A DNA stretch of 64,000 bases from Flavobacteriales bacterium. Lineage in GTDB: Bacteria > Bacteroidota > Bacteroidia > UBA10329. The position numbers and the translations under genes were made by a program. The stretch spans positions 1-64,000 of the forward strand of contig JAIPBJ010000009.1 of the NCBI GenBank assembly GCA_021739625.1, given 5' to 3'. Positions 1-64,000 of the stretch are shown one piece after another (within the stretch, counting starts at the first letter, position 1; each line of letters opens with the position of its first letter). Below the pieces are notes generated by a model. That model was not told the origin of the DNA. It saw only the letters and a program-made list of their open reading frames with translations, and ran no database searches.

Positions 1-275
1 AAGATCTCTACAGGAGCATGGCTCACGGCCTGCTTAGACGCGATTGCTGCTCCCACCCCGCCTGTCCCAGTCAACTTGTGTCAACGGATTTATGAGTAGA
101 AGGGCCAAACATACGAGACGCGATGAATCGCGTCTGTACTTGGCGGCAGAGAGGTTTTTTGCTGACGTGGAAACTTCGACAGGCTCAGTGCCGGCTGTCA
201 GCTAATAGGACACACGAGGCTGGGGGCTTGCGGGGACGCGAACTATCTGCCCAACCATTGTATCATGACCGCATA
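1..275. other. Left edge, no gene recognised
   Basis: No convincing coding region or RNA gene is seen before the stop of the receiver-like gene. The 75-aa plus-strand ORF reaching into this stretch has no recognisable features and overlaps the end of the receiver gene on the other strand, so it is treated as a shadow. Confidence 0.5.
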
Positions 276-2087
276 CTATTTCACTTTCGCAAAATCATGA
301 TCCTTAGCCTCTCTTGCTTTGTAGCTCAAATAAGCTCTAAGAAGACTTGATGCCTCAGGTTCTCGCAATCGTAGAACCCTCCTTATCCCAAAGTCAAATT
401 TACCGTTGGAATAGATTTTAGCCGTATTGATTATCTGTGGAATAGATAGAGAAGGGAACAGGCCCTGTAAAACCAGTGACTTAATACCTACGTACTTCCT
501 CCGTGAGGACGTGAATGAGTCAAATTGCTTTAAAGACCCGATTATTCTTTTCTCAAGAACACTATAAAATTCCTGAACTTTCCCGTACCGCGCAACCCAA
601 GGTGAATGAAGCCGCGTTGGACACACCAGCGGCCCCTTAGTTAAATCAATCTTACAAACGCCCTTTTCGTTAAAAACCGCAAGGTCCAACACTTGAACAT
701 TAACATAAACTACATCGTCAAACTCCACAAGTCGACCTTTGTCCGAATCATTTGCAATGTATGGCAGATATCCTTTTCCCTCCTTACTTTTTCTAAACTC
801 ATTAAGTGACGCTTCCTTCCCAACTGCTACAAGGGGGCCAATTAAATCAGCTGCTGAATGATTCACCTCGCGCTCACCACTTGCACGCACCATTAAATCA
901 CATGGTTGGGCCATTAAAATGTACCATTTTCCAGAAATCTCGAAAATGTCTCCAGTCTGAATTGGTGAATAGGAGGGATTCAAAGTTGACCCTGCTTCAT
1001 ATAGTTCAATATGCCTTAGATTGTTCATCACCACTGTTGATGGTGAAATTTCGTCTCTGCCAACTGGCACGTTACATAACTTTCTTGTCAGCGCCACTAA
1101 TACATGAAGATCCTGATATTTTGCATGACTCAAGATTTGGGGTGCTTCATTTTCGAGATGGATATCATATATGCGGGACAACGTATTCAACTCTGACACC
1201 CCCTCACCAGTTGAGGATTCAAATACGATATGCCTAAAATTGAAAACATTCAAGGACTTAATTTCTTTTTGAGCTTTTGCTGATGCTGCTTGAATAACAG
1301 CAGCCAGTTGATTTTTTACTTGTTCTGCCAATTGATTTAGGAATGTATACTTCAAACCCTCCGCTAAAAGGGGATAGCTATTCATCCGGTCCTTTGATAA
1401 CGGAATGAAATCACTGAAATCAATTTCATAGGCATTTTTAAATGACTGCCAATGCTCAACCTCTGTAGCAACTTCAAATTGATGGCTAATAATGCCAACG
1501 ATTACATGCGCGTGCTTTTCACCCACGACCTCTTTAAGCAAGGTGACACCACTTTCAGGACTAAATCCTGAGCATCTGCTTAAATCCTTGTCAATCAAGC
1601 AAAGAATTCGACCATCCTGTGGTGGCCTTTCAAGTAAGATTGATTTATCACTGCGCCATTGAGAAGGTGAGATTTCTATAAAGTCAATGTCTTGCAGACA
1701 ATTTTTCAGATTCGAGAGAGCTGACAAATCTTTCTGAATAGATGGGTCAAACTCATTCTTGGTTGCTTCTGCCACTTTACGAAGAATCTTGGCCTTTTTT
1801 ACCTGATCCCATTCAGCCCAGAGTTCTCTTATCTCGGCAACTACAACATCATATGGCTCTGAGTTAATTTTAATCTCCGCACATTGTGTTTCAACGTTTA
1901 AGCGTCCTCCCTCATCTAAGGATCTAATCCAGCCAAACAATGGCTCAACATCCGGATGATAATCAACAATGTCATCAATCACAATGACTTTTTTGATATT
2001 TCGAATTCCAGCCATAGTGTGAATTGCAGACTTAGCAATATCGGCTGGCCTAGCGCTGGTTGTATTACTTAAAACGGTGCTGCTCAT
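276..2087 (-). CDS. Receiver-like protein, last gene of HNH/methylase/kinase operon
   Basis: A 603-aa protein. The N-terminal part resembles a phosphoacceptor receiver domain with a long insertion: an acidic pair in VIVIDD (residues 38-39), a candidate phosphoacceptor Asp166 in ILCLIDKD after a hydrophobic strand, and IVGIIS ending at Ser201 in the place of the usual switch Thr/Ser. The spacing between the acidic pair and Asp166 (about 127 residues) is far longer than in CheY-like receivers. The remaining ~390 residues show no motif I can name. The start ATG overlaps the stop of the upstream kinase-like gene (ATGA), so the two are translationally coupled. I infer that it takes phosphate from that kinase and controls the nuclease/methylase pair; a structural or effector role is equally possible. 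Confidence 0.6.
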   Translation of the reverse strand: MSSTVLSNTTSARPADIAKSAIHTMAGIRNIKKVIVIDDIVDYHPDVEPLFGWIRSLDEGGRLNVETQCAEIKINSEPYDVVVAEIRELWAEWDQVKKAKILRKVAEATKNEFDPSIQKDLSALSNLKNCLQDIDFIEISPSQWRSDKSILLERPPQDGRILCLIDKDLSRCSGFSPESGVTLLKEVVGEKHAHVIVGIISHQFEVATEVEHWQSFKNAYEIDFSDFIPLSKDRMNSYPLLAEGLKYTFLNQLAEQVKNQLAAVIQAASAKAQKEIKSLNVFNFRHIVFESSTGEGVSELNTLSRIYDIHLENEAPQILSHAKYQDLHVLVALTRKLCNVPVGRDEISPSTVVMNNLRHIELYEAGSTLNPSYSPIQTGDIFEISGKWYILMAQPCDLMVRASGEREVNHSAADLIGPLVAVGKEASLNEFRKSKEGKGYLPYIANDSDKGRLVEFDDVVYVNVQVLDLAVFNEKGVCKIDLTKGPLVCPTRLHSPWVARYGKVQEFYSVLEKRIIGSLKQFDSFTSSRRKYVGIKSLVLQGLFPSLSIPQIINTAKIYSNGKFDFGIRRVLRLREPEASSLLRAYLSYKAREAKDHDFAKVK

Positions 2088-4525
2088 AGTGCTTGCATTC
2101 CTGATAGGTCTAACCTAAAAATATACCTGCGCTTAAACTCATTTCTATTCGGCTGAAGTCCAATTGAACACCCATGGGGTTCTAGTAGTCGGGTGACGAT
2201 ATACAGACCCAAACCGCGTCCTTTTGACTTGCCGGAAATGAACGGTTCAAAGATGACCTCCTCCAAGGAGGGTTCCACACCCAGAGCATTATCGTATAAA
2301 AGCACGGAACCCGCTTGACTGACCTCTATGCTGATTTTGGGATGAAACCCTCTGTTTACCTTTTTGAATTCTGTGAGCCAGAACTCCGAATTGAGAATAA
2401 GATTATCGAAGATCTGCGTCAACTTTCCCCGGTTCACCTTTACCTTGAAGTTCACGAAAGGCTCGATCAACTCGATTCTTATCCCCTGTTGGGCAAATCT
2501 TCCAGAGTAGAACTGAAGGTGATTTGTCAAAAATTCTTTAACGTCAAAAACCTCCTCCTTTTCTCTGACATATCTTAACGATGGGGAAAGATGGCCAAGT
2601 TGCCTACGCATGGCGGAAACGGCACTTGCCACATACTCAAGGTAAGTGTTCAGTTGTACGTCTGCAAGTTTTTGCTTTTCGATATGCTCCTCAATTTTCA
2701 CTGTTTGTTGTGCCAGCCGATTTGCAATTTCCGCGAACTCATGAGAAATCGCTTCTGCGGTCATCCCAAGAGCCGCAAGTTCAGCAAAGAGAGCGGCCTG
2801 TTCTTCCACTTTCGTGAACCGTTGCCTGACCTGATCGGCTACGTCATTCAGCACTGCTGCCTGATCGAGTGTAACCTTGAGCTCTTTGAAAAATTTGGAC
2901 AGCACTTTGTCGCTAAGGTTGCCCTTAGAAAGGTCAAAATTGAGGTTGTCAACGTTTACGGAGAACTTTTCGGCACTCTTTCCAGTGTCAGCCATCATTG
3001 TCAACGCGCTCTCCATTGTAGGCAGCTGTGTCCGTTCAGCCGCCACTTCTTCCTTATAACTATTGTATGCCCTGCGAATTCGATTTAGGAAATCATTGAC
3101 CTGTTTTACTGAAAAGTCTATCAGCAAGTGAAAGTTTCTGGAGTAGGGTGTTTCAACAAATCCCTCTCTATCCGTTTTCTCTTGCAGATGTCTGTTCACT
3201 GCGCCCTTCAGGGAAACGAAACCGACCACGTTATTTGGTCTTAGGGCATAAAAATTACCAGAAGTTGAAGCGCGAGACAGATTCAGCCAATCATTTCCAT
3301 CAAGACCAAATGGCCGAATCCCAAAACCATCGCGATAAACCTTCACTCCTGCCTGCTCCTCAATCAATGATCTGAACAGGTCGAAATCGCTGAACACCCC
3401 TTTAATTTGATCTTCGCTCTCAAGATTAAACTCATTGATTTCGCCATTGAATTCGCCCGGATTAGCGATTATTCTATTCACAGCCTCACCGTTATCTTCA
3501 GACAAGTTACTTGATACACCTCCAATGCCTTTGAATTCATGTCGCTGTTCGAAGTTCAAATACCATCCCTTGTCCACAGATTGTGATACATTGAATGAAA
3601 TGGCCCATTTGTTCTTTCGGTCATCTAGAAGATAATCGAGAAATGCCTTGCCTCTGTCTTTCAATAACAGGTGCTCGAAGTTTTCTTTGTCGATGGACTT
3701 GTTGCTGCCTTTCAACTTGTTCAACTTGATTCGCCCCGAAACGACCAAATAGGAACCATCGAAATCGATTGTGAATCTCGAAATGGCGAGATTTCGTAGC
3801 TTGTCGCTAATGGTGTCGAAGTCAACACGCTTACCATCAATTATCAATGAAACCGTAAATGGTCGCTGGTCTTTATACGGGGATATTAACTGAGACAGCC
3901 TACCTATTATCTTCTTGCCGGCCTCATCAGACCATGTCCCCGGATTCTTGAGATCAAGGATTATCAGTTTTGTCCCCTTCTTTTCAGGCGACTTAGAAGA
4001 TGGAGTCCAGCGAACAGGAACTTTGGCAAGCATTGTCCCCTCCTTGAAGTCATCAAAATTGAAACCTACATGGTATTGAATACTGTCATCGACCTTACCT
4101 GTGATGATTTCCAGTTTGCGACCTAAACGTTGAGCACTTAACCTTCCTAAGCCTTTATCGCCTTGTGGGGTTCTTCCCAATCTGGTTACGCCACCGTGTT
4201 TTTTGATTTCACGTTTCTTCGAGCTAGAAATGGTCAGCCAACCTTTGGTCAGTTCTTCATCATTCATTCCATCCCCACCGTCTTCGATGATGATATACCC
4301 TTTATGTTTCGGGAAAGTGAGAGATGGCATGCTGAGCGTGTTGCCAGTGCTGATGTTAATTTTTACATAAGTTGAATCCGCGTCATAGGCGTTCTTAACC
4401 AACTCCATCAGAGCTGTCACTTCATCAGATACAAGCTCTTCCCCAAGTTGCTTGACAACATATGCACTTATATCAAAGTGCGGAACGTTGTCCTCACCAT
4501 TGTTTACCTCTCCCGTGCTCATCAT
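2084..4525 (-). CDS. Double GHKL ATPase: MORC/Hsp90-like N-domain plus histidine-kinase module
   Basis: An 813-aa protein carrying two ATP-binding modules of the GHKL superfamily. The N-terminal one has an N-box ELVKNAYDAD (41-50), EDGGDGM (81-87) and GDKGLGRLSA (122-131), as in MORC, Hsp90 and MutL ATPases. The C-terminal one looks like a sensor kinase: an H-box LGMTAEAISHE with candidate phospho-His595, an N-box FDNLILNSE near 706, a G1 box DNALGV near 745 and a G2 box KGRGLGLY near 768. No transmembrane segment is obvious, so it is probably cytoplasmic. Its ends overlap both neighbours by four bases (methylase stop/kinase start, kinase stop/receiver start). Related MORC-like ATPases are known next to restriction-modification genes; coupling one to an intact-looking kinase and a receiver is the odd feature here. 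Confidence 0.75.
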   Translation of the reverse strand: MMSTGEVNNGEDNVPHFDISAYVVKQLGEELVSDEVTALMELVKNAYDADSTYVKINISTGNTLSMPSLTFPKHKGYIIIEDGGDGMNDEELTKGWLTISSSKKREIKKHGGVTRLGRTPQGDKGLGRLSAQRLGRKLEIITGKVDDSIQYHVGFNFDDFKEGTMLAKVPVRWTPSSKSPEKKGTKLIILDLKNPGTWSDEAGKKIIGRLSQLISPYKDQRPFTVSLIIDGKRVDFDTISDKLRNLAISRFTIDFDGSYLVVSGRIKLNKLKGSNKSIDKENFEHLLLKDRGKAFLDYLLDDRKNKWAISFNVSQSVDKGWYLNFEQRHEFKGIGGVSSNLSEDNGEAVNRIIANPGEFNGEINEFNLESEDQIKGVFSDFDLFRSLIEEQAGVKVYRDGFGIRPFGLDGNDWLNLSRASTSGNFYALRPNNVVGFVSLKGAVNRHLQEKTDREGFVETPYSRNFHLLIDFSVKQVNDFLNRIRRAYNSYKEEVAAERTQLPTMESALTMMADTGKSAEKFSVNVDNLNFDLSKGNLSDKVLSKFFKELKVTLDQAAVLNDVADQVRQRFTKVEEQAALFAELAALGMTAEAISHEFAEIANRLAQQTVKIEEHIEKQKLADVQLNTYLEYVASAVSAMRRQLGHLSPSLRYVREKEEVFDVKEFLTNHLQFYSGRFAQQGIRIELIEPFVNFKVKVNRGKLTQIFDNLILNSEFWLTEFKKVNRGFHPKISIEVSQAGSVLLYDNALGVEPSLEEVIFEPFISGKSKGRGLGLYIVTRLLEPHGCSIGLQPNRNEFKRRYIFRLDLSGMQAL

Positions 4526-5943
4526 TCAGTTGTCTTTCGGAAAATCAGAATATCCTCCATACTCATTGTCACTGTCGAATCGTTTCGCTGAGCCATTCGT
4601 TTGTTTAGAATCTCGCGCTTGGCGCGTGTAACCAGAATGCAGTCCTTGGCCTGCATCAATTCAATGAGAATCTTATCATTCTCAATCTCCATACCTCCAA
4701 CATGTCGGTTGCCCATTGTCCAGATGAAGTATCCATTAGAGGCCATTGCAGCTACTGCCTTGTCAAGCGCGCGGTCGAAGTCGCGAACAAAGCTCACCAC
4801 CTTCTTCACCTTGTCGGGATGGTGCATTTTCAATGTCGCAGCTATGCGCGATAAGGTTGGTGTTCTATCAAACAGAGCGGCCAACTCTTCTTGCTTGGCA
4901 TCTTGCAAGCTGCCTCCTAAACTTCTTCTATCAATTTCATTCGCGGTTCGTCTCACAGATCCATCAACCGAGTGGTCAATATCCTCGAGATCGATCCATT
5001 GCAAGGCAAGGAAGGCGTGTTGTCCATAAGGCACTGTGGTCTGATTGTCCCCATAAGGGCTGGAGGAAACAAGCAGATCATACTTCTGTGCTACTCCATT
5101 GATCACGGGTTGAAAAACTTCCTGCCCCGAATTTTGAAGCATCAGATGCACCTCTCGTGTGTAACGGCCCTTGGACAAATAGTCAAGATGGGTCAATGAC
5201 CGAGCCTGCAACTTGATGTCTTCAATATTCTTGCGTATCAGACGCTCGAAGGTGTTGATAGGAGAAACGAACCGTTCCTCTATCTCATCAATAGGCCTTG
5301 CGTGAAGCTTGAATGTGGAAGTTCTATCGTTGGAGGTGAGCCGAACGGTCTCCGCCAACGTAATCCACATCAGCCTACGAGCATCTAAACGCTTAACGCT
5401 GCGGATAGCCCGAACCAACCGTGAAAGATCGATTGCCACATCCTCACGGAACCATTTCCGCCAATTGGAAAAGGTAATGGTCAACTCGATGGACACATCT
5501 GCCTTGGCGGCTGCCAGAACATGTCCGGCATCTTTCCCAAATGCAACATGGTTATATGGGCCACACTTGACCCGCGACAGCAGCACCGCCAGCGGGTTGA
5601 TGTCCTGTCCGGTGCAATGCAACCCACATTGCATGGCGGCCACAATGGAGGTTGAAGACCCCATGAACGGGTCGAGCATCCGCTCGATTTCTGGCTTACA
5701 GTTCTTAATGGTCTCAATCAGTCGCTTCTGTACGACCGGCACCATCATGGCGGGATACTGGAAGAACGAATGGACGAATTCGCGCCTGTTGTAATTTGGG
5801 GCAGTCCAGACGTGGGCATCTTCTTCCGTAAGCCGCTCAAGTTCTGCCCTAAGTGCAGCGTCCACCTGTTCAGGTGTACGATGACGGTTCTTGTCCCTGC
5901 GGAACAGGGTTTCCGCAGGTTGTACACTCGTAGGGGACTGCAT
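4522..5943 (-). CDS. DNA methyltransferase (N4/N6 amino-MTase, SxPY type)
   Basis: A 473-aa enzyme expected to transfer a methyl group from SAM to an exocyclic amino group in DNA. The SAM-binding motif I is DPFMGSSTS (residues 91-99), followed by QDINP near 113. The catalytic motif IV is SSPYGDN (294-300), with Ser where SPPY or TSPPY is usual. The order is motif I before motif IV, with ~200 residues between, which is long and may hold the target-recognition region. It sits between the HNH nuclease and the kinase-like ATPase and overlaps the latter by four bases. The target sequence cannot be read from the protein. The likely role is self-modification in a restriction-modification-like system. 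Confidence 0.8.
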   Translation of the reverse strand: MQSPTSVQPAETLFRRDKNRHRTPEQVDAALRAELERLTEEDAHVWTAPNYNRREFVHSFFQYPAMMVPVVQKRLIETIKNCKPEIERMLDPFMGSSTSIVAAMQCGLHCTGQDINPLAVLLSRVKCGPYNHVAFGKDAGHVLAAAKADVSIELTITFSNWRKWFREDVAIDLSRLVRAIRSVKRLDARRLMWITLAETVRLTSNDRTSTFKLHARPIDEIEERFVSPINTFERLIRKNIEDIKLQARSLTHLDYLSKGRYTREVHLMLQNSGQEVFQPVINGVAQKYDLLVSSSPYGDNQTTVPYGQHAFLALQWIDLEDIDHSVDGSVRRTANEIDRRSLGGSLQDAKQEELAALFDRTPTLSRIAATLKMHHPDKVKKVVSFVRDFDRALDKAVAAMASNGYFIWTMGNRHVGGMEIENDKILIELMQAKDCILVTRAKREILNKRMAQRNDSTVTMSMEDILIFRKTTE

Positions 5944-6033
5944 AGGTAATCTCTACTTAGGCCGCGAAAGATATGGAAACATCCTTCGGGCTATACGGCC
6001 AATCACAATGTTTCGCGTCTTTGAATCCATCGG

Positions 6034-6816
6034 TCATCCCTGAAACCTCTGCTCGTAATGCTCCTTCAGCAAAGTCCCATCAGGCCAAAACTTCTTCGGT
6101 TGATGTATGGGTTTCCCGTCATATTGAAAGAAGAGCTCATCTAATCTTTTCGCATCTCCCAGTCCTTTGAGCTTGGGAGAGACCTTGATAATGTGATTCG
6201 GTGTGATGGTGATGAGGCCCTGCTCGTAAGCCTTGTCGTGAAGTGCGTTGATGGCGAGACCATTGTGAGGGTTCATCCTGTTCTTCTCACCATCGGCCCA
6301 CCGCTGGATGTGTCCTGCAACAAGTAGCTCTGAGGAAGTTATTCCTGTGATGCAGCAAGTGTTGTCGTAGGCCGAAAGCACCATCTTTCGGAAGAACCAC
6401 TGGTTCACACGCATCTTAACTATCCGCTCACGCTCTTCACCGCCCTTGCTCAATATGTCATCAAGGTCAGGTTCAGTGGCAAGGATATCACCGACATCGC
6501 GCAACTCTTTGTTGGCCCTAAGCAGTTCGCTCTCAAAGGCCACGGTCTCAATGTTGCCGTAGAACTCATCCCAAATGATCCTGTCGAGCTTGCTTGCATT
6601 GGTGGCCCCTTTCACACCCCGTGCCTGAAGCATGGGGTCGAAACTCGCAAGGTTTCCCAACTTCAAACCCACAGAAGAAGGCGTTCTGCCTATCAGGTTT
6701 GCAAGGGCAATCACTTCAGGGTTGCTCTTGTGAAACTTGCCGAAGGGCAGCTTAGAGTACAGGTTGATAGCCAGTATCAATTCTTCTCTCGTCCAAAGCT
6801 TCTGTCCTGCTTTCAT
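6034..6816 (-). CDS. HNH endonuclease (HNH_2-like), probable restriction enzyme
   Basis: About 260 aa with an HNH fold at the C-terminal half: a Cys pair in NTCCITG, the strand ending in AGHIQRW (first His), and NPHNGLAINALHDKAYEQG carrying the Asn and last His. This is the arrangement of HNH_2 restriction-type nucleases. The N-terminal ~65 residues (WTREELILAINLY, GRTPSSVGLKLGNL) look like a small helical DNA-binding region. The ORF track starts at a TTG (6825); the ATG nine bases inside at 6816 is preferred because a TCATTTTG promoter-like box lies directly upstream. It is the first gene of the four-gene operon, 90 bp before the methylase, and would be the DNA-cleaving component. Confidence 0.75.
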   Translation of the reverse strand: MKAGQKLWTREELILAINLYSKLPFGKFHKSNPEVIALANLIGRTPSSVGLKLGNLASFDPMLQARGVKGATNASKLDRIIWDEFYGNIETVAFESELLRANKELRDVGDILATEPDLDDILSKGGEERERIVKMRVNQWFFRKMVLSAYDNTCCITGITSSELLVAGHIQRWADGEKNRMNPHNGLAINALHDKAYEQGLITITPNHIIKVSPKLKGLGDAKRLDELFFQYDGKPIHQPKKFWPDGTLLKEHYEQRFQG

Positions 6817-6822
6817 GTTTGT

Positions 6823-6830
6823 CAAAATGA
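6823..6830 (-). promoter_or_regulatory. Candidate -7 box TCATTTTG for the HNH operon
   Basis: Seven of eight bases match TAnnTTTG. It lies 6 bp before the preferred ATG, which would make the transcript nearly leaderless and would put the ORF-track TTG start within the promoter. Confidence 0.35.
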
Positions 6831-6849
6831 GGCTGCAATCTACTCCAAC

Positions 6850-7185
6850 TCAAAGATCCTGTAGCGAATCAATAAGCTCTCTCAGCTTGCTCACCTCCCT
6901 CAGATACCACTCCCTCGCCCCGAACACCTCTGCCTTCACTTCCTCGTCCTTACCATTATAAAAGGTCATGTCCATAATCGTACGCACACCCTCTTCGGAG
7001 AATTGCGTTGGAAACCGTGCCATCTGAGGGACGACCTCATTCCGTTCATTGGTGGTAAGCGTCATAGGCCCAACCTGCACAATGAGATTGCACCGCTCCA
7101 GCATCCGCACGTTCAGAATCCGTTCGTAGGCGGAGGCGCGCTCTTCGAGTTCAAGAATGGTCGTGGTGATTTTTTCTCTGTTCAT
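6850..7185 (-). CDS. Hypothetical 111-aa protein
   Basis: The ORF track joins this to a long upstream extension, but the extension runs antisense to the lipoprotein at 7246. The internal ATG at 7185 (MNREKITTTILELEERASAYERI) gives a sensible 111-aa protein with helical, charged ends and a central strand-rich segment (LIVQVGPMTLTTNE). I do not recognise a family. It stops 33 bp before the HNH start on the same strand, so it could be part of the defence operon, although its base composition is closer to that of the following genes. Confidence 0.55.
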   Translation of the reverse strand: MNREKITTTILELEERASAYERILNVRMLERCNLIVQVGPMTLTTNERNEVVPQMARFPTQFSEEGVRTIMDMTFYNGKDEEVKAEVFGAREWYLREVSKLRELIDSLQDL

Positions 7186-7245
7186 GCCACAAACCAACAC
7201 CCCCACCCCATAACCTATCTGCGGTCTTCTTCTACCTTCACCGCC

Positions 7246-7524
7246 ATGAGACACCTCCCCATCTTTGCCTTGGCCATTCTTGCCACCGCGTGCGGCAGCA
7301 AATGCGATGACGCCCAGCTCTGCGTCCGTAACATGGGCACCGACACCATCTATTATTGCTGGGGCTGCAACTACTATGCAGACACCCTGCTGCCCAACGG
7401 CTCGGCCTGCATCAACGTTGGTCCCGTAAGCAGCTCGCAGTACACATATATCAACTTCCAATATGACCTCGCCAGCTACGACATCCTCGTTGACAAGTGC
7501 GAGGTGGAAAGCGTCATAGAGTAG
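7246..7524 (+). CDS. Small Cys-rich lipoprotein
   Basis: A 92-aa protein starting at the internal ATG of the longer track ORF. The signal peptide MRHLPIFALAILATAC ends in a lipobox with Cys16 as the lipidation site. The mature part is short and contains six further Cys, suggesting disulfides outside the cytoplasm. No family is recognised. Confidence 0.6.
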   Translation: MRHLPIFALAILATACGSKCDDAQLCVRNMGTDTIYYCWGCNYYADTLLPNGSACINVGPVSSSQYTYINFQYDLASYDILVDKCEVESVIE

Positions 7525-7625
7525 GCGGCAAACCCTTGCCCACCGAAGAATACGCGGTTGCACTTACTCCACCTCCACTTTCGCCCACCTATCTTCGCCC
7601 CGAACCAACCATCAACCTAACCCCC

Positions 7626-8198
7626 ATGAATCTCCACCGCACCGCTCTCCCCATTTCATTGCTCCTCCTCTCTGCCACACTCTTCTTCTCGGCCTGCGAA
7701 AAGGACACCGAAGGCGATGGCCTCACCTGTGCCGACCTTACGGACAATGTCATCATCATCGATGGCAAGGAATTCACCCGCTATGAGACCTACCCTGTCA
7801 ACTGCGGGCCCATCAACCCCTACGGAACACCACGTCAGGTGCATGGCCGTGCCCTCATCTACGGCAGTGGAAGCTCGCTCATCATGCCCGATCTGGTCAT
7901 CACCCTGTGCGATGTGCCTGCCGTGGGCACCACCACCTACCAGCTCGACAACGGTATGTGGCTGCTCAACGCAGACCCCGCCACCGGCAAGGCCACCCTC
8001 CGCGTGAACAACCACGAGGAGACCCCTGAGCTCCAAGAGAACTGGTTCTCGGACTCTGAGAGCGGAACCGTGGAGGTTACCGCAGATGCCAGCGGCAACA
8101 TCACCTACAACTTCTCGGTGGAGTTGGTGAAGAACGGTGGTCAGCTCACCGACCGCAAGACCGTCTGTGGGCAGAACATCACCTGCAACGGACTCTGA
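7626..8198 (+). CDS. Lipoprotein of unknown function
   Basis: A 190-aa protein from the ATG at 7626; the longer track ORF begins inside the previous gene. The signal sequence ends with the lipobox FFSAC, lipidated at Cys24. The mature part is rich in short beta-strand-like segments (DLVITLCDVPAVGTTTYQL, GTVEVTADASGNITYNFSVEL), typical of small cell-surface beta-sandwich lipoproteins in Bacteroidota. Four mature Cys may form disulfides. The previous gene is also a lipoprotein on the same strand, about 100 bp away. Confidence 0.65.
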   Translation: MNLHRTALPISLLLLSATLFFSACEKDTEGDGLTCADLTDNVIIIDGKEFTRYETYPVNCGPINPYGTPRQVHGRALIYGSGSSLIMPDLVITLCDVPAVGTTTYQLDNGMWLLNADPATGKATLRVNNHEETPELQENWFSDSESGTVEVTADASGNITYNFSVELVKNGGQLTDRKTVCGQNITCNGL

Positions 8199-8220
8199 CA
8201 CCTCTCTTTCCCAACACAAA

Positions 8221-8351
8221 GGGGCCGTCTCATAAGTCGGGCAACGTCATTGCGAGGGAAGAATGACCGAAGCAATCTTGTTGTCAGCAAGCGTCTTACG
8301 AAACAGAGATTGCTTCACTCCGTTCGCAATGACGCCTTATGTGACAGCCCC
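8221..8351. repeat. 131-bp nested inverted-repeat element
   Basis: The outer arms ggggccgtctcataag (8221-8236) and cttatgtgacagcccc (8336-8351) pair at 14 of 16 positions. Inside them, cgtcattgcgag at 8245 is mirrored by tcgcaatgacg ending at 8334, and gaagcaatct is mirrored by agattgcttc at 8307. No ORF is seen. It looks like a MITE- or BIME-type interspersed palindrome lying between two convergent lipoprotein genes. Confidence 0.7.
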
Positions 8352-8424
8352 TTTTTGCATTTGCATCCTCATCTGCCCTTCGATGCACCACGTGAAGAAC
8401 GGCAGCCCGGGGCGACCCGCAGTG

Positions 8425-9312
8425 CTACTGCACCAGGGCCGGCTGCGACCACAGGGTGCGGCTTCCATTGGCGCAGATGCCCCGCGCATAGACATAATAG
8501 GTCGTTGAGCCCGAAACCCCGCTGAAGAACCCTCCTGTGGACCCGTCCATGTCAACGATGGTCCCTGTGCCCGGCTCGCCATAGACGGTTCCAAGGCTCA
8601 CCTCGTGGTTGCCCTCGCCATCGGGGGTGAAGTTGAACTGTATGCCACCGTTCTGCCGCGATGCTGTCACATTGTAGGGAGGAAGGCAACGGTTGGCATT
8701 CTCATCGGCATAGAAGGTCTCTGCCCCGCTCCAATTGCTCCACCCTTCTGCTCCGCAATTGGCCCGCACATAGAACCGATAGCTGTTGTTCTTGGTGATG
8801 ACCGCCTCCGAATAGCCCTCGGACGATACGGTGACCACTGTTCCGGATCCCAGTGCCACTCCCTCCAGCGCATAGTCCACCTCATAGTAGTCGCCACTTG
8901 AGTGATCCCAATACATGTTGTAATCGTAGAACATCCATTGCGTGCGCACATTGGTGGGCGTGGCGCAATTGAACGTCTGCCCGCCCTGGATGAGAAAACT
9001 GGTGGGGCCGTTCCAATCGCTCCACGAGTCGCCACCGCAATTGCCCCGCAGATAGAAGTCGTAGGCCCCGTTCGCAAGGCCCTCAATAGGCGTGGCCGCG
9101 CTGATGGTCAGGGTAGTCCCGGCCCCTTGGGCAAATCCATTGGGACCATACTCAACCTCAAAGAACCCGTGCACATAACTGGTGATGGTAGGAGACACCG
9201 TGCTGCCATTGACATACAGCGACACCAGTGGTGTTTCGCATGGGTTCTCCTCTTCGGTGCTGCACCCTGATGCGGCCAGCACCAAGGAGACATATAGGGC
9301 AAGTCTTTTCAT
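8425..9312 (-). CDS. Lipoprotein with three FN3-like repeats
   Basis: 295 aa from the ATG at 9312; the track's longer start overlaps the promoter box. The signal peptide MKRLALYVSLVLAASGC has a lipobox. The mature part holds three beta-sandwich repeats of ~85 aa, each with a closing pattern of aromatic strand, R-G/A-N/I-C and W-S/W-N (FYLRGNCGGDSWSDWNG, FYVRANCGAEGWSNWSG, VYARGICANGSRTLWSQP), as in fibronectin type III modules of secreted Bacteroidota proteins. There is no enzymatic domain and no T9SS tail. The role is probably surface display or adhesion. Confidence 0.65.
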   Translation of the reverse strand: MKRLALYVSLVLAASGCSTEEENPCETPLVSLYVNGSTVSPTITSYVHGFFEVEYGPNGFAQGAGTTLTISAATPIEGLANGAYDFYLRGNCGGDSWSDWNGPTSFLIQGGQTFNCATPTNVRTQWMFYDYNMYWDHSSGDYYEVDYALEGVALGSGTVVTVSSEGYSEAVITKNNSYRFYVRANCGAEGWSNWSGAETFYADENANRCLPPYNVTASRQNGGIQFNFTPDGEGNHEVSLGTVYGEPGTGTIVDMDGSTGGFFSGVSGSTTYYVYARGICANGSRTLWSQPALVQ

Positions 9313-9332
9313 TTTCCTTTCTGATCGGACAC

Positions 9333-9340
9333 CAAATCTA
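9333..9340 (-). promoter_or_regulatory. -7 box TAGATTTG
   Basis: Exact TAnnTTTG match 20 bp before the ATG of the FN3-like lipoprotein gene. Confidence 0.5.
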
Positions 9341-9476
9341 CACATTGGCCGAGAAGGTATCGACAACGCGGGCTATCGAGGCAGGGGCCTGTGAAGGAAG
9401 TTCTCTGCCATCTCGGATCGGATGCGTGTGCCCTGCGTTGTCCGATATCAGAACTCCCCGCTGACATACCATTCCC

Positions 9477-9484
9477 TAAGTTTG
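9477..9484 (+). promoter_or_regulatory. -7 box TAAGTTTG
   Basis: Exact TAnnTTTG match about 50 bp before the small conserved gene at 9536. Confidence 0.5.
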
Positions 9485-9535
9485 CAATAGACTTCAGGAA
9501 CGCAGCAGAGGCCATTAACGGATAGCACCCACAGC

Positions 9536-9943
9536 ATGAGTTACAACATCGGGACGAAGGAAAAGCCAATGGCATTGAAGACCCCGCCATTGACGAGCTC
9601 ATACACGATGCACGTTGACGGGAAGGACGGCAAGGACGTGCTGGTATGCACCGTGGGCAAAACAGTGCTGCATTACAACATTGCCTGCATAGACGACCTG
9701 CACAGGATGCTCAAAGACCATGGCGATTGGATGGAGCTTGGCAGCGCAGACGAGCAGAAACCGGCAAAGGCCGGAACAGTAGAGGCCTGGGGACGTTCTG
9801 AGAGCAATCCGGTCGGTGGATGGTATGGGATGAAGAAGGGACTTCGCGGCAGATTCGGGATGTACGTTCCTCCACTGCTGGAAGCGCTCGGCCTTGCAGA
9901 AGTGACCCACGATCCGAAGGGAAACAGGATGAGGGCCCTATAG
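9536..9943 (+). CDS. Conserved hypothetical protein (135 aa)
   Basis: A soluble protein with no signal peptide. Features include a hydrophobic start region (YTMHVDGKDGKDVLVCTVG), HRMLKDHGDWMELGSADEQKP and NPVGGWYGMKKGLRGRFGMYVPPLLEALG; the second half looks like a well-conserved uncharacterised family, but I cannot assign a function. The ATG at 9536 and a second Met at residue 12 are both possible starts. The DUF1961 gene follows 16 bp downstream and is probably co-transcribed. Confidence 0.6.
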   Translation: MSYNIGTKEKPMALKTPPLTSSYTMHVDGKDGKDVLVCTVGKTVLHYNIACIDDLHRMLKDHGDWMELGSADEQKPAKAGTVEAWGRSESNPVGGWYGMKKGLRGRFGMYVPPLLEALGLAEVTHDPKGNRMRAL

Positions 9944-9959
9944 CAGCACGGCCGTGCCA

Positions 9960-10688
9960 ATGAGAACAGTGCTCTTCGTGTTCCTTCAGCTCTGTATGCT
10001 TGCCGCAGAGGCACAGCACTTCTCCAAAGGGAAACTGCTGTATGCCAACAGCCTCTCCACCGAAGAAAGCACCTCGGACTGGCGGATGGAAGGATTCGGG
10101 CAGGTCGGATTCAAGGATGGCTGGATGACCATGCAGTCCGCTGGCGAAAAGGGACATCACGTGTTCTGGTGTCCCGAGCAGTTCCCAGAGCGTTTCATAG
10201 CTGAATGGGAGGTGCAGAACCTCAACACCTCGGCAGGTCTGTGCATAGTCTTCTTTGCCGCCAAAGGACAGGACGGGGAGGATATTCATGCGGCAGCACT
10301 GCCAAAGCGGAGCGGAAGGTTCTCCGATTACACGAAAGGGGCCATCGACAATTATCACATATCGTATCACGCCAACGCCAAGAACGAACCTTTTCGTGAA
10401 GGTGCCAATCTGCGCAAGAACAGGGGCTTTCACAAGGTGCAATCGGGCGAAGTGGGCGTGCCCGCAGATTCAGAGGCCGTTCACACCGTGAAACTGGTCA
10501 AGCACAAGGGCAGAATAATCCTCTATGTGGATGCCCGCAAGGTGATCGACTGGGAAGATGACGGAGTGAAATGGGGAAAGATCCTTGAAGATGGCCGAAT
10601 CGGGTTCAGACAGATGAAATGGACACGGTTCGCCTATCGCAACTTCAAGGTGTGGGAATGTGAAACGAGCGCGCAGGACAACCAGTAG
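9960..10688 (+). CDS. DUF1961 (YesU-like) secreted protein
   Basis: About 242 aa. The N-terminal signal peptide (MRTVLFVFLQLCMLAAEAQ) is followed by a concanavalin-like beta-sandwich of the DUF1961/YesU family: LLYANSLSTEESTSDWRMEG, FWCPEQFPERFIAEWE, LCIVFFAAKGQDGED, ISYHANAKNEPFR and GRIGFRQMKWTRFAYRNFKVWE match the family's order of segments. Members are found in polysaccharide-use loci, but no activity is established that I know of. The track start at 9954 is GTG; the ATG six bases later is preferred. It is convergent with katG. Confidence 0.7.
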   Translation: MRTVLFVFLQLCMLAAEAQHFSKGKLLYANSLSTEESTSDWRMEGFGQVGFKDGWMTMQSAGEKGHHVFWCPEQFPERFIAEWEVQNLNTSAGLCIVFFAAKGQDGEDIHAAALPKRSGRFSDYTKGAIDNYHISYHANAKNEPFREGANLRKNRGFHKVQSGEVGVPADSEAVHTVKLVKHKGRIILYVDARKVIDWEDDGVKWGKILEDGRIGFRQMKWTRFAYRNFKVWECETSAQDNQ

Positions 10689-10726
10689 GGGGAGCACCTT
10701 CCGTTTGAAAAGGAGAAAGCCCCTCC

Positions 10727-12931
<2,205 letters not shown>

Positions 12932-13124
12932 TCATGTTCCTTGTTGGAGGCCCCGGCCCACGTGGTCTGATGTTGCAGATCTGGAACTTCCCGATGCCAT
13001 TCATCACCCGAAGGTGAATTGCTCGCACATAGACTCAAAGCGAATGCACGGGGTTTTGTTCGGTGGCTGTGGACATTTTCCGGGATGGCGGCCGTGCGGT
13101 CCGGTCCGATCGCTGTGGACCTGC

Positions 13125-13132
13125 TACATTTG
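13125..13132 (+). promoter_or_regulatory. -7 box TACATTTG
   Basis: Exact TAnnTTTG match about 50 bp before the DUF2200 gene. The preceding katG-side intergenic sequence shows nothing else I can name. Confidence 0.5.
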
Positions 13133-13184
13133 ACAGGACGGTCAGTTAAGGTATGTGCTCTTGGATTCCGCAACCTATAGAACC

Positions 13185-13550
13185 ATGACAACCACCCCCG
13201 AACATGATGCGCGCATCGCCAGCATGACCTTCGGGTCGGTGTATCCGCACTACGTGAACAAAGTGGAAAGCAAGGGCCGCACGAAGGAGGAACTGCATGA
13301 GGTGATCGCGTGGCTCACCGGCTTTGAAGTAGCGCAGCTTGGCAAGCTCGTAGAGGAGCAGGCCACGTTCGAGACCTTCTTCCGCAAGGCAAAGTTGAAC
13401 CCCAATGCACACCTCATCACCGGGACGATCTGCGGCTATCGCATAGAAGAGATTGAGAATCCGTTGACGCGACAGGTCCGCTACCTCGACAAGCTCGTGG
13501 ACGAACTGGCAAAGGGCCGGAAGATGGAGAAGATACTGCGGGGCGCGTAG
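13185..13550 (+). CDS. DUF2200 family protein
   Basis: 121 aa from the ATG at 13185. The sequence follows the DUF2200 family along its full length (HDARIASMTFGSVYPHYVNKVE, TKEELHEVIAWLTGF, ATFETFFRKAKLNPNAHLITG, NPLTRQVRYLDKLVDELAKG). Members are small cytoplasmic proteins of unknown function. It stands alone, convergent with the PhoH gene. The ten-residue longer start in the track is less likely, as it lies closer to the promoter box and is not family-like. Confidence 0.8.
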   Translation: MTTTPEHDARIASMTFGSVYPHYVNKVESKGRTKEELHEVIAWLTGFEVAQLGKLVEEQATFETFFRKAKLNPNAHLITGTICGYRIEEIENPLTRQVRYLDKLVDELAKGRKMEKILRGA

Positions 13551-13578
13551 CACGAGGGCCCCAAGCCTGCAGCCTCTA

Positions 13579-14922
13579 TTAAAGCAGTTCATTCGCCAGA
13601 TTGGCCAGCGCGCTCCGTTCACCCTTCTGCAGCGTCACGTGGGCGCACAGCGGGTTGCCCTTCACCTTCTCGATGAGATAGGACAGCCCGTTCGACTGCG
13701 TATCGAGATAAGGCGTATCGATCTGGAAAATATCGCCCGTGAACACGATCTTGGTGTTCTCGCCCGCCCGGGTGATGATGGTCTTGATCTCGTGGGGCGT
13801 CAGGTTCTGCGCCTCGTCAATGATGAAGAAGATGTTGCTCAGGCTCCGGCCCCTGATGTAGGCCAATGGCGTGATCAGCAGTTTCTCCTGCTCCACCATC
13901 TGCTGAATCTGCTTCACCTCCTTGCCCTTGTCTGGAAACTGGCTCTGGATGTATTTCAGATTGTCCCACAGCGGCTCCATGTAGGGGTTGATCTTACTCT
14001 TGATGTCGCCCGGCAGAAAACCGATGTCACGGTTGCTCAGCGGCACGATGGGCCGCGCAAGGTATATCTGCCAATAGTCGCGTTTCTGCTCCAACGCCCC
14101 CGCCAGTGCCAGCAGTGTCTTGCCCGTGCCCGCAACCCCTTGAAGCGTGACCAGCTTCACATTCGGATTCAGTATGGCATGTAGCGCGAACACCTGCTCG
14201 GCATTCAACGGCCTGATGCCGTACGCCTCCGTCTTCTCTATGCGTTCAAGCAGGCCCGTCTCACCGTTGTAGTGCACCAGGGCCGACTTCTTCCCATTCT
14301 TCAGAATGTAGTAATGGTTGTTCTGCGGATCCTTCAGCCCGATCCTCGAAGGTGCGCACGTCCCGTCCTGATACAGGTCGTTGATGATAGCGCTGTCGAT
14401 GCCCGCAATGCTGCTCTCTCCCTTATAGATCGAGTTCACATCCTTGATCTTGCCCGTCTCATAGTCCTCTGCCTGTAGGCTCAGGCTCTTGGCCTTCAGT
14501 CGCAGGTTGATGTCCTTGCTCACAAGGATCACCTTCCTGTCGGGATACTCACGCTGCACCTCCAATGCCGAATTGAGGATGCCGTGATCGGCCTTCACCT
14601 CTCCGAACACCCGGTTGGCATCCACCGCCTTACTGTCGATCGGGGCCGTCATCACCACCTTGAACGAACCTGAACCCGAACCTCCCAAGGGTATCCAGTG
14701 CTGCAGCGTGGTGCCCGATGCCAACTGGTCCACCATCCTGATGAACTCGCGGGCCGCGAAATTCTTCGTGTCGTTCCCCTTCTTGAAATTGTCCAACTCC
14801 TCCAGCACTGTGATCGGGATCACCACGTCATGCTCAGCGAAATGGTGGATCGAATTGTGGTCGTAGATGATAACTGAGGTGTCAAGCACAAAGATCTTGC
14901 GCGCTTCCTTCTTCTTGGCCAT
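13579..14922 (-). CDS. PhoH-like ATPase with N-terminal PIN nuclease domain
   Basis: 447 aa from MAKKKEARKIF. Residues ~8-150 are a PIN domain (FVLDTSVIIYDH with the first acidic residue, VLEELD, then DHGILNSAL), the fold of RNA-cutting VapC-type nucleases. The C-terminal half is a PhoH P-loop ATPase: Walker A GVAGTGKT, Walker B IFFIIDEAQN, and FTGDIFQIDTPYL. PIN-PhoH (PhoH2-type) proteins are described as RNA helicase/RNases, sometimes within toxin-antitoxin pairs; no small antitoxin gene is visible here. A TAACTTTC box (14941-14948, 7/8 to TAnnTTTG) lies upstream. Confidence 0.88.
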   Translation of the reverse strand: MAKKKEARKIFVLDTSVIIYDHNSIHHFAEHDVVIPITVLEELDNFKKGNDTKNFAAREFIRMVDQLASGTTLQHWIPLGGSGSGSFKVVMTAPIDSKAVDANRVFGEVKADHGILNSALEVQREYPDRKVILVSKDINLRLKAKSLSLQAEDYETGKIKDVNSIYKGESSIAGIDSAIINDLYQDGTCAPSRIGLKDPQNNHYYILKNGKKSALVHYNGETGLLERIEKTEAYGIRPLNAEQVFALHAILNPNVKLVTLQGVAGTGKTLLALAGALEQKRDYWQIYLARPIVPLSNRDIGFLPGDIKSKINPYMEPLWDNLKYIQSQFPDKGKEVKQIQQMVEQEKLLITPLAYIRGRSLSNIFFIIDEAQNLTPHEIKTIITRAGENTKIVFTGDIFQIDTPYLDTQSNGLSYLIEKVKGNPLCAHVTLQKGERSALANLANELL

Positions 14923-15017
14923 TAGGGTGCTTTGGAATCGGAAAGTTACAGGCACGCGCCCCGTCACAGATGCCGCAAGTCCACACTGACAAGGGAATTA
15001 TCCACAGGGGTATAAAC

Positions 15018-15053
15018 AGCAAGCCCCCGGCCGATAAGGACCGGGGGCTTGCT
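15018..15053 (-). terminator. Hairpin downstream of the sdh operon
   Basis: A perfect 13-bp stem (agcaagcccccgg / ccgggggcttgct) with a 10-nt loop lies 20 bp beyond the sdhB stop. Only a weak T-rich run (gtttata) follows on the minus strand. It probably ends the sdhCAB transcript. Confidence 0.75.
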
Positions 15054-15072
15054 ATAAAGTCGTGTCCCTGTA

Positions 15073-15837
15073 TTACTTCTCGCTCATCAGGGCTGCGCTC
15101 AGATACTCGCGGTTCAGCCTCGCAATGTTCTGCAACGAGATGCCTTTGGGGCATTCCACCTCGCAGGCACCGGTATTGGTACAGTTGCCGAAACCCTCCA
15201 CATCCATCTGTTGCACCATGTTCAGCACGCGCTCCTCGGCCTCGATGCGGCCCTGAGGAAGCAATGCCAACTGACTCACCTTGGCCGATACGAACAGCAT
15301 GGCCGATGCATTCTTGCACGTGGCCACGCAGGCACCGCAACCGATGCACATGGCGGCCGAGAATGCCGCGTCTGCGTCCTTCTTGTTCACTGGAAGGCAG
15401 TTTGCATCCTGGGCCGCGCCCGTGTTGACACTGATGTAACCGCCCGCCTGAATGATCCGGTCAAATGCACTGCGGTCCACCACCAGATCCTTGATCACTG
15501 GGAATGCCTCGGCCCTCCACGGCTCGATATAGATGGTGTCTCCGTCATTGAAGGAGCGCATGTGAAGCTGACAGGTGGTGATGCCCGTCTGCGGGCCATG
15601 TGCGCGCCCATTGATGTAGAGCGAACACATGCCACAGATGCCCTCGCGGCAATCATGGTCGAAGGCCACTGGCTCCTCTCCCTTCATCACCAGTTGCTCG
15701 TTCAGCACGTCCAGCATCTCCAGAAAGGACATGTCGGGCGACACGTCCGTCACCGGATAGTCCACCAGTTTTCCTGCATCCTTGGGGCCTTTCTGCCTCC
15801 AGATCTTCAATGTGAGTTTCATTCCGTGATCTGCCAT
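15073..15837 (-). CDS. sdhB: Succinate dehydrogenase/fumarate reductase iron-sulfur subunit
   Basis: 254 aa. It passes electrons between the flavoprotein and the cytochrome b subunit of complex II. The N-terminal [2Fe-2S] ferredoxin domain has CREGICGMC and a later C in ITTCQLH. The C-terminal domain has [11 protein letters not shown] and [12 protein letters not shown] for the [4Fe-4S] and [3Fe-4S] clusters. The length and spacing match the B subunit found with diheme single-anchor complexes in Bacteroidota. It is the last gene of sdhCAB and is followed by a hairpin. Confidence 0.96.
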
Positions 15838-15858
15838 GATTTTCAGTCTTTTCTCCGA

Positions 15859-17862
15859 TTACTTGTAAGAACGTTGAACCACCTTGATGTTCTCATACAC
15901 CAGCTCCTCCTTGTGCAGGACGGCCTTGCCGGGGTCACCTGCGAATTCCCACGCGGACACGAACGCCATGCCCACGTCATCGCGCTTCGCCTCGCCCTCC
16001 TCGGTCTGGTGCTCCTCGCGGAAGTGACCTCCACATGATTCCTCGCGGCTCAGTGCGTCAAGGCACATCAGCTCGGCCAGTTCCAGAAAATCTGCCACAC
16101 GGCATGCCTTCTCCAGTTCAGGGTTGAAATCGCTTTCCGATCCCGGAACACGCACATCCTTCCAGAATTCCTCGCGGATCGCCCGAATCTCACCGACCGC
16201 CTCGGTCAGTCCCTTGGCATTGCGCGCCATTCCACACTTGTCCCACATCACTTTGCCAAGGCGCTTGTGAAAATGGTCCACCGTCCTCGTTCCCTTGTTG
16301 TTCACAAAGAAGCTGATGCGGTCCTTCACCGCCTTCTCGGCCTCATCGAACTCTGGTGTGTCGGTCGGGATCTTCCCGGTGCGGATGTCGTTAGCAAGAT
16401 AGTTGCCGATGGTATAGGGAATCACGAAATATCCGTCTGCCAGGCCCTGCATCAGTGCCGATGCCCCCAACCGGTTGGCTCCGTGATCACTGAAATTGGC
16501 CTCGCCCAAAGCATATAGCCCCGGAACCGTGGTCATCAGCTCATAATCGACCCACAGTCCGCCCATGGTATAGTGTACCGCAGGATAGATCTTCATGGGG
16601 ACCTCATAAGGGTTCTCGCCTGTGATCTGCTGGTACATGTCGAACAGGTTGCCATACTTCTCCTTCACCACCTCCTTGCCCATGGCGATGATGGTGGCAC
16701 TGTCGGCATTCACCAGGTTCCGCTTGTTGGCCTCAATGTGGCCATAGCGCTCAAATGCGGCAGCATAGTCCAAGAACACCGCCTCGCCAGTTGCATTCAC
16801 CCCATGGCCCGCATCACAGCGCTCTTTGGCCGCACGGCTCGCCACATCTCTCGGAACAAGGTTGCCGAAAGCAGGATAGCGCCTTTCCAGATAATAGTCG
16901 CGGTCGGCCTCTGCCAGCTCTGTGGCCTTCTTCTTCCCTTGCTGTATCGCCTTGGCATCTTCCAACTTGGCCGGCACCCATATCCGTCCGTCATTCCTCA
17001 GCGACTCTGACATCAGCGTCAGTTTGCTCTGATGGTCACCCGATACCGGTATGCACGTAGGGTGTATCTGCGTGTAGCATGGGTTGCCGAAATATGCTCC
17101 ACGCTTATGTGCCTTCCAGGCAGCACTCACGTTGCAGCCCATGGCGTTGGTGCTCAGAAAGAACACGTTGCCATAGCCTCCGGTACACAGCAGCACCGCA
17201 TGGCCACCGTGACGCTCGATCTTGCCCGTCACCAGATTGCGAACGATGACGCCCCGGGTCTTTCCGTTCACGTTCACCACATCCATCATCTCATGCCGGT
17301 TGTACATCTTCACCGATCCCTTCGATATCTCTTTCGAAAGGGCCGAGTAGGCTCCCAACAAGAGTTGCTGCCCTGTTTGACCCGCAGCATAGAACGTTCG
17401 CTGCACCTGTGTTCCACCGAACGAACGGTTGTCCAATAGTCCACCGTACTCACGCGCAAATGGAACACCCTGCGCCACACACTGGTCAATGATGGCCGCA
17501 GACACCTCTGCCAAACGGTGTACGTTGGCCTCGCGGGCACGGTAGTCTCCGCCCTTTATAGTGTCGTAGAACAGGCGGTAGGTGCTGTCGCCATCGTTCT
17601 TATAGTTCTTGGCCGCGTTGATACCGCCCTGCGCTGCAATGGAGTGCGCCCTGCGCGGACTGTCCTGAAAGCAGAAGCACTTCACGGCATAGCCCATCTC
17701 TGCCAACGATGCGGCTGCAGATGCCCCGGCAAGGCCCGACCCGATCACTATCACGTCAATGCTCCGCTTGTTCGATGGGTTGACCAACAGCGCGTGGTCC
17801 TTGTAGTCGGTCCACTTCTTATCGACCGGCCCTACTGGTATCTTGGAATTCAATGCACACAT
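15859..17862 (-). CDS. sdhA: Succinate dehydrogenase/fumarate reductase flavoprotein subunit
   Basis: 667 aa. Oxidises succinate to fumarate (or the reverse) with covalently bound FAD. It carries the dinucleotide-binding glycines [14 protein letters not shown], the flavin-attachment region [15 protein letters not shown], and [13 protein letters not shown] near the C-terminal part of the FAD domain. The C-terminal helical domain is full length. sdhC lies upstream and sdhB 21 bp downstream, in the order C-A-B typical of Bacteroidota. Confidence 0.96.
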
Positions 17863-17883
17863 GTCGCTTGATTTTATCCTTGG

Positions 17884-18552
17884 TTACTGTGCCAGAAAGT
17901 GATACACCGCCACGATTACGAATCCCAGTGGCACCACGATGGCATAGATGTTAGACAGTTTCTTGATGATGGGCGTATAGCGCCTGTGGTTGAACCCCAC
18001 CGACTGGAAGGCCGACTGGAACCCGTGCATCAGGTGCAGACCCAGGAACACGAAGGCCAGAACATAAAGACCCACACGGATCGGGTCCTGAAACTTGTGA
18101 TGCAGCTCCTCCCAGTAGCGGAACCGGTCTGTGCCCTCCACAAGACCGCTCATATCTCCTTGCATATACTTCACATTCAGCTCTGGGAACCAGAAATCAT
18201 AGAAGTGAAGACCCAGGAACAGCAGCACCATCACTCCGGTGATGATCATGTTGCGGCTCATCCACGTGCTGCTGGCCGCTGCGTTGCTGAACGCATACTT
18301 CACTGGGCGCGAGCTGCGGTTCTTCAGTTCCAATATGAATCCCAGCACAAGGTGAAACACCACTCCGAAGGCAAGCACAGGCTGCATCACGAACTGTATG
18401 AGCCAGAACGTGCCCATGAAATGCGAAGCACTGTCAAAGGCCGCAGGGCAGCACACCGAAAGCAGATTGATGCTCACGTGCAGCAGGAGAAATGAAAGCA
18501 GGAAGAACCCCGAAAGGGCCATGGCTACCTTTCTGACGATGGAAACCGACAT
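17884..18552 (-). CDS. sdhC: Succinate dehydrogenase cytochrome b subunit
   Basis: 222 aa with five hydrophobic helices, the form of the single-polypeptide diheme (type B) membrane anchor. Candidate haem-ligand His residues lie in the helices (FLLLHVSINLL, FGVVFHLVLGF, FLGLHFYDF, GLHLMHGFQS). It anchors SdhAB and exchanges electrons with menaquinone. It is the first gene of the operon, with an exact TACATTTG box about 50 bp before the start. Confidence 0.93.
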   Translation of the reverse strand: MSVSIVRKVAMALSGFFLLSFLLLHVSINLLSVCCPAAFDSASHFMGTFWLIQFVMQPVLAFGVVFHLVLGFILELKNRSSRPVKYAFSNAAASSTWMSRNMIITGVMVLLFLGLHFYDFWFPELNVKYMQGDMSGLVEGTDRFRYWEELHHKFQDPIRVGLYVLAFVFLGLHLMHGFQSAFQSVGFNHRRYTPIIKKLSNIYAIVVPLGFVIVAVYHFLAQ

Positions 18553-18600
18553 CGGAAAATTGTTTTTGTTAGGAACGCCAAGACCTCAGCATTCGGGGCG

Positions 18601-18608
18601 CAAATGTA
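18601..18608 (-). promoter_or_regulatory. -7 box TACATTTG for sdhCAB
   Basis: Exact TAnnTTTG match on the minus strand, leaving a leader of about 40-45 nt before sdhC. Confidence 0.6.
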
Positions 18609-18820
18609 ACATGGGGGTCTAAAACAGTCAAGGTAGCAATTGGACATCTATCTAATTTAGAACGTTTCTGTATTTCTCTCCCTGAATCCGCAGCTCAGAC
18701 CGCTTGCCGAGCGGGAATCTCACTGCCCATCAGGGCCTGTGTCCTCAGATGCTAAATGACGCGTCAGCGGTCAGCTGCCCCAAAATCTGTTAATGGCAGG
18801 CAGTGGTCTGCCCGCCCGTC

Positions 18821-18828
18821 TAATTTTG
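18821..18828 (+). promoter_or_regulatory. -7 box TAATTTTG for the kinase gene
   Basis: Exact TAnnTTTG match. It lies downstream of the ORF-track ATG (18793), so that start cannot be used from this promoter; the TTG at 18835 lies only 7 bp past the box. Confidence 0.5.
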
Positions 18829-18834
18829 CCTCTC

Positions 18835-20487
18835 TTGGGAGAAAGAACACTCAGACCTATCATCGTCATCATGTCCGTGGCCCTCATAGGGCTGGTGGGC
18901 ATACAGCTGTATTGGATAAACAGCGCAGTCAAACTGCGCGAGCAGCGTTTTCACAATGCGGTCAACGAGGCCCTCAACGGGGTCGTCTATCAATATGACA
19001 AGCTGATGACGGCCGACCGCCTCTCCATGCAGATGGACTTTGAGCAGCGCAGAAGGCGGATCCTCATGCAGATGGACTCCATCAACCGGGCCATCAGCGC
19101 CACACAGTCGGGCCCTACCCATCAGGAGCGCTTCAAGCTGGACGGCAACAACCTATGGAAGGACTACGACCCCGACCTGCAAATTGATGTTTACGAGGAA
19201 TTTCTGGTCGATTCAGGTGGACAACTGGTCAAGCGCAGCCGTCAAAGGCAGTTCAGGGCTCCCGTTTTCGCACCGTTGAGACCGCCTCACGACCTGGAAC
19301 AGAAGGACCGGTCGGCCTGGACCACCGACAGCCTGAACCACGCCAATCAGGTGAACATGCAATGGATAGAGAGGCGTGCCGAGATGGTCAATGAAATCTT
19401 TGAGGAACTGGTGAATGCCGACCTCTATACCGAGCAGCACGACCTGGACCCCGACATGCTCGACTCACTTCTGCAGCAACAGTTCGCTGACAAGGGCATA
19501 GGTGCCAGCTACGTCTTCGGCATCTTCGACCCCTTCATGAATCCTTTCCATTCAGATGCCACCGCAAATGACTTGGATGGGCTGTTGGCCTCGCAGCACC
19601 GTGTCAACGTCACCCCGGGCAACGTTTTCACTCCTCCTATGTATCTCTCGGTGTTCTTTCCCGATGAAGGACGCTACCTGCTCCGCACGATGTGGGTGCT
19701 GCTCATCGGTTCGGCACTGCTCATCCTGGTCATCATCTTCTCGTTCTGGTTCACCGTCTCCACCATCTACAGACAGAAACAGGTGTCGGAGATCAAGAAC
19801 GACTTCATCAACAACATGACCCACGAACTGAAAACACCCATCAGCACCATTTCGCTCGCCTGTCAGGCACTGGCAGACCCCGACATCAAAGGAAGGCCGG
19901 GCATAGTGGACAACTACATTCGCGTGATCGGTGATGAGAACAAGCGGTTGGCGATGGTGGTGGAGAACGTGCTGCGCACCGCGGTGATGGACAAGGGCGA
20001 ACTGAAGCTGAAAATCCAAGAGCTGGACATCCACGCCATCATCACCCACGTGAGCGACACCATGCGCCTTCAACTGGAGCAGAAGGGGGGCGAAATAACC
20101 CTGCATCTGGATGCCCGGGACCCTGTGGTCGAGGCCGATCAGGTGCATCTGACCAACGTGGTCTTCAACCTCATCGACAATGCATTGAAATACACCGAGA
20201 ACATCCCTCTGATAAAGGTCGGGACGCGTACCACAGAGAACGGGGTGATCCTGTTTGTGGAGGACAACGGGATCGGCATCAGCAAGGAGAACCAGAACCG
20301 TATCTTCGAGAAACTCTACCGTGTGCCCACCGGCAATGTCCATAATGTGAAAGGATTCGGGCTGGGCCTGAGCTACGTGCAGGCCATTGTGGAGAAACAC
20401 CATGGCTGGGTCACTGTGAAGAGCGAACTGGGCAAAGGCAGCAGATTTGAGATCTTTGTACCCCATGATTATTCAAGGGACGAGTGA
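18835..20487 (+). CDS. Membrane sensor histidine kinase
   Basis: About 550 aa from the TTG at 18835 (GERTLRPIIVIMSVALIGLVG); the track ATG at 18793 precedes the promoter box, and the ATG at 18871 is the other option. Two membrane helices (IIVIMSVALIGLVGIQLYWI and WVLLIGSALLILVIIFSFWF) flank a ~250-aa periplasmic sensor region with no named domain. The cytoplasmic part has the H-box MTHELKTPIST, N-box VVFNLIDNALKY, G1 VEDNGIGIS and G2 KGFGLGLSYV. Its partner is the OmpR-family regulator ~90 bp downstream. The stimulus is unknown. Confidence 0.9.
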   Translation: MGERTLRPIIVIMSVALIGLVGIQLYWINSAVKLREQRFHNAVNEALNGVVYQYDKLMTADRLSMQMDFEQRRRRILMQMDSINRAISATQSGPTHQERFKLDGNNLWKDYDPDLQIDVYEEFLVDSGGQLVKRSRQRQFRAPVFAPLRPPHDLEQKDRSAWTTDSLNHANQVNMQWIERRAEMVNEIFEELVNADLYTEQHDLDPDMLDSLLQQQFADKGIGASYVFGIFDPFMNPFHSDATANDLDGLLASQHRVNVTPGNVFTPPMYLSVFFPDEGRYLLRTMWVLLIGSALLILVIIFSFWFTVSTIYRQKQVSEIKNDFINNMTHELKTPISTISLACQALADPDIKGRPGIVDNYIRVIGDENKRLAMVVENVLRTAVMDKGELKLKIQELDIHAIITHVSDTMRLQLEQKGGEITLHLDARDPVVEADQVHLTNVVFNLIDNALKYTENIPLIKVGTRTTENGVILFVEDNGIGISKENQNRIFEKLYRVPTGNVHNVKGFGLGLSYVQAIVEKHHGWVTVKSELGKGSRFEIFVPHDYSRDE

Positions 20488-20511
20488 AGAATAGACCACA
20501 GACAATAGACG

Positions 20512-20549
20512 ATAGACCATAGCAGGATGTCTCCGATGCTGTGGTCTAT
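20512..20549 (+). repeat. Hairpin between kinase and regulator
   Basis: atagaccatagca (20512-20524) pairs with tgctgtggtctat (20537-20549) over 13 positions with one G-U, across a 12-nt loop. The bases just before it repeat the same text (atagaccacagacaatagac). There is no T-run, so it may be an mRNA-stability or attenuation element or a small mobile repeat. Confidence 0.6.
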
Positions 20550-20580
20550 GGATTGAAGACCATTGACCAATCAAACAACC

Positions 20581-21282
20581 ATGAGCGACAAGACAATGAA
20601 AGTACTGCTGGCAGAAGACGACCCGAACCTCGGCACGTTGCTGCGCGAGTATCTGGAAGCCAAAGGCTTTGACACCACGTTGGCCATCAATGGAAAGCAG
20701 GGCTATGAACGGTTCAGGCAGGGCGGATTCGACATCTGCATACTCGATGTGATGATGCCCGTGAAGGACGGATTCACCATGGCCGAGGAGATCCGCCAGA
20801 CCGACAAGGAGATTCCCATCATCTTCCTCACGGCCAAGAGCATGAAGGACGACAAGCTGCGTGGTTTCGAGATGGGGGCCGATGATTACATCACCAAGCC
20901 CTTCAGTATGGATGAGCTGCTGATGCGCATGCAGGCCATCTTGCGCAGAACACAGCCCGACAGCGACCGTCCGCAGAAGAAGCAGGCCATCACCGTAGGC
21001 GAGTTCCTATTCGACTATGACCGTCAGGCGCTGACACACAGGGGCGTGGAGCGCAAACTGACCACCAAGGAGAGCGAGCTGCTTTTCATGCTCTGCGCCA
21101 ACCGCTATGACGTGCTTGACCGCAATTACGCCCTCAATAAGATCTGGGGCGATGACAACTATTTCAACTCACGCAGCATGGACGTTTACATCGCCAAACT
21201 GCGCAAATACCTGAGCGAAGACCCCGAAGTGGAGCTCGTGAACGTGCATGGCAAGGGATTCAAGCTGCTGGCGAAGGGTTAG
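20581..21282 (+). CDS. OmpR-family response regulator
   Basis: 233 aa from the ATG at 20581; the track start at 20563 is TTG and overlaps the region after the hairpin. The receiver domain has AEDD near residue 12, phosphoacceptor Asp56 in CILDVMMPVKDG, IIFLTAKS and the conserved Lys in YITKPF. The C-terminal winged helix ends with SRSMDVYIAKLRKYLS and NVHGKGFKLL, as in OmpR/PhoB regulators. It is paired with the kinase just upstream. Its stop overlaps the convergent purQ by four bases. Confidence 0.94.
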   Translation: MSDKTMKVLLAEDDPNLGTLLREYLEAKGFDTTLAINGKQGYERFRQGGFDICILDVMMPVKDGFTMAEEIRQTDKEIPIIFLTAKSMKDDKLRGFEMGADDYITKPFSMDELLMRMQAILRRTQPDSDRPQKKQAITVGEFLFDYDRQALTHRGVERKLTTKESELLFMLCANRYDVLDRNYALNKIWGDDNYFNSRSMDVYIAKLRKYLSEDPEVELVNVHGKGFKLLAKG

Positions 21283-21977
21283 GACCGTTCCAGTAGTGCT
21301 CCAAGCATAGATTCGAAGATAATCCTGCCATCCGTATTGCCCAATTCAAGGTCGGACGCGCGCTCTGGGTGAGGCATCATTCCGAAAACATTCCTGCCCT
21401 TGTTGCACACACCTGCAATGTGGCCAGTGGCCCCGTTCGGGTTGGCCGCATCGTCCAATTTGCCGGTAGGGTCGCAGTAGCGGAAAAGCACTTGGTCGTT
21501 AGACTGCATCTCTGCCAATGTGGAGGAGTCTGCATAGAAACGGCCCTCTCCGTGTGCAATTGGAATGGTGAGCACCTGCCCCGGCTCGATGGCCGAGGTG
21601 ATGAGCGACCTGGAAGTCTCGCAACGGATGTTCACATTGCGGCAGATGAACTTCTGCGTGCCGTTGTGCAACAGCGCCCCTGGCACAAGACCTGCCTCGC
21701 AAAGCACCTGAAAGCCATTGCACACCCCGAAAACATAGCCGCCACGGTCGGCATGGGCGATCACCTCGGTCATGATGGGCGAGAAACGTGCAATGGCCCC
21801 CGACCGCAGATAGTCGCCAAAGGAGAACCCGCCTGGCAGCACCACCATGTCGCAGCCTTGCAGGTCGTGGTCCTTGTGCCACAGTTCCACCACTTCCTGT
21901 CCCATGATGTTGCGCAGCACATAGATCATGTCGTGGTCGCAGTTGGAGCCTGGAAAAATCACCACACCGAATTTCAT
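21279..21977 (-). CDS. purQ: Phosphoribosylformylglycinamidine synthase, glutaminase subunit
   Basis: 232 aa from MKFGVVIFPGSNCDHD. It supplies ammonia from glutamine to PurL in the fourth step of purine synthesis. The class I glutaminase triad is visible: Cys86 in GVCNGFQ, His203 and Glu205 in MMPHPE. LPGGFSFGDYLRSGA is the usual PurQ oxyanion-region text. The track's 12-residue extension overlaps the promoter box TATTTTTG and is dropped. No purL or purS is in the window. Confidence 0.95.
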   Translation of the reverse strand: MKFGVVIFPGSNCDHDMIYVLRNIMGQEVVELWHKDHDLQGCDMVVLPGGFSFGDYLRSGAIARFSPIMTEVIAHADRGGYVFGVCNGFQVLCEAGLVPGALLHNGTQKFICRNVNIRCETSRSLITSAIEPGQVLTIPIAHGEGRFYADSSTLAEMQSNDQVLFRYCDPTGKLDDAANPNGATGHIAGVCNKGRNVFGMMPHPERASDLELGNTDGRIIFESMLGALLERS

Positions 21978-21994
21978 AGCCGTTTTCTTTCCTG

Positions 21995-22002
21995 CAAAAA
22001 TA
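21995..22002 (-). promoter_or_regulatory. -7 box TATTTTTG for purQ
   Basis: Exact TAnnTTTG match 17 bp before the purQ ATG. Confidence 0.55.
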
Positions 22003-22039
22003 GGGCTTGACAAAAGGGAAGAACTAAGGAATGACGGGG

Positions 22040-22047
22040 TATTTTTG
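22040..22047 (+). promoter_or_regulatory. -7 box TATTTTTG for the GH1 gene
   Basis: Exact TAnnTTTG match 21 bp before the GH1 ATG at 22069. It lies inside the longer ORF of the track, which argues against that longer start. It is divergent from the purQ box 38 bp away. Confidence 0.55.
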
Positions 22048-22068
22048 ACGGATTCTCAACAGACAGCG

Positions 22069-23511
22069 ATGAACAGACGCGACCTCATCAGAAAGCTCGG
22101 AATGGCAACCGCAGGAATGGCGCTGGCCCCTTATGCCAAAGGCATGAACCCGTTCTTGGGCCCCGTCCTCGATTTCACCCGTGCAGATTTTGGCAAGGAT
22201 TTCCTCTGGGGCGTGGCCACTGCCGCCTATCAGATCGAGGGCGCGTGGGACAGGGACGGCAAGGGCCCTTCCGTCTGGGACACCTTTTCGCACAGGCGCG
22301 GCAAGATCCACAACAATGAGAATGGCGATGTGAGCTGCGATTTCTACGGTCGCTTCGCCACCGACATCCCATTCGTCAAGCAGATGAACATGGACGTGTT
22401 CCGATTCTCCACGGCATGGGCACGCATCCTACCGAATGGAACGGGGCAGGTCAACCAGAAAGGCATCGACTTCTATCACCGTGTCATAGACACCTGTCTG
22501 GAAAATGGAGTGCAGCCATGGCCCACCCTCTACCACTGGGACATTCCTCAGGCCCTGGAGGACAAGGGCGGCTGGCAGAACCGCGATGTGGTGGGATGGT
22601 TCTCCGAGTATGCAGACCTCGTCACCCGTACCTATGGCGACAAGGTCAAGAACTGGATGGTGCTCAATGAACCGATGGCGTTCACTGCGATCGGCTATCT
22701 GTTGGGGGTTCACGCTCCGGGAAAGCAGTGGCCCAAGAATTTCCTTCCCACCGTACACCACGCCACACTCTGCCAGGCCGAGGGCGGGCGCATCATCCGA
22801 AGGAATGTGCCGGGGGCCAATGTGGGCACGACATTCTCGTGCTCATCAGCAGAACCCGTCAATGGGAATAAGGTACACCGCGAGGCTGTGAAGCGCCTCG
22901 ATGTGCTCTTCAACCGCCTTTACATCGAACCTCCGCAGGGACTGGGCTATCCGATCGATGACCTGCCCATGCTGCGGAAACTGGAGAACTGGATCCAACC
23001 AGGCGACATGGAAAAGGTGAAGTTCGACTTCGATTTCTATGGATTGCAGAACTACACCCGATCGGTCATCAAAGGCAATGGCATCATCCCCTTCGTCAAA
23101 GGATCGCCCATGCAGCCCAAAAACCTGAAGCCCCGCCCCGAGATCACCGAAATGAACTGGGAGGTACACCCCATGGGCATTTACAAGATGCTGAAGTACT
23201 TCGCCAAGTATCCCGGCATCAAGAACATCATTGTCACCGAGAACGGTGCTTCATTCCCCGACAAGGTGGAGAACGCAAGGGTGCATGATGTGCAGCGCAC
23301 CAGGTTCTATCAGGACTATCTGCGCGAGGTGCTGCGGGCCAAGCGCGAGGGGGTGAATGTGAACGGCTATTTCTGCTGGACGCTGCTCGACAACTTTGAA
23401 TGGGCCGAAGGCTATGACACCCGCTTCGGCCTTGTTCACGTGGATTTCGAGACACAGGAGCGCGTGATGAAGGATTCAGGCCTCTGGTTCAAAGAGTTCT
23501 TGGCCGATTGA
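22069..23511 (+). CDS. GH1 family beta-glucosidase, exported
   Basis: 480 aa from MNRRDLIRKLG. Retaining beta-glycosidase of GH1: acid/base Glu201 in MVLNEPMAF and nucleophile Glu391 in IIVTENGASFP, with FLWGVATAAYQIEGAW at the barrel start and CWTLLDNFEWAEGY near the aglycone site. The first ~25 residues (RR near the start, then GMATAGMALAPYA) resemble a Tat signal, though without the full SRRxFLK motif, so export is likely but not certain. The product would release glucose or related sugars from beta-linked oligosaccharides. The esterase gene follows 25 bp downstream and is probably co-transcribed. Confidence 0.93.
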   Translation: MNRRDLIRKLGMATAGMALAPYAKGMNPFLGPVLDFTRADFGKDFLWGVATAAYQIEGAWDRDGKGPSVWDTFSHRRGKIHNNENGDVSCDFYGRFATDIPFVKQMNMDVFRFSTAWARILPNGTGQVNQKGIDFYHRVIDTCLENGVQPWPTLYHWDIPQALEDKGGWQNRDVVGWFSEYADLVTRTYGDKVKNWMVLNEPMAFTAIGYLLGVHAPGKQWPKNFLPTVHHATLCQAEGGRIIRRNVPGANVGTTFSCSSAEPVNGNKVHREAVKRLDVLFNRLYIEPPQGLGYPIDDLPMLRKLENWIQPGDMEKVKFDFDFYGLQNYTRSVIKGNGIIPFVKGSPMQPKNLKPRPEITEMNWEVHPMGIYKMLKYFAKYPGIKNIIVTENGASFPDKVENARVHDVQRTRFYQDYLREVLRAKREGVNVNGYFCWTLLDNFEWAEGYDTRFGLVHVDFETQERVMKDSGLWFKEFLAD

Positions 23512-23536
23512 CCATGGCCTGTCCCAACCTTGAGCT

Positions 23537-24313
23537 TTGAACCCGATCGCCCTCAATTACAAGGACTATGGCACCGGTTGCCCGATGGTGATCCTCCACG
23601 GGCTGTTCGGTTCGTTGGACAATTGGTTCTCGCTCGCCAAGGCATTTGCCGATGACCACCATGTCTATCTGGTCGATCAGCGTAACCACGGCCAATCGCC
23701 CCACACCGACTCGCATACGTATAGCGAAATGGCGGACGACCTCTTCCATTTCTTTCAGGAACATGGATTGAAGGATGCCGTGCTCATCGGCCATTCGATG
23801 GGCGGAAAGGTGGCCATGCGGTTCGCAGCAGAGCACCCCGAACTGTTGTCGAAATTGATCGTGGTGGATATGGGCGTGAAGGCATATCCCGTTCACCACG
23901 ACCTCATCCTCCGCTCCATGCAGGCCATCGACCTCCCGAATGTCTCATCGCGCAAGCAGGCCGAAGAAGAGCTTGCCCGCTACATCAGCGAGCAGGACGT
24001 GGTGCAGTTCCTCACCAAGAACATCTATCGGAAGAAGAACGAGGACAGCTCTGCCGAATATGCGTGGCGTTTCAACCTCGACCGCATAGCCGAGGACATT
24101 GAGGAGATGGGAATGCCCATTTTCAACGGAAGTGCTGTCCCAACGCTGTTCATCAGCGGTTCGCAGTCGCGTTATGTGGTGCCCGAAGACGAAAAAGGCA
24201 TCCGGGAGCTGTTCCCGAATGCCGCTTTCATCTATTTGCCCACAGGGCATTGGGTGCATGCCGAAGACCCCGCAGGACTGGTCGGGGCGGTGAAGGTGTT
24301 TATTGCAGGATGA
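23537..24313 (+). CDS. Alpha/beta hydrolase (YbfF-like esterase)
   Basis: 258 aa. The fold is marked by VILHGLFGSLDNW (oxyanion region), the nucleophile elbow GHSMGG with Ser87, and a C-terminal PTGHWVHAEDP with the catalytic His. The text is close to YbfF-type esterases; the substrate is unknown. The start codon is TTG, and MNPIALNYKDYG fits the family start, with no usable ATG nearby. The stop overlaps the convergent endonuclease gene by 14 bp. Confidence 0.9.
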   Translation: MNPIALNYKDYGTGCPMVILHGLFGSLDNWFSLAKAFADDHHVYLVDQRNHGQSPHTDSHTYSEMADDLFHFFQEHGLKDAVLIGHSMGGKVAMRFAAEHPELLSKLIVVDMGVKAYPVHHDLILRSMQAIDLPNVSSRKQAEEELARYISEQDVVQFLTKNIYRKKNEDSSAEYAWRFNLDRIAEDIEEMGMPIFNGSAVPTLFISGSQSRYVVPEDEKGIRELFPNAAFIYLPTGHWVHAEDPAGLVGAVKVFIAG

Positions 24314-26540
24314 CCTTCTGCGAAAGTGTGCCGTTCGCACCATTCACCTGCAGCAGATAAACCCCTTTCGCGGTTCCGTTGAGGTCAAGCTGATGCTGTG
24401 ATGCGCCTGCCGGTGCATTGATAGCATGGGAATACACGCTGCGGCCTGAGATGTCGAACAGGTGTACATTCAGTACATCCGACTGACGCATGTCCAATGT
24501 CATGTTCAGCAGACCTTCAGTAGGATTAGGGTAGATGCCCACAGTGCCGAAAGCCACTTCCTCAATGCTGTTGGGCGTGGTGAGACATGGAATCTCGGTC
24601 GGTTCCACCAGCGTCATGTCGCTGAAGTCGATGTAGCACACCCAGTTCACGCTGTCCACGAACGGGTTGCGGTTGCCCTGCACGCTCTCCACATAATCGT
24701 TGCGGGCGATCTCGTAGTTGCTCGGTGGGTCCTGCCAATGCCACTGCTTCAGCACATCCTGATCCTGACCGTACTGAACGAGGAAGTCAATCGGGTTCGG
24801 AAGCTCCCAACTATCTCCGGTGCCATTCCATTTGGCAGCCATGTACATTATGGCGCGTGCGGCATCGCCCTTGTGGCTGTCGCGTGGTTCATAGACGAGG
24901 TTGCCGTTGGCATCGGTGCCATACTTCGCACCGAGGAACGAGCTGGTCTGGTTCACAACCACCCCAAGCGGACGATTGCTGCGCACAGCATTAGCACTGT
25001 TCTGATGGGCGGGGAAGAGGTTGTGCAGGTCGCTGTACTCCATGCCTTCCTCATCGGGCCATGTGGGCATCCAGCTGTGCGGCCAAGTGTGCTCACGGCT
25101 GATGACATCATAGAAGAACGCACCGGGATAGAGATGCGCGTAGCCCGAATAGACACAGTTCACCACCCGCTGTCCGTCCGTGGTATCGCGCGCAGCGAAG
25201 TTGTCGATCATCACTGGCGCATAATTGCTGTAGTAGGTCTGGCTGTATGGGCTGTTGAGGCGGCTCTGCAGCGTACCGAGGAAGTTGGCGGTCGTGGCAT
25301 CGATGCCCTGATAATAGTTGCCCATCATGTTGTCGGGCGTCTGCGTAGTACCGATCAGCGGGCTGTCCGTCCTGTAATTCTCGTAGCCGCTCGGCCCGTT
25401 GAAGGCATAGACGTAGAAGTTGTACTCCGTATTGGCCACCACATTCGTAGGGCGGAAGCTGCCGGCAGGACCCACGTGCACCACCTGTGTGATGGCATCG
25501 ATGTAATCGCCCTTCACGTAGGTCTGTCCGTCTGTGGGCGGGGTCAGGAAGGCCGCGTTGATGCCGCGCGTCACCAGATACTTCTCCGCAACTGGGCTAC
25601 CAGCGCTGAAACTCACATCATAGCCGTAGGTGGTCAGGTCGCTGATGGAAAGGTTGATGGCGGATGCGGTCGGTTCGGTGGCGAGATTCCCGCCAATTCC
25701 CAATAGGTTGATGACGTAGGTGCTCTCGTCCCCGTTCGCATCATTGTTCTCAATGGTCAGCGTTGCATAACGAGATCCGTTGGCCCCGGCACTGAAATTC
25801 ACATCAAAACTCTCTGTGCCGTTGGCGGCCACGTCAAATGGGGTTGACACGCCCGAAATGGAGAAATCGGCCGCATTCGTTCCGGTGATGCTCATGCTGG
25901 TCACATTCAATGCGCTGCCACCTGAAAGATTGAAATTGGTGATGGTGAAAGTGGTCGATGGCAAGTTGCCGATCACATAAGTGTTGCCAGTGAATACCGC
26001 ATTTCCGGCAACTGAGACATTGATCTCCTGAGCGTTTGTGGCTACCTGCGGAGCCAAAGAGATCTCATCGAGCGCGATATTCCGTCCGCTCTGTTTATTG
26101 GTGAAGAAGAAGCGGATATAACGGCTCGATGCCTGCGGGACATCCGTGTACTCAACGAAATTATCGGAGGCGGCATTGAGGTCGGCCGTGCTCAATACGC
26201 GCATTGCGGTCCAAGTATTGCCATTGGTCGATTCCTGAATGCTGAATGAGTCTCCGCTCGCAGTGCCTTGTCCTTTGACGTTGTAGGTGACCGAGCCGCA
26301 CACGTCACCGAAGTTCACCAGCACATACTCACCAGTTGCGTCCAAGCGGCAGGCGGCATTCACAAGGCCGTTGGTGTAGCGCGTGTTGCCCACCACCACA
26401 TCAAGGAGTTCTGACCAACCCGTTGGCAACGGGTCATCGAAATTGAAAGAGGTGGGGAGGGGCGCCTGCGCGGCAGCATTGAGCCAAAGCAGCAGGGCAA
26501 TAGGGAAAGAGAGGAGCTTTTTCAAAAGGAATCGGTTCAA
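24300..26540 (-). CDS. Secreted endonuclease I with T9SS sorting domain
   Basis: 746 aa starting at TTG, since the signal peptide MNRFLLKKLLSFPIALLLWLNAAAQ begins there and no ATG is available. Order: signal peptide; discoidin-like carbohydrate/surface domain (~26-165); choice-of-anchor-D-like beta-sandwich (~170-280); FN3-like module (~290-400); endonuclease I (EndA/NucM) domain (~405-650) with REHTWPHSWMP, YSDLHNLFPAHQNSANAVRSN, YEPRDSHKGDAAR and NDYVESVQGNRNPFVD; T9SS type A tail (IGIYPNPTEGLLN to the C-terminus). It would cut extracellular DNA or RNA at the cell surface. Third gene of an operon with a TonB receptor. Confidence 0.93.
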   Translation of the reverse strand: MNRFLLKKLLSFPIALLLWLNAAAQAPLPTSFNFDDPLPTGWSELLDVVVGNTRYTNGLVNAACRLDATGEYVLVNFGDVCGSVTYNVKGQGTASGDSFSIQESTNGNTWTAMRVLSTADLNAASDNFVEYTDVPQASSRYIRFFFTNKQSGRNIALDEISLAPQVATNAQEINVSVAGNAVFTGNTYVIGNLPSTTFTITNFNLSGGSALNVTSMSITGTNAADFSISGVSTPFDVAANGTESFDVNFSAGANGSRYATLTIENNDANGDESTYVINLLGIGGNLATEPTASAINLSISDLTTYGYDVSFSAGSPVAEKYLVTRGINAAFLTPPTDGQTYVKGDYIDAITQVVHVGPAGSFRPTNVVANTEYNFYVYAFNGPSGYENYRTDSPLIGTTQTPDNMMGNYYQGIDATTANFLGTLQSRLNSPYSQTYYSNYAPVMIDNFAARDTTDGQRVVNCVYSGYAHLYPGAFFYDVISREHTWPHSWMPTWPDEEGMEYSDLHNLFPAHQNSANAVRSNRPLGVVVNQTSSFLGAKYGTDANGNLVYEPRDSHKGDAARAIMYMAAKWNGTGDSWELPNPIDFLVQYGQDQDVLKQWHWQDPPSNYEIARNDYVESVQGNRNPFVDSVNWVCYIDFSDMTLVEPTEIPCLTTPNSIEEVAFGTVGIYPNPTEGLLNMTLDMRQSDVLNVHLFDISGRSVYSHAINAPAGASQHQLDLNGTAKGVYLLQVNGANGTLSQKVILQ

Positions 26541-26576
26541 GGTTTAATGTTCAAGTACTGTATTCTGATCTAAAGT

Positions 26577-29330
26577 CTAAAACTTCACTGCCACTGAAGC
26601 CGTCCATCTGCGCCCCATGCCTACGAAAACCGAAGCTCCTGTGGCATCAAAGGTCTGCGAACCGGAGGCGTTGTTGTCGGCATCAGAAATGTAGAAAGCG
26701 TCAAGTACATTGAGCACACTTGCGCTCAGCGTGATGTCGGCTTTTTTCAGGTTAATAGTATAACCAGCATGAATGTCGAAGAGGTAGTACGCGGGCATTT
26801 GCCACGATTGCCTCCGCCTATTGTCCCCTTGCAGTGTGGTCGCATCAAAGTTGGCATAATTCCAATCGAAATACGTGAACTGCCCTTTGACATATCCATT
26901 CTTCAAGGGATAGAACTTCAATGCTCCCGCAACTTGGAGCTGTGCAGCATCGCCCACTTTTACACCCGTGGCATCAAAGTCTATTGAATCTATTGGCATA
27001 TCACTCTGTTCGGCATAGAAATATGCAGTGGTGGCTCCTTGCCAGGTCCAATCGCCTATGGAGACAAGCCCTTCTACATCGAAGAAATATGGAGTCTTGT
27101 ACACCGCGTCCAGCTCAATACCTTGGTGAACAGCTCCCAGATCGGGGATTGCCACCGCAACCAATGTGCCTCCAATGAGGACGGAACGGCTACGCACCGG
27201 GCGGTTCTCCCATGTCGTGCGATAGAGGTTGAGGTTGGCTGCCCAACGTGGATACTTCACCGAATAGCCCAACTCCAGTCCCCAAACGAATTCATTGCCA
27301 ACGCCCTGAACCAACGAGAACGTGCTGCCCACATAGACATCATTGATGGTTGGTGGACGAAAGAACACACCCCCATTGAAGAACACGTTCATATGGTCGT
27401 TGATATTGTAGTTTACACCCGCTTTTGCAGTGCCGCCCCAATAACTTACCCAATCCATAGAGGCAATCTCGGCCTCTTCCGATTCGTGCGTGTAATTCTG
27501 TCCGTTATAGTTGATGGTATCATTGATTCCCAACGCTAGGCGCATCGTGGTGTCAGGCAGAAAAAGGTCGCGCTTGCGCATCCGGTCAGAGCGGATGTAG
27601 GCATTATACCCTCCAGATACACTCAGGAATCCTGAAAACTTCTTGGCTTTATATTCTAACTGGCCGAATACTCCAGCAGTGTACACCGATGTGTTGGTAC
27701 GGAACCCCGCCACATCTCCTTCACGCTTCACGTTGTCGTCCGGGTTAAAGAGTTCGAAAGGCTGTGCCGTTGAATTGGACACAACATAGTCACCTCCTAA
27801 TAGGTCGTAAGGGGTACTGTACTTTTCTACCCAGAAGACCCTTGCGTCCACCCCAACCGACATTTCCCATTTGGGGCTGATGGTGTAGTTCACGGTTGAA
27901 AGCAGGCCATACCAATAGTGATTGTTCATATTGGCCTGCACAAAATTCTTGGACTTATACTGGGATGTGTCATCTACTGCGAGGAGATCATAGGGCGGAA
28001 CGAACACAGTACCATTAACGTTCTCATTATAGATGGCTCCCATGTCCAATTGGCCCCTATTGTCCAGTTCAGATGTGTTGCCCCTTAGGGCTGTTCCGCC
28101 ACCCCGCCCCAACGAACCATAAACTATGTTGGAAACCGCCACCTTATCCTTTGCCCAGAAATGCTTCAGGTTGAAGACAGGCTTGTGATAGAAATTCTGG
28201 TTGGTGTTAAGGGTCTCTAACGATGCGTTCGGGTTGTTTCTACTGCGTCTCAAAACGCCCCAATCTGCATTGTAGCGCGGGCCATATCCGCCATATAAAT
28301 TCGAGGTTACCGCGTTAGAATTGAAATCCACGCCAAGTTCGGCTGCATACTCTCGGTCATATATATGAATCTGCTCTTTCTGTTTGCGTTCACCACGATC
28401 TTGTGGTGCGCCCATAGCTCCAACGCTCAGGGTATGGTTGCCCAGTTGCTTCTGTAGCTTGATGAAGTAGAAGAAACGGCTGGCATAGGTCTGATCTACC
28501 CATCCGTCCTGGCGGTCGTAGGCAAATGCCGCTGTGACGCCCCATCCGTCTTTGAGCTTGCCAGAGTTATAGCCGATACTGGTGCGCACCAACCCATTGT
28601 TGCCCACCATGAGCTGTATCTCGGTAGAGCGTTTGGAGGTGATGCCCGTGGTGAGGATGTTCATACTACCACCCACCGCAGGGATGGAAAGCTTGCTGGC
28701 CCCCAGCCCGCGCTGCACCTGCACCCGTTGCGTAACGCCATCTAGCCCGAACCAGTTGCTCCAATACACCCAGCCGTTCTCCATATCGTTCATCGGCACA
28801 CCATCGATCTGCACCGAGATGTTGCGCTGCGAGAAACCGCGGATCGTGACCCGTGCATCACCTGCGCCACCGCCCTGATTGGTGGCATAGACGCCCGGGG
28901 TGGAGTTGAGCAGCATGGGAAGGTCCTGTCCGCCCAGTTCCTGCTTGATCTTTACCGGGTCGATGTTGGTGAAGGCCACAGGAGTCTCGCGACCTACCGC
29001 CATATCGGCCACCACCTGCACCTCGTTCAAAGTGAAAGTTTTCAGAGCGAAATGCAGTTCCAATTGGCCGCCTCTCAGCGAAACGGGCTTCGTCTGCGTC
29101 TCATAGCCGATATAGGAGATGGTCAGCGTGTAATCTCCATTGGCGACATCGAGGGAGTAACGCCCATCAAGATCGGTCACCACGCCCAGACCCTCGGCCA
29201 CAAGTACGTTGGCCGCAATGAGCGGTTCGCCCGATGTGGCGTCCTTCACCGTTCCATAGAGACGCGTCTTCTGCGCACTGGCCGTGAACGACAGCGCCAA
29301 CAGAAAGGGCAGCAGCCTTTGTATCATCAT
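26577..29330 (-). CDS. TonB-dependent receptor with carboxypeptidase-regulatory-like domain
   Basis: 917 aa, outer-membrane import. Signal peptide (MMIQRLLPFLLALSFTASAQ), then a carboxypeptidase-D regulatory-like beta-sandwich (YGTVKDATSGEPLIAANVLV to about residue 105), the plug (LPMLLNSTPGVYATNQGG, VTIRGFSQRNISVQIDGVPMND, to ~230) and a 22-strand-type barrel ending in an aromatic residue (SVAVKF). There is no SusD homologue next to it, so it is not a standard SusCD pair. The gaps are 8 bp from the lamin-tail gene upstream and 36 bp to the endonuclease gene downstream. Uptake of nuclease products, or of the associated metal or phosphate, is a fair inference. Confidence 0.93.
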   Translation of the reverse strand: MMIQRLLPFLLALSFTASAQKTRLYGTVKDATSGEPLIAANVLVAEGLGVVTDLDGRYSLDVANGDYTLTISYIGYETQTKPVSLRGGQLELHFALKTFTLNEVQVVADMAVGRETPVAFTNIDPVKIKQELGGQDLPMLLNSTPGVYATNQGGGAGDARVTIRGFSQRNISVQIDGVPMNDMENGWVYWSNWFGLDGVTQRVQVQRGLGASKLSIPAVGGSMNILTTGITSKRSTEIQLMVGNNGLVRTSIGYNSGKLKDGWGVTAAFAYDRQDGWVDQTYASRFFYFIKLQKQLGNHTLSVGAMGAPQDRGERKQKEQIHIYDREYAAELGVDFNSNAVTSNLYGGYGPRYNADWGVLRRSRNNPNASLETLNTNQNFYHKPVFNLKHFWAKDKVAVSNIVYGSLGRGGGTALRGNTSELDNRGQLDMGAIYNENVNGTVFVPPYDLLAVDDTSQYKSKNFVQANMNNHYWYGLLSTVNYTISPKWEMSVGVDARVFWVEKYSTPYDLLGGDYVVSNSTAQPFELFNPDDNVKREGDVAGFRTNTSVYTAGVFGQLEYKAKKFSGFLSVSGGYNAYIRSDRMRKRDLFLPDTTMRLALGINDTINYNGQNYTHESEEAEIASMDWVSYWGGTAKAGVNYNINDHMNVFFNGGVFFRPPTINDVYVGSTFSLVQGVGNEFVWGLELGYSVKYPRWAANLNLYRTTWENRPVRSRSVLIGGTLVAVAIPDLGAVHQGIELDAVYKTPYFFDVEGLVSIGDWTWQGATTAYFYAEQSDMPIDSIDFDATGVKVGDAAQLQVAGALKFYPLKNGYVKGQFTYFDWNYANFDATTLQGDNRRRQSWQMPAYYLFDIHAGYTINLKKADITLSASVLNVLDAFYISDADNNASGSQTFDATGASVFVGMGRRWTASVAVKF

Positions 29331-29338
29331 GGAAGGGT

Positions 29339-30268
29339 TCAGTTGCCCTTGCCGATCATCACCCTGCGGGAGGCCACGGTGCCATCGGCCATCAGCAGAC
29401 GCACCACATAGATGCCGTCTTGCAGCGTACTGAGGTCGAGACGGTTCGTACGGATGCCCTGTGCCATCTTCACTTCCTCTGCCTGACGTCCGATGATGTC
29501 ATACACCTCAATGGCAGCAATGTCCTTGTTGGCAGAAATCATCAGCACCTTGTCGGCAGACGGGTTGGGGAACACATTCATTTTCGCAGGCTCCTGATTG
29601 CGCACGCTGAGTGCAGAACAAGCACAGTCATGCCAACCGAGGTTGGTGAATGAATCCTCTGGCAAACTGTCCCACTCCACCTCCGGCAGGAACGCATCCA
29701 GACCGTCTGTGTCGCCTTTCAACACGGTTGATTTACGGATCAGGGTCTTGTCCACAGTCCACCATGTGCCGTTGCCATCGCTCCAAGCAGTTCCGGGATC
29801 CTCACCGATGCGACCAACAACATCAATCAGATCGCTCGTTCCTTTGATCAACGGCACGGCATCATCACCATTGAAATAGAAAGGCGAGTTGGACTGGACG
29901 TAAACGGGATTCACGAACACATCACCGACAGCAAGCAAAGCGTCATCCACGGGAGCCTCGAAGCCTGTTCCGTTCGGGTCGCGTTTGTCAACAACGATCA
30001 CATAGGTGCCATAAGGGGCAATTGTGCCTGTCAGCATTCCTGTTTCCTCGTTCAGAAGCATGGGGGTGCCGGCTCCGTCACGAAACCGTCCCACATTGTA
30101 TCCGGCCATATCAATGGGTGCATTGGTCGGATTGTAGAGTTCAAGCGCACGGTTGTTGCCGCTGCCTACAACATATTCGGAGATGAACAGTTCGGAGCAG
30201 TCCTGTGTCTGGGCCTGTGAATTGACACAAAAGGCGGGTATGGCGAGGGCAAGTAGCAGTTTTCTCAT
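29339..30268 (-). CDS. Secreted lamin-tail-domain protein with T9SS tail
   Basis: 309 aa. The signal peptide MRKLLLALAIPAFCVNSQAQ is followed by a lamin-tail-like Ig domain (~22-160: LFISEYVVGSGNNRALELYNPTN, MAGYNVGRF, FYFNGDDAVPLI, IDVVGRIGEDPGTAW) and a T9SS type A tail (MNVFPNPSADKVLMIS to IYVVRLLMADGTVASRRVMIG). Lamin-tail domains in bacteria are often linked to secreted nucleases; that fits the endonuclease I two genes downstream. It is the first gene of the operon, with an exact TACTTTTG box ~26 bp upstream of the start. Confidence 0.9.
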   Translation of the reverse strand: MRKLLLALAIPAFCVNSQAQTQDCSELFISEYVVGSGNNRALELYNPTNAPIDMAGYNVGRFRDGAGTPMLLNEETGMLTGTIAPYGTYVIVVDKRDPNGTGFEAPVDDALLAVGDVFVNPVYVQSNSPFYFNGDDAVPLIKGTSDLIDVVGRIGEDPGTAWSDGNGTWWTVDKTLIRKSTVLKGDTDGLDAFLPEVEWDSLPEDSFTNLGWHDCACSALSVRNQEPAKMNVFPNPSADKVLMISANKDIAAIEVYDIIGRQAEEVKMAQGIRTNRLDLSTLQDGIYVVRLLMADGTVASRRVMIGKGN

Positions 30269-30293
30269 TTTGAGGAGGGAAGGTTAGACGGGG

Positions 30294-30301
30294 CAAAAGT
30301 A
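30294..30301 (-). promoter_or_regulatory. -7 box TACTTTTG for the nuclease/TonB operon
   Basis: Exact TAnnTTTG match 25 bp before the lamin-tail gene start; it would drive all three genes. Confidence 0.6.
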
Positions 30302-30392
30302 GCCTAATGCCCAGCATGGCAAGTGACGGCAAGTTTCCAAGGCATGCTTTATTAACAATTCCTTGAAGCATGCAGCGAATCAAAAGGAAGAT

Positions 30393-30400
30393 TACCTTTG
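30393..30400 (+). promoter_or_regulatory. -7 box TACCTTTG for tRNA-Leu
   Basis: Exact TAnnTTTG match 10 bp before the mature 5' end of the tRNA. Its position at a stable RNA gene supports reading these boxes as real promoters across the window. Confidence 0.65.
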
Positions 30401-30410
30401 CCGCCCACTT

Positions 30411-30495
30411 GCCCAGGTGGCGGAACTGGTAGACGCGCACGTTTCAGGTGCGTGTGCCGCAAGGCGTGGGGGTTCGACTCCCTTCCTGGGCACCA
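30411..30495 (+). tRNA. tRNA-Leu (anticodon CAG)
   Basis: The acceptor stem gcccagg/cctgggc closes with discriminator A and an encoded CCA. The anticodon arm cacgt-ttCAGgt-gcgtg gives CAG and a normal 7-nt loop. The extra arm is long (tgccgcaaggcg), as in class II leucine tRNAs. The T-arm is ggggg-ttcgact-ccctt with two G-U pairs. The preceding TACCTTTG box and following terminator make it a single-gene transcript. Confidence 0.96.
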
Positions 30496-30506
30496 AAGTG
30501 CATAAG

Positions 30507-30534
30507 GCCCTGTCGGAAACGGCAGGGCTTTTTT
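30507..30534 (+). terminator. Rho-independent terminator of tRNA-Leu
   Basis: A 9-bp stem gccctgtcg/cggcagggc (one G-U) with a GAAA tetraloop, followed directly by six T. Confidence 0.9.
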
Positions 30535-30545
30535 GTTGATGTGAT

Positions 30546-30953
30546 TCAGAGAAGGGCCAGACAGCCGTCCTCTCTGGCCCGGATCGCTTTCTGCTCTGGC
30601 TCGGTCTTGTCACCATGGCCAAGCAGGTGCAGCACACCATGCACCATTACGCGATGCAGCTCTTCCTCAAACGCAATACTGAGGTCGGCCGCATTTTCAC
30701 GAACCCGGTCCACGCTGATGAAAAGATCGCCTGATATCACTGGCCCTTCGCAGTAATCGAATGTGATGATGTCGGTGTAGTAGTCGTGCTGAAGATGGTC
30801 GATGTTCATCTTCAGCAGATACTCGTCAGAGCAGAAGATGAAGCTCACCGCACCGGGGGTCTTTCCTTCAGACTCAATGACCTTGACGATCCATTGGGAA
30901 AGTTTCTCCTGCTGATCTGGGAGAAATTCAGTGTCTTCAGAGAAGAAGTCCAT
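30546..30953 (-). CDS. ybeY: rRNA maturation endoribonuclease YbeY
   Basis: 135 aa, a single-strand RNase involved in 16S rRNA 3'-end processing and ribosome quality control. The metal motif is HGVLHLLGHGDKT (His105, His109); the third canonical His of H-x3-H-x5-H is Asp115 here, with a nearby His113. YTDIITFDY and ISGDLFIS are the usual preceding segments. Last gene of a three-gene operon with an RsbW-like ATPase and a DUF4175 protein. Confidence 0.93.
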   Translation of the reverse strand: MDFFSEDTEFLPDQQEKLSQWIVKVIESEGKTPGAVSFIFCSDEYLLKMNIDHLQHDYYTDIITFDYCEGPVISGDLFISVDRVRENAADLSIAFEEELHRVMVHGVLHLLGHGDKTEPEQKAIRAREDGCLALL

Positions 30954-31016
30954 CTAAAGCATGAAGTGGTGGGTGAGCAGATTGTAAGGAAACAAAGAGT
31001 GGTCTGCCAAAATCCT

Positions 31017-31424
31017 TCAAGCCGCCACCTTGAACACCATTTCCACCGTGGCCCCGTTGTCTCGGAATTCGACCACATCTGCAAGATTGCGCATCAGGAA
31101 CACGCCCCGGCCGCTGATCTTCTCCAGATTGGCGGGATCTGTTGGATCGGGCAGGTGCTCGTGGTCAAAGCCTTCGCCCTGATCCTTCACAATGAAGTGG
31201 AGTGACCTGTCACCGTTGCTATAGAACTCGATATCGACCTGCTTCAGCGGGTTCTGGCGGTTGCCGTGATTGATAGCGTTGTTCACCGCCTCGGTGAGCG
31301 CAATGAGGATGTTGCCATAGTAGTCCTCATCCACGTTGAACTTGGAGCACACATCATCCACGAGCTTTTCGGCCATGACGATATTGTCGGCCTTTGACTC
31401 AAAGTTTACAGTCAATTTTTCCAT
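31017..31424 (-). CDS. RsbW-like ATP-binding protein
   Basis: 135 aa, only a HATPase_c_2-type domain: N-box ILIALTEAVNNAINHGNR, G1 VKDQGEGFD, and GRGVFLMRNLAD. These are anti-sigma-factor kinase-like proteins that bind ATP and phosphorylate small STAS antagonists in other bacteria; no partner sigma or STAS gene is in the window. It sits 9 bp after the DUF4175 gene and ~60 bp before ybeY on the same strand. Confidence 0.88.
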   Translation of the reverse strand: MEKLTVNFESKADNIVMAEKLVDDVCSKFNVDEDYYGNILIALTEAVNNAINHGNRQNPLKQVDIEFYSNGDRSLHFIVKDQGEGFDHEHLPDPTDPANLEKISGRGVFLMRNLADVVEFRDNGATVEMVFKVAA

Positions 31425-31433
31425 CAGCGCAGA

Positions 31434-34400
31434 TCATTCCATCTGCTTCTTGAAGTACTCGTCCACTTTCTCCCTATAGAACGGATTGAGATTGGCGGGC
31501 ACGGTCCGAAGCAGTTCGGTCTCGTTGTTTTTCCGCCTTTTGTACTCAAAATAAATCTCAGGGTTACCGTAGTCCTCGTCTTTTGCCTCGCGGCTCTCTC
31601 TGCGCTCCTCCTGTTCGCGTTCGCGCTCAGCTTTCTCGGCCTCCAACAGTTTCACAAGTATTTCCTGCTGGCGCATCATGGTCTCGCGGGTGATCTGTTT
31701 GTTCACGATGTCGGTCTCGGTCTGCTCCATCAGGCGGCTCAGGTCGTCCATGTCGCCACCGCTGCCCTTGCCACCCCCTTGTTTCTTGAGTTCGTTCTCG
31801 TACTCGCGCACCATCTGGCGTAGGGCCTCCTGCTGCGCGGCCATCTTGGCCATTTCCTTGCTCATGCCCATGCCGCCCTGCCCGGGCTTGTTGCCGCCCG
31901 GCTTCGGTCCTTTCTCCTGTCCGCCCTTTTCCATGCCCTTCTTCATCTGCTCCATCTGCTTGTTGAGCTGTTCCTGTAGCGAGCGCATTGTGGCTGCCGA
32001 TGGCTTATTGCCTTTGCCGGGCTTCTTGCACGAACCGCTGCCTGATGCCTGTGCCATGGCGTTCTGCATCTGTTCGATGGCCTCGCTCAGGAGCAGTGCG
32101 AGGTTGTTCACCGAGGTGAGCGCCTGCTGTTGCCGCGATGCCGCTTCGGGCGTCCTGCGGTCGGCCATGGAACCGATGGCCTTGCCCATGTTGCTGTTCA
32201 CGGAGCGTATCTCGCGGTTCACCACGGTCTCGATCTGCGGCACACGCTTGCTGAGGGCGTAGAGCGAGTCCTCGATCAGTTTGCTGTCGTCCTTCAATTT
32301 CAATTGCTCACGGGCAAGCTCAGTGTATTTGGGATCGTTGCGGTTGGTGCCCTTCAGCGTCAGCATCAATTTCTCCTGGTCGAAGCTGAGGGTGAGCAGG
32401 TTGTCAACGATCTGCCGCAGTGCATCAAGGTCTTCGCTCTGCGACTCCTGCTGCATCTGCGCCATCATTTCGCCCATTTTCTGAGCCATGTTCTCCATCT
32501 GCTTGGCGGCATTCTTCTGCGATTCAGAAGCTTTCTTCTTCTGGTCTTTCTGAAGCTGGTCCTCGGCCTCTTTCTGTTCTTCGCTCACGGACTCCTTCTC
32601 GTCCGCCATGTCCTCCATCTTGTTGGGCTTCTCCAACTCCTCGTTCTGCTTCTCCAGGTCGTCCATGTCCTTCTTCAGGCCATCGAATTCCTTGCTCAGT
32701 TCCTCCTGCTTCTCCGCCAGTTCGTCCTTGTCGCTGTCCTTGTTCAGTGATTCCTCCGAGAGCTTGTCCTGTTCGTTGGCCAATTCTTCCATACGCTCCT
32801 TGGTCTGTTCGAGTTTCTGCTCAAATTTCAATTGCTTGAAAAGTTCGAGGCTGCGGTCAAGTTCCTTCTCCAGATCCTCCGCGCTGAACTTCATGTCCTC
32901 CAGCAATTCCTGCGCCTTGTCCTTAGTAAGCTCGTCCATCAGCTCCTCCATCTTCTTAAAAAGCTCCTTCATCTCATCCGACATCACCTCATCGAACAGC
33001 TTCTCCAACTGCTTCTGCTTTTCCACCAGCGCGGGGTCGAACTCCATGAACTCGCTCATCTTGGAGTTCTTTTGCTGGTTCTCCTGCTTCATCTGCTCCA
33101 CCTGTTTTTTCAGATCCTTCTGCATCTCGATGAGTTCCTGCATCTTCGCCTTGTCCTCCCACGTGAGTTGCTGCTTGTCGAGCATGTCCTTCTGCATCTT
33201 GCCCAACTCCTTCTGCATCTTCTGGGCCTGCTTGACAGCCTCGCTCAGCTCGTCCTTCATCTTCTCGCCCTTGGCATCATTCTCCTCCGCCAGTTCGTTG
33301 AGGGTGGGCAGGCGGTAGGTGCGCTTGTCGGTGCGGGCCGATTTGCTGCCGTTCACACCATCGTTGTCCCACACCTCGAACCAGTACTCCAGCACATCGC
33401 CAGGCGCGAGTTCCATTCTTCCCAAGTCCCAGAAATGGTAGAAATCCTCGCTGGTCCTGCCTTTCGGAACGGCCAGTTCCTGCTCCTGCACGGCCTCCTC
33501 GCCCTTGCCGCTGCGGATGACCGAGTAGCGGAAACGCAGGGCCGAGAAACCGTAGTCGTCCTTTATCTGCCCGCTGAAATAGAGCCTTTTGGGGTTCAAC
33601 GAGTCGGGTGTCTCCTCTGCCGCGATGCTGGGATAGAGGTCGGGGATGATCCCGATGGTATAACGCAGCGAGTCGGCATGTTTCAGGTAATTGTTGCTGG
33701 TCAGAACGGTATAGGCCGTGCTCTGCCGAAACCGCTGCGAGAGACTGAAACCGTCCTTTCCCGTGCGCTCAGGCAGGTGCAGCGAGTCGTCCATCAGCAG
33801 GTGCAGCTGCTCGGTCTCAGAGGTGCGGAATCGCCAGGTGACCTTCGTTCCCGTGGGAATGAGCAGATCACCGTTGTTCTGACGCGTCTCCATCTTGCTG
33901 CCCGTGTAGGTGGGATAGTCCAGCTCCACCTCGAAGGCCAGTACACTTGGTTTGGGATAGACCTTCAACTCGTAGCCTTGCGAGCGGAATCCGCCTCCGT
34001 AGAGCTGGAATGTCTGGCTCTCTCGAGGCTGGCGGAACACGTAAGTGAACAGCGCGGCATTCTCTCGCACCATCATCTGCCGGGTCCCGTCCACTTCTAT
34101 GTACAGATCGCTGGGCACCTCATCGCCCTCCAGACGGATGCTGAGCGGAAAATCCTGCAGGGCCACAGTCTCCAGCCCATCGTTCATCACCACAAAGCGG
34201 AACGGGGCCATGTCCTCGAACGCAGTACCGTGGCGCACGATGCGGGTGGTGCTGTCGCGCACCATGCTGGGTGCAACTATGAGCAGCGTTAGCAGCACGA
34301 GTGCGGGCGGCAGCGCAAAACGAAGGAACCGCCTGTTCTCGCGCAGGTCGATGGCCGCCACGAAGGGCATGGGGCGCAGCTCGGCCGTGCGCTGGTCTAT

Positions 34401-34793
34401 GCTGGCCAGCAGCAGTTCCGACCCCGCACCCGCTGTCTGCGCCTGCCGTTGCAGTTGCAGCGTGTTCAACAACTTATCTTCTATGGTGGGGAAATGCTTT
34501 CCAATGATGGTGGCAGCCTCATCGTGGCTGATAACCGGCCCGATGCGCCTGAGTCGAACCGCTGGCAGCCCCACCCACAGCCCCAGCGCGGCCAGGGACA
34601 CTGACACGAAGGCGTAGAAAAGCACCGTCCGCGTGCCCGTGCCGAAATGCCCGAAATGCTCCATCACCGCCAGCCCCACGAACAGCCCCACGATGAGGCC
34701 CGTGCTGAGCAGCGCACCGCGTATCACCTGATTGAGGTAATACTTGCGGGTGAACGCATCCAGTTTTTCTATGAGCAGACCGTGCTGTGCCAT
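31434..34793 (-). CDS. DUF4175-family membrane protein with long coiled coils
   Basis: 1119 aa. Three hydrophobic helices near the N-terminus (about 24-45, 57-76 and 150-172) anchor it in the inner membrane. A ~330-aa beta-rich region follows (YELKVYPKPSVLAFEVELDYP, RLYFSGQIKDDYGFSALRFRYSV), then ~500 residues of Lys/Glu/Gln/Met-rich coiled coil and a Gly/Lys-rich linker (KKPGKGNKP, GPKPGGNKPGQGGMG). The family is common in Bacteroidota and of unknown function. First gene of an operon with the RsbW-like ATPase and ybeY, and preceded by an exact -7 box. Confidence 0.85.
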   Translation of the reverse strand: MAQHGLLIEKLDAFTRKYYLNQVIRGALLSTGLIVGLFVGLAVMEHFGHFGTGTRTVLFYAFVSVSLAALGLWVGLPAVRLRRIGPVISHDEAATIIGKHFPTIEDKLLNTLQLQRQAQTAGAGSELLLASIDQRTAELRPMPFVAAIDLRENRRFLRFALPPALVLLTLLIVAPSMVRDSTTRIVRHGTAFEDMAPFRFVVMNDGLETVALQDFPLSIRLEGDEVPSDLYIEVDGTRQMMVRENAALFTYVFRQPRESQTFQLYGGGFRSQGYELKVYPKPSVLAFEVELDYPTYTGSKMETRQNNGDLLIPTGTKVTWRFRTSETEQLHLLMDDSLHLPERTGKDGFSLSQRFRQSTAYTVLTSNNYLKHADSLRYTIGIIPDLYPSIAAEETPDSLNPKRLYFSGQIKDDYGFSALRFRYSVIRSGKGEEAVQEQELAVPKGRTSEDFYHFWDLGRMELAPGDVLEYWFEVWDNDGVNGSKSARTDKRTYRLPTLNELAEENDAKGEKMKDELSEAVKQAQKMQKELGKMQKDMLDKQQLTWEDKAKMQELIEMQKDLKKQVEQMKQENQQKNSKMSEFMEFDPALVEKQKQLEKLFDEVMSDEMKELFKKMEELMDELTKDKAQELLEDMKFSAEDLEKELDRSLELFKQLKFEQKLEQTKERMEELANEQDKLSEESLNKDSDKDELAEKQEELSKEFDGLKKDMDDLEKQNEELEKPNKMEDMADEKESVSEEQKEAEDQLQKDQKKKASESQKNAAKQMENMAQKMGEMMAQMQQESQSEDLDALRQIVDNLLTLSFDQEKLMLTLKGTNRNDPKYTELAREQLKLKDDSKLIEDSLYALSKRVPQIETVVNREIRSVNSNMGKAIGSMADRRTPEAASRQQQALTSVNNLALLLSEAIEQMQNAMAQASGSGSCKKPGKGNKPSAATMRSLQEQLNKQMEQMKKGMEKGGQEKGPKPGGNKPGQGGMGMSKEMAKMAAQQEALRQMVREYENELKKQGGGKGSGGDMDDLSRLMEQTETDIVNKQITRETMMRQQEILVKLLEAEKAEREREQEERRESREAKDEDYGNPEIYFEYKRRKNNETELLRTVPANLNPFYREKVDEYFKKQME

Positions 34794-34844
34794 TATTTGG
34801 ATGCTACGTCATCGCCCACGATGGTGTGATGTTTCGGGGGGATG

Positions 34845-34852
34845 CAAAGGTA
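34845..34852 (-). promoter_or_regulatory. -7 box TACCTTTG for the DUF4175 operon
   Basis: Exact TAnnTTTG match ~52 bp before the DUF4175 ATG. Confidence 0.55.
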
Positions 34853-34976
34853 GGCAGGGCTCCTGACTGCGTTGGCACAACATGGCTGTATGAATAAGCC
34901 ACGTCCCGGATGTTTATCTTTTCCAGTTCCCGCTGTAGGTGAGGGTATCTTCGCGCCCAAAATCCGGATACCGCTG

Positions 34977-37103
34977 ATGTTCAAACACTTTTTACCCTTT
35001 GCCCTTGTGGCACTTCCTTTCCTTTCATTCTCGCAGTATGAGGCCCCTAAGGGATACAGGCCTTCAGATGGCAATGATGTGTCTCCCGCCAAGTATCACT
35101 GGAAAAAGGAAACGAAATACAAGGACTACACGATGCAGTCCTACTACATCGAAATGCGCGATGGCATTCCCATTGCAGTGGACGTCTATCTGCCCAAGAC
35201 CAAGGTGAAGGATGAGAAGTTCCCCACCATTCTCCATCAGACCCGCTACTGGCGCAGCATTGAGCTGAAATGGCCCTACAAATGGTTCCGCAAGAACCCG
35301 ATAGGCCCGCTAGGCGATTTCATGAAACCTGTTATTCTGAACGGTTATGCCGTGGTGGTGATCGATTCGCGTGGGAGCGGTGCGTCCGGAGGGTTCCGAC
35401 ATCATCCGTGGAGCAAGGACGAGGTGGCCGACATGACCGAAATCGTGGATCACATCATCAAGCAGCAATGGAGCAATGGAATCGTGGGCGCAGCAGGGGC
35501 ATCCTATAGTGGCACCACCTCCGAGTTCCTGCTCACCGTGAAACATCCTGCGGTGAAGGCGGTGGTCAACATGTACTCGCTGTTCGATGTCTATACCGAC
35601 AACGCCTTCACGGGTGGGATGCACAACGCATGGTTCACCCGTGTGTGGGGCGAGGCCAACGAGGCGCTGGATGCCAACACGCTGCCTGCCCATGCCAGCA
35701 AGGCCAAGAAATTCATCAAAGGCGTGCTGCCCGTGAAGGCGGGATTCAAGAATGAGAAGGGACGGGAGATATTGGAACGCCACATCCGCGAGCGCGACAA
35801 CCGCAACGTGCATGAAGGCGCCCTCACCATGGATTTCCGTGACGATGTGCCGAAGAACGGTGCGGCCGAGAATGCCGATGAGTTCAGTCCGCACATGCGC
35901 TGGAAGGCGCAGGATGCGTCCGGAGCAGCCGTCTATAGCTGGAGCGGCTGGTATGACGGGGCCTATCAGAATGCTGCCGCCAAGCGCCATATCACACTTT
36001 CAAACCCACAGAACCGCCTCATTTTCGGCCCATGGGAGCATGGTGGTCGGTGGAACTGCGGCCACACCAACCCTGGCCCGTCAGGCTTCGACCACATCGG
36101 GGAGGTGCTGCGTTTCTTCGACCATCACCTCAAGGGCCACGACACTGGCATCGACAAGGAGAAGCCCGTCCACTATTTCACCATGGTGGAGGAGAAATGG
36201 AAGACCTCCGATGTGTGGCCACCCAAGGAGGCGAAGCCACTGTCGGTGTTCCTGGCCGAGAACAACAGCCTTACTTGGGGCAACGATTTCAGCGCGCACG
36301 AGCAGATGAAGGCCGACCTCAAGTTCTGGGGCGATTCAGTGAACGTGCTCAAGAGCCGGGGCGTTCTGAAGATACTGGACGGCATAAAGGGTGAAGGCCG
36401 TCTGAGCGATGCGGACGAGAAGCAATTGGCGCACTACCGCAAGGTGGAACAGCAGTTCAATGATGCGCTGGCGAAGCTGAACGCCATCGCCCCGAAGATC
36501 CGTGAGCTGCGCGACAACTCCGTTGGACAGGACATCCTTGCGGTGGACACCACTGTGAATACGGGTCAGGTGACGCGCTATGAGAGTGTTGCAGGAAGAC
36601 TGAAGACACCACTTGTCTATCCCGACCGCGCCAGCCGCGATTCGGCCCTCCTGGTCTATGACTCCGCTCCACTGGACGCTGACATGGAAGTGACCGGGCA
36701 TGTTGAGGTGCTACTGCATCTGTCCTCCTCCTCCAATGACGCACAGGTGTTCGTCTATCTGGAGGATGTGGCGCCTGATGGTTCGGTCGAATACGTCACT
36801 GAGGGACTTTTCCGTGGCATTCACAGGAAGATCGGAGAGAATGCCCCTTATGCCATGGCCGAGCCTTACCACACCTACCTGAAGGCCGATGCCCTGCCGT
36901 TGGTGCCGAGCGAGGCCGCTGAGCTGAACTTCGGAATGCTTCCCGTGTCGTATCTCTTCAAGAAGGGGCACCGCATCCGTATCGCCATTTCCGGGGCCGA
37001 TGCCGAGCACTACCGCAACATGACGAAAGACCAACCGACCTACACCATACACCGCACTTTTACCCATCCGAGCAAAGTGGTGCTACCGGTCATACGGAAG
37101 TAG
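34977..37103 (+). CDS. CocE/NonD family hydrolase (S15-like), secreted
   Basis: 708 aa from MFKHFLPFALVALPFLSFSQ, a clear signal peptide; the track's extra 35 residues overlap the leader. The alpha/beta-hydrolase domain has DSRGSGASGG, the nucleophile GASYSG with Ser176, SGWYDG carrying the acid and GPWEHGG carrying the His. The C-terminal jelly roll (DADMEVTGHVEVLLHLSSSSND, HRIRIAISGADAEHY) is that of X-Pro dipeptidyl peptidase/CocE enzymes. It cleaves acyl, ester or peptide bonds of unknown substrates in the periplasm. A TATCTTCG box (34946-34953) lies before the start. Confidence 0.9.
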   Translation: MFKHFLPFALVALPFLSFSQYEAPKGYRPSDGNDVSPAKYHWKKETKYKDYTMQSYYIEMRDGIPIAVDVYLPKTKVKDEKFPTILHQTRYWRSIELKWPYKWFRKNPIGPLGDFMKPVILNGYAVVVIDSRGSGASGGFRHHPWSKDEVADMTEIVDHIIKQQWSNGIVGAAGASYSGTTSEFLLTVKHPAVKAVVNMYSLFDVYTDNAFTGGMHNAWFTRVWGEANEALDANTLPAHASKAKKFIKGVLPVKAGFKNEKGREILERHIRERDNRNVHEGALTMDFRDDVPKNGAAENADEFSPHMRWKAQDASGAAVYSWSGWYDGAYQNAAAKRHITLSNPQNRLIFGPWEHGGRWNCGHTNPGPSGFDHIGEVLRFFDHHLKGHDTGIDKEKPVHYFTMVEEKWKTSDVWPPKEAKPLSVFLAENNSLTWGNDFSAHEQMKADLKFWGDSVNVLKSRGVLKILDGIKGEGRLSDADEKQLAHYRKVEQQFNDALAKLNAIAPKIRELRDNSVGQDILAVDTTVNTGQVTRYESVAGRLKTPLVYPDRASRDSALLVYDSAPLDADMEVTGHVEVLLHLSSSSNDAQVFVYLEDVAPDGSVEYVTEGLFRGIHRKIGENAPYAMAEPYHTYLKADALPLVPSEAAELNFGMLPVSYLFKKGHRIRIAISGADAEHYRNMTKDQPTYTIHRTFTHPSKVVLPVIRK

Positions 37104-37118
37104 TAGGCGGCCACATGC

Positions 37119-37156
37119 CCCTGTTCGGGACTCAATTGTCTACCGCCCAAACAGGG
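37119..37156 (+). terminator. Possible terminator hairpin after the CocE-like gene
   Basis: ccctgttcggg and cccaaacaggg pair at 10 of 11 positions across a 16-nt loop; the only T-run (four T) begins about 10 bp later, so termination is uncertain. Confidence 0.35.
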
Positions 37157-37295
37157 AGCGGGGATTTTACTGCCGCTTGTACTGTCAGTGGCAGTATGCA
37201 ATGCACATCGATGCATCGCCTATACGGCCAGTTGAACTGACATAAATCATATTTTACTACGCGAATGCACTTAGAAACATCGGTTTACTCCCTTT

Positions 37296-37303
37296 TACCT
37301 TTG
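37296..37303 (+). promoter_or_regulatory. -7 box TACCTTTG
   Basis: Exact TAnnTTTG match 19 bp before the beta-helix protein gene. Confidence 0.55.
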
Positions 37304-37322
37304 CTTTCTCAGAAGCAAAATC

Positions 37323-38327
37323 ATGAAACCGAACCTCAAAGCATCTCTCCTTGGACTAATCCTGACGGCCCACGCAGCGCAGGCCACCGTGCGCACCGTT
37401 AGCAACGATCCTCAGAGTCCGGGCCAGTTCACCTCCATTGCAGCAGCCATCACCGCTGCCAGCAATGGCGACACCATCTACATTCAAGGGACCAACATCA
37501 ACTATGGCGGTTTTTCAGTCAATAAGAGCTTGACTTTCATTGGTTCGGGTCACAATCCTCAGAATCAGAACTCCTCCCGCTCGCTGGTCAACACTATAAC
37601 CCTGTTGGCGGGAAGCAACAGCTCCAAATTCTATGCGCTGGTCATGCTCGGAAACATTTCATCCTCTGCGGCCATTTCAGATGTCACTGTGGCCAGAAAC
37701 CACATTTCTGGGAGCATCTATCTCTCCAGCACATGCCCGAACTGGCGGGTGGAGAGCAACATCTTTGCGGCAACCGGTCAGAACATGTATGGCGGCAACA
37801 CAGGAGGCACGAACAACTGGTATGTCGTGAAGAACGTGTTCAATGGCTCCATTGATTACTTTATAGGTTCCTACAATTATTTCTTCAATAACCTGTTCCT
37901 GCGCAATGCTCAGTCCTTTATCGGCATGTCCAATTGCTATGTGTACAACAACATTTTCTACCGCGCTGTGCCGAGCCTCAGTATCTCCGCATCGGTGTTT
38001 GAGCGGAACCTGTCCTATCAGTGTACCAACAACAGCTTTCCCAATGGCACCAACCTGATCGGTCAGGATCCACAGTTCGTGAGCTTTCCATTGGCCGGTG
38101 CAAGTTTCAGTCTGACACACAATTATCGGCTGCAAGGCACTTCGCCATGTATTGATTATGGCATAGATGCCGAAGACATCGGTCTCTACGGAGGGTCGAT
38201 GGGATACTATGAGCAGAACGGTATTCCGAGCATTCCGCAGTTGCGCGAGTTCAATATCACGTCTGCCACCACGGTTCCGGTCGGAGGCACGGTGAATATC
38301 AGTGTCAAGTCCACCATCCGTCCATAA
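37323..38327 (+). CDS. Secreted right-handed beta-helix-like protein
   Basis: 334 aa with a signal peptide (MKPNLKASLLGLILTAHAAQA). FTSIAAAITAASNGDTIYIQGT opens the solenoid in the way of pectate-lyase-like beta-helix proteins, followed by Asn-rich coils (NWYVVKNVFNG, SYNYFFNNLFLRN, NCYVYNNIFYR). No catalytic motif or T9SS tail is visible. The gene precedes the repeat-rich T9SS protein by 17 bp and is probably co-expressed with it. Confidence 0.75.
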   Translation: MKPNLKASLLGLILTAHAAQATVRTVSNDPQSPGQFTSIAAAITAASNGDTIYIQGTNINYGGFSVNKSLTFIGSGHNPQNQNSSRSLVNTITLLAGSNSSKFYALVMLGNISSSAAISDVTVARNHISGSIYLSSTCPNWRVESNIFAATGQNMYGGNTGGTNNWYVVKNVFNGSIDYFIGSYNYFFNNLFLRNAQSFIGMSNCYVYNNIFYRAVPSLSISASVFERNLSYQCTNNSFPNGTNLIGQDPQFVSFPLAGASFSLTHNYRLQGTSPCIDYGIDAEDIGLYGGSMGYYEQNGIPSIPQLREFNITSATTVPVGGTVNISVKSTIRP

Positions 38328-38344
38328 TCCTTGATAAAGAGGAA

Positions 38345-41068
38345 ATGAAACGGGAGATCCGGTCTCTGCTTTGCGTTGCCCTGACGATTTGTTGGAGCCA
38401 TGCTGCATTGGGCCAGGGCATAAGTGCAGCTGAATATTTTTTCAATGCCGATCCAGGAGTGGGCAGTGGCACTGCCATCCCGATCATTGCCACACCCGAT
38501 TCCATATCGTTCAATGCCACGGTTAGCACTACAGGGCTTGATAATGGATATCATCTTCTATATGTGCGCACCAGAGACGATCAGGGAAGATGGTCGCTGC
38601 ATGCACCACGGAGAATTGAAGTCCACGACCTGAATATGGCCGAGGCCGAGTACTTCTTCAACACCGATCCAGGGGTGGGCAGCGGCACCGCGATCACTGT
38701 TGCCACCACGCCCGATTCGGTGGCCTTAAACGCCACAGTGAATACCACAGGGCTTGCCAATGGATACCATCTGCTGTATGTGCGCACCAGAGACGATCAG
38801 GGAAGATGGTCGCTGCATGCGCCACGCAGAATAGAGGTCCGCGACCTGAACATGGCCGGGGCCGAGTATTTCTTCGACACCGATCCAGGGGTTGGCAACG
38901 GCACCGCAATCACTGTTTCTACCTCGCCCGATTCAGTGGCCTTCAATGCCACGATAAATACCACCGGACTTGCCAATGAATACCATCTTCTGTATCTGCG
39001 CACCAGGGACGACCGAGGAAAATGGTCACTGCATGCGCCACGCAGGATAGAGGTCCGCGACCTGAATATGGCCGGGGCCGAGTATTTCTTCGACACAGAT
39101 CCAGGGGTGGGCAACGGCACTGCGATCGCTGTTGCCAACACGACCGATTCGGTGGCCTTCAATGCTACCGTGAACACCGTAGGACTTTCCAGCGGATTTC
39201 ACATGCTCTATGTCCGTACAAGAGATGACCGTGGAAAATGGTCGCTCCAAGCTCCAAGAAGAATGAACATCTCCTCCTCGATCGTGGCCGCAGAGATATT
39301 CTTCGATACCGACCCAGGAATCGGAAACGGCAATGCACTCACCCCTGGCGTTGCCTCTGACTCGGTAAGTTGGACACTGACAGCCACCATACCTGCCCTC
39401 AGCCTTGGCGACCACAACATGTATGTCAGAACCAAGGACGACCACGGTGTATGGGGTCATTACTCGCTGCTTCAGCTCATCACGGTCATCACCGGTCCCA
39501 ACGTGTGGACAGGTAACTCAAGTCAGCTTTGGAACGTCACGCTCAACTGGAGCAACGCCACTGTTCCATCGGGAACCGACAACGCGCTTGTTCCGACCAC
39601 ACCGATCGGTGGAAACTTCCCAACGGTGAACATCCTGACAGCCTCTGTGAACGACATCGAGATAGAGACCGGTGCCACGCTCACTGTCACCTCTGGCAAC
39701 GCGCTTACCGTGGAAGGCGCACTGACCAATGATGGCACCGTGTACGTGAATAATGCCGGGAGTCTGGTGCAGACCACTGGAAGTGATCTTTTCGGGAGCG
39801 GCCAGTTCCAATTGCAGCGTGTGGGAAGCAGCGTCTATGACTATTGGAGCTCACCCATATCCTCCGCCACCCCGAACTTTCTCGGAACCACGGTCTACCA
39901 GTTCGACCCGTCCACCGGAACAGCCGATCATGGGGATGATGCCTTCGATCCGGGCTGGGTGGCCCCTGGCGCAACCATGACCCCCGGAAAGGGATTTGCC
40001 GCCTATGGAGCAGGCACAAAGACCTTCATCGGTATTGTCAACAACGGCCCGGTCGATATCGGGGTCACCGCCCACCCATTGCCCAACGTCAGCTACAACC
40101 TTATTGGCAACCCTTACCCTTGCGGAGTGGATGTGAACACATTCCTCACTGCCAACAGTGCGCTGTTGGCCACTGGGGCCATTTATCTCTGGGACGATCC
40201 GGGCACGAACACCTACGTGACGGGCGATTACGCCACCCGCAACGGAACAGGCGGAACTGCCGGAGGTGGAGGCCACACTCCGACTCACATCATTGGCACT
40301 GCCCAAGGGTTCAAAGTGCAGGTGAATGGCAATGGCAACATCAACTTCACCAATGCCATGCGAACCACGGGAAATAGTCCCATGCTTTTCCGCCAGTCAC
40401 AGAACCAGCGGCTCTGGCTATCGGCCCTCAGTGCAGGCAACAGGTTCAATCAGACCCTGATAGGTTTCATGGAAGATGGCACTGATGGAGTGGACTGGCT
40501 ATATGACGCACCCAAATTGAACCCTGTAGGACAGCTCAGCCTCTACAGTTCTCTGAATGATGAACCGTATGCCATCCAAGGCTTTGGCCCATTGGGCGCT
40601 GGACGGGTTGTTCCCCTCGGCCTGCATTCCTACTTCCAGACGATCGTCACCATAGCTTTGGACAGCACGGACAATCTCAATGGACAGGACATTGTTCTTG
40701 AAGACCGTCACCTCAATATATTCCATGACCTGCGTGCAAGTGACTACACATTCATGAGCGAACAGGCGCACTACAGCGACCGATTCTTTCTGCATGTTTC
40801 GTCCGAGTTGGTCACAGCAGTAGAAGAAGGCCCGACAGTGCAACGGATGCAAGGATGGACCTATCAGGGAATTCTGACCGTTGTTATGGATGGGGCCCTT
40901 GCGAAAACAGCAACAATCCAGATACTCGACCTTATGGGTCGTCAGATCTGCGAACGAGCCGTGACCGAACCTCGCACCCAATTGGATATGCGCGCGATGA
41001 GCCATGGCATCTATATCGTGAGGATGATCAATGGTGCGGACTCGTGTCAGTTGAAGGTGATGAATTAG
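38345..41068 (+). CDS. T9SS-secreted protein with five tandem ~72-aa repeats
   Basis: 907 aa. The signal peptide (to ~ALGQ) is followed by five tandem repeats beginning AEYFF(N/D)(A/T)DPGVG(S/N)G and containing YHLLYVRTRDDQGRWSLHAPRRIEV. Units one to four start at 38429, 38645, 38861 and 39077, exactly 216 bp apart; the fifth, at 39290, is diverged. A ~450-aa beta-rich stretch with no named domain comes next, and the end (IQILDLMGRQIC to HGIYIVRMINGADSCQLKVMN) is a T9SS type A tail. Probably a surface adhesin or structural protein. The operon partner is the beta-helix protein. Confidence 0.82.
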   Translation: MKREIRSLLCVALTICWSHAALGQGISAAEYFFNADPGVGSGTAIPIIATPDSISFNATVSTTGLDNGYHLLYVRTRDDQGRWSLHAPRRIEVHDLNMAEAEYFFNTDPGVGSGTAITVATTPDSVALNATVNTTGLANGYHLLYVRTRDDQGRWSLHAPRRIEVRDLNMAGAEYFFDTDPGVGNGTAITVSTSPDSVAFNATINTTGLANEYHLLYLRTRDDRGKWSLHAPRRIEVRDLNMAGAEYFFDTDPGVGNGTAIAVANTTDSVAFNATVNTVGLSSGFHMLYVRTRDDRGKWSLQAPRRMNISSSIVAAEIFFDTDPGIGNGNALTPGVASDSVSWTLTATIPALSLGDHNMYVRTKDDHGVWGHYSLLQLITVITGPNVWTGNSSQLWNVTLNWSNATVPSGTDNALVPTTPIGGNFPTVNILTASVNDIEIETGATLTVTSGNALTVEGALTNDGTVYVNNAGSLVQTTGSDLFGSGQFQLQRVGSSVYDYWSSPISSATPNFLGTTVYQFDPSTGTADHGDDAFDPGWVAPGATMTPGKGFAAYGAGTKTFIGIVNNGPVDIGVTAHPLPNVSYNLIGNPYPCGVDVNTFLTANSALLATGAIYLWDDPGTNTYVTGDYATRNGTGGTAGGGGHTPTHIIGTAQGFKVQVNGNGNINFTNAMRTTGNSPMLFRQSQNQRLWLSALSAGNRFNQTLIGFMEDGTDGVDWLYDAPKLNPVGQLSLYSSLNDEPYAIQGFGPLGAGRVVPLGLHSYFQTIVTIALDSTDNLNGQDIVLEDRHLNIFHDLRASDYTFMSEQAHYSDRFFLHVSSELVTAVEEGPTVQRMQGWTYQGILTVVMDGALAKTATIQILDLMGRQICERAVTEPRTQLDMRAMSHGIYIVRMINGADSCQLKVMN
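38429..39292 (+). repeat. Tandem 216-bp coding repeats
   Basis: Four units spaced exactly 216 bp, with units two to four nearly identical over long runs (for example agacgatcagggaagatgg in units one and two). This length and identity favour recombination between copies and may give size variation. Confidence 0.8.
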
Positions 41069-41171
41069 CATTGGCTGGTGCTGATCCGGTCGCTGGAATT
41101 ATAGGTCTTTCATACTCCAGAGCGATGCGTACCACAAGGGCTCCCCACTCTGCCCCGCACCATTCCGCCCC

Positions 41172-41179
41172 TACCTTTG
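41172..41179 (+). promoter_or_regulatory. -7 box TACCTTTG for the ABC operon
   Basis: Exact TAnnTTTG match. It contains the TTG used as a start by the ORF track, so the ATG at 41192 is the real start. Confidence 0.6.
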
Positions 41180-41191
41180 CAGCCCATCGTC

Positions 41192-41818
41192 ATGCTGCAG
41201 ACCTCTTCTCTCCACTACTCCTACCCACAAGGCCCGTCATTCGCATTTCCCGACCTGCATGTAGGGCTTCAAGAGGTGCTGCTCGTGCTCGGTAGGTCAG
41301 GTTCGGGCAAGACCACATTGCTGCATCTGCTCGCAGGGCTGATGTCGCCTGTGGGCGGATCGGTCACCGTGAACGGTACAGTCCTTTCGACCCTCTCGGG
41401 CAGTGGCATGGATGCTTTCCGAGGGCAGCACATCGGGCTGGTTTTCCAACAGCCGCTGTTCATCCGTTCGGTGAATGTGATGGAGAACCTTCAATTGGCC
41501 CGCACCCTCGCGGGGCTTCCGGCAGATGCCCATCGCGCCAATCAGCTTCTGTCAGAGCTCGGATTGGATGAAAAGGCAACGCAGATGCCGCAGTCGCTGA
41601 GCATCGGTGAGCGGCAGCGGGTCAGCATTGCCCGCGCCCTGATGACCTCACCCGGCCTGCTCCTGGCCGATGAACCGACCTCGGCCCTGGATGACGCCAA
41701 CTGCCTCCGCGTGGCACATCTGCTTCAAGAAGCCGCCAGCCGTCACGGTGCTGCCCTCGTCATCGTTACGCATGACAGAAGACTGAAAGACCGTTTCACC
41801 AACGCTGTGGAGCTATGA
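41192..41818 (+). CDS. ABC transporter ATP-binding protein (LolD/MacB-like)
   Basis: 208 aa from the ATG at 41192. Walker A GRSGSGKTT, Q-loop FQQPLF, signature LSIGERQRVSIARAL, Walker B LLLADEPTSALD, H-loop IVTHDRR. The signature has the Ile-Gly-Glu form often seen in this class. Its stop overlaps the permease start (ATGAACATG region), so both are translated together. It energises the FtsX-like permease downstream. Confidence 0.93.
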   Translation: MLQTSSLHYSYPQGPSFAFPDLHVGLQEVLLVLGRSGSGKTTLLHLLAGLMSPVGGSVTVNGTVLSTLSGSGMDAFRGQHIGLVFQQPLFIRSVNVMENLQLARTLAGLPADAHRANQLLSELGLDEKATQMPQSLSIGERQRVSIARALMTSPGLLLADEPTSALDDANCLRVAHLLQEAASRHGAALVIVTHDRRLKDRFTNAVEL

Positions 41819-43053
41819 ACATGCTGCGCCTCAGCTGGGCCAATCTCCGGGCCGACCGCCTCAGCACCGTCCTCAGCATCATGCTGCTGGCCATTGGCGT
41901 GGGCATGGTGTCGTTCGTAATGGTGGCGGGAGCGCAGATGCTGGACCGCTTCAACCGCGACATTCGTGGCATCGACATGGTGGTGGGCGCCAAGGGCAGT
42001 CCGCTCCAGCTCATCCTCTCGGCCGTCTATCAGATGGACAGCCCCACGGGCAACATCCCTTTGAGCGAAGCGCAGAAATTGCAGAAACACCCATTGGTGA
42101 AATACAGCATTCCGCTGGCCTATGGCGACAGCTATCAGGGCTATCGCATAGTTGGCTCCGAGGTGCGGTATCTGGAACACTATGGGGCCCAATTCGCTGC
42201 GGGAGAGGGCTGGACAGACGATTTTGAGGCGGTCTTGGGCAGTGTGGTGGCCGAGAATCTCGGTCTCAGACTGGGCGACCATTTCCATGGTTCGCACGGA
42301 CTGGTGGACGATATGCAGGTTCACGAAGAAGCGGCATATCATGTGGTGGGGATCCTGAATCCCACAGGAACCGTGTTGGACAGGCTCATTCTTACCAACA
42401 TTGGCAGTGTGTGGCATATCCATGGCGAGCATGCAGATGCAGCAGAGGAAGCACAGGCGGAGCACGGCCATGCGGACGAAGAACATGCCCACCAGGCAGC
42501 AGAGGACGACCGCGAGATAACCGCACTCCTCGTCAAGTTCAAAAGCCCGATGGGCATGATGCAGCTGCCGCGCCACATCAACGCCAACACCTCCATGCAG
42601 GCCGCGCTCCCCGCCATCGAGATCAACAGGCTCTACGAACTGCTGGGCGTAGGTTTCACCACGCTGCAGATCATCGGGATGCTCATCATGGCGATTGCGG
42701 CCATCAGCGTGTTCATCTCTCTGCTCAATTCACTCAAGGACCGCAAGTATGAACTGGCCCTGATGCGCTCGCTCGGTGCATCGCCTGCCAAGCTGTTCGG
42801 CATGGTCATCATGGAAAGCCTCCTGCTCTGTGCCATCGGCTATGCGGCAGGCATCGCCTTGGGCCGCGCAGCACTGCTGCTGATGTCATATCTGAGCGAA
42901 CAGCAGATGCAGTTCCAGCTTTCGGGCGGATGGTTCAGCGCGGAGGAGTTGTGCCTCTTGCCCATCACCTTGCTCATTGGCCTCTTCGCTGCGTTGATCC
43001 CTGCATTTCAGGCATACAGGACGGATATTTCAGAGATACTTCGCAATGAGTGA
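41815..43053 (+). CDS. FtsX-like ABC permease with His-rich loop
   Basis: 412 aa. One N-terminal helix (LSTVLSIMLLAIGVGMVSFVMVAG), a ~240-aa periplasmic MacB-like domain, then three C-terminal helices, the FtsX/MacB topology of four. Within the periplasmic domain there is a His/Glu/Ala-rich stretch (HIHGEHADAAEEAQAEHGHADEEHAHQ cut short here in description; residues ~200-227) with seven His, likely to bind zinc or a similar metal. DUF3299 proteins follow; in Vibrio, similar ABC/DUF3299 sets belong to zinc-responsive loci, so a role in metal handling is inferred. Confidence 0.9.
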   Translation: MNMLRLSWANLRADRLSTVLSIMLLAIGVGMVSFVMVAGAQMLDRFNRDIRGIDMVVGAKGSPLQLILSAVYQMDSPTGNIPLSEAQKLQKHPLVKYSIPLAYGDSYQGYRIVGSEVRYLEHYGAQFAAGEGWTDDFEAVLGSVVAENLGLRLGDHFHGSHGLVDDMQVHEEAAYHVVGILNPTGTVLDRLILTNIGSVWHIHGEHADAAEEAQAEHGHADEEHAHQAAEDDREITALLVKFKSPMGMMQLPRHINANTSMQAALPAIEINRLYELLGVGFTTLQIIGMLIMAIAAISVFISLLNSLKDRKYELALMRSLGASPAKLFGMVIMESLLLCAIGYAAGIALGRAALLLMSYLSEQQMQFQLSGGWFSAEELCLLPITLLIGLFAALIPAFQAYRTDISEILRNE

Positions 43054-43660
43054 GAAAATGGAGCGTATCAGCAGATCAGGGTATCAGCGAATCAGTGCCT
43101 TGACCACGAAGGCGCACGAAGGCCTATCACAAAGGCGCACGAACTTTGTTTCACGCGAAGATGCGAAGAAGCAAAGGGCGGTGAATCGCAAATCGTCAAT
43201 CGTCAATCGTTCTTCGCAAATCCTTTTCTCCCTTGTCCCCATTGTCCTCCTGCTCCTGATTTCCTCCTCTGTCATCGCCCAGCACCGCAGGATCGACTGG
43301 GACCTCCTCGCCAAGGTCGAGTGGTCGGAGAAGTACTCCGAGGAGCATGACGAGGTGTTCTATTACCCCAAGTTTGCAACGGAGGTGTTGGCCGTCAACG
43401 GACAGCCCGTGCAGATCAAGGGCTACGTCATCCCTGTCGATGTCGAGACCGGCTACTTCGTGCTGTCGGCCAACCCTTTCGCGAGCTGTTTCTTCTGCGG
43501 GCAGGCCGGCCCAGAGAGCATTCTTGAGCTGCAGATGAAAGCAGGCGGCAAGAGATTCAAGACCGATGATGTCGTCAGCTTCAAAGGCACGCTACGCCTC
43601 AACTACGAGGACCTCATGCACTGCAATTATATCCTTGAAGAGGCCGAGGTGGTTAAATGA
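43046..43660 (+). CDS. DUF3299-like exported protein; N-terminus contains repeat text
   Basis: 204 aa as an ORF, but the true start is unclear. A signal-peptide-like helix (QILFSLVPIVLLLLISSSVIAQ) begins only near residue 58 and has no ATG, GTG or TTG just before it. The 50 residues before it are encoded by interspersed-repeat text. The mature part carries VQIKGYVIPVDVETGYFVLSANPFASCFFCGQAGPES, the DUF3299 core with a C-F-F-C pair. Start at 43046 overlaps the permease stop by 8 bp. It is paralogous to the next gene. Confidence 0.75.
   Translation: MSEKMERISRSGYQRISALTTKAHEGLSQRRTNFVSREDAKKQRAVNRKSSIVNRSSQILFSLVPIVLLLLISSSVIAQHRRIDWDLLAKVEWSEKYSEEHDEVFYYPKFATEVLAVNGQPVQIKGYVIPVDVETGYFVLSANPFASCFFCGQAGPESILELQMKAGGKRFKTDDVVSFKGTLRLNYEDLMHCNYILEEAEVVK
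43104..43143 (+). repeat. Interspersed 'acgaaggcgcacgaa' repeat within the DUF3299 ORF
   Basis: ccacgaaggcgcacgaag followed by cacaaaggcgcacgaa; the same word family (cacaaaggcacacgaag) builds the 47.5-kb palindrome. Here it is read in frame as part of the protein (TTKAHEGLSQRRT). Confidence 0.7.
43184..43211 (+). repeat. Four 7-bp tandem units (AATCGTC)
   Basis: aatcgca-aatcgtc-aatcgtc-aatcgtt. It lies between the interspersed repeat and the signal-peptide codons. A 7-bp unit can shift the reading frame on copy-number change. Confidence 0.75.
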
Positions 43661-43726
43661 TCGCGGATTGACGAACTGGTCTCAGTACTGCACCCAACCA
43701 TTTTCCATTTCCCATTTTCCCTACAG

Positions 43727-44167
43727 ATGAAACTCCTGCTCACCATCGCTTTCGCCCTCTCGCTGCAATCTGCGGTGGCGCAGCGCATGGTGGACTGGAG
43801 CACTTTGGCCAACGTCACCTTCACCCGCGAGTTCTCCAAGCAGTTCGGTTTTGAGGTGAATGTGAAGCCGCCCAGGTTCGCCCCCGAGATACTCGCTTTG
43901 CACGGGCAGACCGTGAGGGTGCGCGGCTACGTCATTCCCGTGGACATGGAACTGGGCCTCTACATGGTCTCGGCAAATCCGTTCGCAAACTGCTTCTTCT
44001 GCGGTGGTGCAGGGCCAGAGACAGTGGTCGAACTGTTCGGAGCAGAGAAGTTCCCGCGTTTCAATACCGATCAGGTGGTCACCTTTCAAGGCAAGTTCCA
44101 AGTGAGCACTGGCGGAGAGATGGGCGGTGTGCCCTATCAGCTCTTTCAGGCAAGGATGGTGAAGTGA
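43727..44167 (+). CDS. DUF3299-like secreted protein
   Basis: 146 aa. Signal peptide MKLLLTIAFALSLQSAVAQ, then VRVRGYVIPVDMELGLYMVSANPFANCFFCGGAGPET, closely matching the core of the preceding DUF3299 protein, including the C-x2-C pair, and a beta-rich tail. The ATG at 43727 is well placed after a (ccattttc)n-like tract. Fourth gene of the ABC cluster; probably periplasmic and metal- or redox-related. Confidence 0.85.
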   Translation: MKLLLTIAFALSLQSAVAQRMVDWSTLANVTFTREFSKQFGFEVNVKPPRFAPEILALHGQTVRVRGYVIPVDMELGLYMVSANPFANCFFCGGAGPETVVELFGAEKFPRFNTDQVVTFQGKFQVSTGGEMGGVPYQLFQARMVK

Positions 44168-44187
44168 CCGAACAGCGCAATCTTCGG

Positions 44188-44195
44188 TAACTTTG
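44188..44195 (+). promoter_or_regulatory. -7 box TAACTTTG for the MNT/HEPN pair
   Basis: Exact TAnnTTTG match ending 4 bp before the ATG at 44200; the mRNA is expected to be leaderless or nearly so. Confidence 0.5.
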
Positions 44196-44199
44196 GCCC

Positions 44200-44496
44200 A
44201 TGCTTCGCACCGAACACATAATCAGACAGTTGACGGATCGCAAGGCTCAGCTGCGTGAGGCGGGCGTCACAGAGGTCGGGCTTTTCGGATCATCCCTCAA
44301 AAACGAGCGGCACGAAGGAAGCGATGTGGATGTGCTCATTGATTTCGCAGAGACCGAAGAGACCTATGGCAATTTCCTGAAGGCTTGCGAGATTCTCGAA
44401 GCCGCTTTCAAAGGAGTCCGAGTGGACATCGTCACAAAGAAAGGTCTCAGCCCGTTCCTGCGCAATGCCATTCTCAGTTCAGTCCGCTATGTCTGA
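44200..44496 (+). CDS. MNT-type nucleotidyltransferase antitoxin
   Basis: 98 aa. The minimal nucleotidyltransferase motif is GLFGSSLKNERHEGSDVDVLIDF (Gly30-Ser31, Asp42, Asp44), with a third acidic residue in VRVDIVTKK. In MntA-HepT pairs such enzymes add nucleotides to the HEPN toxin and so silence it. Its stop overlaps the HEPN gene start by eight bases. Confidence 0.9.
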   Translation: MLRTEHIIRQLTDRKAQLREAGVTEVGLFGSSLKNERHEGSDVDVLIDFAETEETYGNFLKACEILEAAFKGVRVDIVTKKGLSPFLRNAILSSVRYV

Positions 44497-44839
44497 AAAA
44501 GACCATCGTCTCATCCTCCACCACATGCTCTCTGAATGTGAGTTCATTCTTTCCCAAAAAGGGAAGGGACTCTCATTCGGAAAGTTCATGGCAGATGAGA
44601 CCCTGAAACGGGCCGTGGTGAGAAGCCTCGAAGTGCTGGGCGAGGCCACTAAGAAGATACCCGTTGATGTGAAACTCCAATGGAACGCGATAGATTGGAA
44701 GGCGATTGCAGGTATGCGCGACCGACTGATACACGATTACATGGGAGTGAACTACACCATTGTCTGGGATGTGATTCAGCACAGCATTCCCGAATTGGAT
44801 ACGACCATCAGGGCAATCCTTGAGAAGGAAGCATCATAG
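44489..44839 (+). CDS. HEPN-domain RNase toxin (HepT/DUF86)
   Basis: 116 aa from the ATG at 44489; the longer track start is in the MNT gene. The Rx4H active-site motif is RDRLIHDY (Arg77, His82), with Tyr84 in the place modified by MNT enzymes in known pairs. The fold and size are those of DUF86/HepT. Overlap with the MNT gene points to translational coupling, so the pair is a type VII toxin-antitoxin module. Confidence 0.9.
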   Translation: MSEKDHRLILHHMLSECEFILSQKGKGLSFGKFMADETLKRAVVRSLEVLGEATKKIPVDVKLQWNAIDWKAIAGMRDRLIHDYMGVNYTIVWDVIQHSIPELDTTIRAILEKEAS

Positions 44840-44847
44840 CCCTTCCT

Positions 44848-45897
44848 TCAATTGCCCATTCCCCTCATCAGCACGAACCCGTGCTGTTTCCCCTGATAAT
44901 GGTTGTGGATAAGAATGGTGCGCAATGGTTTTACAGCCTGGCGAAGCACCGTCATCGGCACAGGTTCCCTTCCACTCAGCAACTGTGCAACATACCACGT
45001 GGCGAAAGCACTGGCCGAGGGCGATTCCCCGAAAATGTTCTTGAACGAAAGTCTGCCCGCTCCCGGAAGCACCGCATCTGCGAAGCTGTGATAGACAGGG
45101 TCGGAACCGGCATCGCCCGAAAGGCCCATCATCACCCCATCCACATCCGAATAGGCCAGTCCGTTCCGCTTCAGTAGCTGCGTGGCCTTTGCCAATAGGT
45201 CGCCCATCGTGGGAAATGAGATCACATCGAAGTCCACGATCTCCGCCACAGCATCTTCGGGCACATCCTGCACAACGAACATGGCGGCACCCTCACCGTT
45301 CACCGCGCCCGGGGTCTTGGAAAGGTAGAGCCCGTCCGCCCGCACCTCATCCTTCTTGATGAACCCCGCCAGCGTCTCGATGCGGAACTGCGCAGGCGAG
45401 ATCTCCTCCACGCAGCCCACCATCATCCGTTTCGCAGCACCCTCCCTCATCAGAAGCCACGCGTCCATCAGGCCGTTCTCGAACGAGATGCCCTTGTTCG
45501 CATGGGTGTTGTTGTAGCCCGGATTCTTGGCCATCAGTGCCAATCCGCCCGCCACCGCACTCGGGCTGCCCTGCACAAAGGTGGTGGGCGTCAGCGTGCC
45601 CTCGTTGTATTCGATGATCTGATTCAGGAAACGGTGGCAGTCCTCCATGCCCCCGTCCGTACTGCCTATGATGATGCCGTCCACCGCGTGCTCCGTAAGC
45701 AGCGGCATGGCCGCGCCCGTGGCCAACCGCACCGACTTGCCCATTCTGCGCAGCAGCCCGTTGGGTATCACCCCTGCATAGCTCGGCTCCTCGGCCCAGT
45801 ACTGCGAACCGCTGTGTACGATCGGCCCTTCGGCAAAGAGGCCCTCCCCATCGAAGGTCCTTTGGGGCGATATGCAGCGCAGATCCCTGATATACAT
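44848..45897 (-). CDS. Ketosynthase-like protein without catalytic Cys
   Basis: 349 aa. Thiolase-fold text (DGIIIGSTDGGMEDC, THANKGISFENGLMDAWLLMREG, GRLSFKNIFGESPSASA) resembles beta-ketoacyl synthases of aryl-polyene and dialkylresorcinol/flexirubin-type clusters, but the active-site Cys region reads NTHANKGISFENG, with no Cys, and the two catalytic His are not evident. It may act as a chain-length-factor partner. It starts 3 bp after the ketosynthase stop. Confidence 0.75.
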   Translation of the reverse strand: MYIRDLRCISPQRTFDGEGLFAEGPIVHSGSQYWAEEPSYAGVIPNGLLRRMGKSVRLATGAAMPLLTEHAVDGIIIGSTDGGMEDCHRFLNQIIEYNEGTLTPTTFVQGSPSAVAGGLALMAKNPGYNNTHANKGISFENGLMDAWLLMREGAAKRMMVGCVEEISPAQFRIETLAGFIKKDEVRADGLYLSKTPGAVNGEGAAMFVVQDVPEDAVAEIVDFDVISFPTMGDLLAKATQLLKRNGLAYSDVDGVMMGLSGDAGSDPVYHSFADAVLPGAGRLSFKNIFGESPSASAFATWYVAQLLSGREPVPMTVLRQAVKPLRTILIHNHYQGKQHGFVLMRGMGN

Positions 45898-45900
45898 GGC

Positions 45901-47094
45901 CTATACCTTCGAAAAGATGAGCGATGAACAATTGCCACCGAAACCGAACGAGTTGCTCAGCACGTGGCGCAGCTCCGCCCCGCTCCGGTAAACCGTCTGT
46001 GGCGCAATGCCGAAGTCTGCGATGGGCGTGGCGAAATTGAGGCTGGGATATATCTCCCCGTGCGCAATGCTCAGCAGGCTGAACACCGCCTCCATCGCCC
46101 CGGCAGCGGCCAGCGTGTGCCCGGTGAAGGATTTTGTGCTGACAAAGGGCGGCACCTGCCCGAATATCCTGCTCAGGCCCAGCAGCTCCGTATAATCGTT
46201 GTTCTGCGTGCCAGTCCCGTGCGCGTTGATGTGGTCGATGTCCGAAGGGGCCAGTCCTGCGGTCTGCAACGCCCCGCTGATGGCCCCCCGAACGCCCACC
46301 GCATCGGGCGACATGGACGAGGGGTGATACGCATCGTTGGCGTTCCCATAGCCCCGCACCTCTCCATAGGTCCGCTTCCCCTCGGCATCCTCCTCGCGTT
46401 CCAGCACCAGATAGGCCGCGCCCTCACCCAGGTTCAGCCCCTTGCGGTGCTCATCGAAGGGGCGGATCATCTCATCCGAGAATATCTGCAACGCGTTGAA
46501 ACCGTTCACCGTGTATCTCGACAGGCTGTCAACCCCGCCAACAATGGCCCGCCTCGCCCTGCCCGCTCTTATCAGCCTTGCGCCCAGCATGATCGCATTG
46601 GCCGATGACGAACAGGCCGTGTTGATCGTATCCGTATAGCCCCTTATGCCGAACATCCGCGCCAGCTCCAGCGTGTGCGCCCCACTGCGGTAGCAGTTCA
46701 CGAATTCCGAGGGCTCCGTGTGCGTGTTCGCATCGCCATGGATGGCCTCCGTCTCCACCATGCCGCCCACCGTTGTGGCCGAAACAAGCGCAGTATCGAA
46801 ATCAGAAAGGTCTTCTTTGGTGAAAGCGGCATCGCCCACCGCCTCGTTGAAAGCGCTGATGGCCAGCAGTTCTGTGCGCGTCAGACCACGCGTATCCCGC
46901 AGCCCCGTGGCCGTGCGAAGCTCCGCATTGCTCAGGTGTACCTCCCCGAAAAGGAATCTTTCTGTGAACGATGAATCGAGGTGAATGGCCTTGCCTATGC
47001 CCGTGCGTCCTGCACGCAGGTTATGGAGGTTGTCCGCAACTCCGTTCCCGAGCGCAGACACCACCCCCAGGCCCGTGACGACCACCCTGCCCAT
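45901..47094 (-). CDS. Beta-ketoacyl-ACP synthase (FabF-like)
   Basis: 397 aa from the ATG at 47094; the track GTG at 47100 overlaps the ACP stop. The catalytic triad is Cys161 (NTACSSSAN), His292 (HINAHGTGTQ) and His326 (KSFTGHTLAAAGA). It condenses malonyl-ACP with an acyl chain. Between an ACP gene and a KS-like gene without Cys it looks like the KS of a small polyketide or modified fatty acid pathway rather than housekeeping FabF. Confidence 0.9.
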   Translation of the reverse strand: MGRVVVTGLGVVSALGNGVADNLHNLRAGRTGIGKAIHLDSSFTERFLFGEVHLSNAELRTATGLRDTRGLTRTELLAISAFNEAVGDAAFTKEDLSDFDTALVSATTVGGMVETEAIHGDANTHTEPSEFVNCYRSGAHTLELARMFGIRGYTDTINTACSSSANAIMLGARLIRAGRARRAIVGGVDSLSRYTVNGFNALQIFSDEMIRPFDEHRKGLNLGEGAAYLVLEREEDAEGKRTYGEVRGYGNANDAYHPSSMSPDAVGVRGAISGALQTAGLAPSDIDHINAHGTGTQNNDYTELLGLSRIFGQVPPFVSTKSFTGHTLAAAGAMEAVFSLLSIAHGEIYPSLNFATPIADFGIAPQTVYRSGAELRHVLSNSFGFGGNCSSLIFSKV

Positions 47095-47096
47095 GG

Positions 47097-47363
47097 TCAC
47101 ACCACTTGCGGGTTGGCCAGAATGTGGGCGGCCATGCTGTTCACGTCATACAGGATCTTGCGGCCTTCCGCAGGGTCTGTGATCTTGATGCCGTATTCGC
47201 GCTCCATCAGCACCGAAAGTTCCAGCGCATCTATCGAGTCCAGGCCCAGCGCCTCACCGAACAGTGGCTCATCGTCCTTGATGTCCTCCGGCTTGATGTC
47301 CAACAGGTTCAGATACTTGATGATGTGCTGCTTCAGCTCGGCCTTCAGTGCTTTTTCTTCCAT
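47097..47363 (-). CDS. Acyl carrier protein
   Basis: 88 aa from MEEKALKAEL; the longer track start would add low-complexity text. The phosphopantetheine site is Ser43 in GLDSIDALEL. The acidic helix pattern is typical. It starts the ACP-KS-KS-like operon, with a TTACTTTG box at 47402-47409. A phosphopantetheinyl transferase that could activate it is encoded ~2.8 kb away. Confidence 0.92.
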   Translation of the reverse strand: MEEKALKAELKQHIIKYLNLLDIKPEDIKDDEPLFGEALGLDSIDALELSVLMEREYGIKITDPAEGRKILYDVNSMAAHILANPQVV

Positions 47364-47525
47364 GGTCTTGGGCTTCGTGCCAGCCTGAGGCGGGCGGGCG
47401 GCAAAGTAACTCACAAATGTTGGAAATGTGCGCCTCAGACTCCGTGTCGAACAGGGCCAACGCATCAAAATTCACAACCACGAAAACACATTGATTATCA
47501 ACCAAATGCTCTTAACCACAAAGGA

Positions 47526-47565
47526 CACAAAGGCACACGAAGAAAATTCTTCGTGTGCCTTTGTG
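47526..47565. repeat. 40-bp near-perfect palindrome
   Basis: cacaaaggcacacgaagaa (47526-47544), two A, then ttcttcgtgtgcctttgtg (47547-47565): a 19-bp perfect stem. A further copy of cttcgtgtgcctttgtg follows at 47572-47588. It lies in the 332-bp gap between the HTH gene and the ACP promoter region, with no ORF I believe in. Confidence 0.9.
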
Positions 47566-47600
47566 AAAGCCCTTCGTGTGCCTTTGTGTTGAAAATCAAA

Positions 47601-47617
47601 GTCTTCCGAAGGAAGAC
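47601..47617. repeat. Small hairpin gtcttccgaaggaagac
   Basis: A 7-bp perfect stem with a GAA loop, 12 bp after the third copy of the repeat above. It may be part of the same compound element or end the HTH transcript. Confidence 0.6.
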
Positions 47618-47695
47618 TTCAAAATACTCTCCTTGGGGTTGGATTTGATGCGTTGGCCCTGCCGTGTCGAACCTCCGCTCCCATCAAACCCCCTC

Positions 47696-48349
47696 TCAGT
47701 GCCCCAGCTTCCTCAGCACCTCCCCCGGCACATCTTCCGCACGCGGCAGCACCGGCCGCCTCAAGGGCGCCAGCACGTGGTCCTCAGGCCCCTCGAAACT
47801 GTACAGGTCGCTCGGCAGACAACCGAAACCCTGGCACAGCTTCGTCATCACGCTCAGCCGCAAGGCCCGGTGATCACCGTTCAGCAGCATACGCGCAACC
47901 ATCGCACCCAGCCCCATTCCCTGTAGGAAAGCATACGGACTGCCAACGGTCCTCAACCTCACCAGCCGCCCCACGTCAAGCCGAAGCACCCCGCCACTCA
48001 CCTTCGGAGAAGGCCCCATGGCGGCCGTCAGCTCCTCCACCTTCGCCCAGAACTTCTCCACCTCAGCTTGGCTCAGCCCCTCCAACCGCTCCTGCAATGG
48101 CCGAACGCTGCCCTTGTTCAGCAACGCAAGTGGATCATTCTCTGCACCGAGCCAACCGAAGAGGTCGTTCGGCATGCACACCAACGCCTCGCACAGCCGC
48201 TGCACCGTCCTGTCCCTCAGCTGCACCACCCTGTCACCATGCGCCATCCCACGCGCCTCCGCGTAGGTGAAACCCCGCTGCGTCAAATAGCTCGTCACCC
48301 TCCGCCCCCCACGCGACAACACGAGCCGCTCTACATTCACTGTCAGCAT
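47696..48349 (-). CDS. Duplicated-HTH (XRE-like) regulator
   Basis: About 217 aa from the ATG at 48349 (GTG at 48352 is the track start). The protein holds two similar units, RGFTYAEARGMAHG...RDRTVQRLCEALVCMPNDLFGWLG and GLGAMVARMLLNGD...SVMTKLCQGFGCLPSDLYSFEG, which align with Cro/C1-type helix-turn-helix domains; a helical linker lies between. It may bind two adjacent half-sites. The 21-bp repeat array sits directly upstream of its start, so autoregulation through that array is the obvious idea. Confidence 0.75.
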   Translation of the reverse strand: MLTVNVERLVLSRGGRRVTSYLTQRGFTYAEARGMAHGDRVVQLRDRTVQRLCEALVCMPNDLFGWLGAENDPLALLNKGSVRPLQERLEGLSQAEVEKFWAKVEELTAAMGPSPKVSGGVLRLDVGRLVRLRTVGSPYAFLQGMGLGAMVARMLLNGDHRALRLSVMTKLCQGFGCLPSDLYSFEGPEDHVLAPLRRPVLPRAEDVPGEVLRKLGH

Positions 48350-48368
48350 CACTGTTCCGTTTTACACC

Positions 48369-48599
48369 GCAAATATCATGTTTCTCAACCACATTACGCT
48401 GTGCTTTGACCACCTACAGATGTTCTTTCACATCGTTCCATTATTCTTTCACACCGCACTGTTGTGCTTTTGCATCTCACTGTTGTGCATTATGAATGGT
48501 GACATGTACTGTCACAAGTGACGATTATGCTTTCACAGTGGACATTTATGCTCTCGCACCGTACTGCTGTGCTTTGACAACTCACTGTTGTGCTTGAGC
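48369..48599. promoter_or_regulatory. Array of eleven 21-bp degenerate tandem repeats (probable operator array)
   Basis: Eleven units of exactly 21 bp with core T(G/A)T(G/T)CTTT. By hand count, columns 11 and 13 (T) are invariant, column 15 (C) and column 21 (C) hold in 10 of 11, and columns 16-18 (T) in 9 of 11. Best units: accgcactgttgtgcttttgc, accgtactgctgtgctttgac. 21 bp is two helical turns, so all units face the same side. Embedded palindromes occur at 48499-48515 (gtgacatgtactgtcac) and 48511-48522. It lies between the HTH gene start and the decarboxylase stop and codes for nothing. Confidence 0.85.
48370..48377 (-). promoter_or_regulatory. Candidate -7 box GATATTTG for the HTH gene
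   Basis: Seven of eight bases match TAnnTTTG, about 20 bp before the ATG and within the first unit of the 21-bp array, so the rest of the array would lie just upstream of the transcription start. Confidence 0.4.
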
Positions 48600-48655
48600 A
48601 ACAGTCAGGGGAAGAAATGCCTATTCCTCCAACTATTCCTACCCTTGGTCACGGT

Positions 48656-50047
48656 TCACAGATACCCCAGCGTCTTCAGCATCCCCTCATGCCCCTGCTC
48701 CTCGCAGAACAGTTCGGACGTGATGTTCCCATCCTTGTCCTTGTCCACAACGATCTGGCGCGGTGACGGGATCAGGCAGTGCTGAATGCCCCCATAGCCG
48801 CCCAGCGCATTCTGGTACGCCCCCGTGTTGAAGAACCCGATCACCAACGGCTCTTCCTTGCGGTATTCCGGCAGGTAGATGTTGTTCACGTGCGCCTCCA
48901 CGTTGTAATAGTCCTGACTGTCACACGTCAGGCCGCCCAGATTCACCCGCTCAAAGGGGCTGCCCCAACGGTTCACCGCCAGCATGATGAACCGCTGATT
49001 GATGGCCCACGTGTCGGGCAGCGTGGTGATGAACGAGCTGTCGATCATGTTCCACCACTCCACATCGTTCTGCCTCTTCTGGTCGATGATGCTGTATATG
49101 GCCGCACCGCTGTCGGCCACGGTATAACTGCCGAACTCCGAGAAGATGTTGGGCTCGGGCACACCCTGCTCCTTGCAGAATTCCTTCACCTGCCGCACGA
49201 TCTCATCGGCCAGATACTGATAATCGAACTCCTCTGCCAGCGAATGCTTCACCGGGAAACCGCCCCCGATGTTCAGCGAATCGAGCGTGGGGCACTTCTT
49301 CCGCAATTCGCAATAGACCGCCAGGCATTTCTGCAACTCATTCCAGTAATAGAGACTGTCCTCGATGCCATTGTCGATGAAGAAGTGGAGCATCTTGAGC
49401 TTGAACAGCTTCTCCTTCTTGATCACATTGGTGTAATAGTCCACAATCTCGCGATGACGTATCCCCAGCCGGGCCGTGTAGTAGTTCGACTGCGGCTCCT
49501 CGCCCGTGGCAATGCGGATGCCGATGTTGCACTTCTTCTTCACCAGCGGACGGAAATGCTCCAGCTCCACCATGTTGTCGAGCACCGGCAGGCTGTTGAA
49601 CCCATCGTTGATAAGCCCCGCTATGAGCTCCACATAAAGCTGTCGCTTATAGCCGTTGTGAATGATGTAGGTGTCCTTGTCGATCTTCCCCTGCCCGTAG
49701 AGGTTGCGCACAATGTGAATATCGAACGATGAGGAGGTCTCCAGGTGGATGTCGTTCTTCAGCGCCTCGTTCAGCACAAAACTGAAATGCGAGCTCTTGG
49801 TGCAGTAGCAGTAGGTGTAGTCGCCCTTGTAGTCCACCTTCTTCATCGCCTTCGAGAAGAACCTCTTGGCGTGCTTTATCCGCTCCGATATCACTGGCAG
49901 ATAGGTGAGCTTCAGCGGAGTGCCGTACTGTTTCACAATGGCCATCAGGTCGATGCCCCGGAAATACAGTTGATTGTCCTTGACCTCGAAGCCGTCCTGA
50001 GGGAAGACGAAGGTCTGGTCGATGAGGTTGTAGTAGTTGTTCTCCAA
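48656..50047 (-). CDS. PLP-dependent arginine/diaminopimelate-type decarboxylase
   Basis: About 463 aa from the TTG at 50047 (ENNYYNLIDQTFVFPQDG); the upstream part of the ORF is antisense to the next gene. The alanine-racemase-fold barrel is visible: YCTKSSHFSFVL holds the PLP Lys, LNIGGGFPV the phosphate-binding glycines, and the C-terminal domain has TCDSQDYY. The text matches the Bacteroidota SpeA-like arginine decarboxylase, which makes agmatine for polyamines. Substrate choice between arginine and meso-diaminopimelate is not proven by sequence. TTTCTTTG at 50087-50094 is a weak -7 box. Confidence 0.85.
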   Translation of the reverse strand: MENNYYNLIDQTFVFPQDGFEVKDNQLYFRGIDLMAIVKQYGTPLKLTYLPVISERIKHAKRFFSKAMKKVDYKGDYTYCYCTKSSHFSFVLNEALKNDIHLETSSSFDIHIVRNLYGQGKIDKDTYIIHNGYKRQLYVELIAGLINDGFNSLPVLDNMVELEHFRPLVKKKCNIGIRIATGEEPQSNYYTARLGIRHREIVDYYTNVIKKEKLFKLKMLHFFIDNGIEDSLYYWNELQKCLAVYCELRKKCPTLDSLNIGGGFPVKHSLAEEFDYQYLADEIVRQVKEFCKEQGVPEPNIFSEFGSYTVADSGAAIYSIIDQKRQNDVEWWNMIDSSFITTLPDTWAINQRFIMLAVNRWGSPFERVNLGGLTCDSQDYYNVEAHVNNIYLPEYRKEEPLVIGFFNTGAYQNALGGYGGIQHCLIPSPRQIVVDKDKDGNITSELFCEEQGHEGMLKTLGYL

Positions 50048-50086
50048 TTCCTGACGGTGAGGCGCGGGGTTTTTGCTGCGCGGGCG

Positions 50087-50094
50087 CAAAGAAA
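50087..50094 (-). promoter_or_regulatory. Candidate -7 box TTTCTTTG for the decarboxylase
   Basis: Seven of eight bases match TAnnTTTG, about 40 bp before the TTG start. It is divergent from the transferase box 44 bp away. Confidence 0.35.
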
Positions 50095-50137
50095 ACGAAT
50101 GATGCGGTCGGAGGTCGGTTGCGCAGACATTGTTTCG

Positions 50138-50145
50138 CAGATTTG
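50138..50145 (+). promoter_or_regulatory. Candidate -7 box CAGATTTG for the transferase
   Basis: Seven of eight bases match TAnnTTTG; a TTG about 17 bp upstream could be the -33 element. The ATG is only 5 bp downstream. Confidence 0.35.
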
Positions 50146-50149
50146 TGCC

Positions 50150-50755
50150 ATGCCTCTGGTCGACACGTTGGAAATTCCCGTTGGAAGGGTAGGCCTTTGG
50201 CGCATCGATGGCACCGAGGAGGCGCGCTACGATCTGCAATTCCCTTCTGTGGGCACCAAGGGCACGGTTCATCCCCGCACTTCGCTCCAACGCAAGGCAT
50301 CGCGGCTGCTTCTCGCGCAGATGCTCGGATTCCGCCCCGAACTGGAGAAGGATGCCGATGGCCGGCCCATGCTCACCAACAGCCCTCTCAATGTCTCCGT
50401 ATCGCACACGGACGGTTTCGCGGCCGTGATGCTGGGCCCCGGCCCGGTGTCCGTGGACGTGCAGGCCATAACCCCCCGCATCCTGAAACTCCGCGAACGC
50501 TACTTGAAACCTGAGGAGCAGCGCATGGCCCCGGACATGGACACGGCCACCCTGCTGTGGGCCGCCAAGGAGACGGTCTATAAGTTCTGCGCCACAGAGA
50601 GGCACGATTTCCGTGCACCCATCACCGTCCACCACATTTCAGAGGACACGATGGCCGCAACCCTCCTTGTCGGGGAAGAACTCTCCAGCCTGACCCTCGG
50701 CCACCGCTGGCTTTCAGGCGCGGTGCTGGTGTGGCTCGAATCAGTGCGCTCATAG
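50150..50755 (+). CDS. 4'-phosphopantetheinyl transferase superfamily protein
   Basis: 201 aa from the ATG at 50150; the track ORF reads far into the antisense of the decarboxylase. Motifs: NVSVSHTDGFAAVML, VSVDVQ with the metal-binding Asp, and LWAAKETVYKF with the Glu/Lys pair, as in Sfp/AcpT-type transferases. It attaches the phosphopantetheine arm of CoA to carrier proteins; the ACP at 47.1-47.4 kb is a likely target. Divergent from the decarboxylase. Confidence 0.88.
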   Translation: MPLVDTLEIPVGRVGLWRIDGTEEARYDLQFPSVGTKGTVHPRTSLQRKASRLLLAQMLGFRPELEKDADGRPMLTNSPLNVSVSHTDGFAAVMLGPGPVSVDVQAITPRILKLRERYLKPEEQRMAPDMDTATLLWAAKETVYKFCATERHDFRAPITVHHISEDTMAATLLVGEELSSLTLGHRWLSGAVLVWLESVRS

Positions 50756-50827
50756 CCGCAGACCGTGGGCCTTGGTGCGGTCAGAGTGCCACCTGCAATC
50801 TCGCTACGCCCCCTTTCGTCCACAGGT

Positions 50828-51658
50828 TCAGTCACCGATCAGGGCCATGAGGTCCTTCTCGGTCAATACCCGGTGACAGATGTTCATCCCCGCGATCACC
50901 TGCCCTTCGGGCCGGCCGCTCTTGATGAATGCCGCTGTGCGATAGTAATCGTCAGGAACGTGTATGAGGTCTATCTCGATGCCATCGTCCGTCTGTCTTC
51001 CAAAGGCGGTGACCAGTGGCGCCTCGACCGCTATCATTTTGATGACCAGGGCCAGCCGCGTGCGCCCCGACACGTTGGGCCGCGAATAGTGGAGCATGTT
51101 GTTGTGGAACACCACCGCATGCCCCGCCCTCACGCTCAGGTTGTCCATGTGTGCCTTGGCTAGGTCTCCCACCTGCCCATAGGGCGATGGGATGGAGAGC
51201 GCATGGTAGGGATGGGTGTAATGGCGGCTGCTTGGCAGTATGCAGAACTCGCCCCCACTGCCGTCCGCATCAATCAACGGCACCCAGATGCCGATGTGGT
51301 CATTGGGTTCGATGGTCATGGAGGGGTCCAGATGAAGCCCCAGTTCGCTGCCACTGTCACTCTTCTTCACATAATACATGGATATCACCACGCGGTAATT
51401 GTTCATGAGCTGTGCGATACGATGGCCGCAGATGCGCATGATGCCATCATGGAGCGCCCTGCGCACGGCCACCGTGGGCTCCGTCAGGCTGTCGAACTTG
51501 ATTCCGATCGCCTGCTCGTGCACGTGCGCATGGAACAGCCGGTGCAGCTGCACCATCTCCACATCACCGATGAACGGCACAACGCCATAGCCCACCGTGG
51601 CGAGCGATCGCTCCAATGCTGCATCCTCCATCCCTATCCGTCCCTGCTGTATGGTCAT
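50828..51658 (-). CDS. PhyH-like Fe(II)/2-oxoglutarate dioxygenase
   Basis: 276 aa. The iron ligands are His109 and Asp111 in LGLHLDPS and a distal His, probably His190 in FHNNMLHYSRPNVSGRTR, with a following Arg for 2-oxoglutarate. This is the phytanoyl-CoA dioxygenase family, whose bacterial members hydroxylate or otherwise oxidise small molecules. Last gene of a coupled operon (radical SAM, membrane protein, dioxygenase), each pair overlapping by ATGA. The substrate is unknown. Confidence 0.88.
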   Translation of the reverse strand: MTIQQGRIGMEDAALERSLATVGYGVVPFIGDVEMVQLHRLFHAHVHEQAIGIKFDSLTEPTVAVRRALHDGIMRICGHRIAQLMNNYRVVISMYYVKKSDSGSELGLHLDPSMTIEPNDHIGIWVPLIDADGSGGEFCILPSSRHYTHPYHALSIPSPYGQVGDLAKAHMDNLSVRAGHAVVFHNNMLHYSRPNVSGRTRLALVIKMIAVEAPLVTAFGRQTDDGIEIDLIHVPDDYYRTAAFIKSGRPEGQVIAGMNICHRVLTEKDLMALIGD

Positions 51659-53328
51659 CGCGCTGCAAAATAAGCCCTTATGCGCTGACCCGAGGCCTCA
51701 AAGGATTCAAAGTCCGCTTCGGGGATGAATCGGATGTCCATGCCATGCACCGTGCTGGCATACCTGCTCAACAGATCGGTGCGGCCATCGGACGAGAGTA
51801 TCATGATGCCCTTCCCCTCGCGGCCCATATAGTCCATGAACTCGGTGAACATTGCCGACCGGCAGCCACAGATGCTGTCGAGCCGTTCACGGTATTGAGG
51901 TATCATGGACAGTTGTCCCTGATCGTAGAGCAGCACCCTGCCCATGGGCCTGTACATGCGGAACACATGCCCGTTCAGGATCTCGCGGGCGTTGGCATCG
52001 AGATAGAGCGTGCGTTCGCCACGATGGCCCTGCACGCGCTCAAGCACAGCGGCCCTCGATGCGGCCTCGCGTCCCAGCGCAGCAGCATCGAAGACCATGC
52101 TGACGACCACTATGGTGCTCACCAAGGCCATGACCCCTACTGCGACCCTGTTTTGCGCAACGAACCGCCCCGCCCCAAAGAACACCATGGTCACAAGGTT
52201 GAAGAGGATGCCTGTCTGCAACATGGGAACGTAATGCCATTTCTCCATCTTGAGGAAATAGGCCAATACCATGATGGTGAGCATTAGAAGGACATTGAAC
52301 ATCAGCACACGTAGCAGGCCAGCCTTGCCGGCCTCGCGGAACGAAAGCCATAGGGCCAGTACCATGATGAGCACAAAGACCCATGTGAGCACCTGGTTGG
52401 TGGCGAACGAGGGGCCGATGATAGAAAGGGCCACCGGGATGAACCGCGCAGAAGTTCCGCCAGCGAACGCTATGGCCTCTGATTTCTGATCCACCAGCCG
52501 CTCAAAAAGAGCGAGGTTCAGTTGGGAGGTGTCGTTGAAGAACGAGTATTTGATGGCTTCCACCTTCACGCTGTCAACCGCATTCTGGCTGTCAACCGGG
52601 GGCTGGAACCGCGAATCGGTGACGTAGAATATGTATGGTTCTATCTGGCTCAGAAAGGGAAGACGGGCATACTCATAAGCGATGGTCAACAGAAACATAG
52701 CGGACATGGTCCCGGGAAGCAACAACGCTTTGAACCTTGGCAATAATGGTCGCGGAGCAACGATGCCGATGAAAAGAAGCGCGATGAATGTGCCGCCCAG
52801 CGCAGAGTCGATGCGGGAGAAATAGCCGGTGATATAGAAGACCGACAACAGGCACACCTTGCCCCATGGTATCGGCCCCTCCTGTTTGGCAGTCAGATGC
52901 CAGATGCCCAGCATGGCGGACGCAGTGGTGAGGAAGCTCACCGATGAACCCGACAACTCGGTGATGACGAAACCGTAGGCCGGCAGCATGAGCAGAGGGA
53001 TGGCCCATGGAGGGATGTTCCGATGTTCAGGTCGCCCTTGCAGCACACCGTCCAGCACGTGGCCGGTCACGGCCAACGACACCAGCAGGCTGAGCCAAAA
53101 GGCCACCCCCATCCATGGCCACATTGGCAAAAGGCCGTGCAGGGGAGCCAGCAGCTTGCCAAGTGGCTCGGCACCATAAAAATAGAACTCGGTCAAAGGG
53201 CCGTTGGTAATGGTTCCGCTGATGAGGATGGCCGCAAATCCCTCATAGAATCCCCACACCGGGTCGGTGAGCAGGGTCAGGAGCAGCAGCACAATGAAAC
53301 TCGCCCCAAGATGTTTTGAAAAACTCAT
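51655..53328 (-). CDS. Polytopic membrane protein, GT-C-like
   Basis: 557 aa from the ATG at 53328; the longer track start is antisense text. About ten to twelve hydrophobic helices, with a periplasmic loop after the first (DPVWGFYEGFAAILISG) and GTITNGPLTEFYFYGAEPLGKLL, then a soluble ~140-aa C-terminal region (RTLYLDANAREILNGHVFRMYRP). The layout resembles GT-C-fold glycosyltransferases and EpsG-like proteins, but no diagnostic catalytic motif is certain. The last gene in the window (63218) has the same overall plan. Confidence 0.7.
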   Translation of the reverse strand: MSFSKHLGASFIVLLLLTLLTDPVWGFYEGFAAILISGTITNGPLTEFYFYGAEPLGKLLAPLHGLLPMWPWMGVAFWLSLLVSLAVTGHVLDGVLQGRPEHRNIPPWAIPLLMLPAYGFVITELSGSSVSFLTTASAMLGIWHLTAKQEGPIPWGKVCLLSVFYITGYFSRIDSALGGTFIALLFIGIVAPRPLLPRFKALLLPGTMSAMFLLTIAYEYARLPFLSQIEPYIFYVTDSRFQPPVDSQNAVDSVKVEAIKYSFFNDTSQLNLALFERLVDQKSEAIAFAGGTSARFIPVALSIIGPSFATNQVLTWVFVLIMVLALWLSFREAGKAGLLRVLMFNVLLMLTIMVLAYFLKMEKWHYVPMLQTGILFNLVTMVFFGAGRFVAQNRVAVGVMALVSTIVVVSMVFDAAALGREAASRAAVLERVQGHRGERTLYLDANAREILNGHVFRMYRPMGRVLLYDQGQLSMIPQYRERLDSICGCRSAMFTEFMDYMGREGKGIMILSSDGRTDLLSRYASTVHGMDIRFIPEADFESFEASGQRIRAYFAAR

Positions 53329-54881
53329 TCGGCCATGGACGGGATGAGTACCGGAGCCTTGTCTGCGGGCAATATCTGCACACTCTTGCGCTTGATGAGG
53401 TCTGACAGGGCCATCTCGGCACGGCTCTCGGCACGATCGGTCATCAGGTTCCATACGGTGCGGAACAGCCTCCACGGCCTGAACAGATAGTTGGACCCAT
53501 AGAACACCAGCAGATATAGGATGACGTAGATCCGAAGTGCCCGCTCACCGATGTGCTTGTTGTAGAAACGGGTCTTATCGAATGTGTCCACGTAGATGAT
53601 CTGACAGAAGTAGTCGTCATTCTCCAGATCGATGTCGCCCTCATCTACCAGGCGGTTGAACAGCTCGCTGCCCGGATAGGGCGAGAAAACCCCCGGTGCC
53701 ATGTCGTTCACCCCATACCAACTGGCCTTCACCAGAAACCACATGCTCAGCCAGAGGTCCTTGTGGTGTTCGTCCGGAAACCCAAGGATGAAGTTGATCT
53801 TGATGTTCATCTTCTCCTTCGATGAATAGCTGATGGACTCCAGCATGTTGGACAGCGACACCTTCTTCTTGATGAGTCGGACCATCTCTTTGCTGCCGCT
53901 CTCAGGCGCATAGGTGATGTTGCGGCAGCCGCTCTTATACAGGTTATGGGCCACTTCTCGGTCTATGGCCTCGCTGCGGGTGCCGGCAGGGATCTGCCAA
54001 GTGATCTTCAGGTTGCGGGCCATTATCTCTTGGGCAAATTCGAGGATCCATTCCCGCTTGATGATGGCCGTGAGGTCATAGAAGTCGAAGTTGTGAATGC
54101 CGAAACGGTTCACATACGATTCTATCTCATCGGCCACGAGCTGCGGTGAGCGCATGTAGTAGCGCGTGCCCCACATCTGCGGACTGCTGCAGAACGTGCA
54201 CTGGAACGGGCATCCGCGGGTGGCCATCAGCGGCAGCGAGAACGAACCGTGATCCACCCCGTAGGTTATGCCATGGCGGTTGTAATCGTCCAACGGAAAA
54301 AGCTCCCATGCGGGCAGCGGCATGTTGTCCACATCCTTAACTCTGGCCCTTGCTGCCGATTTCGCACAGGTGCCGTCTGCGGCACGGTAGGCGATGCCCG
54401 CCACGTGCTCCAGCGGTGTGCCGTCACGCAGGGCGTTCACCAGAGCTATCACCGTCTCCTCGCCCTCGCCAAGCACACAGGCCTGCAGGTGCTTGGTCTG
54501 TTTGATGCACAGCTCGGGCACAGCAGTGATGTGCTCGCCTCCAGCGATCACCTTGGCTTTGGGAAATGCCTCGCCAACGCAGTCTATGAGCTTGCGGTAG
54601 AACAGCCAGTTGCCACTGAACATCATGGTGAAACCGATGATGTCTGTGCCCGGTGCGATCAGGTGAGCGGTCTGGGCCTCAGTCAGACCATTGATAACGA
54701 TATCATCATTGAAATGCACGAACTGCTTTGGAGCATGCGCAAATGAGTCGATGATCTGCACCGTATGGCCTGCTGCCTTCAACGCACCGGCTATGAACGC
54801 CAAACCCAGCGGGGGCGATGGCTTCAGGCTCACGGTCATGGGCCGCACGATCCTGGAGGGGTTTATCAGACATATCTTCAT
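53325..54881 (-). CDS. B12-binding-type radical SAM protein (cluster copy 1)
   Basis: 518 aa from MKICLINPSRIVRPM. An N-terminal Rossmann-like cobalamin-binding-type domain (PPLGLAFIAGALKAAGH, IIGFTMMFSGNW, VIAGGEH) is followed by the radical SAM barrel with Cys224, Cys228 and Cys231 (RGCPFQCTFCSSPQ). No classical DxHxxG cobalamin motif is visible, so B12 binding is not certain. The C-terminal ~100 residues hold a hydrophobic helix (IYVILYLLVFYGSNYLF) and a basic tail. First gene of the minus-strand operon; the stop overlaps the membrane-protein start. Confidence 0.9.
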   Translation of the reverse strand: MKICLINPSRIVRPMTVSLKPSPPLGLAFIAGALKAAGHTVQIIDSFAHAPKQFVHFNDDIVINGLTEAQTAHLIAPGTDIIGFTMMFSGNWLFYRKLIDCVGEAFPKAKVIAGGEHITAVPELCIKQTKHLQACVLGEGEETVIALVNALRDGTPLEHVAGIAYRAADGTCAKSAARARVKDVDNMPLPAWELFPLDDYNRHGITYGVDHGSFSLPLMATRGCPFQCTFCSSPQMWGTRYYMRSPQLVADEIESYVNRFGIHNFDFYDLTAIIKREWILEFAQEIMARNLKITWQIPAGTRSEAIDREVAHNLYKSGCRNITYAPESGSKEMVRLIKKKVSLSNMLESISYSSKEKMNIKINFILGFPDEHHKDLWLSMWFLVKASWYGVNDMAPGVFSPYPGSELFNRLVDEGDIDLENDDYFCQIIYVDTFDKTRFYNKHIGERALRIYVILYLLVFYGSNYLFRPWRLFRTVWNLMTDRAESRAEMALSDLIKRKSVQILPADKAPVLIPSMAE

Positions 54882-54968
54882 TACTCCTTTGCTTAGAATG
54901 ATTTGCCCGGTCCGATGACGAATTTGAATCTGGAGAACATTCCTGATCGGTCTGTCCGGACCTACGGG

Positions 54969-54976
54969 CAAATGTA
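54969..54976 (-). promoter_or_regulatory. -7 box TACATTTG for the first radical SAM operon
   Basis: Exact TAnnTTTG match about 90 bp before the radical SAM start. Confidence 0.55.
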
Positions 54977-55043
54977 GCCAACCCATTGGCGCGGGTAAAA
55001 CCTTGGCGCAGGTCGCAGGACCACCATCTGTGCAATAAAGCCT

Positions 55044-55051
55044 TAGGTTTG
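55044..55051 (+). promoter_or_regulatory. -7 box TAGGTTTG for the SGNH genes
   Basis: Exact TAnnTTTG match 19 bp before the first SGNH gene, divergent from the radical SAM box. Confidence 0.55.
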
Positions 55052-55070
55052 CGTTCCCCTCCCGTCTCCA

Positions 55071-56219
55071 ATGGCATCAAAAAGCCCGTCAGGCCTATCG
55101 TTTGTAAATGTGTCCATTGCGGTGCTGCTCACAGCCGTGCTGGTGGAAGCGGTATTCAGACTTGTAGTGTTCAAGGAGGGTACAATGTACCAGAACCTGC
55201 ACCACGGGCTCATAAACGGAACACCGGGCTATGCCTCGGCCCCGTTTCTCAATTATGTGAACAACCCTAAGCTCAGGAATGACCGGGGCGAGTATCAGGT
55301 GAACACCATGGGCATCCGCTATCCCAACGAGATAGAGATCCCCAAACCCGACAGCACTCTCCGCATTCTCTTCCTTGGCGGCTCCACCACCTTTGGCGAT
55401 GTGGATGACGACTATCCGATGTTCTCCGCCATCATTGAAGACTCGCTGGCCGGAAAGATCCGCTCGATCGACCCGCGTTTCAACAAGGTGGAATGCCTCA
55501 ATGCCGGGGCACACGGCCTCACATCAGCAGAACTGCTCACCCACTATCAGTTCCGTCATCAGTATGTGGAACCAGATCTGGTAGTGGTGCATGCGGGTGC
55601 CAATGACGCCTTCTGCTATTGCGATGTGAACGGGGCCACCTACCAGCCCGACTATCATAACTGTAGAAGGGTTTTCAGAGACATCACCGTGGCCACAGAT
55701 GTGGACAAGGCACTGATGCACTCGCGGGCCGTGGCCTTCGTGCTGATACATCTCAAGTTCAGTGAATATCTTGAGACCACCTTCGAGCACAATCCGTTCT
55801 TCAGCTTCAGGCCGGGCGAGCCGTGGCATCCGCTGGCCAACGATTCACTTCGCTCTGCCAAGTACAATGCTTTCCACAATAACATCAGCGCCATTGTGAA
55901 ACTGGCCTCCATGCGCGAAGCCGATGTGCTGCTTGTGCCTGAGGTGATTGACAGCACCTTCATGCCTGAGCCGTTCAACGAGGTGTTGCCTCGGTCGCTC
56001 AGGATGCATTGCGGCTTTCTCGAAAGCATAGCAGCGCTGGAACCAAACGCCACCTACTGCCATCTGTCCACCGAGCTGTTCACCAAGGACGTGTTCATCA
56101 CCAATGATGACGGGTTGCATGTGAGCGCCAAGGGCGAGGAGCTCAAGGCACAGATGATGGAGGCGGCCATTGTAGAAATACTTCGGAGTAGGAACGAAAA
56201 AGCCACGCATCCCCTCTGA
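55071..56219 (+). CDS. Membrane-anchored SGNH hydrolase, copy A
   Basis: 382 aa. One N-terminal helix (FVNVSIAVLLTAVLVEAVFRLVVF) anchors a periplasmic SGNH/GDSL domain: nucleophile Ser105 in FLGGSTTFGD, Gly in NAGAHG, Asn178 in HAGANDAF, and Asp347/His350 in DDGLH. Such enzymes remove acetyl or acyl groups from glycans or lipids. Copy B follows one base after the stop with the same catalytic positions, so the pair arose by duplication. It is the first gene after a divergent promoter. Confidence 0.88.
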   Translation: MASKSPSGLSFVNVSIAVLLTAVLVEAVFRLVVFKEGTMYQNLHHGLINGTPGYASAPFLNYVNNPKLRNDRGEYQVNTMGIRYPNEIEIPKPDSTLRILFLGGSTTFGDVDDDYPMFSAIIEDSLAGKIRSIDPRFNKVECLNAGAHGLTSAELLTHYQFRHQYVEPDLVVVHAGANDAFCYCDVNGATYQPDYHNCRRVFRDITVATDVDKALMHSRAVAFVLIHLKFSEYLETTFEHNPFFSFRPGEPWHPLANDSLRSAKYNAFHNNISAIVKLASMREADVLLVPEVIDSTFMPEPFNEVLPRSLRMHCGFLESIAALEPNATYCHLSTELFTKDVFITNDDGLHVSAKGEELKAQMMEAAIVEILRSRNEKATHPL

Positions 56220-56220
56220 C

Positions 56221-57351
56221 ATGTCCAAGGCACACCCATGGAAGTGGCCGGTCATCGGGCTGTTCATCCTGTTGTTGGTGGCAGCCATAGAGATTACGGT
56301 ACGACTGGTGGTCTTCAAAGACAGCAGCGCCTACAATGGCGTGCGCAACTATGTGCTTTCCACAGAGAGCTCCCCGCAGTATAGGGCGCAGCCCTTTCTC
56401 AACTACATGAATTTTCCGGGGATGCCCGATCCCGAGGGCGTGTCGCAGATCAACCGGATGGGTCTGCGCCATCGCACTGAGGCCACCCTGCCGAAACCTG
56501 CCGAAAACTACCGGATGCTCTTTCTTGGCGGATCGACCACATTCGGGGAGGTGGACACCCCTGAAGAGGCCTTTCCTGCCATTGTGCAGGAGACCCTCAA
56601 CCATTCGGAAGTGGCGCTCCCTTCAGGGGCACGGACGGTGGAATGTCTGAACGGGGGCATGGGCGCGGCCACATCGGCCGAGATCTTTACCCACTACCTC
56701 ATGCGCTATCGCTACCTCGATGCCGACATGGTGGTGATACACGCAGGCATCAATGACGCATTCGCCTATCCCGCCCTTCCTGGCTATGTCTATCAGCCGG
56801 ATTATCACACCAGCAAGCGGGTGATGCAGGACATGCCCACAGTGACCCCCGCCCTTCGCCTGCTGTGCCGCTCCTTTACGTTGGCGAGCATTCTCATACC
56901 TCACTACTTTCCTATTCAGGTCAATTCAGATTTCACCACCAACGACTTCTTTGATTATCACAACCGCGATCAGTGGCTTGCCTCAGGGAACGTGGCTGCG
57001 CGCGACACCACATACAACGCATTCTACCGCAACCTACAGGCCCTGATAAAACTGTTGAAGGAAGAAGGGAAGGCCGTGCTTCTGGTGACCGAGGTGGTGG
57101 AATACTCCATGATGCCCGTTGAAGCACGCAGCATGCTCGAGGGCGGGATCGAATGGAATGCCGAACTGATGACGAAACTGGCTGCCGAGATGGAGGTGCC
57201 GCTATTGAAGTTGGACAAGGCCGAATTTCCGCCCGACCTGTTCATCGCCAATGACGGCATTCATGTCAATGGCCTTGGCGAACAGAAGAAGGCAGAGCGG
57301 ATTACTGCTGCCATCCGCAGCGCATGGGATGCAAACGTGCCACCGCATTGA
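56221..57351 (+). CDS. Membrane-anchored SGNH hydrolase, copy B
   Basis: 376 aa. N-terminal helix (WPVIGLFILLLVAAIEITVRLVVF), then Ser105 in FLGGSTTFGE, Asn178 in HAGINDAF and an Asp-x-x-His in NDGIHVNG, aligned position for position with copy A. The middle region differs (PALPGYVYQPDYHTSKRVMQDM), so substrates may differ. Starts directly after copy A, probably the same transcript. Confidence 0.88.
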   Translation: MSKAHPWKWPVIGLFILLLVAAIEITVRLVVFKDSSAYNGVRNYVLSTESSPQYRAQPFLNYMNFPGMPDPEGVSQINRMGLRHRTEATLPKPAENYRMLFLGGSTTFGEVDTPEEAFPAIVQETLNHSEVALPSGARTVECLNGGMGAATSAEIFTHYLMRYRYLDADMVVIHAGINDAFAYPALPGYVYQPDYHTSKRVMQDMPTVTPALRLLCRSFTLASILIPHYFPIQVNSDFTTNDFFDYHNRDQWLASGNVAARDTTYNAFYRNLQALIKLLKEEGKAVLLVTEVVEYSMMPVEARSMLEGGIEWNAELMTKLAAEMEVPLLKLDKAEFPPDLFIANDGIHVNGLGEQKKAERITAAIRSAWDANVPPH

Positions 57352-57440
57352 CCGGGCTGGCTGCTATTGCCCACAATCCCTTATTCCGACACCGCATCCA
57401 ATTCCTCCTATGCACTCCAACCCCTCTAAGGTGGTTCATC

Positions 57441-57448
57441 TACATTTG
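57441..57448 (+). promoter_or_regulatory. -7 box TACATTTG for radical SAM copy 2
   Basis: Exact TAnnTTTG match ~70 bp before the ATG at 57517; it falls inside the longer track ORF, supporting the shorter start. Confidence 0.6.
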
Positions 57449-57516
57449 TGTCCCGATGCCCCTTGAATCAAAGTGGGATCAGGACAGATGCTCCATTTAA
57501 AAGCCCATCAACATAT

Positions 57517-59097
57517 ATGAAGGTCTGTCTTATCAAACCTCCTGTTCTCTACAAGGCCGTGTCGGTGTCACTGATGCCTTCGCCTCCGTTGGGACTGGCA
57601 TACATTGCCGGGGCGCTTGTGGCCGCAGGCCACGAGGTGTCGGTGATCGATGCCACTGCTGAAGGTCTGAGCCGATCGGAGCTTTTCGAGGACGGTATCT
57701 ACCTGTTCGGACTCAACGCAAGGGATATCATTGACAGGATGGACCCTGATGCCGAGGTCATCTGCTTCAGCTTCATGTTCACCAACAACTGGCTCTATGA
57801 CAGACATCTGGTGGCGGAGGTGCGCAGGGCCTTTCCACACGCCATCATGGTGGCGGGCGGGGAGCATGCCACTGCAGCACCGGAGTTCTGCCTGCATCAG
57901 GCGCCCGGCCTGGACCATATAGTGCTCGGTGAGGGAGAGGCGACCATCATTGATCTGCTGACCAATTGCAAGAACCCTCAAGATGTGGACGGCATCGTTT
58001 ACAGGGATGGTGATGGCATCAGGGTCAACCGGAAGGGCAGCGTGAAGCGGATCAGCGCCATCGGGAACATTGCCAGGCCCGCATGGGAATTGTTCCCGCT
58101 GTCGAAATACTTTGAGAACGGTGTGGCGTATGGCATCTACAGGGGCAGGACGCTCCCGGTCATGGCCTCGCGCGGCTGCCCTTATGACTGCACCTTCTGT
58201 AGCAGCCCACAGATGTGGGGCAGAACCTACAGCATCAGAGAGCCGGAGGATTTTGTAGATGAGCTTGAGATGCTCAGAAACAACCATGGCGTCACCAACT
58301 TTGAGCTCTATGACCTCACTGCCATAATTCACCGCGAGTGGATCATACGCACCGCCAAGGAGATCATCAGGCGCAACCTGAACATCACCTACCAGATACC
58401 GGCCGGAACCCGTGCGGAGGCCATCGACCTTGAGGTGGCCGAATACCTGTACAGGTCGGGGTGCAAGAACATCACCTATGCCCCAGAGTCAGGCTCGGTC
58501 CGTGTTCTCAAGGACATCAGGAAGAAGGTGAAGCTCGATAGGATGCTCAAGTCCATCAGAGAATCCAACAGGGCGGGGCTCAACATCAAGCTCAACATCA
58601 TCATCGGTTTTCCCGATGAGACGCATCTCGACATCTGGAAGACCATCTGGTTCCTTGTAAAGGCCAGTTGGCACGGGGCGAACGACACCTCCCCGGCCGT
58701 CTTCTCGCCTTATCCCGGATCGCGCATGTTCGATGACCTGCTGAAGAAAGGACAGGTGGACCTCTACGATGACCGATACATCAAGGAGATCATCAACTCC
58801 TATGACCTCTGGCCGGGCAAGGTCTATGCAGAATGTGTGAGCCCCTTCTTTGTACGTTTGTACACCCTTGTCATCATGGCCCTGTTCTACGGTTCAAACT
58901 TTCTGTTCAGGCCGATACGCCTGTTCCACCTGATGCGCAACGTGATGAGCGACCGGCACGAGTCGCGGCTCGAGCTCTTCATTTCCAAGTCGCTCATACG
59001 CGGACGGTCTGTAAGGACAACCCGGTCTGCGGTTCACAGTAGGACGGATTCCGAGACGCGTGTGGCCCCCGTCAGCCCACATCATACCCTACACTAA
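57517..59097 (+). CDS. B12-binding-type radical SAM protein (cluster copy 2)
   Basis: 526 aa from MKVCLIKPPVLYK. N-terminal Rossmann-like domain (PPLGLAYIAGALVAAGH, MVAGGEH), radical SAM cysteines Cys221, Cys225 and Cys228 (RGCPYDCTFCSSPQ), and a C-terminal hydrophobic helix (LYTLVIMALFYGSNFLF) like copy 1. PESGS and ITYAPES after the barrel also match. It is a paralogue but more distant than copies 1 and 3 are to each other. The AspH-type gene follows 12 bp downstream. Confidence 0.9.
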   Translation: MKVCLIKPPVLYKAVSVSLMPSPPLGLAYIAGALVAAGHEVSVIDATAEGLSRSELFEDGIYLFGLNARDIIDRMDPDAEVICFSFMFTNNWLYDRHLVAEVRRAFPHAIMVAGGEHATAAPEFCLHQAPGLDHIVLGEGEATIIDLLTNCKNPQDVDGIVYRDGDGIRVNRKGSVKRISAIGNIARPAWELFPLSKYFENGVAYGIYRGRTLPVMASRGCPYDCTFCSSPQMWGRTYSIREPEDFVDELEMLRNNHGVTNFELYDLTAIIHREWIIRTAKEIIRRNLNITYQIPAGTRAEAIDLEVAEYLYRSGCKNITYAPESGSVRVLKDIRKKVKLDRMLKSIRESNRAGLNIKLNIIIGFPDETHLDIWKTIWFLVKASWHGANDTSPAVFSPYPGSRMFDDLLKKGQVDLYDDRYIKEIINSYDLWPGKVYAECVSPFFVRLYTLVIMALFYGSNFLFRPIRLFHLMRNVMSDRHESRLELFISKSLIRGRSVRTTRSAVHSRTDSETRVAPVSPHHTLH

Positions 59098-59109
59098 CAG
59101 CTCAACAGC

Positions 59110-59886
59110 ATGCCAGCAGACAGCTATGTTTGGCCAGAGGGCGAGGAGATCGTCTATCTCAGGCCTCCCAAGGAAGAGTACACCGGAAAACTGGAGTACT
59201 TCTACGACCCATCCCTCTTCCCCGAACTGCAACCGCTGGTGGACAACTGGCAGTTGCTGCGCGAAGAGATCGTGGCCCACGAGCGCACCAAAGGCATCAT
59301 GGCCGAGATGGATTCGCATGTGCCTCCCACCAACACCAAAGACCAATGGAGTCACATCTATCTGATGAACTACCTGTGGAAGTTTCACCGCAATCTGAAA
59401 CGGTTCCCGGTCATCACCAGTGTGATTGAGAAGATTCCCAACTGCGTGTATGCCACCATCAGCGTGCTGCCTCCGCACACGGACATCCTGCCCCACTGCG
59501 GCAATAGCAACGGCATTGTACGCGCCCATATTGCGCTCATCATCCCCGCTCCGGCCCCTGTTTGTGCCATAAAGGTGGGCGATGAGATGCACGGCTGGGA
59601 AGAAGGCAAGTTGCTCACCTTCACCATTGTGAACAGACACGAGGCATGGAACCGCTCGGACCACAGGCGCTACATCATGATCATCGACATTGTGCCGGAG
59701 ATGTTCAGGCACCGCACCATGGAGATCTGCGCCAAGAACCTTGGCACCTCCACCTTCAATGTCCTCTACGACAGGTTCAGGTTCATAGGCAAGCTGCCCA
59801 ATGCCGTGCATGAGCTGATGGTGGCATCCTTCAGCATCTTCTGGCGGCTCTATCTGCCCATTCAGCGCAGATTGACTTTTCTCTGA
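59110..59886 (+). CDS. Aspartyl/asparaginyl beta-hydroxylase-type dioxygenase
   Basis: 258 aa. AspH-family text: ISVLPPHTDILPHCGNSNG, with His129 in the usual PHxG position, and VNRHEAWNRSDHRRYIM with His177 and the 2-oxoglutarate Arg region. Bacterial members hydroxylate lipid A acyl chains (LpxO) or small molecules as well as proteins, so the substrate is open. It shares a transcript with radical SAM copy 2 and is convergent with the broken copy 3, 12 bp away. Confidence 0.9.
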   Translation: MPADSYVWPEGEEIVYLRPPKEEYTGKLEYFYDPSLFPELQPLVDNWQLLREEIVAHERTKGIMAEMDSHVPPTNTKDQWSHIYLMNYLWKFHRNLKRFPVITSVIEKIPNCVYATISVLPPHTDILPHCGNSNGIVRAHIALIIPAPAPVCAIKVGDEMHGWEEGKLLTFTIVNRHEAWNRSDHRRYIMIIDIVPEMFRHRTMEICAKNLGTSTFNVLYDRFRFIGKLPNAVHELMVASFSIFWRLYLPIQRRLTFL

Positions 59887-59898
59887 GAAGGATTCTGC

Positions 59899-61474
59899 TC
59901 AAGTTATGTTCATGGGTTGCGGTGCCACCTTGGGCGGTTGCTCCAGCACCGTCACCCTCCTTCTTTTCATCATTTCGATGATGGTCATCTCCCCGCGCGA
60001 CTCCGCCCTGTCCATTATCACGTTGCGCAGCGTGCGCAGCAGTCGCCAAGGGCGGAAGAGATAGTTGGAACCGTAGAACACCACGAAGTAGAGCACCTGA
60101 TATGCCCGGAGTGCCGCTGTGCCGATATGGTAGTTGTACATCCGCGCGTCCGAAACGCTGTCCACGCTCACAATCTCCTTGAAATAGGCATCCGAGTACG
60201 GGTCCACCTTCCCATCGCGCACCAGACGGTCGAACAGCTCGCTGCCCGGATAGGGCGAGAAGAACCCGGGCGACATGTCGTGCGCCCCATGCCAACTGGC
60301 CTTTATCAGAAACAGCATGGTCATCCACACATGGCGGTGCCGCTCGTCAGGGAACGCAAGGATGATGTTGAGCTTGATGTTCATCCGCTCCTTGGCCGAA
60401 TGGCCCATGGACAGCAGCATGTTGGGCAACGACACCTTTTTCTTGATGGCCTTCAGCATCTCTACACTGCCGCTTTCGGGCGCATAGGTGATGTTGCGGC
60501 AACCTGACCGGTACAGCGCATGGGCCACCTCCCTGTCTATGGCCTCGCTGCGCGTGCCGCCCGGTATCTGCCACGTGATGTTGAGCCCCCTTCTGGTCAA
60601 CTCTCCCGTGAATTCCATGATCCACTCCTTTTTGATGATGGCGGTGAGGTCGTGGAAATCGAAGTTGCTGATGCCGTAGGTGGCGATGTAGGTCTCCATC
60701 TCATCGGCCACATCAGCGGGCGTGCGCATGTAGTAGCGCGTGCCCCACATCTGCGGACTGCTGCAGAAGGTGCAGCGATAGGGGCAGCCCCGCGTGGCCA
60801 GCAATGGCAGCGATACGGTGTCGCGCTCCACCCCGAAGGTCACACGGTTCTGCATATAGTCCTTCATGGGCAGCAGGTCCCAGGCGGGCCATGGGGCGCT
60901 GTCGAGGTCGCGCATGCGGCTGCGGGCGGGCGTCCGCTGACACTGGCCTTCCCTGTCCCGGAAGGCGATGCCCGCCATGCCCTCCATCGGCAGGCCGAGA
61001 CCGATGGCCTGCACCAGCTCCACCACGGTCTCCTCGCCCTCGCCCATCACTATGGCCGAGAGGGCGCGGGTCTGCGCAAAACAAAGCTCCGGTATGGCGG
61101 TGGCGTGCTCACCGCCCGCGATGATCGTGGCCGCTGGAATCAGCTCGCCAAGGCGGTCGGCCAGTTGACGGTAGAGCGGCCAGTTGACGGTAGAGCGGCC
61201 AGTTGCCACTGAACATCATGGAGATGCCGATGATCTCCGTGGCAGGGTCCATGAGGGCGGCCATCTGGTCGGGGGTGAGGCCGTGCGCCAGAATGTCACC
61301 GTCATACCTCACATACTGCTCCATCCCGCCCGCCAATGCGTCTATCACCTGCACACGGTGGCCGGCATCGCGCAGCGCACCGGCCACGTAGGCAAGCCCC
61401 AGCGGCATGGAGGGCCTGTGGGCCAAAGAGGCCAGTCTGATGAGCCGTGGGGGGTTTACAAGACAGATGTTCAT
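59899..61474 (-). pseudogene. Radical SAM gene (cluster copy 3), frameshifted by a 19-bp tandem duplication
   Basis: Two ORFs, MNICLVNPPRLIRLASLAH (from 61474) and the longer one ending at 59899, both contain NWPLYRQLA at the junction. The DNA there has ccagttgacggtagagcgg twice in a row (61161-61179, 61180-61198). Deleting one copy gives 1557 bp, 518 codons, the same size as copy 1, and joins MFSGNWPLYRQLADRLGEL as in copy 1 (MFSGNWLFYRKLIDCVGEA). Everything else, including RGCPYRCTFCSSPQ, is intact. It may be a fresh mutation, a phase-variable state or an assembly artefact. Confidence 0.9.
61161..61198. repeat. 19-bp perfect tandem duplication
   Basis: Two head-to-tail copies of ccagttgacggtagagcgg inside radical SAM copy 3. 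The length is not a multiple of three, so it shifts the frame. Confidence 0.95.
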
Positions 61475-61508
61475 GGCACGGGCGTGGCTGTCTGGCGGCA
61501 TGGGCTGT

Positions 61509-61516
61509 CAAAGATA
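61509..61516 (-). promoter_or_regulatory. -7 box TATCTTTG for radical SAM copy 3
   Basis: Exact TAnnTTTG match 34 bp before the start of the broken gene; the promoter still looks functional. Confidence 0.55.
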
Positions 61517-61552
61517 GGCAGGATGCAAAAGGGCGCTATGGCCGCAAAGCCC

Positions 61553-61560
61553 TACTTTTG
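61553..61560 (+). promoter_or_regulatory. -7 box TACTTTTG for radical SAM copy 4
   Basis: Exact TAnnTTTG match ~31 bp before the ATG at 61592, divergent from the copy 3 promoter 36 bp away. Confidence 0.55.
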
Positions 61561-61591
61561 GGCATGGGCATCCAACCCTGTACCTGCTGAT

Positions 61592-63208
61592 ATGCGCAAA
61601 CTCAAAGTGACCTTCGTGGGGCTCGGCACCGAGCAGTTGGGCGTGAGCCAGCTCAGCGCCATCGCCAAGCAGCACGGGCATCAGGTGGGGCTGGCCTTCA
61701 GCGCATCGCTGTTCCACGACAGGTTCAATCTGGAGTTCCCTACCATCTCGCCCTTCTTTGACGACACCTCGGAGACCATCGCTGCCATACGCGAGCAGCG
61801 GCCCGATGTGCTGGCCTTCTCGGCCCTCACCAGCACCTACCAGTGGATGCTCGAAGTGGCGGCCAAGGCCAAGGAGATGGACCCGAACGTGCGCACCGTG
61901 TTCGGGGGCGTGCATCCATCGGCAGTGCCCGAGCGGGTATTGGCACGGCCGCAGGTCGATTTTGTGGTCATTGGCGAAGGGGACGATGCCTTTCCGCGCA
62001 TCCTCAGCATGGTGGCCGAGGGAACGTATGGCGACCCCATCTTCAACACCCGCTACAAGATGGCCGATGGCCGCGTGGTGGCCGGCATGCAGAAGGGTTT
62101 CCTGCAGCACCTCGACTCGCTGCCGTTCTATGACAAGCCCTTGTGGGAGGACCATGTGCGCATAGGTGACCTCTACCTCACCATGGCATCGCGCGGCTGC
62201 CCCTATCGCTGCACCTTCTGCTTCAACAACTTCTTTGCGAAGCTGCCCGAGGAGAAGAGTGGCAAGTATGTGCGCCTGCGCAGCGTGGACCACATGATAG
62301 CCGAGCTGAAGATCGCCAAGCGCAGGTACAGGCCCCATATCATCGACTTTCAGGACGATGTGTTCACCACCAGCAAGAAATGGCTGAAGGAGTTCACAGA
62401 GGTTTACAAAAGGGAGATAGGCACGCCCTACAACATCCTCACGCATCCGCGCTATTTCGATGCGGAGGTGGCCACGTGGCTCAAAGAGTCGGGCTGCCAG
62501 TGGGTGCAGATGGGCGTGCAGAGCCTCGATGAGGATTTCAAGAAGGACAACCTGATGCGCTACGAGAAGAGCGACCACGTGAGCAGCGCCCTGCAACTGA
62601 TGCACACCCACGGCCTCCATGCCAAGGTGGATCACATGTTCGGCCTGCCCAACGAGCCGGTGGAGGCGCAGGAGCTGGCCCGCGAGCTGTACAGCACCCA
62701 TCACCCCAAGCGCATACAGACCTTCTGGACCTGCTATCTGCCCGGCACTGCCATGATGAAGGAGGCCGAAGCCAACGGTTCGCTATCGAAGGAGCAGGCA
62801 GAGAAGATCAACGAGGGCGAGGACTTCTATTTCTTCCGCAACACCGACAACATCACCGATCCGAAGCTCATGGCGCGCTATCAGGCCTACGAGGTGCTGT
62901 TCCGTGTGATGCCCGCCCTGCCCGAAAGCTGGAAGGCCAAGGTGCAGGTGCGCCACTTCGAGCGGCTGCCGCATTTCCTCATCCGCCCGCTGTCGCTGCT
63001 GGCCGACATCCTATCGGGCTTCAAGCAGCGCAACCCCGAGTTCAGCGCCTATGCATGGCACAACCTCTACCACCTGTGGAAATTCACCGGAAGGAAACTG
63101 GGCTTCAAGGTGGGCAAGGCCTCGCAGGTGTTTGAGGATGTGACGTTCGATGTGCCCATGCCGACCGTGGAGCCGGAAACAACGGCCCTTGTGCAGGATG
63201 CCGCCTGA
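61592..63208 (+). CDS. B12-binding-type radical SAM protein (copy 4, different subfamily)
   Basis: 538 aa from MRKLKVTFVGLGTEQLG. N-terminal domain with DVLAFSALTSTYQWML, TVFGGVHPS and VVIGEGDDAF, as in cobalamin-dependent radical SAM enzymes; cluster cysteines Cys203, Cys207 and Cys210 (RGCPYRCTFCFNNFF). It differs from copies 1-3 in the region after the cysteines and in the C-terminal tail (YAWHNLYHLWKFTGRKLG). The start chosen follows the promoter box; the track ORF runs on into antisense of copy 3. A membrane-protein gene starts 9 bp after its stop. Confidence 0.9.
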   Translation: MRKLKVTFVGLGTEQLGVSQLSAIAKQHGHQVGLAFSASLFHDRFNLEFPTISPFFDDTSETIAAIREQRPDVLAFSALTSTYQWMLEVAAKAKEMDPNVRTVFGGVHPSAVPERVLARPQVDFVVIGEGDDAFPRILSMVAEGTYGDPIFNTRYKMADGRVVAGMQKGFLQHLDSLPFYDKPLWEDHVRIGDLYLTMASRGCPYRCTFCFNNFFAKLPEEKSGKYVRLRSVDHMIAELKIAKRRYRPHIIDFQDDVFTTSKKWLKEFTEVYKREIGTPYNILTHPRYFDAEVATWLKESGCQWVQMGVQSLDEDFKKDNLMRYEKSDHVSSALQLMHTHGLHAKVDHMFGLPNEPVEAQELARELYSTHHPKRIQTFWTCYLPGTAMMKEAEANGSLSKEQAEKINEGEDFYFFRNTDNITDPKLMARYQAYEVLFRVMPALPESWKAKVQVRHFERLPHFLIRPLSLLADILSGFKQRNPEFSAYAWHNLYHLWKFTGRKLGFKVGKASQVFEDVTFDVPMPTVEPETTALVQDAA

Positions 63209-63217
63209 AACGTGCCC

Positions 63218-64000
63218 ATGCCCCGGTCCATCATAGCGCATCTTGCCCGCTGGCCCGCTGCCATGGCCGTGGCGCTCCTCCTATCGGCCCTTGCCTACCT
63301 GTTTGTGGGCGCGTTCGTGGAGGACAACATGACCATCGTCATCGCCATCTTCTACGGCTACATCTCGTCACCGCCCATTGGGCTTTGGATAACGGACTAT
63401 TACACCTTCCTCATCCCCATCATCGCGTGGGGGTGCGAGCTGCTGCCGGGCGTGCCAGTGTTCGGGCTCTTATGGGCCGCGCAGCTTGTGGCATGGCTTG
63501 CGGCCGTGGTGATGTTCGTGGCGGGGCGCACTGCGCAGGCCACGCGCGCAGGGCAGGTGCTGCTGTGGGCCACTGCCCTGCTGCTGCTGAGCGAGGCCCT
63601 TTCGCACCACATCGTGCGGTTCTCCATCATCGCCTCGTTCACCGGGCTGCTGTTCATGCACGAGCGGCAGCGCAACGGACAGCGGCCGCAGGCCATGGAC
63701 ACGGGGCTGTTCCTACTGGGGCTGTTCATGCGCATGCACTCGGCCATCATCATGCTGGCGTTCTTCATGGCCCATGGGGTGCTCACAGGGCGGAGCATTG
63801 CCGACACCTTACGGGCGCACCGCTGGCATCTGGCGGTGTCGGCCCTGCTGCTGGTCACCTATCAGTTGCACGGGGTGCTCACCGAGAATATGGGCACCGT
63901 CATCGAGGCCAACTACGAGTATGCCCTGCTGGAGAAGGACCGCATGTATCCGCTGGCCGACATGCAGACCCATGCCGACAGTGTGCGCCACGCGGCACTC
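63218..64000 (+). CDS. Polytopic membrane protein, partial at the window end
   Basis: The frame from the ATG at 63218 (MPRSIIAHLARWPAAM) stays open to the last base (261 codons); the ORF track omits it because it lacks a stop. It has at least six hydrophobic helices and a first loop with acidic residues (VEDNMTIVIAIFYGYISSPPIG). The layout matches the 557-aa membrane protein at 51655, which also sits in an operon with a radical SAM gene. The minus-strand ORFs over this stretch are shadows. Confidence 0.75.
   Translation, partial: MPRSIIAHLARWPAAMAVALLLSALAYLFVGAFVEDNMTIVIAIFYGYISSPPIGLWITDYYTFLIPIIAWGCELLPGVPVFGLLWAAQLVAWLAAVVMFVAGRTAQATRAGQVLLWATALLLLSEALSHHIVRFSIIASFTGLLFMHERQRNGQRPQAMDTGLFLLGLFMRMHSAIIMLAFFMAHGVLTGRSIADTLRAHRWHLAVSALLLVTYQLHGVLTENMGTVIEANYEYALLEKDRMYPLADMQTHADSVRHAAL

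Follow-up and report, generated by a model that had tools for sequence, protein, structure and literature searches.

Bacteroidota are prominent degraders of DNA in sediments (PMC8289736), and no paper describing a receptor for DNA-degradation products in this phylum was found in a literature search. In Riemerella anatipestifer, a TonB-dependent receptor (TBDR) and a DUF5689 protein, encoded by RA0C_RS04915 and RA0C_RS04920, are essential for natural transformation, and in F. columnare an extra DUF5017 gene lies between the TBDR and DUF5689 genes (PMC8459023). Two nucleases of F. johnsoniae, EndA1 and EndA2 (Fjoh_4721 and Fjoh_4723), are induced by phosphate depletion (PMC8115612, Table 1). V. 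cholerae feeds on DNA at low phosphate by means of Dns, an Endonuclease I, and Xds, which bears a lamin tail domain (LTD), and takes nucleotides through the outer membrane via OmpK; Xds needs its LTD neither for nuclease activity nor for its location (PMC6746945).

The locus compared with these systems lies in the genome of a Flavobacteriales bacterium, in the window, which is the whole stretch of 64,000 nucleotides that was analysed. Three genes and their domains were assigned as follows:

29339..30268, minus strand: LTD protein, 309 aa, a standalone lamin-tail-domain protein and T9SS type A cargo, first gene (Pfam)
29810..30208, minus strand: lamin tail domain, residues 21-153 (Pfam LTD)
29360..29575, minus strand: T9SS type A sorting tail of the LTD protein, residues 232-303 (Por_Secre_tail)
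26577..29330, minus strand: TonB-dependent receptor P0002, 917 aa, clade A, with a CarboxypepD_reg N-terminal domain (Pfam, tree)
24300..26540, minus strand: secreted Endonuclease I, 746 aa, with a TTG start, a choice-of-anchor D region and a T9SS tail (Pfam)
24651..25106, minus strand: Endonuclease_1 catalytic domain, residues 479-630, E483/H484 and RSN motif kept (Pfam, alignment)
24309..24536, minus strand: T9SS type A sorting tail of the nuclease, residues 669-744 (Pfam)

The gene order is LTD-T9SS, TBDR, Endonuclease I-T9SS, with intergenic gaps of 8 and 36 bp in which a pattern scan found no terminator-like sites. The initial annotation had described a three-gene minus-strand set in which two T9SS-exported proteins flank a TonB receptor that has no SusD partner. 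All three genes are present where it placed them, and Por_Secre_tail was found on both the LTD protein and the nuclease. These two proteins are the neighbours of the receptor; no SusD-like lipoprotein lies next to it, and the locus does not class as SusCD/PusCD. A comparison of gene order in relatives, which had been proposed as a check, found the order LTD-TBDR-nuclease kept in dozens of genomes, which argues that the arrangement is not due to chance. The three genes are thus confirmed as a set and form a putative operon.

The LTD protein matched the Pfam families LTD (2.1e-12) and Por_Secre_tail (3.6e-10), and the nuclease matched Endonuclease_1 (2.1e-29) and Por_Secre_tail (7e-14). With TIGR04183 the two proteins scored 40.8 and 48.6 bits, respectively, against a cut-off of 23, which classes both as T9SS type A cargo. 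The nuclease is likewise classed as an Endonuclease I by its PF04231 score of 103.4 bits (cut-off 25). Its catalytic domain can be aligned, in the C-terminal portion, with Vibrio Endonuclease I enzymes of solved structure, and E483, H484 and R520 are invariant in 13 relatives, the RSN motif being R520-N522. No other Endonuclease_1 gene was found in the genome.

The structural model of the LTD protein (pLDDT 85.6) has the folds of human lamin Ig domains and T9SS CTDs as its PDB matches, and the search returned nothing beyond lamin, other Ig-like and T9SS tail folds. Net charge was examined for any hint that the protein binds DNA. The LTD family, of which 31 members were aligned, is acidic (median pI 4.5), which points away from a protein that would bind DNA by bulk charge. 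Together with the dispensable LTD of Xds, this acidity advises caution over assuming that the LTD binds DNA. The same LTD subfamily is joined to SprB repeats in other T9SS proteins (L180:7022-9031, L184:5780-7426, L185:5293-6804, L190:5689-7386), some of them in genomes that also have the LTD-TBDR-nuclease set.

In Pfam, receptor P0002 carries CarbopepD_reg_2, Plug and TonB_dep_Rec_b-barrel domains, the latter two above cut-off, and is classed as a TBDR by them. Its model (pLDDT 84.6) shows the classical TBDT fold and matches PqqU, Fiu, FhuA and FecA; because this is the fold of ordinary siderophore-type TBDTs, it is uninformative on the substrate. A receptor tree was built from 72 receptors, namely LTD-partnered, DUF5689-partnered and related receptors together with 13 other TBDRs of the same genome. 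The LTD-partnered receptors form clade A (support 99) and the DUF5689-partnered receptors clade C (support 100), with a paraphyletic set B nearer to A than to C. Clades A and C are separate, yet both lie inside one larger clade that excludes all 13 tested TBDRs of the genome (support 100). Clustering of P0002 with siderophore or vitamin receptors, which the initial annotation had named as evidence against its reading, was looked for among the receptors of its own genome; P0002 fell outside all 13, which leaves the reading unrefuted by this comparison. Next to the sister-group receptors of set B lie genes for Endonuclease I (in L137 and L140), a type I phosphodiesterase/nucleotide pyrophosphatase (L106:12612-13895 and L152:9860-11197, one of them in Rhodothermia) and a DUF5017 protein (L153).

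Loci in relatives were collected from whole-genome searches and a scan of GTDB contigs, their ORFs were scored with purpose-built HMMs, and duplicates were removed. An LTD protein is encoded directly upstream of 73 receptors. Seven of these loci end at a contig edge downstream, leaving 66 readable, and in 63 of the 66 a nuclease gene lies within three genes; none was detected beside the LTD-TBDR pair in the other three (L046, L049, L082). The nucleases belong to different types, namely Endonuclease I with a C-terminal (28) or N-terminal (12) catalytic domain or with an OB-like DUF5689 domain (3), and OB(DUF5689)-PLD proteins (20), and Pfam confirmed representatives of each. Placed on the receptor tree, nuclease type switched at least four times, and PLD was placed three times. 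The LTD partner of the receptor, on the other hand, is kept across 26 family-level groups. The LTD protein and the receptor, not the nuclease, are the constant part of the cassette. The case for nucleic acid as the substrate draws most strongly on the swapping of unrelated phosphodiester-cleaving enzymes beside them.

Several further features of these loci were recorded. In three of them (L173:4667-6934, L040:4163-6583, L047:10409-12670) the nuclease has a DUF5689/OB-like N-terminus in place of the usual one, a domain swap within the gene. A small lipoprotein-like gene stands just after the receptor, and before the nuclease where one is present, in L043:10662-11111, L044, L046:10382-10816 and L080; the one in L043 has a weak lipocalin-like match. 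Two small genes between receptor and nuclease (L040:6623-7554) resemble, by eye, a nucleotidyltransferase toxin-antitoxin pair. Five MAG records entitled Chryseobacterium gleum (L054, L058, L067, L099, L101) have loci that group with the genus of the window or with other uncultured Flavobacteriales, and their titles are apparently wrong.

From gene content, export signals, catalytic residues, conservation, nuclease swaps and receptor kinship we infer the substrate, the direction of transport, the role of the LTD and the purpose. The operon would most likely, with a probability of roughly 60%, be a system at the cell surface that cleaves extracellular DNA, probably RNA as well, and imports the pieces for nutrition. 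Cleavage of nucleic acid, on the surface or close to it, would fall to Endonuclease I after its export by the T9SS. Exported in the same way, the LTD protein would be the constant surface partner of the receptor and most likely holds the substrate or the nuclease at the receptor mouth, a role that SusD takes in other systems. Oligonucleotides or strands would then be carried by the TonB-driven receptor into the periplasm, where periplasmic phosphatases, together with inner-membrane transporters, would finish processing. The most likely use is the supply of nucleotides, phosphate and nitrogen.

Among described feeding systems, EndA1 and EndA2 of F. johnsoniae are likewise secreted, combine Endonuclease I and LTD domains and are induced by phosphate starvation, but both domains lie in one protein and they are listed as orphans without a receptor (PMC8115612). 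Proteins matching them in domain content, Endonuclease I-fn3-LTD-T9SS fusions, were found in Flavobacterium-like genomes (L183). In V. cholerae, an Endonuclease I and an LTD-bearing nuclease, induced at low phosphate, also free nucleotides that cross the outer membrane; there, however, OmpK rather than a TonB receptor is used and the LTD is fused to the nuclease Xds. The SusCD/PusCD loci (PMC8115612) share TonB-driven import, a surface partner and a degrading enzyme, whereas here there is no SusD, the receptor fold is nearest to classical TBDTs and the enzyme is a nuclease. Literature searches found no paper linking a lamin tail domain with a TBDR and none describing an LTD-TBDR-nuclease cassette. 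This is a new cassette type within TonB-driven uptake, kin to the Riemerella transformation pair and not a member of it.

The initial annotation had proposed extracellular nucleic-acid use with phosphate or nucleotide supply as its purpose. Use of extracellular nucleic acid by the operon, read from its genes, is well supported, the nuclease being swapped and the LTD-TBDR pair constant, while the phosphate or nucleotide purpose is plausible by analogy. In its favour are the phosphate-induced Endonuclease I-LTD fusions of F. johnsoniae (PMC8115612) and Dns/Xds of V. cholerae (PMC6746945). Against it stand the kinship of the receptor with a transformation gene (PMC8459023) and an upstream element that is operon-specific rather than regulon-wide. 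This element and the other candidate signals are:

30294..30301, minus strand: -7 box TACTTTTG, 25 nt before the LTD start codon (sequence match, kept in relatives)
30354..30364, minus strand: conserved element AAGGAATTGTT, starting 63 nt upstream of the -7 box start (same-genus loci)
24197..24223, minus strand: candidate terminator hairpin, 3' of the operon (pattern match only)

The exact -7 box of the initial annotation is present and is kept at the same place in relatives, with TACNTTTG shortly before the LTD start codon in same-genus loci. There are 23 copies of TANNTTTG in the 64 kb window, so the motif alone proves little. A sigma-70 pattern scan gave nothing above chance. In seven same-genus loci AAGGAATYGTT precedes the -7 box by 61 or 63 nt. 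The two motifs in combination have a single occurrence in the genome, at this operon; a search for the combined pattern in nine genomes of the genus found it at the operon in seven of them and gave one additional match in G008 and one in a reversed control. Judged by these matches, AAGGAATYGTT is a dedicated signal, private to the operon in the genus. It does not look like part of a multi-gene Pho regulon, although a degenerate Pho box could be missed. The terminator pattern was found five times in the region against 6.1 expected by chance. Just upstream of the operon, a divergent tRNA-Leu(cag) occupies 30411-30495 of the window, and a similar tRNA-like sequence lies upstream in L035 and L058.

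By architecture, the nearest characterised kin of P0002 is the DUF5689-partnered receptor of Riemerella transformation. Type C loci were likened to that pair by architecture, from its published description. They consist of a CarboxypepD_reg TBDR and an adjacent DUF5689 protein, with an intervening DUF5017 gene in L160; in all 16 type C loci fetched for the tree, the TBDR is adjacent to the DUF5689 gene or one small gene away. Such loci are widespread (L160-L176, e.g. L160:7642-12404). The LTD cassette shares with the pair the receptor superfamily with CarboxypepD_reg and an adjacent gene for a surface partner, and the DUF5689/OB domain recurs in its swapped nucleases. It differs in that its LTD-T9SS partner is encoded upstream, the DUF5689 partner being downstream, in that the set includes a nuclease gene and in that the receptors form a separate clade. 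P0002 was also considered as a direct ortholog of the Riemerella receptor, and this was rejected: with the P0002-family HMM, DUF5689-adjacent receptors scored 128-269 bits against roughly 800-1370 for LTD-partnered ones, and P0002 does not fall inside the DUF5689-partnered clade. PF18942 (DUF5689) has no match in the genome, and the neighbour of the receptor is the LTD protein.

The two cassettes are mutually exclusive. In a survey of 386 genomes of the class, a cassette-type LTD protein together with a P0002-type receptor was present in 87, although in G159, G167 and G250 the two are not side by side but distant or on separate contigs. A strong DUF5689 match, counted at E below 1e-30, was present in 96. 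No genome had both, where an overlap of 21.6 would be expected. Both cassette types are represented in five families, yet never in a single genome; the within-family probability of 3e-6 is indicative, as it treats genomes as independent though they are not. One reading of the exclusion is that A and C are able to replace one another; the other is that the lineages carrying them have different lifestyles.

The alternative that survives best is that the LTD-TBDR pair imports DNA through the outer membrane for natural transformation in place of the DUF5689-TBDR pair, with the nuclease acting as an entry nuclease or trimming DNA. It draws on the exclusion, including that inside families, on the receptor superfamily common to P0002 and the essential Riemerella pair (PMC8459023) and on the OB/DUF5689 domains of the swapped nucleases. 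P0002 is, moreover, the only TBDR of its genome with a clear match to the DUF5689-receptor family (239 bits against the C-type HMM, where the second-best scores 36), and the genome has ComEC and DprA, with no secretin found. However, A and C are separate clades, and group B, closer to A, coexists with C in Flavobacterium-like genomes, so kinship alone carries no function. Nor can ComEC and HHH_3 separate feeding from transformation, since nearly every genome of the class has them (362 and 364 of 371, respectively). A nonspecific endonuclease at the surface should destroy transforming DNA. In Vibrio, Dns lowers natural transformation, so an Endonuclease I in this operon suits a feeding role better than one in gene uptake. 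Transformation as the purpose is considered unlikely. As a separate observation, dprA and another TonB receptor gene of the genome (G000:C71:7815-11159) are ~1.3 kb apart.

Clearance of biofilms or traps, or predation, would make the nuclease the main point of the operon, the receptor importing something else that is released. Vibrio Endonuclease I homologues do act on biofilm DNA (PMC6746945), but here the receptor and LTD are constant while the nuclease varies, and nothing ties the receptor to another ligand, which makes this reading distinctly improbable. An iron, siderophore or vitamin receptor with chance neighbours is barely credible. In its favour are the ordinary fold of P0002 and weak NCBIfam matches to haem, B12 and siderophore receptors, all far below cut-off; the conserved LTD partner and gene order contradict it, and the separation of P0002 from the 13 other TBDRs of the genome that were tested speaks against it.

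Beyond the preferred reading of the operon as a nutritional system, we tentatively raise the possibility, itself rather doubtful, that LTD-TBDR-nuclease and DUF5689-TBDR are two interchangeable TonB-driven DNA importers of Bacteroidota, one per lineage, both moving strands or fragments without a type IV pilus or secretin. For the passage of nucleic acid through the outer membrane of Bacteroidota, where Riemerella transformation needs a TBDR, the cassette links DNA feeding and DNA uptake via one receptor family, and its constant receptor, constant partner and interchangeable nucleases provide a defined gene set for deletion and assay.
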